A stretch of DNA of 64,000 nucleotides from Phorcus lineatus (lineage: Eukaryota > Mollusca > Gastropoda > Trochida > Trochidae): NCBI GenBank assembly GCA_921293015.1, contig OV121095.1, forward strand, positions 36,243,484 through 36,307,483, written 5' to 3'. The translations under genes and the position numbers were made by a program. Positions 1-64,000 of the stretch are shown piece by piece (the stretch's first letter is position 1; each line of letters starts with the position of its first letter). The notes under the pieces were generated by a model. That model worked only from the letters and a program-made list of their open reading frames with translations. It was not told the origin of the DNA and made no database searches.

Positions 1-508
1 TTTGTTAAATTTCATCCTAAGTTTGATTATTTATATGAACTTCTTCTACTTAATATCAGTTTTTATATAAAGTTGCTAATTAAAGTACCAATCTGACCCA
101 CTTAAATTACACATAAGAAGGTCCATAAATCTAAAAATTACCTAAAGCATTATTCTTCACAAAAGTAGGGTGGATCCAGGAATTTTGAAAGGTGGGGGGT
201 GGGGTTTGGGGGGGGAAAGATTGTCACAATTTTCAAGGTTGGTTTTTAAAAAAGATTTCAAAGATGGTCAGTCGAACTCTCTAGAACCCCTCCCACCTGG
301 ATCTGTCCCAAAGTACCCAAGAAAATTTGGTTTTGACTTTCTTCAAATTGCAAATTAAGTTGGCAAGAAAGATCAAGCAGTTCTCATATTAAATAAGACC
401 TGGAAATAACATTTTCAGAACTTTAATCACTATATTTTTGGACATTCAAATCACACTTACACTTCCTGGAAAAGTGGTTCTAAAGCATTTAATCTTAGCT
501 GCATTTAC
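1..508 (-). other. SHIP intron (partial) with a G-rich transposon remnant
   Basis: Non-coding. Bases about 165-310 begin GGGTGGATCCAGGAATTT, then a G-rich run, and end CCTCCCACCTGGATCTG, giving an imperfect inverted pair. A similar phrase in the opposite sense occurs near 12,495-12,530. This looks like a short degraded transposon. Nothing else is recognised. Confidence 0.4.
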
Positions 509-649
509 CTCTGAAGCCCCTTGCCAGCAACCTGCAGAAGATGTTGAAACTCTGGCATGTTGTCGTTGCCTGCGCGGTAGAGGGACGCATCTTTCTCCAT
601 CCCACTGTCGATGTACTTCTTAATCTCGTCCACAAACTCCCCATCACAG
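509..649 (-). CDS. INPP5D: SHIP coding exon 5: helical region after the linker
   Basis: A 141-nt exon between acceptor TTTTCCTCAG and donor AG|GTAAATG. It encodes CDGEFVDEIKKYIDSGMEKD followed by ASLYRAGNDNMPEFQHLLQ. The pattern (a helix ending in a D/E run, then a hydrophobic LP-x-L helix) follows the segment of SHIP1 between linker and phosphatase. The exon ends in phase 2, so the gene continues beyond the left edge. Confidence 0.82.
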
Positions 650-3600
650 CTGAGGAAAATTGTCACAATATGACATTTCAATTGTAATATAAGCAGAATA
701 AACTTATCAAAAATCCCAAAGAAAAAAAGCAGTGTAGTATCGCAAATCTCTAACATAAATTAATGAAAATAGTGATTGTATGACATAAACTAATTCTGCT
801 ATAAAAAAAGACAAAATTTACTAACCTCAGGAAATGAAAATCTGTTCTGATTTTGAATTGAACACTCAAAATTTAACAAATAAAGCAATCAGAACTACAA
901 AAGATAGATGTCAGTTACAAGGAGCAGCCAGTTTTAACTGTGAAATAGCTTTTACCATTGTTATATTGATTGTCAATCATTTTTACAAAGGGGTAAATCT
1001 TGAAGGAATTCAATTTACTAATCACGATCAAAAGTTTCAAAACTCCTGAGATAGTTAACAGCCTGGCAATAGGCATCAAGCTTATGTCCATCAAGGTACC
1101 AAAGAGTTTATGAAATTGAGGCCAAAGTTTTTTGGAAGACAACCACGCCTAACCTGAAGAACTAGTTTTGATGATCTTAATAAACTTTAGCATTAATCAA
1201 ATGGTAAAACAAGCAAAAGTGTGCAAGAAATAATCAAAGATATGCCCTCAATCATTAAAACCTACCGATATTACTCACCATGAGAGATCAAGACGAGCAA
1301 AATTGCTGAGAAATCCGAACTTAAAAGTTTTTGTATCCTGCCATTCCGAGCCACCACTTGCTTCTTCTTCAGGCAGATAAGGCGCCGACGGTACAACAAA
1401 ATCCTCGAAGATATCTTCCTCATCTGGTTAACATAGAAACAAATGGATTTGAAATTGTTTTTGATGAAATAGAAAGCTCTCGAGGAGACATATGTCATAA
1501 CGAAGACTTCTATGAATTATGTCTGAGAGGAAAATATGGGAAACTGCTCTTAAATGTTGCTTCTTAAAAAAATGTAACAGAGCAAATGTTCAGATATGCC
1601 TATGAAGAAAGGGAATTGAACTGTGAAGCTTTACTTAAGTAACCATCATGTTTGTCATGTATTATATTGTTGTAACTCTGCTTTGCAAAAAGCCATAATG
1701 TACATACGAAAATATCAGATATCAAACAATGGAAATTTGTTTACTGTTTATTACAGTGTATAAGTCGAGGTTTTTATACCAGAAACTGAGGGGGGGGGTC
1801 GACTTATATATGAGGTCTATGTTTCAGACCTAAAAATTCTGAGGTCGAGTGACGATTTGCCAACCGAAGGTGACGAACAGAAGCCATGATGTCAACTCAT
1901 TGTCAAAATAATGAAATAAAATTACTTTAACAATTATTACATGTTTTACTGCTTGTTATTACTATTAACAGTAATACAGTAAATATTAAAATCTATTGAA
2001 ATACATTTCTAATCGACAATTTTCTAGACTTACTGTAACGATTCCTTCCTTGACATGCTTATCGATCAATATTGTGAGTGTTTCAAGTCATATAACATGG
2101 ACCAATGAGATTCTACAATCATTCATACACATAGGAACCGGTGAAACATAAGATTGAGCCTCCTGATATATATGATGTTTTAACGTTTTGCCAAAATAAA
2201 AGGTATATATTTTGTATACAGCCTCTGGCATGGAGACAAAAAAAAGACTTGACTTGACTTAATGACACGTATGTTACTACTTATGTTGCACCATGTATAT
2301 ATAGTAATGAACAAATACTATCACTGCATGAGTAAGTTCAAGTAAAGTCAAGGCAGTGACAATCCTCAAGATGATAACGCTGATTTCTCTAGCTTATATT
2401 AAATGACTTCTTTTAGGGTGAGTATGGGAGTGAGTGATTGACATTTCAGCCATTAGCGGTGCACATCTTTTAAAAGTAACAGAGTTTGATACCTGACTCT
2501 GCCTCAACCACCTCTGGACGGTCGACAGGGACGGGCTTCTTGAGGGCACACACCAGACCATTCTGGTCTCCTCTTATCAGGTAGCCCTGGATCAGGTCGT
2601 CGATGTTGCTGAACCGCACCGGGTCTACGTTACCTTCCGACTGGAAAGAAAGAAATACTAAGCTATGAAGGGGTCATGGATGTCATGAATTCTAATCAAC
2701 CTGCAGACAAATACAAAGTTTTCAAAAGGTCACTGATGACTGGAAAGAAAGAAATACTAAGTTTTCAAGCAGTCAAGGATATCGTGAAATGTAATTGGCC
2801 AACAAGACTTCTGACTGGAAAGAAAGTAATACTAAGTTATTAAGCGATCATGGATGTCATGATAGGTAATGGGCCAACATGACTTTCAACTGGACAAAAT
2901 GAAATACAAAGTTATCAGGATGTCATGAATATCATAAAACTTTATGCGCTTAAAGGACATCTGACTGGGGAAAAAAATATAAACCATGTTTTCAAGAGGT
3001 TATCTTTGTCACGAATTGTACCATGTCTATGTAATTGGAAAGGAAGAAGTACAAAGTTGTACACAGAAATACAAAGAGATCATGACACAAGGCCTTTAAG
3101 ATATAATGCTATATCATGCATAGATTCTCTAAGCTCTTTCCACACCAAAGTAAACAGTGTGAAATCATATGTCGCCATCGATCGGTCGCCATAAACTTCA
3201 ATAATCTTATAGCTGAGACATCTGAAAGATGTTAGGCCTGTTTTTAAGGAAAATAAAGGTTCCTGTCCAAGCCATACATATAGAGGAAATAAACTCTGAA
3301 CAAATTATGATTTCATTGTGAAAGGATTCAAATTGATTGTTGTGTGACACTTTCTGTAGTGACTAGCAAACCATGGCATCAATACCAGAGATAATTCCAT
3401 CATTCATGTGATCAGTTTTCCATGGCAGATCCAGTTTTCTTTTAGAAGTTGGGTGTGGACTGAAATTTATTGTTAGTTTATATTTAGATGCTTTCAAAGA
3501 GAGAGAGTTTCATTATCAAATCCCTATGGATCCCCAGCTAGTTTTCACAATTTCCTATTCTAATGTGATTACAAGGTATTTCAAATATTCAGAGTTCAGA

Positions 3601-6600
3601 ATTAATGCCTGGGAACAGTTCAGCCCTTATGTAAAGAAACATTTGGCACCAAACCATATAGGTTTTGACTGCTAGGATTCTTACATGTTATTTAAGTGAT
3701 TAATCCAAGATTAGCCTGGGACATATCACAGACATATCCTGAATATAACTGTATAAACATGTCAAGGGTTAAGTATTTCCTTTCTCCAAGGTGGCAACCA
3801 AATGTACGAAGAAATTTAGTAAATGGGCACAAGATGATATATCTGTCCTACAGATGTGATACCACTTGAGGTTAACAACATCTATATGGCTAATATTTCC
3901 TTTATCATTCTGCAGATTGGTTCTATGGTATAAAATATGCCCTTCAGATGACCATGATCGGTTAGCAACATCTCTATGGCTCATATTTCCTATAACTGTC
4001 GGCCTATTGATCCCCTGGTATAAACTGCCCTTCAGATGACCTTGATTGGTTAAAAACATCTCTATGGTTAATATTTCCTATAACTTTCTGCATATTGATC
4101 CCATGGTATGAATTGCCCTTCAGATGACCTTGATTAGCAATCAAGAAAGTGAGGTGGCAAAAAACGAGGACAGTTTTCATTGTGTAAAAACTTTTAGTTC
4201 TGTATAGGTAACGTTTGGACATTGCATTCATATGTCATTGTCATCACTTGCCTTCATGGAATATAGTGGATGATTATATCTGATGTTCCTTCTCTTTCTT
4301 TATCCTGGCAAATGTTGCATATCACCAGATATTTACAGAACCTATATAGGTTTTATTCCTATTACCACTTTTCTCCTAGATACATCTCTAACATTACCAC
4401 TTTCTCCCAGATATATATAACAGAACAAGCACTGCTTGATCAGGTTTTAATTTTGGACACTTTTCTTAATTTTACCATTTATTTGTTCCCCTTAGGAGGA
4501 GGGGACTTAGTTGATCCTTCCAAAGATATCAGGCCCTTTATAATATTCATAAATTCAAAAGAAATAAATTTCTGAGAGTAATTTCCAAATTTGAATCTTG
4601 GGGAGATTAGTCTACTATAGCAGCTTGTCATGCCATAAGTGATATTTTTTGTCTGTTACCTTTGACTTGAAGAGCAAGGCAACACAACCTAGAGGATCTT
4701 TTTCATATGTAAACCACGAAGTATTGATAATAACTTCCTAATCGTTGCCCCACTAAATTTCCATTAAGACAGAGGTTTTGAAAAGAATCATGTTGAACAA
4801 AAGATAAAGCTAAAATGGCTTCCTGGTTAAGTAATGAAATTGTTTGTCATCCTATCACATTTCACAGACCTATTATCTATCACAATGAGAAGTCACGATT
4901 TTTCCTATCTGCTATTATGACTTCCTTGTTGAGATGACAATAAGACACAGAATCTTTATTCTACTTCTGTCTTTCTTTCATACATTTAAATTACAAGGGT
5001 AATAAATTTATGGTTATAACCATTCCTATTTCATTTCCTTAACATTTTCAGTTTGCTTTAAATTCAAACTGTCTAGATTTCATATTCTACTCCATAATTT
5101 CCATAGCAGGATTATTTTTATGATATGGTTATATACCTTAAATTTATGATTCTATATTTCTTTCCTTTACTTTAAATCACTTCTGCATTTATTTTTAAAA
5201 ATGAATAATGTAATGCTCTGATCTTCCCTAGTGCACTTAAAATAAATGTCTCTGAAATCTTCATGCATTTAAACATCAGGGATTTTTACTTACTTTCTTA
5301 CTTTAAAAATATTGCATGTGTTTCAGTTTTAATAAGCAGTTGAAATTATCATTCGAATATCTTGAAACAACTTACACACATATTTTCTATTGATTTTTAT
5401 TTCAAAAACATATCGCAAGTGTTTTATTTTGAAACTATTACATCTCTTAATATTACTTACACACACATAAAATAATTTTTGCACGTGTTCATTTTCATTA
5501 AGCGGTTGAAACTATTGGATATCCTTACTTAGAAATCACCCAACACATTATCTTATCATTCCCCCCCCCCCCCCCCCCCCCCCCAAAATGTTGCATTAGT
5601 TGCAAATTTTTTCAGCTGATATCACTTCCTCATTCATGAGAAATTTGTGTATCAATTTTACAGTATTAGTGAGTTACTTTTAAAGCTACTGTAGCAAGTT
5701 TTGGGATGCCATATTAAACAACAACAAAAACAATAACAATCATGATGATGATGATGATGATGATGATGAAATTATTACCCTGGTGTAACGACAAACATCA
5801 CTCATTTAGGAGCCATGCACTAAGCACTCTATGGTTATATCTGTCACATTGTCATCACTTCAAAACAAGTTGTTCAAATTTTCTTCGCTAGATATTATTT
5901 CATGCAAAAAAAATATTTCCTTCAGATGGCAAAACATATTCCATTACACAACCAGAATATCATCATGCGAATTTTAGTATTGATACCTTTGAATCATTAA
6001 TGTTAAGAAAATTGATTCACATAGCTTTAAATGACTTGGTATGGTCCCTTAAGAACTCCCTTATTGATTAAGAAGAATTGTCTTGTAATTAGTTCACATC
6101 CTTTTCCTTTTCGTGATGTTACTTTATTTCGATCCCTGAACTGTTTGCATTGCATTAAAAAATAACTAAGAGCTTAAGAAACTAACATAGGAGTTGCAGG
6201 AGGCTAAGAATGATACCACTTACAGAGCCACTCCGTGATTTTCATAACATATTATTTACCTGTGATACGAACCTAAATGTCATATATGTGATGATATAAA
6301 ATCAAAACATCTTAACTTTTCATGTCCAAAAGACATATATATGAAAAATACTGGTTTTCCATGAAAATTTAAATACAGCCTTATAAATGCACAGAGGTGT
6401 AGATATCACGTCCAATATACATGGATACTAGTTATATAACATAACAAACTCTGTCAACTCCTAACTGCCCTCCTGACTGTTTAAAATAAGTCTCCAAAAT
6501 TACGTTTGACTATTTGACGCGCGCCACTGTCCGGTTTTCGATCATAATTGCGACGTTCTACCTTCATATTGTCACTGTAAAAAAACAATAAGCTTTAAAA

Positions 6601-7860
6601 TGTGTCTTTTTGGTAACAGTCGATACTGCGATCAAATGACACTATTGATTAAGTTTGGCATATATGACTCCAACAACTCACGGAGTGGCTCTTTAAGACA
6701 ACCCACTAGTCAAGGATGATTGGTTTAGAGTGAGTGAAAAAGTTGTTGTTTTCAGTTTGGGCAATATTTCAGCTATCAGTCGCCACATGACTGGTTTTAA
6801 CACCAATTGTTTTAGAGCTTGTTAAAATCTTTAAGTATGATAGCTTATAAAATATTTCCTACTTAAATTGGCCTTTGGAACAGGTACAGATACCAAAATA
6901 ATACACTGATAAACAGTTATAGTTGAATTTAAGGGAGAAGCTGATCTCAACATGTTTTAATGTGTTGAAAAAAAAGTTTCGAAAGTTTTGAAAGCTTTTC
7001 TAAAGCATAAACATTTGATTTGTTGAACTAAAGGCTAATTTATTAAGGGAATATTGGTCAATGTAAAAATAACTAACTCACTAACCCATATAATTGTAGA
7101 CCTGCAGAGAATCTGGGATTTGTCACTGACAATAACATCCAAACCACATAAAATTCTAGACATGCAGAGAAAGGGTTAAAGTTACCCACCTGAACATATA
7201 GTCTCCCATCCTTTTCTGGCAGTATTCTGTACTGGTGCACCCTAGACTGGTATCTGAAACAAACAAACAATCCAACATTGAGCTGTGATATCCCAGCTCG
7301 TAGTCTTAATTGCCACCTTCATATATTTTTTCCCCCATTTCACATAAGATTGATGAAATTAATAAAAACTCATGAAGTCAATTATATCAGTCACCAAATA
7401 GAAAAAAATCTATAAAATCATAAGCACACAAGAATCTCAATGCTACCACATAAATAACATCCATATGTAACCTTTTTCTGTGTTTATCTCTGGAAACATT
7501 TTAAATCAACAGGTTTTTATTTCATTTATACCCCTGTTTACATTCTGGAAAGTTCATACTTAATACTAACTGAATTAGATATTAAGCGTTCTAAAATACT
7601 ACTGCTTTAATTTATAAGTTATTGGTTAGTTTTTTGTTAAATTCTGACACGACTTACAAACTTATCTGTTTAATCGTTTACTTCCCTGATGTCAAAAACA
7701 TTTTTTCTAAAGCTTTAACTCACAAGAGACACAAGACGTAAGCGCCAGCCAATGATTCACTGTCCCGTAACAGGAAGCTGCCATCTTCCCGAGCCTTCAT
7801 CAGAAGGTCCTCCGCATGGAGACGCGATATCCCCTTGTGGAAACATGACGTCCCCGACAT
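509..7860 (-). CDS. INPP5D: SHIP-type SH2-domain inositol 5-phosphatase, N-terminal 211 residues (gene continues past the left edge)
   Basis: Five exons (7860-7724, 7253-7190, 2640-2493, 1423-1279, 649-509) join in phase into 211 residues plus two bases of the next codon. Residues 1 to about 104 are an SH2 domain placed directly at the N-terminus, as in SHIP proteins: GSFLLRDSES holds the phosphotyrosine-binding Arg32, VHQYRILP is strand D with His52, and LVCALKKPVP closes the domain. Residues 105-150 are an acidic linker. Residues 151-211 (FLSNFARLDLS to QHLLQVAGKGLQ) resemble the helical segment that follows the linker in vertebrate SHIP1. The family removes the 5-phosphate of PI(3,4,5)P3 at the plasma membrane and damps PI3K signalling. 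The catalytic domain is not in the window, so activity cannot be judged. INPP5D versus INPPL1 cannot be separated here; invertebrates usually have one SHIP gene. Confidence 0.87.
1279..1423 (-). CDS. INPP5D: SHIP coding exon 4: acidic linker
   Basis: A 145-nt exon with an acceptor ending TTAACCAG and donor GTGAGT. Residues 117-164 start DEEDIFEDFVVPSAPYLP and end FGFLSNFARLDLS. The acidic run followed by prolines resembles the low-complexity linker after the SH2 domain in SHIP1. Both boundary phases agree with the neighbouring exons. Confidence 0.8.
1424..2492 (-). other. SHIP intron between coding exons 3 and 4
   Basis: No coding sequence seen. Around 1755-1835 there is GTATAAGTCGAGG, a G9 run, then GGGTCGACTTATATATG. 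This inverted pair (TATAAGTCGA / TCGACTTATA) probably marks a DNA-transposon end. The rest is AT-rich unique sequence. Confidence 0.35.
2493..2640 (-). CDS. INPP5D: SHIP coding exon 3: C-terminal half of SH2
   Basis: A 148-nt exon following acceptor TTTCTTTCTTTCCAG and ending at donor GTATCA. It reads SEGNVDPVRFSNIDDLIQGY through LVCALKKPVPVDRP (residues 68-116), which matches helix B and the last strand of SHIP SH2 domains. The acceptor lies in a 75-bp repeat, so decoy acceptors sit upstream of it. Confidence 0.87.
2636..2990. repeat. Degenerate 75-bp tandem repeat spanning the exon 3 acceptor
   Basis: CTGGAAAGAAAGAAATACTAA recurs with divergence, with CTGG at 2641, 2740, 2815, 2890 and 2964 (steps of 99, 75, 75 and 74). 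Each unit also carries a TCATGGATGTCATGAAT-like part. On the minus strand every unit keeps TTTCTTTCCAG or a relative of it, so the true acceptor of SHIP exon 3 is one member of a small acceptor array. Confidence 0.8.
3790..4140. repeat. Degenerate 88-bp tandem repeat, about 4 copies
   Basis: GCCCTTCAGATGACC occurs at about 3939, 4027 and 4114, each followed by TTGATTGGTTA-like sequence, ACATCTCTATGG and ATATTTCCTATAACT. An older unit is visible from 3790. It lies inside a SHIP intron; no splice signal is conserved in it. Confidence 0.75.
5561..5584. repeat. Poly-C run, 24 bases
   Basis: An uninterrupted C24 in a SHIP intron, so the transcribed RNA carries G24. The exact length is prone to assembly error. 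Confidence 0.9.
5742..5770. repeat. (ATG)n microsatellite
   Basis: About nine ATG units following CAACAACAAAAACAATAACA-type simple sequence. Confidence 0.9.
6220..6696. mobile_element. TTAA-type MITE with 15-bp terminal inverted repeats
   Basis: AGAGCCACTCCGTGA (6224-6238) is exactly inverted at 6678-6692. The right end is followed by TTAA and the left end is preceded by TTAC, consistent with a TTAA target duplication with one mutation, as in piggyBac-type elements. The 469-bp interior has no open frame and several CpG-rich words (GACGCGCGCCA). Relatives start at 30,970 and 61,577 in the opposite sense. Confidence 0.8.
7190..7253 (-). CDS. INPP5D: SHIP coding exon 2: SH2 strands C-D
   Basis: A 64-nt exon between acceptor TTGTTTGTTTCAG and donor GTGGGTAAC. 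Its first base completes the split Leu codon and the next 21 codons read YQSRVHQYRILPEKDGRLYVQ except for length limits (first residue Tyr47, last Gln67). The His in VHQYR is the conserved strand-D position next to the phosphotyrosine pocket. Confidence 0.87.
7724..7860 (-). CDS. INPP5D: SHIP coding exon 1: start codon and first half of SH2
   Basis: An acceptor (CCTATTACAG, read on the minus strand) precedes base 7900, leaving 40 nt of leader before the ATG at 7860-7858. This ATG puts the SH2 domain at the very start of the protein, the usual SHIP layout, and has A at -3. The 45 complete codons end in YVLCL plus TT, then donor GTGAGT. The leader is open in frame upstream of the ATG (13 codons ending RRIPKK), so an N-terminal extension from an upstream exon is possible. 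The first half of this exon is repeated twice just upstream. Confidence 0.88.
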
Positions 7861-8218
7861 CTTCTTCGGGATCCGTCGCTGTACTATCTTCCCATAGGTT
7901 CTGTAATAGGAGAAATCATCATCAACAATTATGTTTATTGAAATTAAGAACGTCCTCCTCATGGAGACGACATATCCCGCAGTGGGAACATGACATCCCC
8001 GACATCTTTTTTCTGCTGTACTATCTTCCCATAGGTTCTGTAATAGGAAACATTATCATCAATAACTATGTTTATTGAAATTAAGAACGTCCTCCTCATG
8101 GAGATGAGATATCCCCTTGTGGAAACATGATGTCCCTGACAACTTTTTCAGGATCGGCCGCTGTACTATCTTCTGTAATAGGAGACATTATTATGAACAA
8201 CTGATTATTGAAATTAAG
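7806..8218 (-). repeat. Tandem partial triplication of SHIP coding exon 1
   Basis: Three units of 143, 137 and 133 bp (7806-7948, 7949-8085, 8086-8218). Each has the acceptor CTATTACAG, the AGATAGTACAGC leader, the first SH2 codons and about 40 bp of upstream intron. Unit 2 keeps an ATG and reads MSGMSCSHCGICRLHEEDV. Unit 3 has the ATG changed to TTG but still reads SGTSCFHKGISHLHEEDV. Neither extra unit contains a donor, so each is an exon start without an end. Only unit 1 runs into the rest of the exon. Confidence 0.88.
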
Positions 8219-11057
8219 AGATCCTCTTTAGGATCTGTGACTGACAACAAAAGCTCAACCTGACCAAAGCTAAGTCCTGAATTATCAGTTGTGTTCAGAA
8301 CATTTCTACAAGATGTCTAAAATATTTATTCATCCCCATTAAAAATATTAACTGTTTCATAAATCAACATTGTTATTACATATTGTGTAATAACAATGCG
8401 TGGTGACTGACTGATGTCAGATGTCATAATTGTTAGGTTTGACGTCACAACAATGGCACATGGCAGCAAATACCAAATTGCTCACATATTTTGAATATAT
8501 GTTCTGAAACGGAGATATGCATGGATATGATATACAACTTCTTGCTTCCTGGACGGCGACATTTCGACAAACATACTTATCTTCCAAAAATGTGATCACT
8601 TCGTCAAAACAACATGTATATATGTCCAAGTGTCGCCTTCCCAGAATACAGAAGTTATATATCCATATTCTTGACTTCATAAGTCTTCATCATTCAACTT
8701 ATAGAATGCCACTCAAAGAATATCAAGCAATATTTTCCATGATTTTTTGCATTACAACATTCTTTAAATTTTATGAGCATTATCATTAATTTGATTATGT
8801 CACAATGCCTTGACATCATAGGCTAACTCACTATAACAATCATCTGATATATAAATCCCCAGTCACTCCAATTGTGTCTTTGCCTCTAAAGACTAATGTG
8901 CTTATTTACGTTATGCATTAAATATACATGAAGAATACAGATTCAAGTTGTTATTGATTAGACATATTTCAGTAACCATGGAAATGTGATCTTTAAGCTG
9001 AGACAAGAGTGGTTAAAACAACCTACATAAAATTCAGCAAAATTGTTATCCACAATACAGTTACATCATATCATCAATAAATCACATTTAGAATTTAATT
9101 CAAACTTCAAAAAGAAGAAAAATTAATTTTCATATAATCATATTTTATTTTGAAATAACAAAAAAGTCTTATCATATTTTTCAAAAACAAGTAAAGTCCA
9201 AATGTAAAAATTTCCCAAATATTTAAATATATATAATATATATAAAATCGATTTTTAACCTCAACATAATACATAAAGGACATTTTTAATTATTGGTGCC
9301 TGACTGTTATTGAAAAAAGAGAACAGAAATATAATCTTTGCACATTTCTTTTCTTCATGAAGTCATAACTTCTTAACAATCATAATCTTTCATAAATGGC
9401 AGTTTATTTGAAAAATAATAGTTGAACATTTACCAAGCTTTATGTGTTTTGGAAAACTGTAAATAATTTTTTAAACTTTTCGTAGATTTGATGAACAGTC
9501 AAGCAATCAATCCGAACCTTCTATATAAGGCAGCTCAAGGAATATTCTGAAAAAGCAAATTATTAGCAATTTGCCTATAACTATTTTGTCATCCCTTGTG
9601 ATAATTAGGTTTAACTCCTGTAATTTTTCACCCAGAACTATTTGTCATTTTTAAGTTAAGAGCTTAAAGGTTAACCTAATTGATGTGTATGTGAATATGA
9701 AATGCTTGTTTGTGGGAGTTTGTGGGAGCTGTACGTCCCAGCAACAGATTTTTACTCTTACATTCAATCTCAGAGTATATTTAAAGATGGGATACCAGGC
9801 GTTGTAAGGCTAACAGCCCAAACCATTTATCAAAATTTTATATATTTATATGCTCTCATTTCAAATGTGATAACAATCCAGCAGGCCAAAGGGCAACATG
9901 TCAATCAAAGTCATGAGGAAATCAAATTTAGATAACTTTTCTATAGTTTCGTACATTTAATCACGTTTTAAAAAACCTGGATTTGCTTTAAACTAAATAA
10001 TGTTGTGGAAGGGACTATCAACATCTTCTCTTGTAAAATTACACCTAATTAAAGCAAATAAATTAACAACAGTAATGTCTGTCCTTGGAAATATAGCGAA
10101 AATAAAAAAATATATTATATATACGCAGCCATGCAAATCAAAGGAAAGAGCATTTGAGACATGTAAGCCTGTGTAGCCTTTCAAAGATTTAAATCAAGTT
10201 AGGAAATGACTGGATTATTGTATAGCACTGCTTGGTCAATATTTTAGCCATTAACACAACTAATGATATGCAAAATCCTAGATTTTCCCTGCCTATCATT
10301 GAAAATATTATCTCATAATTTCCTCTGTATTAACCATCCTACAAAATGGAATTTAATTTGAACTCTATTCTTAAATTTCTTAAAAAGCCATTCTAATTGA
10401 AATACCAATAAGTACAGTATGCTTTCATCAAAAACATATCTTGTAAACTGACCTCTTTCCCTGTCAAACTCATCCCATGAAATGTAGCATTCTCAGTAAA
10501 AGCCTCCGGGTAAATGTGACCTATTTATTCAGATATCACTGCCTAAAGAATGCAAATAGTCAGCTACAATATTTGTATTATTCACAAAAGTGTGTGGCAA
10601 CAAGGCTGTGGTTTGAAGGCAGGTGTCATGATTGAGTTAGCTTTATTCAATATATCATACATACAACATATATTTCAATTGTAATCAATTCCAGATGTAT
10701 TTGAAATTTAAATATTCAACAATGGAGAGCCTGAGAAATGGTCTGTATGAAAATAATTCTGATTAAATCTTTCTTTAAAATTCTTTTCAACTTTAGCATT
10801 TCTCACTATATGGCTCTTAAAAGGAGGAATTCATACAAGTGTTAAAAAATGCTGGAAAAACAACAACAAAAAACTGATGGAAGAAAACAACTCTGAGGTT
10901 GATGTGGCCACTGACTAAAGTTGGCCACTGTTATTTGGGGTCACATTATCTGCAATATTTTGGATTTTTAAATTTTTTTGGGTGAATCCCTAGTGAATGT
11001 TGATTGAACTGATGAAGTTGGTTTGAATCCTGCAAGGGACCCAACTCGAAAAGTAAG
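8219..11057. other. Upstream SHIP intron, no feature recognised
   Basis: AT-rich sequence with an (AT)-rich patch at 9222-9245. Open frames are short and show no domain or codon signal. Nothing supportable seen. Confidence 0.5.
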
Positions 11058-11375
11058 GGGGCGGGATAGCGCATTGGTTAGCGTGTTCGGTTTCGGATCA
11101 AGAGGTCCGTAGTTCGAATCCTGCCAGGGGCTCGGCAACTTTGTCTGCAGTAGAGAACTGTTCTACACAGTAAGGTTTGGGTGCAAAGCTACACTGAAAT
11201 TCAGTGCAGTACCACCGATGGTTCGCTAGTTCCAGCCGATACTTGCAGGTTTCACCCAATGCATAGCCACAGTGGTGTTGCGGGCTTTCTGCCTGCAACA
11301 ATACTAGCAGCCGCAATATAAGTGAATACTCTTGAAAGCGGAGTTAAAACCCACCTCAACTTCACCTTCACAAAG
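11058..11375 (+). mobile_element. tRNA-derived SINE, near full length
   Basis: Pol III promoter boxes are visible: TAGCGCATTGGTTAGCG (box A) and GTTCGAATCCTGCC (box B) in a tRNA-like head. A body follows (CTGCAGTAGAGAACTG, AAGGTTTGGGTGCAAAGC, TTGCAGGTTTCACCCAATGC) and an ACCTCAACTTCACC tail. Related copies occur at 17,085-17,310 (reverse) and 50,245-50,398 (5' truncated). Confidence 0.82.
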
Positions 11376-12055
11376 AGTAAAAATAAAATTGTACAGTACA
11401 CAGCAGATAGTGTGATCCTAAGACAACAATGTTGCATTTTTTCACTCTCTAAATAGGATATATTTCTAATGGCATATCAAGAACACACTATAGCTGCAAC
11501 CTACAAGTAAAGAGTAAAATTTTAGAGAAGGATAAGTTAAATCAATTACTCATAAGGTTCATGAAAGTAGTGTCTCTCCAGACAGAGTAATATATGATCG
11601 ATAGAAGAATTTCAGTGACAAACACCGTGATTATATCACTTAGCCGTACGTCAATCTGTTTATGTCATAATAATTCCAAGCAGAACACTAACCAGCTGAT
11701 AGATGAAACAAGTCTGGGGCAATGACAGAATATAAAATGCTACTTCCATTTAACTTATTTATTATGATTCAGTGGCAAAGGCATTGCATTGCACTAAGCT
11801 GTATTTTAACCAGTTAATGGCAGGATGATATTAAGCAAGTCTGCATGGGGCACAGATCGAATATCAAATGCTGAAAGACAACATAAGCACAAGAGATTAT
11901 ATAGCAATCTAAGATACAACATCTAGTCTAGCCATTGTGTAAATATTGTTCTGTTCCAATCTAATGTTCCTTCAGAAACAGTGGACAAATACTCTATCCA
12001 TTCTAGGAATTATCATTCAGTAAATATACATCCAGGCAGTCTTCCCAGACAGAAA
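11376..12055. other. Intronic stretch, nothing recognised
   Basis: AT-rich sequence without an exon-like frame. The phrase AAGTCTGSGGCAMWGA recurs loosely near 11,708 and 11,840, hinting at an old duplication. Confidence 0.35.
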
Positions 12056-12450
12056 ATAAGATCTCATCTTGATGCTGGATGACATTCACTTACAATACAA
12101 GATTATTTGACAATCCAAAACCAAGAATTAACATTTCGATGATTTTTTTGTTCAGTTCTAGAAGTAAGATAATCAGTAATTGCTTTCATTTGGGTGGATC
12201 TAGGGGGTTTTCGGGGTTCAACAAATTATTGGATTTTTAAGAAATAAACAAACTTAAAATGGGAGACCTATTATATCTTGTCTTGACGCTGGATGACATT
12301 CACTGACAAATGAAGATTATTTGACAATTGAGGCCAAGAAATTTACATTTTGATATATTTTCTAGGGGATCAGTCAAGAAATTCAGATTATCAGTAATAT
12401 TTGGGTGAGTTTCAGGGGTTGATAGAAAATTTGGATTACAAAATATAAGG
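12056..12450. repeat. Two-copy tandem duplication, about 213 bp
   Basis: GCTGGATGACATTCACT occurs near 12,072 and 12,285. Each copy continues with AAGATTATTTGACAAT, then a TTTGGGTGRRTYTAGGGG-like segment and AATTATTGG or AAAATTTGG. The copies are clearly diverged. Confidence 0.7.
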
Positions 12451-14234
12451 AAGCTGAAAAATGGGATAACTGTGGTCATACTACCACCATTTGATTAGGT
12501 GAACCCGCCCTGTCAAAATTCCTGGATCCCCAAGTGTCTATAGCCAAGAATGTGGTAATATTAAGGAAAATATTTTTTTTTAAATCATTGCCACTAACCA
12601 GCTTCAAATCATAAAAAAATTCAACTTCTTGAATTTACAAAAGTAAGCAACCACGTAAATCAATGTTGAACTATCTCCCTGTCAAAGATAAAAAATATCT
12701 AGAGCATTATTTCAAGGAATTAGTATTCATCAGCCGCCCCATGTTTCCCCAGACTGCGACCACCTTGGGAAGTTAATAGTGTTCCATACAAAGACAAGTA
12801 GACTCTCCCAGACAGTTCATTAGATTATACCCTACTGCCAGAGGACAAAATCATTATATAAGATTATTATGGTAATCTGTATGGTCAATCAAGGCAGGAG
12901 AAAATTCATGTGAGGAATTGAGGTTATAATTGAGGTTCATCAGGACAAAATTTCAACATCTCAATTACTCTCTTTACAGGTATTTTCTTAAAAATACCCA
13001 CAGCTGAATCCTAAAGGCATTAAGCCTTATAGATACCAGGGTATTGAAGGGGCTCTGTGGACATAAATATGCTGATGAAGCGGGATTCCAGCCAAACAGA
13101 AAATCATTTCTTTAGATGTCTGGAGACAGAGTGACCAAATGATAGGGCAATCTCTGGTTTACAGCAGGGGTGGTTAACAAACTGAATACAGAGGGGAAAG
13201 AACAATATTTCCTTTAGCTCAGTGCACTCACTCTTAACCCACGTATCTCTTCTACATTTCTCAAAATTTAAATATGTAAGACTCGAATCCATGGCAGGCC
13301 TCAAATCTGTGGCGGATTTCCAAATCTATGGCAGATTTTCAAATGCCTGACATTTGTACCTTTTTTTGTATTTTTCTGCAATGATTAACCAAACCTTACG
13401 CTAGACAAACTTATCCTAAAGTTCGTCGACAGGAATCCAAGGGTTACAAAAGATAGTCTTTCAATATCTTAGGGCTAAAGACTGACTCATTGAGGGCTAA
13501 AAAGATCCTACCAAATAAACACAATTGATGTGGCATGAAGATGCAAATTATTATTTACATGTAAGGTATTGTTTAATGTATTTTTGTAATTGTGATATGG
13601 ACACTTATTATTTGGTCGTTATCCGTTTGCAATATTTCTCTGGGACTTCCCTAATTATTACGCTAGCGACGCAATTGGACCTTACGACAGGAACAGTTAG
13701 CTATTATGACGTCATCGCACAATGACTTCACCTAGCATGACGTCATGAAACAGTCTAACAATCAAACAAGCCACAGATAAGGAAAACCACCATAGATTAG
13801 AGACCCGCCACAGATCTGAGTCCTACAAATATATATTTGGTCCCCAATAGGATCCATAATAATACTAAAGAAGAAGCTTACACTGAACCAACTTCCCTCT
13901 ACTCCAAATTCTGACATTCATATCTGGTCACAAAGTATATTTATAGTGCAGATTTTCTAACTCCATAGCAACACTATAATTTCACTTTGAGCCGGTGAAA
14001 AGGGCAATCTGTTGTCAAAAACAGCATGAACTTTATAAAAAAAAATTGACTTTCTCCAAAATATTCAACAATTGGGAAACTGTTATTGAATATTCTTACC
14101 TTTACACCATCGTGAATCGCAAATTTATAGAAATCAACATTCCTCAACTAACAAAACTAGATGAGGCCACTTGCAAAAAATAGTCTATGCAACTGGTAAT
14201 TAGAACGTAAATTTTCAAAATCTATACAAATAAA
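12451..14234. other. Intronic stretch with a TGACGTCA-bearing segment
   Basis: No exon seen. Around 13,660-13,750 is a CpG-richer patch with ATGACGTCAT at 13,706-13,715 and a second GACGTCATG near 13,740. It resembles patches near 18,117 and 59,878 and is probably a transposon fragment. Confidence 0.4.
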
Positions 14235-15055
14235 GAGCAAAATATAAGTACAATTAGTAATATATCACAGACACAATATAAAAGTGCCTTGAACTGTTCA
14301 TGCAATAATTAATTATAATAACAAGAGCAAAATGTAAGCACAATTTGTAATATATCACAGACACAATATAAAAGTGCCTGGGAATGTTCATGCATTAATT
14401 AATCATAATAACAATAGCAAAATATAAGTACAATTAGTAATATATCACAGACACAATATAAAAGTGCCTTGGAATGTTCGTGCAATAATTAATTATAATA
14501 ACAATAGCAAAATATAAGTACAATTAGTAATATATCACAGACACAATATAAAAGTGCCTTGGACTGTTCATGCAATAATTAATTATAATAACAAGAGCAA
14601 AATATAAGTACAATTAGTAATATATCTCAGACACAATATAAAAGTGCCTGGGAATGTCATGTAATAATTAATTATAATAACAAGAGCAAAATATAAGTAC
14701 AATTAGTAATATATCACAGACACAATATAAAAGTGCCTGGGAATGTTCATGCAGTAATCAATAATAAACAAGATCAAAATAGAAGCACAATTAGTAATAT
14801 ATCACAGACACAATATAAAAGTGCCTGGGAATGTTCATGCAATAATCAGTTATAATAACAAGAGAAAAATATAAGTACAATTAATAATATATCTCAGACA
14901 CAATATAAAAGTGCCTGGGAATGTTCATGCAGTAATCAATAATAAACAAGATCAAAATAGAAGCACAATTAGTAATATATCACAGGCACAATATAAAAGT
15001 GCCTGGGAATGTTCATGCAATATTTAATTATAACAACAAGACAAAATATCAGCAG
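14235..15055. repeat. 90-bp tandem repeat, about 9 copies
   Basis: The unit contains GAGCAAAATATAAGTACAAT, TAGTAATATATCACAGACAC and AATATAAAAGTGCCTGGGAA, followed by TGTTCATGCAATAATTAATT. Starts at 14,235, 14,325, 14,415, 14,505 and 14,595 keep exact 90-bp spacing; later units are 86-90 bp and more diverged. Confidence 0.92.
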
Positions 15056-15599
15056 GCATGTATTACAGTGATAATATGAAAGTGCTCGGGAATAAAAGAT
15101 TAACTTCAGCTAAATCCTGTAGGTGAATCTCCAGACACCTCCATTACCTTGGAGTCTAACAATAGCATGACATTTCTGCTTCCAACATTAGTCTTTCATC
15201 CTAGTCCCTTGCAAATCTCAGGAATCTTATCTCACGCGAATCTCTCAGGAGTGATTTCCTCGTAATCAATACCAATATAGCTCAACCTCTACCAATGCTA
15301 TAGCAGATTGAGTAATTAGTTTGATAGAATAGCATTTAGTGTCTGAAATTAAATCAGTTTTTTTGCAAGAAAAGTCAAAATAAGAAAATGACATATATTG
15401 AAAATTAGCTGCTTTGATCTTTTGGTTTTCATCTAATTTTACGCTTTCTAGACTTGCTTCAGATGAAAAAGCAGAAAATATACATGTACACCTGAAATCT
15501 TTGGTTCCTAATCACGATTTTTATAGGATATTTAAAATCTTCTTCAACCAGAAATCTGTCCATCAAAACTCACAACTAGAGCTTTAAGGTGTAGCTTGA

Positions 15600-15772
15600 T
15601 TAAATCTAGACTGAGATTACTTAATTCATTATAGATAAAGGAAGAATGCTGTCAATTGAAAGACACGACAGAGTCTGCCCATTATGCAAAGATGCTGTTG
15701 AAGACAAAATCTATTTAATTTCTATTTGTACACCATATGATGAAATAAGAAAAAGGTACTGACCTGTTCAAC
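15600..15772 (+). pseudogene. LINE retrotransposon 3' fragment (zinc knuckle at the ORF2 C-terminus)
   Basis: The frame from about 15,658 reads RHDRVCPLCKDAVEDKIYL followed by ISICTPYDEIRKRY and a stop. The pattern CPLC, then VED, then C-x-x-Y-D-x-x-R is the familiar C-terminal knuckle of non-LTR retrotransposon reverse transcriptases; the usual His of the knuckle is Tyr here. The upstream frame (KSRLRLLNS) is broken by a stop near 15,630. This is a dead, 5'-truncated fragment. Confidence 0.72.
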
Positions 15773-16654
15773 ACCTATGAAAGCTCCCCAAAGTAGCGTA
15801 TAGATATTTATAAATATCATCTTCTGATAAAAAATTCTTTAAAATTTGTCATAGTATAAAATATTACGAAACGGAAAGAAAGGCACAATGAGAGACAGGT
15901 TTAAGAACGACTCAAATCTAGTCTGGCTTGTACATGTCAACCTGTCAGCTTGGGTGCCCCTTCAAGGTGTATGTAAGCTTTCAGGGTCTCTGAAGCAATA
16001 AACCACTACAACATGATGAGTTATAGAGTTATAGAGCACAAAATTAGAACTCACACCAAAATCATAATTCAGTAATTTGTTTCGTTAATTAAAGGTTGGA
16101 CTTGATAGGTCAGTGAGCTCAAATTCTGTTTTTCTTCCTTAAACTTTCATTTCATTTGGGGTCATTTTCTTTAATGAAACAAATCAAAGTAAATTTTTCC
16201 AGATTTGATCCAAAAAGTTGTACTGATACACAGACACCAGTTTAAGACTATTTTAACCCTTTTTCCACTAATCCATTTTCAGGGTTGATGAGTGACTATT
16301 CAAGTTTTCAAACTGATGAACAAGATAGGCCCCAGGTTTTGGGAAATTTTGTAGATTCGAAAGCTTCCCATCAATCCTTTTTAATTTTCAAGAATAAATT
16401 GACTGTAAAAAGATTGAACCCCTTTTTATATAGAAGAGCAATGTCCTCTTTAAAATTCCCGGTTCAAACACTGAAAATTGAGAGAGGCGAAAATGGGCAC
16501 TGACATGGAATGAATAGAAAGCAAGAAATATTTTGCTATGATAGATAACTATGTAAGCTAACAACTTAATTAGACTATATCTTGACAACATGATGATTTA
16601 TGATTTGTAGGAACACTCAACTTGATGGTATATTCGAGGGTAACATGACATCCC
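15773..16654. other. Intronic stretch, nothing recognised
   Basis: Possible further LINE 3' sequence just after the fragment, then unique AT-rich DNA. No supported feature. Confidence 0.35.
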
Positions 16655-17056
16655 ACAGCATGAACTAGACCGCATACCTACATGAACTAGACCACAGATC
16701 TACATGAACTAGACCACAGATCTACATGATCTGGACCACAGATCTACATGAACTAGACCACAGATCTACATGAACTAGACTACAGATCTACATGATCTAA
16801 ACCACTGATCTACATGATCTAGACCACAGATCTGCATGAAGTAGACCACAGATCTACGTGAACTAGACCACAGATCTACATGATCTAAACCACAGATCTG
16901 CATGATCTAAACCACAGATCTGCATGAAGTAGACCACAGATCTACATGAACTAGACCACAGATCTACATGAACTAAACCACAGATCTGCATGAAGTAGAC
17001 CACAGATCTGCATGATCTAAACCACAGATCTACATGAACTAGACAACAGATCTACA
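16655..17056. repeat. 22-bp minisatellite, about 18 copies
   Basis: The consensus is ACATGAACTAGACCACAGAT plus CT. Variants alternate GAACTAGA, GATCTAAA and GAAGTAGA at the same position. Each unit carries the palindrome AGATCT. Confidence 0.95.
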
Positions 17057-17084
17057 TATCACAGGGAAATAAAATATTGACGGT

Positions 17085-17310
17085 GTGTTAAGGTGATTTT
17101 GGGTTTAACACCAATTTCAAGAGTATTTCACTAATATCACTGCCCGCTTGTATTATTGCAGGGAGAAAGCAAACACCAATGCATTGGCTATGCATTGCAG
17201 TGAAGCCTGCAAACCATGGTTTGTAATGTACTGAAATTCATTGTAGCATTGCACCCAAACCTTACTGCAGACAAAGTTGTTGAGCCCAAGGCGGGATTCA
17301 AACTCCATGA
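17085..17310 (-). mobile_element. tRNA-derived SINE, same family, reverse orientation
   Basis: Read on the minus strand it has GTTTGAATCCCGCC (box B), CTCAACAACTTTGTCTGCAG, TAAGGTTTGGGTGCAATGC, a GCAGGCTTCACTGC-like word and the AACCCAAAATCACCTTA tail. These are the same blocks in the same order as the copy at 11,058. Box A is degraded or missing. Confidence 0.75.
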
Positions 17311-17856
17311 AATATTGGATAGAATCATACATATGAAAACACCGCTCTGCAAACTCTCTATTACACTTTGAAACACTTATAACAAAAGTCAAGTGTAAAT
17401 GTTTTCATTAGATATGCTTAACTTCTCACTTCACCAGCTTGGTAAGTGTTTTTACTCCTTACCATTTCATTCTTTTTCTGTATTCAGTATTTGGTCATTA
17501 CTAGGTTTCCCTTTGTTATAGAGTTGTCTTTCTTGTATTTTGACAGCTTATAACGATTTGACAATTGTTTAAGTTAGAGAAAATGGGTAAACACAGATGT
17601 GTACTTGAACATAATGAATATCTTAATTAAAGATGGATCATTGTATCAAAATAAACAAAACAAAAAAACATGAATTATCTACAATGTAAGTTGCTTAGGG
17701 AGAAAGAATACAACACATCATCATTATGACACTTTCAATGTATCAATACATATATATCATGTCATAAACAAAATAAACTATTCCGACCGAGGAATAGATT
17801 TGAGGGCTGTGAGATGACAACTTTAGGCTATTAAATTCTTTCAATACATAGAGGAT

Positions 17857-18005
17857 ATTTGACATTTCTCGTCTAATACCATGGATATCTCATCGAGTGA
17901 AGTAGAAATTTATATTTTCACGAGTGGCGTAGCCACGAGTGTAAATATATGATTTTCTACTTCACGAGATGAGATATTCATGGTATTCGACGAGAAATGT
18001 CAAAT
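17857..18005. mobile_element. Foldback MITE core (large hairpin)
   Basis: ATTTGACATTTCTCGTC through GTGAAGTAGAAATTTATATT is inverted to give GATTTTCTACTTCACGAGAT through CGACGAGAAATGTCAAAT. The arms are about 65 bp around a CACGAGTGGCGTAGCCACGAG centre. The surrounding 17,770-18,240 is CpG-enriched and contains ATGACGTCAT at 18,116-18,125, and probably belongs to the same insertion. Confidence 0.8.
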
Positions 18006-18240
18006 GTTCTATTTATTATGTTTCCCAAAACCACGTTAATGACCCTAACTATATGAATGGAGAAGCTAAATTGCTTCGCTAGCATGGCCGTTGCATGACG
18101 TAATTCAATTGTTTCATGACGTCATATGATTGTTGCGTCATTTCACTGAGTAGAATACCATTTTTATTTCACTCAGTGAAAATACGGGTTTTATTTTCAC
18201 CGATAAATGGGATATTTCACCATTCGAAACATAATACTAC

Positions 18241-18689
18241 TGTATATGCAAGCTAATAAATAAAAAATAACAATTGTAGAAGAACATGTTTTATCTCCCG
18301 TTTGCTCTGATGCCTCAATAAGATGAGGATTTCAATAAAATCCTGCCTGCTCCTTTCCTAAAACCTGTATCGGGAACTTATAAATACATTTAAATAGAAT
18401 GCTCTTACACACTAATTTGTGTACATCAACATATTTGCATGTAATGGTATTGAGCATATTCCCACATCAATGTAATGGTGTTGAGCATTGTTACATTATA
18501 TCATGTTTAGGGTTTCAAGGAGCTATATTTAGGTAAAAGGGTTCACACACAAGGGTGCACTATAAGTAAGATGGGTCAGTCGCTTGAGAAGATAACATGT
18601 AACCACCTCAGGTAAACAGTTCAAGCTTTATAACTGATCAGTACGCAAAGGGACTCTCCTTTGATGTGCAAGGTCAGCCTTTCAACACT
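18241..18689. other. Intronic stretch, nothing recognised
   Basis: Short local repeat ATTGAGCAT/CACATCAATGTAATGG near 18,440-18,500 only. Confidence 0.35.
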
Positions 18690-19400
18690 AAGATGAGAAA
18701 CTTTTCACACTAAGGTTAGAAAATTTCAACACCCACTTGAGAAACTATCTGCACTAAGGTGAAAAACTGTCAAACTAGGCACAGAAAATTTTCTGATTCT
18801 AAGGTGGACAAATTACAATGCTAAGGTGAGAAAATACCCTAGGATGACATTAACCAACTTCCCATGCTAAGGTCAAAATCCTTTACTAAGATGTGACAAA
18901 ATCCAATGCCATGGTAAGAATATGTCAAATGCTAAGATGAGGGAATGCCCGAACACATGGTGGTACATATTTTTAAAATGATGAGGTGAGAAAAAGTTTA
19001 TGCTAAGTGGAAAAAACTTTTCATTCTGTGGTGATACAACTCCCAACACTAAGGTGAGAAAATTGTCCATAACCACAATGAGAAACTCCCACTGCTAAGT
19101 AGACCTTAATCTTTCAATGCTAAGGTGAAAACACTGTCAACTTTTAATGATAAAACATAGCAACTTCATACAATATTGTGCAATAATTTCCAATGTAAGA
19201 AGAGAAAACTTCAAGTCTTTAAATGAGAAAACTTCAAATGGTAAATTAAGAGTTTTCCAAAATGACATGAGACAACTCTGAATTCTGATACAAAACTTCC
19301 AACAATAAGGTAAGAAAACTTCAAATAAGCCATGCAAGAAAACTTAAAATACAACGGTGAAATAAAATACCAATGCTAAAGGTGAAATCTGCACAAGGAA
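18690..19400. repeat. Degenerate repeat of about 30 bp, roughly 22 units
   Basis: Units share CTAAGGTGAGAAAA followed by TTCAACA-like sequence at 27-34 bp spacing, for example near 18,690, 18,710, 18,755, 18,820, 18,965, 19,050 and 19,120. The array is strongly diverged and so old. Many units on the plus strand match the donor consensus AAG|GTGAGA, but the host transcript runs on the other strand. Confidence 0.7.
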
Positions 19401-22400
19401 AATGACAAGACCTTTCTATGCCTTGTGGTAATCTGCACATGTAAGAAAGGATTTTAAAACATGTGTAATGTTCATTAACAATAACCAGACATAATTATTG
19501 ATATTGACAGGGATATAACAATAACACTATAAAATTGGAGAATAACAATGGAATCAGCCATCAATAACCCTTTAACACTTTTATCAAAGAAATAGAGAGT
19601 GATATGAATATGACCATGTGACTATGTGATATAGGATAATTTTTTCCTGAACACCTAAATCTTTCTAACTTCTCTTTGTGTTGCATTAACACATGCCATA
19701 ATTTAGAATTTTTCTTTTTGTATCCTTTGTTTGTGTGTAAGATGCTTTAAATAAATGTATTTAATTACTGTAATTGATTTTTTGTTGAGGTGGTAAAAGC
19801 TTTCCAAGAAATCTTTAAAACGAAGTAAATCTTAGCTTTAAGAAACTCAAAGTATCATGTGAAAACTTTTAACAGTCTTATCCATTGATGCAAATGATCT
19901 AGTTCAGCATATAGCATTAATCCATTGAGTTCAGGAAAAAGTAAATTGAATGCTGATAAATCAATAGCAAACCTCGGAAAGTGAAATTCAGCAAAAACAT
20001 TGAAAAAACTTTGATATGATTTATATAACAGGTTTTCTCAGCTCTCTGATTGCAAACACATTTATGTTTGATAAAAGCCATTCATATGGATAGACAATTT
20101 ATTTATACTGTATACGCAACGTTTTGACACAGATAAATATTGTTATAATTATTGCTTCATCCCATGCTTGACAACGGCATTTGAATCTACGTTGAATGGT
20201 CAACTATACAGAATAATGAATTTTTATATATATAAAAATAGTCTTCATTCTTCTATCTTCCAACTTCTGCAATGCCAATCAAAAAAAGAAACATGTAATT
20301 TTAATTTACTTTTCTATTCTATAAATGTGCATTGAAAGAAATCATTGGCAAAAGTACACAAACATTTCTGTCAGATTTCCAATAGGGCCAATACACAAGG
20401 ACTACCTGTGTTATCTGTCTGTACAGCAGCTGTGCAGTAGCTGTACTCATCCTTTATCTTGATTTACAACAAAAGCCGTTGAAAAACCTGTCCGAATCTA
20501 CACTATCTGAAATAACTGTTGAAAAACCTGCCTCCTATCACAAACAGTTGGCCAGCTCGTCTCACAGAAGTAGGAAGCATGCAGTGCGAGGAGCTTGGAC
20601 TGAACCTCACACGGTACAAGAAACAAAAGTATTTGAAAAAAATTTGCTGATTGGGCAAATCACTGCCTTATGCTGTATTGTTGTTTGAAGGAGGAAAGAC
20701 ACAAGATTTTATTCATTCTTATGAATTTATGACTCGGTCTGCTTTCAAATTCATTTTATCTTGAGCAATGTACAATTTGATTTCAGTTGAGTTCCCTAAA
20801 GTTGTCTAAAAAAGTATGTATTATGTCAAATATAATTGCCATTAACTTCACATAGAATATCCATAGCTCTTATTTAGATCCAGACTTTTCAAAATCTGAA
20901 AAGAATCAATATAAATGCTCAGTTTCTTTGGACTGTGTGTATGCATGGTTTTCTTTGAATTTCTATTTGAACTAAAGTAAAGGAAAGTGAAAAAGTTCAA
21001 ACTACTTAGCTGGAGACTGTCTGTGTTCATTTTGTACAGCTATTAGTATCAATTGAAAACAACAAAGAAGAGAGATCAATAAACCAGTGAACATAAAAAG
21101 TTAAAGGAATCCCAAAATATGCATGAGACGGTTTATGATTCCATTTCAGTCAAAGGCCTCCAGCATAGTTTGTATAGATCCAATTGTGATCTGTATTTGT
21201 CTTGTGCTATCAGATTGGGTAAACTTGAAACTTTAAACAAACCTGAAAATAGTCATTAGTGATGATTGTAATTGACAGAAAAAATAGAGCCAAGGGCTCT
21301 GTAGCTCATCAGCCTTTGTATTGTTGATGGTCAAGACTAAGATATAAACCCATTACTTCTCCAGGTGAAATACATCTCCAAATTGTCAAGTGTCAGTGCA
21401 TAAGAAAAGATGTCATGACACAAAAATTGGAAGAAAATTGATAGAACCATATCATATTTCCTCATCATGATACAAAATAAAAAACAGATTCTTTTAAAAA
21501 AGTAGCAGTTTGGGAGGAAGTATATTTCAGTTCATTTACATACTCCTTGAGGGGGTCAGTCCTGAATGTACAAATTTGGATCGCGAGGGTGCAAGGTATA
21601 TCCCCACAAAATTTCAGCTTTGGGAGTGCAGCAGTTTTAGAGGAAAATATAAAATAACTAAAGTAAACGGAAGAAGGACAATTGAGCCATGCCATAAGCT
21701 CATCTGACCAATGAGGTCTGATGAGCTAAAAAAGCAAAAAGTTTATGACCGGACGCTGGACAACTGGTCATGCGTGAAGCCCACCAGGTGTGATGAGCGA
21801 AAAACTGATCATTGAGAATGAGAGAAGATTCATTTACATATGTCCCAACCTAGATGTTTGTGTAAATGGAAAGACTTAGACAGCCATAGTGACAATTCAA
21901 TCATATAGTCTGTGGTGGTTCTACATCCTTCTTGGTTGTAATCTTACTATTTTCTACTAGTCTGCATGCAATCCATAATATCAAACATCATTTAATAGGC
22001 AGCATAATTCCTATTTCCTATCTTCTTTAAAAATTGGTTGTGTCAAATAGAAATAACTGCGGAAAGCTGAAGATCAAACGATCAATGTCGACAGAAAAAA
22101 AAAGAAAAAGAAACAAAGCTGGATATATGCATTGGAGACATTTCCTCCTCTCACAGTTGAAACATGGAGCACTTTCTAAAGAAATTCTCCAGCTACTTAA
22201 CTGTCATCTCTCTCAGTGTTTGTCTTCACTCTCTGCTTCCTCCAACTGAAAGGAAGCTGAGAAAAGAAAATATGTAGATCAATGGATCTACTTAAACTGA
22301 AATATTTCACCCACCTTGGGATCCATGAGTAGGAATTCATCTCCCCAGAAGATCGCTCAAGTGCCTTTTTATGCACCCGACAGATTGTGGCGAAAATCTA

Positions 22401-22556
22401 TAAGAATCCTACCAAAAGCTTCCCTGGAAACTCTCTCTGAGTACCATTGATTCTGATAGTCAATGTATTGTCCAGACATCCATGCACACAGAATTTTGTT
22501 AACCTGGCTTCAGCATCAGTAAAGCCAAGATATGGTGGATCTTGTCCTGTACCTTA
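19401..22556. other. Intronic stretch with one dispersed repeat
   Basis: No exon is supported. Near 21,287-21,325 is AGAGCCAAGGGCTCTGTAGC followed by TCATCAGCC; a relative is at 30,112-30,160 (GAGCCATTGGCTCTG, GCAGCTCATCAGTC). Near 21,690-21,800 CATCTGACCAATGAGG and CACCAGGTGTGATGAG may be its other end. Confidence 0.4.
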
Positions 22557-22945
22557 CTGAATATAGTAAATGGTGTATTCCTTTCTGTATGTATCATACA
22601 GGGTACTGAATGGTGTATTCCTTTCTGTATGTATCATACAGGGTACTGAATGGTGTATTCCTTTCTGTATGTATCATACAGGGTACTGAATGGTGTATTC
22701 CTTTCTGTATGTATCATACAGGGTACTGAATGGTGTATTCCTGTCTATATGTATCTCACAAGACACTGAATGGTGTATGCCTGCCAATATGTATTACACA
22801 GGGTACTGAATGGTGTATTCCCGTCCATATGTATCTCACAATACACTGAATGGTGTATGCCTGCCAATATGTATCACGCAGGGTACTGAATGGTGTATTC
22901 CTTTCTGTATGTATCACACAGGGTACTGGATGATGTATCTCTTGT
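22557..22945. repeat. 40-bp minisatellite, about 9.5 copies
   Basis: The unit is ACTGAATGGTGTATTCCTTT then CTGTATGTATCATACAGGGT. The first four units are identical; later ones vary (CTGTCTATATGTATCTCACA, CTGCCAATATGTATTACACA). GTATGTATCATAC is partly palindromic. Confidence 0.95.
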
Positions 22946-23911
22946 CTAAATGTATCTCACAAGATTGATGTATTCCTGCATAAATTTATCTCAAAAGATA
23001 TCAAATGAATTCCTTGATATTAAACTTCTCACAAGAAACCAAATTAATTCTTTGAAAGTGAATCTTTCGTAGGATACTAAATTGTATATCGTTGTCTTCA
23101 AGTATGTCATAAGATACTGAATGCATATTACAGTATTCACAGACTGTGTATCACTCACAATTACACAATTGCCTATTCCGTGATCTTGGAGGTATCCATT
23201 GACAGTGGTCTTCTCCTAATGAGTATTCTTTGGCACAAATCTCATTGGATAAATGATAATGTACTCTCACAGATATAACCAGGCAATCACCCAAGGATGT
23301 ACAAACTTTGATTCACTTATCTGTTTTAGTTGCCCTGGTTCAATGGCAGTATTATGTGAATCTATGAGGATATATCTAACCAGAATTTTAATTATCGTCT
23401 CAAAATTTACTTCCTTAATTTGAATATGCAAAGATATAACTCCTCTCAGTCAATACTGTTTCTATTGCCTTGTACCAATAGCACACTTGCATGGTGACAC
23501 ATCAAGATTAATCCAATCAATGTCATGTAAATCCTCCTAATTAAAGCACTGACCTCTTGATTAATGTCCAGACAAATGAGATTTGAGGCAAATTTATCAA
23601 TATCAAGGGCTGATTCTTAATTGAACAGAACAAACCACAGTTATACAATATCCAGGTTGACTTTCACCATATTGAGAATTCTCTTCGAAATATCACATTC
23701 AGAACCCAAAACTTGCAAGAAACCTTATTCAACATATACCATTACTTTGAGATGTTAAGTGGATGAGTGTTATTCTTTTCAAGGGGATTTCCTCTAAATT
23801 TCACTTTTATATAATACACAGTGCATATATATGTGAAATGTCATGGCAATCACATACATCACAAGGTTGAAATCTGATTACTAAATGTAATTTCTCTCCA
23901 ATGAGAAAGTC
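22946..23911. other. Intronic stretch, nothing recognised
   Basis: Decayed relatives of the 40-bp unit may extend to about 23,130 (CTCACAAGA, TACTGAATG). The rest is unique. Confidence 0.35.
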
Positions 23912-24245
23912 AACCTTCACCAATCCTTCCTACAATGAATCCTGGTACAAACATACTGCAGATCGAGTTGATAATTTTTTTCAAAATCAACACAAAGTAT
24001 TTGAATCTACATGACAGTCCCAATCACTGAAAGGCTGGTTTATGGTTCCTCATCCTCAAATTTCACCAATCCTTCATACAATGACAGCTGGTACAAATAA
24101 ACTGCAGATTAAGTTGATAGATGTTTCCAAAATCAACACAAAGAATTTGAATCTACATGACAGTCCCAATCACTGTAAGGCTGGTTTGTGGTTCCTCGAT
24201 GATCCTCAAATTTCACCAACCTTCCTACAATGAATGCTTGTACAT
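23912..24245. repeat. Tandem repeat of about 147 bp, 2.3 copies
   Basis: CACCAATCCTTCCTACAATG occurs near 23,918, 24,066 and 24,212. Units share AAATCAACACAAAG, TTTGAATCTACATGACAGTC and CCAATCACTG with AAGGCTGGTTT. Confidence 0.88.
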
Positions 24246-24899
24246 ATATACCCCAGTACAGCTCTTACATCAACATATACCATGTAAATTCTCCCCTTCC
24301 AAGAAGACAGCCCTCTGACAGGAAAATAACACATCCTCGTAAGGATGTTTCTGTATCCTCTTAACAATTAACCACTTGAAACGCATTTGTAATAAAGTCA
24401 TCTGAATCAATTCCTGGAGTCGTTTCACAAATACATGAGACGGAATTAAGCGATCAGTGCTCATTCCATGGAAAAGATTCTCGTTAGCAGTTGAATAAAT
24501 TGCTGGTGATTTGTCGACTCCATTTTGTTTCGAATGTAATAAGATCTCACTTGTTTCAACTTCCTCAAATATAAGTACAATATTAACGAGTGCTTGTATT
24601 TACAACAGATTGACAGTGCTTGTATTTACAACAGCTGTACAGCTGTAATCTTGCAGTCAGTCAGTCTGGATTCAGTATATCGCTGTTCCAATACAATAAT
24701 GTTGCCAACAAAAATAGCAACAGCTAGATTTTTCAACAGCAGACACACAGTTGTACCACAATATAATGTCAATCTAACCAAATCTTAACTTTTTGATCCT
24801 GCCATTAAAAATGTCCACAAAATTAAAGTGTTTATTTCAAACACAGAAACACTGCCCTATCAAATGCACTTTAAACAGTCCACTTTCATCAGAATATTC
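24246..24899. other. Intronic stretch, nothing recognised
   Basis: A small duplication of AGTGCTTGTATTTACAACAG near 24,588 and 24,616. No gene signal. Confidence 0.35.
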
Positions 24900-26040
24900 A
24901 CTCCCTACTTATACAACCCTCATCATGTAAGACTTGGGTAATAGTCAGTAAATCCAATATACAATAATAATCACCTCTTTTTTCGGTCTGTGTTTTTTTC
25001 AAAATTTTTTGTATGAGCAGCACACCTGAGAATCATTTTGTAATCACCTTGTCAGAAATTTGTTGGGGCCATTTTGGAAAAAAAATTCTGTATTTTCTGT
25101 GGTTCCAAAACAGTATGTCATATATAATTAAAGGCTGTTTTCTTTACACCACAGAGAGATAGTTACACCTGTGTCTGCTAAATCTGACGTGGAAGCCCAT
25201 CCATTTGCAGCAAGGATATTTCCCCCCAGCATTCATAACTGTCGTGATGTAAGTCTTGGATGAATGCCAGTACATCATACACACAATGATAATGAGTGAC
25301 TGCCTTTTAAAACCATAGATACAGCTTACAAATTCACATATATTCTGTAAGCACTGTCAGAGACCGTCCATCCATTTGCATTCAGTATATATTTTCCTCA
25401 CTCACTACCACTGTCATACTATAAGTGCTGGTTCCATGCCAGTTTCTAAAAGACAATAATGTTATTTAACACATGTATGTGTAAGCACTCTATCAATCTC
25501 CTTTTGTTAGCTTTTCTCTGTCTAATTCAATTCTCTTGATCTTTTTTGTGACAAAGTAATGTTGCTTACTATGCATGCTTTTGAACACAACACAAACACT
25601 GCTAGACAAGGTTTTGTTCACAGTGCATCAAGAATTTCTCCTCCCATTGCTTTGTATTGTAAGTATATATACAAACAGCCTTTGTCAGTAGAAGGTGTCG
25701 TATAAAGCAAGTGCTTGTTTCTTCCAAGTACAGAGAGACAGGAACACAAGTGGAAAGAAGCTTGTTGCAAATCCACTTGTGATGAGGATGTCTCTGTTTC
25801 AGATATCTTTTACAAGGGTCATGATGTAAGCTCTCGTTTTACCAATAAACCTACCTCACAATTAAGATGAGGTTAAATGTTCATCAATAGAACTTTAACA
25901 CATGTACTCGTTTGCCACTCTGTCTGACTAAATGGATCAATGAAATATCTGCTCTCTTCTCCACTTCAAACAGAACTATCACGATGTAAGAGCTGGAACA
26001 ATGCCAGAATAATAACGCTGTTCTTGTTATTCTTAAAAAC
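24900..26040. repeat. Old long-period tandem repeat (about 160-180 bp)
   Basis: The phrase ATGATGTAAGWCTTGG with ATGCCAGT and CAATAATAAT-like words recurs near 24,925, 25,248, 25,427, 25,820 and 25,985. CCATCCATTTGCA recurs near 25,198 and 25,369. Divergence is high, so unit number is uncertain (6-7). Confidence 0.6.
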
Positions 26041-27129
26041 AAAATCCATGAAATATTTCCTTGAATATTGATAAAATAATTCAGCTGAAATAATCCATCA
26101 TATCATGCACACATGCTCAGTGAGGTAACTGTCGGAATATCTGACTGCTATCACCCAGCCAGTGGTTATTGATGTATATCACCCCAATTTGTGATCAGAT
26201 AAGCATGTGATTGATATTTGAGCATCAAGGCAATCATTGCTTGATCTCTAGGCACATATCAATCTAGCACACTTCAAGATCCAACTACAATCTGTCTCGG
26301 TCCAACTAAGATACTCATGGAGCCTTTGAAGATGTAAATCAGTCGTCAAAGAAAACTTTAACCCTTTTCGTTTCTGAAACCAGACAGTTCTGTCTCAATT
26401 TTAAGCAAAATCCGTGTGGATCTATCAGAGTTATATTTCAGTCATTTAAACCCAGGAGTGCACAATTAACCCTATGATGCTGGGGTAAACACACCTCGGC
26501 ACACTATCTCACTTTGGCCTTAAAAGATGAAAATGTCAAACAGTTAACCATGCAAGGATAGAACACTTAACCCCTCAATGTCTTGATGCACAGAGCACAG
26601 CAAACACATCTGGCTTTGGCAGGTACGTCATTAACATCTTAAATCAATATAAAAGTATGAAGAGCACTTCAACGAAGGAATAGTTCAGGATTTACATATA
26701 CCTATGTCAGGTAGAGTCAGTCCATAGATCACACTAACACACTAAGTGTGATGACAGAAAAACAGCTTGGCATATGCATCTGACTCTGGCTTGTAGAGAG
26801 TTAAGACTTAGCAAGAGCCAATGAGCACACTTTAACCTAGCAATAGCCTGCATCAAAGACTTCTCAGAGTGAGTATTTCTTTTGATAGTGTAGATTTGCT
26901 CTGTCAAGTCACCAAGCCCCTGGCAGATCCAGGTATAAGTAGGAGCAGTGAGCAGACAGCAGTACTATCAGATTCTCTCTATCTCTATCTCTCTCTGCAG
27001 AGCCAGGAAGGAAGCAGTGTGAGCTGTGCCAGCATCCTCTGTCTAGCTACACTGTAGAGAGACGGTGCAGAGGGGAGCAGACTGGACAATACCTAGATGT
27101 GGTAGGGTGAAATATAAGCACTCCTACTG
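26041..27129. other. Intronic stretch, nothing firm recognised
   Basis: A CT-rich tract ends TCTCTCTCTGCAG at 26,986-26,999, an acceptor-like site on the plus strand with no exon evidence after it. ACACATCTGGCTTTGGC and CATCTGACTCTGGCTTG suggest an old local duplication at 26,600-26,800. Confidence 0.35.
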
Positions 27130-27240
27130 GATTTGGCCAGAGGGATATCTCTTGGCTGAATCGGTAGAGTGTAGGACTCTCACCTGGAGGTCCTGGGTTT
27201 GAATCCCGAGGGAGGTGATCTCACAATCACTTCTGTTACA
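27130..27240 (+). mobile_element. tRNA-like SINE head directly before the 60-bp satellite
   Basis: CTTGGCTGAATCGGTAGAG (box A) and GGGTTTGAATCCCGAG (box B), about 35 bp apart, form a tRNA-like promoter. It ends in GGTGATCTCACAATCAC, and the satellite begins right after ACATAAACAATACC. It differs from the SINE family at 11 kb. Confidence 0.7.
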
Positions 27241-29690
27241 TAAACAATACCTAGATAAACAACACCAAGCTAGACAATACCTAACTAGACAATGCCTAAT
27301 GAGACAATACCTAGCTAGAAATTACTTAACTAGATAATACCTAAATAGACAACACCAAGCTAGATGATATCAAGCTAGACATGCAATGCCTAACCAGACA
27401 ACACCTAGCTAGAATGACTTAACGAGTCAATATCAAGCTAGACAATGCCTAACCAGACAACACCTAGCTAGAAATTACTTAACGAGTCAATATCAAGCTA
27501 GACAATGCCTAACCAGACAACACCTAGCTAGAAATTACTTAACGAGACAATATCAAGGTAGACAGTGCCTAACCAGACAATACCTAGCTTGAAATTACTT
27601 AACAACGGTAGACAATATCAAGGTAGACAATGCCTAACCAGACAACACCTAGCTAGAAATTACTTAACGAGACAATATCAAGGTAGACAGTGCCTAACCA
27701 GACAACACCTAGCTAGAAATTACTTAACGAGTCAATATCAAGCTAGACAATGCCTAACCAGACAACACCTAGCTAGAAATTACTTAACGAGACAATATCA
27801 AGGTAGACAGTGCCTAACCAGACAACACCTAGCTAGAAATTACTTAACAACGGTAGACAATATCAAGGTAGACAATGCCTAACCAGACAACACCTAGCTA
27901 GAAATTACTTAACGAGACAATATCAAGGTAGACAGTGCCTAACCAGACAACACCTAGCTAGAAATTACTTAACGAGTCAATATCAAGCTAGACAATGCCT
28001 AACCAGACAACACCTAGCTAGAAATTACTTAACGAGACAATATCAAGGTAGACAGTGCCTAACCAGACAACACCTAGCTAGAAATTACTTAACAACGGTA
28101 GACAATATCAAGGTAGACAATGCCTAACCAGACAACACCTAGCTAGAAATTACTTAACGAGACAATATCAAGGTAGACAATGCCTAACCAGACAACACCT
28201 AGCTAGAAATTACTTAACGAGACAATATCAAGGTAGACAGTGCCTAACCAGACAATACCTAGCTTGAAATTACTTAACAACGGTAGACAATATCAAGGTA
28301 GACAATGCCTAACCAGACAACACCTAGCTAGAAATTACTTAACGAGACAATATCAAGGTAGACAATGCCTAACCAGACAACACCTAGCTTGAAATTACTT
28401 AACAACGGTAGACAATATCAAGCTAGACAATGCCTAACCAGACAACACCTAGCTAGAAATTACTTAACGAGACAATATCAAGGTAGACAGTGCCTAACCA
28501 GACAATACCTAGCTAGAAATTACTTAACGAGACAATATCAAGGTAGACAGTGCCTAACCAGACAATAACTAGCTAGAAATTACTTAACTAGACAATATCA
28601 AGGTAGACAGTGCCTAACCAGACAATACCTAGCTTGAAATTACTTAACGAGACAATATCAAGGTAGACAATGCCTAACCAGACAATACCTAGCTTGAAAT
28701 TACTTAACTAGACAATATCAAGCTAGACAATGCCTAACCAGACAACACCTAGCTAGAAATTACTTAACGAGACAATATCAAGGTAGACAATGCCTAACCA
28801 GACAACACCTAGCTTGAAATTACTTAACAACGGTAGACAATATCAAGCTAGACAATGCCTAACCAGACAACACCTAGCTAGAAATTACTTAACGAGACAA
28901 TATCAAGGTAGACAGTGCCTAACCAGACAATACCTAGCTAGAAATTACTTAACTAGACAATATCAAGTTAGAACATGCCTAACCAGACAATACCTAGCTA
29001 GAAATTACTTAACTAGACAATATCAAGTTAGAACATGCCTAACCAGACAACACCTAGCTTGAAATTACTTAACAACGGTAGACAATATCAAGCTAGACAA
29101 TGCCTAACCAGACAACACCTAGCTAGAAATTACTTAACGAGACAATATCAAGGTAGACAGTGCCTAACCAGACAATACCTAGCTAGACATTACTTAACTA
29201 GACAATATCAAGGTAGACAGTGCCTAACCAGACAATACCTAGCTAGACATTACTTAACTAGACAATATCAAGCTAGACAATGCCTAACCAGACAATACCT
29301 AGCTAGACATTACTTAACTAGACAATATCAAGGTAGACAGTGCCTAACCAGACAATACCTAGCTAGAAATTACTTAACTAGACAATATCAAGCTAGAACA
29401 TGCCTAACCAGACAATACCTAGCTAGAAATTACTTAACTGGACAATATCAAGGTAGACAGTGCCTAACCAGACAACACCTAGCTAGAAATTACTTAACGA
29501 GACAATATCAAGGTAGACAGTGCCTAACCAGACAACACCTAGCTAGAAATTACTTAACTAGACAATATCAAGCTAGAACATGCCTAACCAGACAATACCT
29601 AGCTAGACATTACTTAACTAGACAATATCAAGGTAGACAGTGCCTAACCAGACAATACCTAGCTAGACATAAGACAATACCAAACTAGAC
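27241..29690. repeat. 60-bp satellite, about 40 copies, built from four 15-bp monomers
   Basis: The 60-bp unit splits into CTAGACAATATCAAG, CTAGACAATGCCTAA, CCAGACAACACCTAG and CTAGAAATTACTTAA, four related 15-mers. The left border (27,241-27,420) has irregular 14-15-bp monomers not yet in the 60-bp order. Some units are 65 bp (ACAACGGTAGACAATATC in place of ACGAGACAATATC). Sixty is divisible by three, so one frame stays open and gives a 20-residue periodic peptide; the 65-bp units shift it. Confidence 0.96.
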
Positions 29691-30965
29691 GATACTACTG
29701 TGGTTAAATTAGTTACCATATTCAAACTGAGGAAGAGAGCCTGGACAATACTTCATGGCTGTGGTAGAACATTTAAAACTATATTAAATAGTTAGAGATT
29801 CTGCAGTTTTCACAATTGATGTTTCATCAGTTTAGTCAGTGGAGAATTATTCTATATATATGACAGTGTTTGATACTCTCTTTTGATTAATTGATGAGTA
29901 ACAGTTACTGGGCATACATTCATGATTGGACTTATTCTGATTACAGGAAACCGTTTAACCGTTTAACCGTTGAACCGTGAGCTGATATTAAAATTAACCT
30001 CCTGATTATGTTAAAGCAGATATTCTGCTAGTAAGTCAGACAAGTCTCTTTCTAATCTGAATAACCATTGTTTGATTTGGGGTATTTCACAGAAATTAAA
30101 TTTTTTTAGATAGAGCCATTGGCTCTGTACAATGGCTCTGCAGCTCATCAGTCTTTCAGGAGTTATCATTTGAGATCAAAGACTTGCATATGAAAATATC
30201 AGGTTTGTAAGGTTTGTTAAAAAATATGTACAATAATTATAACTTTCTGGTCAAAGTTTGTCTGCTCAAGTTTTCTTCATTCAAGTGCAAATTTATAGTT
30301 AACAAACTGTAAATTTAAGTTCAATGACAAAATTACATATGGCTTCACAAAAACAAACCGAGATTTTGGCAATTAAGTATATTTTCTAAAGCTCCACAAG
30401 GTTCCTTTAAAAGCATATTCAGTTGCAATCATCTCTGAACAATGATGAATTATAATTGTAAAAATAAAGTACTTTTGGTGCTTTCTCAATGGTTAAAGTT
30501 GAAGAATATAAGGAAAATTAGGAAAAATACAAAATCAACTAAAATCTGCTGCAGAATTATTAAAACTGATTCATTTAATCTAGGAGGGAGTAATATTCAG
30601 GCAGAGACATGGTTAGGTTGAAGTGGTGATTTGGTTTGCCGTTTTAAAGATTTTGTTATTAAAGGGACAGAGACAGGGAGTAAACTGGACATCTATTGTA
30701 TATAATTCATATCCATTGTCATATTGGCATGTGATATAAAAGAGCAATGATAGTGTTTATGATAGAGAGGGGACACTACAAATAAAACATGAGTAACAAC
30801 ATCCATTGTTCCGGTAATTATCATCCATATTGACCTTCTTGTGTTTATTCAGTTAACTCAACATTCCAACAATATGAAATCATTAACAAAACTATTTTTA
30901 CTTCCTCTTTACTTGATGTAACATTGTGATATTTAGGAGCACACTATCTGCAACAATACAAATCA
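29691..30965. other. Intronic stretch, nothing firm recognised
   Basis: Contains a 10-bp repeat, AACCGTTTAACCGTTTAACC, near 29,948-29,980. A TTAAAGGGACAGAGACAGGG word at 30,659 resembles the TTAA-MITE end that follows at 30,966. Confidence 0.4.
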
Positions 30966-31630
30966 TTAAAGGGGCACAGAGTATGTTGTTGGAGTCCAAT
31001 ATGTCAAACTTTATAAATGGTGTTATTTTTTCGAGAAGTAGTGGTTCTTCCAGAATATCACAATCCTAATGCTCATGAGGCATCAGTCTAGTGACAATAA
31101 ACGGGTATAAGTCATGATTTGTTTTAAACATATCTATTCATGAAAATATACCATTCATGAATGGATTGGCCAAAAAGCTCTTAGGTGCTTATTTTAAGGT
31201 CGCTCCGAAGCAATTACATATGAGAAAGTATATATATAAATTTATTGAAGTGACACATATCTGATTGCAATCATAGCTTCATTGATAGTGGTTATGCATG
31301 GATAACATTTCGTTTGTTTGGTAGATGATAGAAAGTTGTGATTTGTGATAAAAAAACGGACAATAGTGCGTGCCAATTATTCAAACAGAAATCTCTAAAC
31401 TTATTGACAGCAGACACATACATAATCAGAGGTTGATATTGTTAAGGAGGTCGTTTTACTAATATGCATGTTAATTGGACACAGAATATCATCCTTTAAC
31501 ATTTTTAGGGCCCTTTTCCAATTATAATAGAAAAAAAGAAAATATCATAATTTTGGCATCTTAGAGATAACGATGCAAGCTTAGAGTTGTGATTTGAACT
31601 TAGCTCAGGTTAAGGTATTTTAGCTCTGGC
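30966..31630. mobile_element. TTAA-type element, relative of the MITE at 6.2 kb (right limit uncertain)
   Basis: TTAA then AGGGGCACAGAGTATGTTGT followed by TGGAGTCCAATATGTCAAAC matches the reversed MITE end near 6,692 and the copy at 61,577. Further shared blocks follow (TTATAAATGGT, CAAACAGAAATCTC, TTGACAGCAGACAC). The far end is not clear; the match fades by about 31,630. Confidence 0.6.
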
Positions 31631-32469
31631 ATGTATTCTAATATTGGATATTTCCATGAAAATGTAAAATAATTTCCATTGGGCTATAAACAATGTCATC
31701 TGATACATTTCTTATTAATGTTCCTTTCCCAAAATCAATAATTGTAAAGCATTCACACAAACTATTACCATAAGAGTTGTACATCCTTAACAACATACTT
31801 TCATACTTAAGTCTATAAGTTTGCCTCCTCAAAATCAATCTCCTTCAATTATGGTAAAAAATTACCCTCCAAGTGACACAGTATGATGTTAAATATAAAT
31901 TTCCAGCTTGTTTCAGGTGAACTGATTGGCTTGTAACCCAAATGTAGTCTGCTTAGTGGTTGAACTGTGAACGTTGAACAATCAAACCAACAAATGTATT
32001 GCACTTTTATTACAAAGGAACATTTTAGACAAACCTAACTGAATATAGATAATAATTTTTAAAGGTTCCACTAAGCTGATATAAGTTGCACTTAATTAAT
32101 ATTTTAAAATATGTTCTTTCAACCATGTCTCTATCTCACACAACTTCCCCCTCAAGTTACAACTTGCACCAGTCTTCAACACTGGGTAGTTTAAGCCTTG
32201 CTGCTATGAGCAAATATCCATGGTGCAGTGCAGTGGTTTCTTCAACGTTCAGACTTCTGTATGGACTATCAAGGTCTGCCTCTGTTGGCTAGAGCCTTGG
32301 CACAGAATAGTTGGGGAAAAGTCACAAGGTAAAATTAGCAATTGAAACTGGCAATAGGTTTGCTTTGCGGGGAAATTTATACCTCTGACAACTTCCCTTC
32401 AAATCATTACTCACGTGTCTTAACATTGCTTAATTTAATCCTTATACCAAAAGACACGGATTGATAGTC
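31631..32469. other. Intronic stretch, nothing recognised
   Basis: Unique AT-rich DNA with short open frames that show no conserved motif. Confidence 0.35.
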
Positions 32470-32545
32470 TAGCTTCATGGCAGTGTATTAAATAGGAGCC
32501 TTTAATACAGTCTAGGTCTTCATTCAGCAAGACTAGATTTGACTG
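32470..32545 (-). pseudogene. Decayed copy of an unidentified exon (see 55,025-55,252)
   Basis: On the minus strand it reads LLNEDLDCIKGSYLIHCHEA, close to MLNEVLDCIKGSNFIHKHGA at 55.2 kb. Similarity stops after about 24 residues. The donor family is not recognised. Confidence 0.55.
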
Positions 32546-32552
32546 CATACCC

Positions 32553-32840
32553 GGTCTATGAAATGAAGAGCCTCAAGAAAAGAATAATATGGATGAAGGA
32601 ACAGTACATTATCAAAATATTTGATAGACTAAATTTTATGAAATGAAGAGTCTGAAGAAAAGAATATCATGGAAGAGGGAACAGTATATAATTGAAATAT
32701 TTAACTTTATGAAATGAAGAGCCTCAAGAAATGAATATTATGGAAGAGGGAACAGTACATTATTAAAATCTTTCAAAAACTAAATTTCATGAAATGAAGA
32801 GTCTGAAGAAAAGAATATTATGGATGAAAGAACACTAAAG
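32553..32840. repeat. 75-bp tandem repeat, 4 copies
   Basis: Units start ATGAAATGAAGAGYCTSAAG and continue AAAAGAATATYATGGA with GAACAGTACATTATYAAAAT, near 32,568, 32,638, 32,708 and 32,788. It lies beside the decayed exon copy at 32,470. Confidence 0.85.
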
Positions 32841-34059
32841 TTCATAGGCTAAAATTTAGTCTAATGGATTGAGCGCATCATCCTCAGGTGAGATTAGAAG
32901 CAACCAGATTTCTGAATTAAGGTTCAGGAGCTGGCATCCAAAAGATTGCTGAAATGCAACAAGGCTTCACATAGCTAATATGAGGACCTGTTCATATTGT
33001 ACCTTGGAAGGGGAGTTGCACCTCAAATCAAATAGTAGTCTGTAGTCTGTAGGCCAGACCCTGAAATAAGGTGAAAGCCTATGCAAGTCTATAAAACGAC
33101 TTTAGAGCTTGATTTCAGTCTCCTTTTCATTGCTTTTAATATTTTTAAAATTTTTGATTAACTGATGTTTTTTTTTATTCAAAGTCTAATTGTTAGACTA
33201 ATAGCTGACTTCCCTTTGGACATTTGGACCCCAGTTGCTTTGATAAGACGCCGAATCACTGCACTATCACTGCAGACAATAACCACTGAAATGTCAACAT
33301 CATTATTGGATTTCATTATCTTCGGGTTACCAGACATTCCAGATATAGAAAACATGAAAGACCCATTATTTTCCCATTTCCCCTACTGTGTTTCTGTAAA
33401 GAAACGCTTTCGTTCAAATCTTATCGTCTTCAAAAGAAGTTCTTTTATGTAAAAAGTATTATGAAGGACAAAGATGCATCTTACAGGGAATTGAAAAAGT
33501 TATTTTATTTCTACAGTCTACTTATGTCAGTTTTACTTATCATCGTTAAAAGAGAATATTCTTATTAAAATTACCAGCTTCTTGAAAGTGCATTCTTGTA
33601 AGTCAATTTTCCATAATTCCGTAACTATTTTGGCACTTTCTTGTTCTTATTCTTATAGAGAGATATTCAAAGTACATGTAATTACATTTTTCACATTTAC
33701 CATTTTTTATGTTTCCATTTTACACTCCCAAAAGTTTATAATTCAAATCTCTCGCTAACTGTAAACTGGAGATAAAGGAGCTTTAAGTAAATTCTGAAAT
33801 TATCAAATGATCTATCAAATTACTGACACATTAATTACGCATGAATCTTGTTAATTCAATATTTCGTCAGTAATAAAGCTTTTCCAAGTCCGTATTCAAA
33901 ATGTATCATAAAAATTCCTCAACACAGCTTCATAAACAATTCCTTGTATTTTTTCAAAGGGAAATGTGTTACAATGTTATGGTGTAGGAGTGTTTATTCA
34001 GCACACTTCACACAAGCAGGTGTGGTTAAATGATCATGGGTAGCACCTTAACTAACAGA
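32841..34059. other. Intronic stretch, nothing firm recognised
   Basis: TCTAATGGATTGAGCGCATC near 32,870 weakly resembles a tRNA box A, but no box B follows. Otherwise AT-rich, no exon. Confidence 0.3.
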
Positions 34060-35220
34060 TGGCTTCTTGTGGAGTCTGGCGAGGGCTATACTGTACCAGA
34101 ACCCATCGATACGTGATGCCGTTAAACCTTGCAAAGGTCAGGTCGGTTTGACAGATAGTGTCTCTCTGATGTTGGTTGTTGAGCTGATATTGTCTTTTTG
34201 ACCTTATAATTCTTATTACCAACAAGATGATTAAGAGTAGGGACATATTTTGTTATAATTTCAAATGCGCTCATTTTGTGCAACACTTGTTTCATAAGGA
34301 ATTCCCATATGTTGTCATTTGTGACTTCATAAAACTAATGTACCGGCGTCACTGTACCTGTACCAAACACTGCATAGGTCAGGTTAGAATGTCGGATTCT
34401 CCCCTTTGTTAGTAATATCACTAATTAAGACATCTTGATTTTAGCATACTTTATTGCAATTATAAAGAAATCCAGTAAGTCTATAGTATGACGATACTTT
34501 ATTTTGTACAAGACTTTATAAATACATGATGCCAAACATTTCAAATGACAGGATGGTCTGTCAGGTAAATGTTGATGACGAGGTTGGAGATTTTAAAAGC
34601 GCTTCCAGCACAGCTGATTTCGTACTTATGTCTGTTGAAACCATTAATAAAGTTCTGAAATGGTGAGAAAGGGTAGAACTTTGAAGCCAAGAGGAAAAAT
34701 GGTAATTTTGAAATTTGGATTGGAGTGTGGAATAAGAGGAGGAGAAGGAAGGGGGAGGGTGTTACAGTGGATAGGTCAGGTAGGCAGGTAGTCCTCTTTA
34801 GTTGATCTTCCTACCATATCACTTAATAAACAAATATGAATAAATCAAGCAAGCATAGAATCTAGTATCAGACCTCATTAGTACTAGATGACAAACATTG
34901 CAAAGGTCAGGTGGTTCTGTCAGGTGGTTCGTCTTTTTTACCAATATTGCTTACGTAGTCTTCATGACTTTAGCATACTTTACATACAAATAAAACTAGA
35001 TTTAGCAAGTCTAGAATCTGGAGATACTTATTGTGTATCAGATCTCATCAATACATGATGTCAAACCTTTCAAAGGTCAGAATGTCAGAATGTCAGATTG
35101 TCTTTCTTTCTTAGTAATATCACCAATATCGTCTTATTGATCTTAACACACTTTACATATTAATTTAACAAGTCCTGATTCTTACAAGCACTCACCAACA
35201 CATGATATTCAAAGATCGCT
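34060..35220. repeat. Old tandem repeat, about 155-180 bp, roughly 6 units
   Basis: Units share GTACYAGAYCTCATCAATAC, ATGATGCCAAACATTGCAAA and GGTCAGGTNGTCTGTC, followed by TAATATCACYAAT. They are recognised near 34,090, 34,365, 34,510, 34,875, 35,040 and 35,190, strongly diverged. Confidence 0.65.
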
Positions 35221-36589
35221 TGACAATTATAAATGCAATAAATTTTATAAGGCAACGCTTTCTTTGAATTTGGTGTGCAAATAAGATAAGATAAACATAC
35301 TGATGGAGATTTCTAGACTGTTTAAAAGGCTCCCTATTAATACAAAGTCACAAAGAAGAAGATCTCTTGGATCCTAGAGTATAAAAACTAAAATAATCTT
35401 TGAGCAAGTCTATATTCTGGTCAAATTGAGAATGTAAGCCAACCTGTCTACACACAAAGCAAAACCATGATGACACCATTTCAAAACTGTATCAATTCTC
35501 GCGTTACACTTAGCAAAAGTCAAAATATTCTGTTTTACATTCTCATTACATAAGTGTCCTGCATAGATTCTATGGACTTTTTGATACTTTCATTAAATGT
35601 AACAGTTTTCAATTAGATACCTACATACTTTATAGGAATTCTAGACTGTAATAAAGTCGTAATAAATAATAAAATGATGGAGAAAGTGCTTTACAAAGAG
35701 TTGTTTTTGTTCAGAAAAAGAGAGTTAGAAAACACTCATATTGGATATTCGCTTTTGATAATTATCAGTTTTGGAAAGGAAACCAACTCTTCAAACAATT
35801 AGATTAGCCAGCTTTGAAACAAAACATGGGTCACCCATCTGGAAACAATCCATGACCACTGTTGCTGGACTTTATCAATAGCGGTCACCTGAGCTTGGCA
35901 CAGGATTATGTATGTGTTTGCTAAGATATTAGTAGGTTTCAAACTAAAAAGCTATTGATACAAATGTCACCACAAGAGCTACTGCGTAATCTCGCCCTCT
36001 CATTTAAATGATTTAAGTCATTCTCCTGCATGGTCTATCACCAACAAACAAAATTTATATCAGGAAAGGTGATATGGAAGGGTGTTAGTATAAAAAATAC
36101 AACTGGTACCCTCTGATAACAACATTTATACACTTACTACTTCCTTCTCCCTGTTATTCGCCTAACCAGATTACATGCTACTAAATGATTTGATCAAATG
36201 TCTTCTTAAAACTCAACACTCAACAATTCAAGTCCCAATGTTTTTAAAATGTCAACTTTGATAATGGATATTCTTTGAGCAAGTAGGGCCAGGATATCGT
36301 CTATATACTATTGCCACAAACAAATTACTACTTGTTTAAAAGATTTAAAAACGTGTAAAGGAGTTGGTGTATTATTTTAAGAAAAAGAGAAAAAAAACAC
36401 TCCATTCTGCATTCTTCTTCTTCTTCTTCTTCACCGGTCAGCATAGCTTGGATTCAGTGACAGATTCCATCATACTTATTAACAGATATTTAATAATGTT
36501 TTCGGGTTTTTTAAACTTTGCATATAATTTGCAATTTGAACAATAATTTATAAAACTTTTAAATCAAATTACAACAGTGCAAAATGTCG
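35221..36589. other. Intronic stretch with (TTC)n
   Basis: A TTC microsatellite at 36,412-36,432. No exon or transposon recognised. Confidence 0.4.
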
Positions 36590-37690
36590 TAAGAGATATA
36601 ATTGAATGACCTTATAATGTCATAGGAGAGTTTCAAATATTCTTCACTACTACCTAAAATACAATACACTACTTTAAACGACAACCTTCACCTGGGTGTA
36701 GACTATCGAATGACAAACCTGGACAATAAATATCTGAGAAGAAATAATCACATGACCACTATCTGCACAGTGGAAATTCTAACATAGTGATTCTTCACTA
36801 CAGTTTCTTTTATTACCCATATGGTTAATCATAGGTGGTTACATATTTTCAATATGCGCACATGTGCACATAATCACTTTACCTAGCGACCATTGTTTCA
36901 GCGCAACGTCCTGTATTTCGTCATCTGTGACTTCATAAAACCACTGTTAGTGATGCCTCAGTAGCTGACCGTCACAAGGGAACCAGGCCGTTTCTGATTA
37001 TTTCCATGCACTTTGGATGGAATATCATCAGTAATAAAGAGATAATTACATTTGGAAGTACTAAACTTGTGCAAATTAGAAAATAAGCCTCCCCTCACTC
37101 TGGCAATACAAAAATTCAGACTCATTTCATAAAAGTCACATGATACACTTCCTTGGGAATCATCTCTATACATCAACATTCACACTAATAACTTTACAAA
37201 CTTAAGACAAATGTCTCAGCCAAGAGCCAAGAATTGAATGACAAGCTAAGTGTACAGTATCCAATGAAAATAAACATTCTGAAAAAAAAATCCAAGCGAC
37301 AACTTACTGTACCGGAAGAAACAGAACAGTCTAAAACATTCCTCACAATACTTTTTTATATCCACACAAACAGACCCTACAAACTTAAGCAAAGTTTTTA
37401 AGAATCAAAAGGACAAGCTCAGCAGAAAGTATCAAACCAAAAAAAACATAAATATAATCAAATGACCACTTACTGGACCGGAACCAAGAGAACAGTATAA
37501 AACATTCTTCACTATACTTTTTTATATCCACACCAACAGTACAAGACCCTACAAGATTTTAAGAATAAAAACGACAAGCTCAGCGGAAAGTATCAAACCA
37601 AAAAAAACCATAAATATAATCAAATGACTACTTACTGGACCGGAACCAAGAGAATAGTCTCAGACATTCTTCACTACACTTTCTTGTATA
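36590..37690. repeat. Tandem repeat of about 164 bp carrying a splice donor
   Basis: Three clear units have minus-strand donors CA|GTAAGT after exon ends at 37,636, 37,474 and 37,308 (steps 162 and 166). They share AAACATTCTTCACTATACTT, TTATATCCACA and AAGTATCAAACCAAAAAAAA. Weaker relatives (GATTCTTCACTACAG near 36,790; ATTCTTCACTACTACC near 36,640) suggest older units. Confidence 0.8.
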
Positions 37691-37861
37691 TCCACATTAC
37701 CACGTAGCATCCCATGTACACAAACACTACAAGGCACAGATGCAAAGAAGCCTGTAGCAGATCACCACGAACCAAAGCAGGGGTATCAAGGTACAGCCTG
37801 TCTGTGTGAACCTGTCCAGTCACAGGGCTATAAACAGATGGTGCTATCTCTATCAGGGCAC
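37636..37861 (-). CDS. Putative exon: C-terminal part of a 74-residue single-span membrane protein, or a 5' exon of SHIP
   Basis: On the minus strand an acceptor (TACTAAATTTTGGCAG) is followed by 61 open codons: ALIEIAPSVYSPVTGQ, then RLYLDTPALVRGDLLQ, a hydrophobic span LHLCLVVFVYMGCYVVMWIY and KKV-stop (stop at 37,676-37,674). The entry phase matches the 67-nt exons at 46.1 and 45.9 kb. Starting at their ATG, the joined product is 74 residues with one membrane helix near residues 52-71. The exon may end at the donor CA|GTAAGTAG after 37,636, which would put the stop before a junction. I do not recognise the family. A second ATG at 37,667 opens a frame that would enter SHIP coding exon 1 in phase. 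Confidence 0.5.
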
Positions 37862-38224
37862 CTGCCAAAATTTAGTAATCAGGCCTTATTAAATCAAATA
37901 ATCACTTTATAAGCGATTTATTACATTAAATTCTCATTAAATTTTCCAAAGCACTCTATTCCCTGCTTCCTGAAATGTTTTAATTTTCCATTGGCAGATC
38001 AATGGGGGGGTGAGAGAGGTATGGTGTACAGGGGTTTTAGAAACTCCCCCCCCCCCTTTTAAGGTTCCTATGATTGAGTAGCTTTTATGTCTAGTGTACT
38101 ACCAGTGAAAAGTCTCTTTAACAAAATCCCATTATCTACCACTGTCTATGGTTTGTTTATTAATTGTTTTTGAAAATAATGATTCTTTATTGTCCTCATT
38201 GCTAAGTTAATTTGGATATTCACC
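37862..38224. other. Stretch without recognised gene
   Basis: Short G7 (about 38,005) and C12 (about 38,047) runs. No other feature. Confidence 0.4.
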
Positions 38225-38412
38225 ATGTGCCTATGGGTACCCAGCAATGTCAGTGCCAGTTCAAACATTTAAGCCTTATGATGCCGAGTGTCAAACAAGG
38301 AAGCAGCATCTCCCACCTTTTAATGACTTTTGGTATGACATGACCAGGAACTGAACCGGGGCCTCTCAGGTAATGAGCGGACACCCTGCCGACTGAGCTT
38401 CATACCCTCAGC
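38225..38412 (-). mobile_element. tRNA-derived SINE, second family
   Basis: On the minus strand the tRNA-like head has AAGCTCAGTCGGCAGGGTG (box A) and CCCCGGTTCAGTTCCTGGTC (box B). A body follows with GGTGGGAGATGCTGCTTCC and GCTGGGTACCCATAGGCAC. The body differs from the 11-kb family. Confidence 0.75.
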
Positions 38413-40009
38413 TCAGTTTTATGGTTTATTCAAAAAGCTCCTAAATTCTCTTTTCATCATAAACGATTTTGTTTAATGAAATTTGAGCATCACATATCAA
38501 AAGTTCAATTATTCAATTACATATTCTATGTACAAATACAGCTTCCCTCTATACAACAGTGATATCAGTCCTTATAGCCACCCACACTGATAATAATATA
38601 CTGAACACCACAAGAAATGCCAGTAAGAAGATAGAGGAATCATGATGAATTTTGTTAAATCAACAGTTTTCTGCCTCTTATTCTCATTGGCGTCATTTTG
38701 AACAATTTAACATATTTACAATTGAACCACAGCAGCTATCAAGTTTAATAAAGATTTCCCATAGATGTTAAGAAGTTAAAGATTTTGTGTTTTCTTTTCA
38801 TTATATTCATGTATAAATCTTATATTTCCAGCAGTGTTAAAAGCAAAGGATGGTATGTATCTGCCTTCTATGTTACATGAAATGTACTCATGAATTAAAA
38901 TTGAATAACAACAGAAATATATTTTATGGTACAACTTTTTAAACTTTCAGTGCCTTCTTTACCTTTGGAATTGACATTAATAACAACTAGTTAACAAAGT
39001 AAAATGCCTTAGATTGAAAACTGAAGATGGAGTATTCCAAAGAGGATAGCAGACAAATCGAAATACAGTAGATATTTTATTTCAACAAAGAATATTTTTC
39101 ATTTCCATGAATTGTCAAATTATTCTTAAATATTTAAAATGATAATCTGAATAGACTTCGAAGCCTGACAAAGATGTAGAGAAATACTATTCATGCACAG
39201 TGAAATTCTCAATAGCATACTCATACATACATACAAACAGAAAAAATGCCTGCATAAAGTTCAGATTCCAGAGTATGAGATCCCTGTTAAAACTCCAAGA
39301 CAGACCAAAGCACCAATTAAAAAGAGCAGTGCAAGATCAACCATAGCAGAGGCTAAGAAGCTTAAAAAGCTTGGTACAAGATTGGAGATAATATAAGGAT
39401 AGCATTAGCAAATCCTACCTATTTATCATTTTCTTCCAGATGCAAAGCTTATGCTCTAGTCTCCCTTGTTAAGTATCATGACAAGAGCCACTGATCTAAT
39501 CTTTCTGTAATATTATAGGATACCAACAGGGACATGGTGATAAATGATAAAATATTCAGTGATATACAAGTTTATATCCCCTACTTATGATTACAAACTG
39601 ACACAACTTATCAAATATTTCCCATACCAGGAAGCTGTCGCACCCAAATGGAACAGACAATCAAACTAATGTCAATCCTTTTTTTTATTTCAAAAAGGAA
39701 GGATTATGCATTTTATCTAAGAATGTAAGAAACTCTGGGGGCACTGAGTGATATAAAAAGATAACGGCATTCATAATGCCATGAATACACTCAATTTTTT
39801 ATTCAATTTTGGGATGTATAGAATGTCTTTTTATTGAATATTAATGACAGTGTTTGAAAAAACTAAGCTACAATTTCATAACCATTCTTTGCTTTCTTTA
39901 TAAACATTTTAACTGACACAAACATTTTAGATATTGATTAATGTAAAATATAATGTGCTTAGTTTAACAAAAATGAGAATTCAGAAAGAATATTAGGGGG
40001 GTCACCTAA
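38413..40009. other. Stretch without recognised gene
   Basis: AT-rich. A 67-codon lysine-rich open frame at 39,193-39,396 (plus strand) has no motif or splice context and is not called. Confidence 0.4.
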
Positions 40010-42800
40010 TGTTTGCCCACTTTATCAATTTTGAAATACATAGTCAAACGCCAAAAATATATCACTGCACTCTTCACCAATTCAAGCCTATCATGATTAG
40101 AAGAACAGCTTAACCAAATCATTTATGAAAAATATGCATCTAATTGGGAATACAAATATGAAAATATATTAAATGTTTCCCCACTTTAACCCTCAAGCCG
40201 CGGTTTACGGAATGGTCCGGGATGAAAGTAAACTACGCCGCAGTTAGCCTTAGCGAACCCCGGAAGCCGGACTTATAATCTGACGCATTTACTAATTAGC
40301 GCAATTGTACCATGTAGCGGATCCCGGAAAAAAATTGCAGGGCAGTCGTGTCGGTTGAACGCGTGTATTTTCGTTGCGGCTTTCGCTAAGCTGCCGATTT
40401 TTTCCCCGTTGTTGTTCTAAAGAATGGGGGCATATTTTCCGAAAGTTTTATAGATATTGGTCATATTTATCGTACCGAAAATATGCATTACAAACGCTCA
40501 ATTTTTCCCCACTACCCACCGGGCTTGCTATAGCCCTGGGGCTTATTGCTCCCCTCACGCACGAGCTTATCGAGCCGCGCACGTTATTGTTTGCTCAGGC
40601 GTGCGCACTCACAACAAAAGCACACCTTGCTTTCGCATGCCGTATGATCTAAACCCTTGGGCGGATTTCAATACAGGTGGGATCATTTGAAAGAGGAGAA
40701 AATTGTCTTTAATTCGATATAAATTACGAATATGCGCTACCTGAACTGAATATACAGCATGTGCTGTAAATGAGGTGATTTTTACATATTTTTAGTTTTA
40801 CACCATTTTGTCACACCAATTTTCACATGTGCTCAACTTATTTTGACAATTTTTATATTATAAGATAGAGAGAAAGATTGTCTTTCATTCCATGTAAAAT
40901 TTGTACATGCGCAAAAATAAATAAAGACACAGCAAGCGCCGCACAAAAAGCTAATTTCTCTATTCAAATCATGTAAACTGAACGGCGATTTTGACATGTG
41001 CCTTTATTTCGATCATATCTTCTCAACAGCTAGGCGTATTTTGAAATTGATTACCTCGTGATAAAGAAGGAATAATTGTCTTCGATTTGATGTAAAAAAG
41101 TTATATGCAGTATATAAAATAAAGATACAGCAAGTGCCGCAAAATTGCGACTTTTCTTTATTCTCTGTGTATTTACCATTTTCTCGCAGTTTATATCACA
41201 TAAACTTCTCGGGACATTTTGAAATTTCATATATCAAAATATAGAGAAAAGGATGATCTATATTTCCACATAAAATTTGTATGTAAACGAAAATCAGTAA
41301 AGACCCGACGAGCATCGCGCAAACAGGCAATTTCTCTATTCATATCTTGGTAACCGAGAAGCGATTTTTTCAACTGCTTTTTACACTTCATATCTATTTA
41401 ACGGCAGAGTGCATTATCAACATTTTTATATCACAATAAAGAGAAAAGGATCGTCTTCAATTCTATATAAAATTTGCAAATTACAATGAAACAATAAAGG
41501 AGCGGTAAGTGATGTCGCAATTATCAAAATCTGTTCTCAAATACCTGAGGGGACAATCTTTGCAAACTATACATATTCCAAACCAAGCGGTACATATTTA
41601 TCATTTTCATATCAACGTAAAGAGGAAATAAATACCTTCATTTTCATGTGTAATTTGCCCATATTTGCATCAAAATAAAACGTGTGGAAATTATGCGACA
41701 AATGTCGCGGTAAGGCGATTATCAAAGACTTTATTCACTAGCTTTACCCACGTTTCGTTGGTAATAACTTCTAAATACACAGCAAAAGATTATTATGATT
41801 TATTTATCCGTAAAGAAGAACAAATTGCCTTCAATTCCATATATAATTTGCATGTATACAAAGCGAATAACTTGAATTATAAAATTGGAAATAAAGACAA
41901 TTTCTGTTAAGTGTGAGTGTATTTTTCAGAGGGGATACCCCGCCTGCACGCGCTGAGCGCGTGCGTTTGCCCGGGGCTACTAGCTTAGTAATATTACTGT
42001 GGGGGTCAGAATGTTATCGGGGTTTATCACTACCCTGCTTTCGTTATTTATATCTTTCGTTTAGGATGGCATATCGTAATGAAATTTATCGTAAAATATA
42101 GAGCAATAAATTAGCTTCATTTCCGTATATAATTTGTCTATGTGCACTCAGTGATTAAATGATTTTATAGAGTTTGAAATATAGACAATTTTTGAATAAT
42201 CGTAAAATTCTTTCTAGACATATTTTTGTAATAATTTTTATATCGATGTCAAGAGGAACTATTCGCCTTTAGTTTCGTTTTGATTTCGCGCATGCGCTCT
42301 CACAATTTTAGAGTAACGGCGCTCGAATTAAAAACAAGTTTACTTCGGTTATAGAAACCGTTCTAGGGGTGATATAAATTTCATTCAAAGTGCCAGGTAA
42401 GTATCATCCATTTTTAATACGGTATTCGCCGACTAGTTTTGTAGACAACGATATTTACATCCGTATTTCGCCACGTAAACAAACCATATATTGGCAAAAC
42501 GGTCGCGACTCGCGGCACTGGAAAATTCAGCCACTGGTGCTAATTACGCATTAACGGTAGCGAGGCGAGTGCTTGAAAATTCAGCCACGGGGGCAAAACT
42601 GGTCAAAATAATATTCAGCAACTTGAGGGTTAAACATCAATTTTGAAAATACATACATGTAGTTACACGTTAAAGATCTGACATTGCTGCACTTTTCACC
42701 AATTCAAGACTACCATCATTAGATTAACAGCTGTAACAGGCACCTAAAACTTATAATTGGGAATACAAATATCCTAAAATATGAAACGTAAATATTGATG
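40010..42800. repeat. Diverged tandem duplication of about 175 bp, split by the TTAA element
   Basis: Left copy 40,010-40,189: CCACTTTATCAATTTTGAAA, CACTGCACTCTTCACCAATT, CTAATTGGGAATACAAATAT. Right copy 42,630-42,800: AACATCAATTTTGAAAATAC, CATTGCTGCACTTTTCACC, TATAATTGGGAATACAAATA. The element at 40,190-42,629 sits at the junction of the two copies. Confidence 0.75.
40190..42629. mobile_element. 2.44-kb TTAA-flanked non-autonomous element (piggyBac-like ends) with internal tandem repeat
   Basis: TTAA at 40,186-40,189 is followed by CCCTCAAG; the far end is CTTGAGGG then TTAA at 42,630-42,633. A TTAA duplication and ends starting CCC are typical of piggyBac-type transposons. No transposase frame is present: the longest frames (about 80-90 codons near 40,374-40,690) have no motif. 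The interior is CpG-richer than its surroundings. It holds about nine units of about 185 bp marked by AGAGGAAAATTGTCTTCAAT-like words near 40,696, 40,868, 41,062, 41,243, 41,441, 41,620, 41,812, 42,103 and 42,253. Confidence 0.75.
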
Positions 42801-43205
42801 ACCCTAAAGGCAAATAGCATGTTGTTAGATGATTGATAAAAAAGCGATTATGACAAACATAAGTGTTTTGCGCCAGTAGAAAGATGAACCTTACTTCTAA
42901 TAAAATGTCTCATTTATTTGAAAACTTATTTACGACAATAAATCATTGTTGTATAATGTCACTGTAGGTGTGCTTGATTTCTGGGTACGATCTATAATCA
43001 ATAAGTGCCCTGGACTCATAGCTAGGATCCAAAAGCGAGCAAGGAAGTATAAAACTATTGAGTTTTATGTTTGAAAGGGCTCTTTTTTACATAAACATAA
43101 TTAAATTTCACAGACTAACTTTGAATCAACCACAGTTCCCATGAAATGAATAAGTATTTGTGGGAAAGAGAGGGGGCGTTATGCAGAGGAGGAAATATTT
43201 ATTTA
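42801..43205. other. Stretch without recognised gene
   Basis: AT-rich, no motif seen. Confidence 0.35.
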
Positions 43206-43766
43206 GTTTTGTGGACATAAACTGTTTTCGAGTTTATTCAAGTTATTTCAGAACGATTTTGGTAAAATAGAAAAATCCTGCAATACTGTTTTGGCATTGT
43301 GCATTTCAGTGAAACTTTCAAGCTGCAGTTGGAATGTCCAAAGCTTACATGAAAAAAACAGAGATCAGGGCGGCGCTAACCTACGCTATAGAAAAGACGT
43401 TTAGTTAGAATGGCAAAATTATGGATCAAATGAATGATTCATAACGGTACAATAAGTTAAATAAAGTAAAGGGCGGGAGTACAGTCAAAACACAGTGATG
43501 ACACTCGTAGAAAGTTCCACATTTTTTTTAACTTTTAACTTTCTACGAGTGTCATCACTGTCTTTTGATGGTACTCCCCCCCTTTACTTTATGAAAAAAA
43601 CAAAGTAAAAGTTTGTGGACATAAACTGTTTTCAAGTCTATTCAAGTTCTTTCAAAGAGATCTTTTGTAAACTAGAAAAATCCTGCATACTTTTTTGGCA
43701 TTGTACGTTTCAGTGAAACTTTCAAGCTGCAGTTGGAATGTCCAAAGCTTACATGAAAAGAACGAA
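43206..43766. repeat. Direct repeat of about 155 bp flanking a hairpin insertion
   Basis: Copy 1 (about 43,206-43,356) and copy 2 (about 43,612-43,766) share TTGTGGACATAAACTGTTTT, TAGAAAAATCCTGCA, CAGTGAAACTTTCAAGCTGC and AGTTGGAATGTCCAAAGCTT. The hairpin at 43,462-43,591 lies between them. Confidence 0.88.
43462..43591. mobile_element. Foldback MITE
   Basis: TAAAGTAAAGGGCGGGAGTA, then CACAGTGATGACACTCGTAG and AAAGTT, is inverted as AACTTTCTACGAGTGTCATC and the matching end CCTTTACTTTA. The arms are about 50 bp with small mismatches and a 15-bp T-rich loop. Confidence 0.85.
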
Positions 43767-44229
43767 GTCATTTGGATTGTTTCAATGATTGGAAGCAGAG
43801 CGATACAGTGCTCAGAGAGTAGACTAGATTGACTTGAAGACGATTTCATCATCCTTGGTATATAACTCAAGCTTTATTTAAAAGATCTATAGGTAATCAA
43901 TACTAGAAAAACACTAGAAACAATCAAAAAACTTCTTCCAAGACGGAAAAAGAGTAAACTGCAAGATATTGCTAGAATTTTTAGAACTGTAATTTTAGGC
44001 AGAATTAAATCCATTACTCTTGACCCAAACTTTGAATTTTTTTATTTGAATTGCCATTTGATATTTCTAAAGTGGATTACATGCATTATCATTTTGAAAC
44101 ATATTGTTAAAAGAGACACTCCATTATTTTCATAATAAAGTGTATCTTTTAAGATTTCTTTATTTAGAAAAAATACTCTGCAACATGATGTTTCGTGAAG
44201 AATATCATGTTTTGTTTAATAATACTTTT
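43767..44229. other. Stretch without recognised gene
   Basis: AT-rich unique DNA. Confidence 0.35.
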
Positions 44230-44458
44230 TGTAGATAAGTGTTATAATAAAAACTGTTTAACTGTTGTCATTAACTATTTCTGATTAGTTCTAATTACTA
44301 ATTATGTTTGTAACTAATTGACTTACTAATCACGTTGTGGAGAAAAGTGTTATAAATTAAGATTGTTAGGTCATCATCAACTTCTATTTCTAATCAATTC
44401 TAATTACTAAATCATGTATGTAACTAATTGACTTATTAATAACACTTAAGATCATAAT
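44230..44458. repeat. Two-copy tandem duplication, about 112 bp
   Basis: GTGTTATAATAAAAACTG / GTGTTATAAATTAAGATTG are each followed by CTATTTCTGATTAGTTCTAA-type sequence, ATTACTAATTATGTTTGTAA and CTAATTGACTTA. Confidence 0.8.
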
Positions 44459-45832
44459 TACAATTTTATAGATAGATAGATATAAAAGTCAGAGATGATA
44501 GGTGCAATCAAATACCACATAGATATATTACATACATATTGATTATTACTCGTTTACACGGATTATAATTAATTCATTAGCTAACATAAAGCATGGCATG
44601 TAATGTAACGTATTAGTGAACATCAGAGGTTGTTGTAGCAAGATGTAAAATATACAGGATCTGAAATTTTTATCTTATACATATTTAATCATGAAATGTG
44701 CGATAAAATCAGTAATTAAAACATAATTTTTCTTATTTTATATATTTCTTTAAAATCTGGATAATCTTTTGGACAGGCTATGATATAATATTTTTATCAA
44801 TATTTTAGGCATAACTTTTTTACTGACAACTAAAACTCTGTAAATATAAATAACAATTTGGCAATGCTAAGCTTTTATCCTTAGTACATGTTTTTATCAA
44901 AAAATGAAACTATCAGTGATATTTCGACAACATTGCAAAACAATTGAAAAATTCAAATTAAACAATAAAATAAATCATTTTCCCCCCTTTTTTATTTTTC
45001 ATTTGTATTGCATGTCCAGACATGAAAGTAATGGAAACTGAACTTCTAAATAGAACACATGTTGTCAATTTTTTTTGATGTTATATAATTAAGTACTTAG
45101 TCATGAAATCTTTTCCTAAAGTTCAACTGTCAAATTGGTGACTGCCGGCCCCTGGCAATACAACACTTTCAACATTTCTTATGAAATGCTATGTGGTTCA
45201 TGAACTGAAATTTGAGTTGAAATAAAAATTCATGTCCTCAACTATGGAAAATATATTCTTTTAAAACTGAAAAGACTAACTTCAGATATCTAGACTTAAA
45301 AAAAAAAGCTTTCTTGACTTTAGATAATCACCTTTTTCAAATTGGTATTTTGGGAATTCCTTGAAAATGATAATCAGAATCAGACTCATATTATATAATA
45401 TTAATCGGATGGACGGTTTCTACTTCGATAACACTTTCCAGGTCTGTCATTCTTTACCATTTTTCCATTTAGTTGTGTATTAGCGTGTTTTCTGGACAAT
45501 ATATCTTGAGTTCAAGAAGTCAGAGTGTACAAATCATCAGAAATGTTGGTAAAGTGAGAAAACCCGTAGTACCAGTGTTGCTACATTATAGCCAAGCAAG
45601 GTTTTGAATTCTGAGTAAATGTCCAATTTTTTGGACTTTAAAGAAATTAGAAATATTGATTTTCAATTAATATCATTTTGCTAAAAAATTTAGGATTTCA
45701 TTTCATTTACTCCCCTATTAAGTATTTTAGATTATCACATATAAGAATCAATATCATGTATTTCTATCACTGTTTTATGAATAACTGTTGTATTGCCAAC
45801 CTTCATGCATATTCATGGACGTGTTACCTGAT
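44459..45832. other. Stretch without recognised gene
   Basis: Very AT-rich DNA with no exon-like frame on either strand. Confidence 0.4.
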
Positions 45833-45847
45833 AAAATATTGCCTTAC

Positions 45848-45914
45848 CTGCTAAACTGATTATAGGTAATTCAGCATTGCACATAGATAACTGAGCACTG
45901 ACTGGAGGGTCACT
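45848..45914 (-). CDS. Putative 67-nt exon, downstream copy
   Basis: Same acceptor, donor and length as the copy at 46,068-46,134. It encodes SDPPVSAQLSMCNAELPIIS then LA, so the two copies differ by Lys/Asn and Val/Ile. Using both would shift the frame because 67 is not a multiple of three, so they could only act as alternatives if coding. Confidence 0.5.
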
Positions 45915-46067
45915 CTGATACAAGTGAAATAGAATAAAAAATAAATGAAAAATGTTGAAAGATAACCTCCAACTGACTAAAGTTCTAAAACTCTAACTAG
46001 GAAGCATATTTACACAAACAAGTAGCAGACAATAGGCTTGTCATGTACCTCTAAAATATTGCCTTAC

Positions 46068-46134
46068 CTGCTAAACTGATTACAGGTAATTCAGCCTTGC
46101 ACATAGATAACTGAGCACTGACTGGAGGGTCACT
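46068..46134 (-). CDS. Putative 67-nt exon, upstream copy
   Basis: On the minus strand acceptor TTTCACTTGTATCAG precedes 46,134 and donor GTAAGG follows 46,068. The exon reads SDPPVSAQLSMCKAELPVIS then LA plus one base. The ATG inside (in TTATCTATG) has a poor context. The exit phase joins the 226-nt exon at 37,861 without a stop, giving SLAGALIEIAPS. The upstream frame is also open through the 5' exon at 47,248, but no in-frame ATG exists there. Confidence 0.5.
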
Positions 46135-46271
46135 CTGATACAAGTGAAATAGAATAAAAAATAAATGAAAAATGTTGAAAGATAACCTCCACCTGACTAA
46201 AGTTCTAAAACTCTAACTAGGAAGTATATTCACACAAACAAGAAGTGGACAATAGGCTTGTCATGTACCAC

Positions 46272-47247
46272 TGAACAATCCCTCTTTAAAGGAGTGAAGA
46301 ATATGTGCACCTAACCTGGTGTACAAACATAAATATCTATTGGGCATATAAAATTTATTTCTTCCCCTTTGCGTTTTTACCAACTATAAATTATTTGTTT
46401 GACTTTTATAAGAGTTTAACTATTTTAAGGTTTTGATAAGAACTGTAAATCAAATTTAATAAATGAAATATTTGTTATGAATATGAGTGTACGAAAATCA
46501 AACACTAAATACTTTTGCCTACTCATTGGTATGTCAAAAATACACAGACAAACTTAATTTAAAGATTTTTCATATAATAATTAATGAACCAAAGACTGCA
46601 GATTTTAAATAATCACTTTCACAAAAGAACACTGTTTTATATCAATATTCTAGAATAGCAATAACATGCAAAAATTTATGACATTAATTTTCAAATCACC
46701 ACTTGCTTCCTCATCTCTGTGATTTTAGCTTTAAGGAACAAACATCTGTGCATATGTATAAAAAGTATGGTAGATAAATGCTTAAATTTTTTTTAACAAA
46801 CTCCTAATAAATCACTTTTTAAAATATTTTTCTAATCAGATGATTTTGATCATCATGTATACACCACGTGAAGGTATGATTTAAGATATCGTATCACATA
46901 TGATAACAATGTTATCATTTCAGTTTCTTTGTGTAACAAATGCACAAAATTCCAATTGATCAATCACTTTATTGAGACACGACAGATACTTTGTTTCTTT
47001 TGTTTAAGAAAGGTAATCAACCTAATCCATTGTTTAGATTCCCCACGAGTGACAACCACTTTGTTTACAAAGGTACAGCGCAGACAACACTGATTTGACA
47101 GCTCTCGCTTCGACAGGCGACACGAGACGGCCACTGGGACGCGAGAAATTACGCGCCAGCCCTGGCAACTAAAATAGTTTAGGCTGCTGCTAATGTCAAC
47201 ACAATATTTCCTGAGCAACCAAACACAGAAACTGAAATCGCACTTAC
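46272..47247. other. Stretch without recognised gene
   Basis: AT-rich until about 47,030. From 47,060 the sequence becomes CpG-rich (GACACGAGACGG, GGGACGCGAGAAATTACGCG), which marks the edge of a promoter-like island. Confidence 0.4.
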
Positions 47248-47340
47248 CCAGCTATCTGTTAGAAATCTCCGTGATCTACCGCTGAACAGCGACTGTGAAT
47301 CGAGAAACAGGAAGTATTTCACGACATACCACGTGACCTG
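47248..47340 (-). promoter_or_regulatory. Putative minus-strand 5' exon and promoter (E-box, ETS site)
   Basis: On the minus strand GATAGCTGG|GTAAGTGCG gives a good donor after 47,248. Just upstream are ACTTCCTGT (ETS, 47,307-47,315) and GTCACGTGG (E-box, CACGTG at 47,330-47,335; GTCACGTG is also the core bound by MiT/TFE factors). The CpG-rich setting fits a promoter. The start site is not defined. The target is either SHIP through a 39-kb intron or the small membrane-protein exons below. Confidence 0.5.
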
Positions 47341-49655
47341 GCCTTGACCTATGACCTCCAGTCAAATGAAATTGGACTGTCATAGGCGCTATTTTTAAAT
47401 CCTATCAGCAATTATTTCTTCCAGTAGTCATCGAAAACATGATCGGCAATTTGTAGAAAAGAGCAACAATTTAATATGCTGTAAGATATTGATATTCTTT
47501 TTTAAAAAAAAACACGCATGACCCCCCTACAGAATCTGATTAAAATGCATAAACAGTATGATAAATATTCGCCTTTAAAATGAATAAATGAAATTACCAA
47601 ATAGATTTTGAAACTGACAATAAGTTTTGTTATTGATCAAATGAAAGATAATAATATCTTAAAGTAATTATAAAACGGTAGATACACCCCTCCATGACAA
47701 AAAAATCTGCTCACACAGTGGAAGGGAAATTTCTATGAACATTGTAAATAACTTTGGATATAAATCATTTCCAATTTCATGTGGTGTCCTTTTAGAGCTC
47801 ACGTCAATCGTTATTAATAGTTGTTATCCATCGGGAAAGCTGGCTATTGTTGCAAAAAGTCGTGATTTTGGACGAAAGAAACGGATTAATAACAATTCTA
47901 TCATATTTCTCGTAATGCATATTGTAGGTTGAGATAAGGTGGTGAGGGGGTAGTCCCCCATAACCCCTACAGCCCATAACCCCTACAGCCCATTACCCCT
48001 ACAGCTTATCAAAACAAGTTTATAGTCCACTGCACTGCTAATCTCTAGCTTGTTATCTCTCGCAACACAATGGACTCACCCAAACTGATTCTTTATTACC
48101 TTTGAGAGTGAAGAGAGGGACAAGACGGTTCAACCACGACACAATTTGTCTTTTTCATTTTTTTTATTTTGTCGAGAAGGTTCTTTCTTTCTTCCATAAA
48201 TACCCCTACAAAAAACATGCCCCACTTATATGTATATACATCCTCACCAAAAACATCCCCTTTAAATCGATTATAGCTTGGGGTCAGCCAGGCTCTTGAT
48301 AATGTTAGCAACAGTTACTGTTGTAAAGAAACACATATTTTTCTGAGATTATTAGTTCTCTCTAAGATAGGGACCTATCTTCAGTCTAATCAATAAATAG
48401 ATTTCATTTACAGCACAAATAATTTATGTATTTTACTCTTTGAAATTTACACTATTCACGAAAATTATAGCCTAGGAAAAATTGTAAAATGTCTTATAAA
48501 TAATGAGCTTTTTATGCATTGACAATCGTGAAAACTGTGTACTTATTTTGTCCAGTGTATTTAATGGTAAAATAGAAATGAAACGATCAATCACGTGTTT
48601 GCATACATTCAAATTCACTACACAGTTGCTACCTAATTTCTCCTCCTTTCCCTTTTGTTTTATCTCGGCTGTACCGCTATCACAAAGGTTAGCTACCGCT
48701 CAATCTGCTTAAACTAGCTGTAATTTTATACGTTCTGTGGTACGTAATGACGGATAATTAGTTTTAACTAGATTTGGTACAGTTAATTTTACCCTTAACT
48801 AGTAACCTTCAAAATGAAGAAATGGTTATCCGGAAACGTTTGTCTTTTCTATGGACATCACTTATATTATATGCCCTTCAAAGACTTCATAAAACGTATG
48901 GTTATGTCTTTTGTAATCTGTCTTATGGGAAGATACCTTTGGTATGTAATACAGTCAACTACCATTTTATGAAAAAAAACTGTTAAATATCTGCGTCATA
49001 TATATCTATAGCTTCATATTACTTTCATCATTTGACATACGCTAAAAAAAATTGTTTCTCTTTAAAATATGATTGCTAAAACGATGCAATAAATAAGCTA
49101 AACATATCCTTTTCAAACATATTTGATAACTAATACCGGAAACTTTACCACTGCTACTTTTTATAAATTATTTTATTACTGATTTAGTTCAAATGGGTTT
49201 TAATCCCTGAACCAGCTATGCATTTAGCTTCATAAACATCATACTGAACAGAAAGGTCTTCATATTATCGGGGCATATATCTCTCAATCCTAATTGAATA
49301 AATAAATATTTATATATCTATTTATTTATTGTATTTATCGTATAGGAAAACCTGAAATAGGTTAAACACAAATATTTTTGTGTTGACAATAAGTTAAATA
49401 CATGTATATCAAAGGTAGCCTACATTTCCATCAGGATAATTTTGAATACATTATCTGAACGTAATAATTACACAAATGCAGTTCGTTCTAAATGCAAATA
49501 TTTATTCTAATCTATTGATTTAATAGGTTATTGTTCATTCTACTTTTTTCAATTGTGTAACAAAGTTATTATTAAAAGGAAAAATCTCACTGAAATGAAC
49601 TACTAAGTAGAACATTTTGCTGAGATTCGAAACTACGCCATCAGCAACTAGCTTT
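47341..49655. other. Gap between the two divergent transcription units
   Basis: No exon recognised. At 47,957-48,006 there are three units of CCCATAACCCCTACAG. The rest is AT-rich with short frames that lack motifs. Confidence 0.45.
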
Positions 49656-49670
49656 ACATGAGACGTCAAG

Positions 49671-49680
<10 letters not shown>
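49656..49680 (+). promoter_or_regulatory. ATG16L1: ATG16L1 start region with CRE-like and YY1-like motifs
   Basis: GACGTCA at 49,662-49,668 is seven of eight bases of a CRE. CAAGATGGCGGC at 49,667-49,678 matches the YY1 consensus AAGATGGCGGC and contains the start codon itself. YY1 sites over the ATG just downstream of transcription start are known from many animal housekeeping genes, so the transcription start is probably close upstream. Confidence 0.6.
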
Positions 49681-63644
<13,964 letters not shown>

Positions 63645-64000
63645 GTGAGACCAGGACAGATATTTACCCGTTGTTGCTCTGTTCAACAAATTATTATACA
63701 TGTTGCATTAGATTGGATGAATGATTTATGTCTTATTGGTAATGTAATGTCATTTTGTATCAAATTCAAATATATTTTGTTCCCATTTAGTACTGTGTTT
63801 ACAAGTCACAGTTGCATTCTTGTTTCACTGACTGAAATATTGTCCAGGCAGCGTTTAACAATATTTCACTCACTCACTCACTACATTCGTGTTTATTTTA
63901 TATAATATTAGACTTTAACATAAGTACATCAGTCAGTGTATCAATAACCAAATCAATAGAGTCGTTTTTTATGTTTGAGTAAATAAATTGATGTTTGAAG
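63645..64000 (+). other. ATG16L1 intron 7 (partial)
   Basis: Unique AT-rich sequence to the window edge; a short CACT repeat near 63,870. Confidence 0.6.

Follow-up and report, generated by a model that had tools for sequence, protein, structure and literature searches.

In the gastropod Phorcus lineatus the genes encoding SHIP (INPP5D/INPPL1, minus strand) and ATG16L1 (plus strand) are arranged head to head, approximately 42 kb apart from ATG to ATG, and the set of candidate exons described here lies between them. Do these exons form a gene of their own, do they belong to the 5' end of SHIP, or did they arise by chance? All coordinates refer to the window, which is the whole stretch of 64 kb of DNA that was analysed. 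A sequence-only reading of this window had proposed an undescribed small membrane-protein gene or, alternatively, hidden 5' exons of SHIP.

A short, lineage-restricted gene for a small membrane protein, with three exons on the minus strand of the SHIP–ATG16L1 interval, is tentatively preferred as the best single reading. The first of the two earlier proposals is thus kept as the likeliest one on account of the Markov score of its frame, the single copy of exon 3, the donor of exon 2 and the CpG-rich stretch upstream; the argument from continuity of the frame was not upheld, synonymous codon choice was neutral and no relatives were found in the collections searched. If real, the gene would add a small membrane protein absent from the searched profile libraries and would bear on the annotation of the SHIP–ATG16L1 interval. 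If not, the locus illustrates how easily two-exon ORFs of 74 codons form by chance in A+T-rich DNA.

Candidate exons and predicted product

The candidate exons are the following:

47248–47320, minus strand: candidate 5' exon, transcription start not fixed; donor GTAAGT at 47247 (4.9 bits); no in-frame ATG.
46068–46134, minus strand: exon 2, copy a, 67 nt; ATG at 46104–46102; donor of 8.6 bits.
45848–45914, minus strand: exon 2, copy b, 67 nt; ATG at 45884–45882; differs from copy a at two positions, with a residue changed at each.
37636–37861, minus strand: exon 3, 226 nt; 61 codons from the acceptor, then TAG-TGA at 37676–37671; possible donor at 37635.

The sequence, the phase, the open frame, the splice-site motifs, the hydrophobic span and the duplication were read directly from the DNA. 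Both copies of the 67-nt unit were found where they had been placed on the minus strand (46134–46068 and 45914–45848), with the intact splice sites ascribed to them, tatcag before and gtaagg after each copy. The phase of exon 2 fits the 226-nt exon at 37861–37636, as claimed, and conceptual translation from the ATG of either copy gives 74 residues with a single hydrophobic span and KKV at the C-terminus. The two copies were also correctly described as differing at exactly two positions, one changing Lys/Asn and the other Val/Ile. The context of both start codons is weak, with T at −3 and +4, a point against the gene. The frame had further been reported as open back through the exon at 47.3 kb; it does run through this exon, up to a TGA at 47364, but contains no ATG there. 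The ATG starts of the model are therefore confined to exon 2 (46104 or 45884), and an N-terminal extension through the 47.3-kb exon was ruled out.

With fewer than 100 codons and one predicted membrane span, the frame has the size and the span of a small single-pass membrane protein. SMIM proteins, SERCA regulins and SERTM proteins are small single-pass membrane proteins of animals, and the candidate resembles them in its length below 100 residues, its one hydrophobic span, here at the very C-terminus, and its short gene. It differs from them in that its expression is putative and in that Pfam gave no match with E up to 10, so that no sequence membership in a Pfam family is shown. The ER retrieval signal KKxx consists of Lys at −3 plus Lys at −4 or −5 from the C-terminus; the product ends in WIYKKV, with Lys at −3 and −2 only, and does not carry this signal.

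Searches for relatives

The 74 residues were compared with Pfam profiles, which gave no family at E up to 10 (HMMER filters apply), and with NCBIfam (bacterial and archaeal) and PDB, with no match in either. With the 61 codons of exon 3 as query, 149 stretches in GTDB genomes and 14 in IMG/VR fitted the search pattern and none was confirmed, this query being one protein that reaches close relatives only. The searches of the own genome covered 957.8 Mb in 74 contigs; the search for paralogues returned the locus itself and one match (E 5.5, 25% identity) that was taken as chance. The earlier statement that no family could be recognised holds for all of these collections: neither the own genome nor Pfam, NCBIfam, PDB, GTDB or IMG/VR yielded a relative. 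The only mollusc genome within this scope was that of the species itself, and for this reason the lack of relatives says little about conservation.

Exon 3 is single copy, since together with its flanks it matched only its own locus in the genome. A transposon origin of the exons was rejected, as exon 3 with flanks matched itself alone and exon 2 matched only its tandem copy. Scans of the 64-kb window with Rfam (gathering scores) and for tRNA genes gave no matches. No report of the candidate gene was found in a literature search, which is not proof of absence.

Frame continuity and coding statistics

A somewhat unlikely account, and the closest competitor of the small membrane-protein gene, is that two splice-like units in an intron or between genes have a common open frame by accident, one of them having been copied by the 220-bp tandem duplication, and that no product is made. 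Continuity of the frame over three sites had been considered improbable by chance. This was evaluated by counting ORFs of two exons and 74 or more residues whose ATG lies inside an internal exon, with splice sites scored by simple animal-type matrices, in the real sequence and in 60 dinucleotide shuffles. At moderate thresholds (acceptors 2 bits below those observed, donors at least 4.9 bits), 52 of the 60 shuffles contained at least one pair, and the mean was 5.7 distinct pairs per strand versus 5 on the real minus strand and 3 on the real plus strand. The continuity argument therefore fails, and continuity alone is not evidence for a gene.

The strict thresholds were the scores of the observed sites and were thus fixed post hoc by the finding itself; with them, at least one such ORF appeared in only 2 of the 60 shuffles, which argues against chance. 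On the real minus strand only the candidate pair was recovered, twice, once per copy of exon 2, and on the plus strand none. The same thresholds gave 2, 8, 2 and 0 pairs on the four strands of the flanking 90 kb, a total of 12 that favours the chance account, although these flanks include real genes and a long ORF-rich stretch. The single unusual item in these counts is the very strong donor of exon 2, a score reached by 0.039 sites per kb and strand in the window and retained in both copies.

Coding potential was assessed with three-periodic Markov models of order 2 to 4 and leave-one-out checks, trained on 29 BTB-domain ORFs of the same genome; these come from 30 BTB loci, one of which was excluded for having no ORF of at least 140 codons over the match. 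Positions 26000–31000 of the window, which hold a minisatellite, were excluded from the background sets. Compared with 144 held-out coding stretches, the 74-codon frame fell between the 24th and 30th percentile; among 555 stop-free ORFs, a set that includes real exons of the neighbouring genes and one flank with long ORFs, it was in the top 8 to 12%. In exon 3 this frame had the best Markov score of the six, which also counts against chance. The codon-usage score averaged 0.19 bits/codon in the training exons, too weak to be decisive, and the Markov models were used instead. Synonymous codon choice gave 0.002 bits/codon over the 74-codon frame versus 0.092 in the training exons; it fell below zero in exon 2 and was surpassed by two other frames in exon 3. 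This neutral result is on the side of chance, and so is the maximal segment score: exon 3 attained 15.9 bits, and 9 of 40 simulated 48-kb backgrounds reached at least 15.6 bits. Of 28 segments above 11 bits in the part of the window from 8.1 to 61 kb, three scored higher than exon 3, which ranked fourth; the fifth (15.8 bits) resembles an exon of the ATG16L1 coiled coil, as labelled by eye. Overall, the coding evidence for the 74-codon frame is modest.

Composition of the product and of exon 3 also speaks against chance, through two properties that are both unusual though mutually dependent. Mean hydropathy peaks at 2.18 over 19 residues, a value equalled or exceeded in 4.2% of 403 ORFs, with the ORF-rich flank again among the negatives. 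The G+C content of exon 3 is 47%, a value reached by 1.75% of the 190-nt stretches between 31 and 63 kb of the window.

Neighbouring genes and the SHIP leader alternative

The features that bear on the relation of the candidate to its neighbours are the following:

7723–7900, minus strand: first recognised coding exon of SHIP, SH2 domain; ATG at 7860.
36809–36814, minus strand: AATAAA, which could make exon 3 terminal with a 3' UTR of about 0.9 kb, a rival to the donor at 37635.
37298–37696, minus strand: 162-bp tandem array of 2.4 copies, starting in the last codons of the ORF; it repeats the stop and the donor-like region in diverged form.
47051–47450, no strand assigned: CpG-rich promoter-like stretch; 20 CpG in 400 nt, observed/expected ratio of 0.98 versus a window mean of 0.43.
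49671–49770, plus strand: probable first coding exon of ATG16L1, found with a motif built from the human protein; ATG near 49671, end of the exon provisional.

SHIP lies downstream of the candidate on the same strand, with its catalytic exons in the left flank together with a C-terminal exon that by eye resembles a SAM domain. The coiled-coil exons of ATG16L1 are at 61.1–63.7 kb (Pfam ATG16, E 3.6e-15) and its WD40 exons in the right flank. Human INPP5D and ATG16L1 are also neighbours, at 2q37 and in the other relative orientation, and the linkage may be ancient; one limited literature search found no report of it. At 7802–8149 the 5' part of the first coding exon of SHIP and an acceptor-like site are repeated 2.5 times with a period of 137 bp; the upstream copies retain the acceptor-like site, and the rest of the exon has diverged in them.

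The stretch at 47051–47450 is located about 2.4 kb from the ATG of ATG16L1. By CpG count it is third of the 20 listed peaks, and the first two fall inside the repeat at 40.2–42.6 kb; an observed/expected ratio of at least 0.98 was found in nine others of these 20 peaks, four of them in one transposon. Inspection by eye also shows AGGTCA direct repeats, CACGTG and CTTCCTG in it. The CpG ratio and these motifs favour a minus-strand promoter at 47.3 kb, for the candidate, for SHIP or for both. A promoter of SHIP at 11 kb was set aside, as the CpG-rich stretch there has a tRNA-like part and by eye resembles a SINE.

Under the second alternative, which we judge rather unlikely, the candidate exons would be untranslated leader exons of SHIP or would carry an upstream ORF; the 47.3-kb exon would mark the SHIP promoter, and the 74-codon ORF would be incidental or regulatory. 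Like 5' leader exons of SHIP (INPP5D/INPPL1), the candidate exons are on the same strand as its first recognised coding exon and upstream of it; unlike them, they are 30 kb away and have stops in all three frames. The shared strand favours a leader, and an acceptor-like CAG 40 nt before the SHIP ATG suggests that an upstream exon exists. The position of the 47.3-kb stretch as the top CpG count of the window outside the 40.2–42.6 kb repeat, and the possible donor at 37635, would suit a leader as well. Against it, exons 2 and 3 cannot prolong the SHIP frame because of those stops, AATAAA is found downstream of exon 3, and no sequence evidence connects the candidate exons with SHIP. An upstream ORF of 74 codons is, moreover, generally expected to impede translation from a downstream start such as that of SHIP. 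The earlier suggestion of hidden SHIP 5' exons is thereby excluded as an N-terminal coding extension and survives as a possible untranslated leader or upstream ORF.

The end of the transcript bears on the same choice. With 3.2 bits, the donor at 37635 has a score that is reached 1.1 times per kb and strand, and neither this donor nor the AATAAA at 36814 is decisive.

Proposed gene model

For the preferred reading, a small membrane-protein gene, we infer transcription, splicing, translation, topology and function as follows. The CpG-rich stretch at 47.3 kb would contain the transcription start, and a non-coding first exon, ending at 47248, would be spliced to one of the exon-2 copies, which would provide the start codon. 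Exon 2 would then be spliced to exon 3, adding 61 codons and the stop, and the transcript would either terminate at the AATAAA near 36814 or be spliced onward from 37635. In the predicted product of 74 residues, roughly the first 50 would be soluble and the C-terminus would form a single membrane helix with KKV as its last residues. Such a protein would resemble tail-anchored ones, sit in an internal membrane and perhaps serve a larger membrane protein as a small partner. Either copy of exon 2 would yield nearly the same protein; inclusion of both would shift the frame, with the second start codon left intact.

Duplication of exon 2

The duplicated unit is the following:

45830–46269, minus strand: tandem duplication with a unit of 220 bp; its two copies differ at 10 of the 220 positions.

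Two of these differences are within the 67 nt of the exon and 8 in the 153 nt outside it; in these small numbers there is no sign that exon 2 is clearly more conserved than its flanks. The copies of the exon are identical at 65 of 67 nt, and the duplicate is recent. The window holds ten tandem arrays with a period of at least 70, one over the first coding exon of SHIP and one over the 3' end of the candidate ORF. Given this number, the duplicated exon needs no special explanation, a point in favour of the chance account, and its doubling looks like ordinary DNA duplication for the region. As 67 is not divisible by three, joining both copies breaks the first frame, which then stops at 13 residues; from the start codon of the second copy, all 74 residues can still be read.

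The exon-2 pair consists of adjacent homologous exons with intact splice sites. In a study of human genes, tandem duplicated exon substitution events are described as rare and mostly ancient (Genome Biol Evol 2022, PMC9741552). The pair resembles those exons in being neighbouring and homologous and in its intact splice sites; joining both copies breaks the first frame but not the one from the second ATG. Unlike those events it is recent, with 65 of 67 nt identical, and its use is putative. If the gene is real, this would be a very young duplication of a start-codon exon and would allow the onset of mutually exclusive splicing to be observed. A more specific version, in which the lineage-restricted gene between SHIP and ATG16L1 encodes a membrane micropeptide and its duplicated start-codon exons are a newborn mutually exclusive pair providing alternative N-termini, is improbable.

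Repeats in the intron and elsewhere in the window

The intron between exons 2 and 3 contains the following element:

40186–42633, no strand assigned: high-copy element of 2.45 kb with the ends TTAACCCTCAAG...CTTGAGGGTTAA and TTAA.

From its ends and the TTAA target the element is presumably piggyBac-like. Among 3021 candidate places in the genome 40 were scored, all with at least 97% identity, and three genome copies are 98.7 to 99.0% identical to it. The near identity of the copies indicates that the element spread recently. Its listed ORFs of at least 90 codons are two, of just 97 and 92 codons, and it is therefore probably non-autonomous.

The same intron contains, at 43461–43592, an inverted repeat of 56 nt, with arms 93% complementary and separated by 20 nt. 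Elsewhere in the window, 27384–29667 is a 2.3-kb minisatellite of 60-bp units, whose long open stretches on the plus strand would encode repeats like RQCLTRQHLARNYLT.
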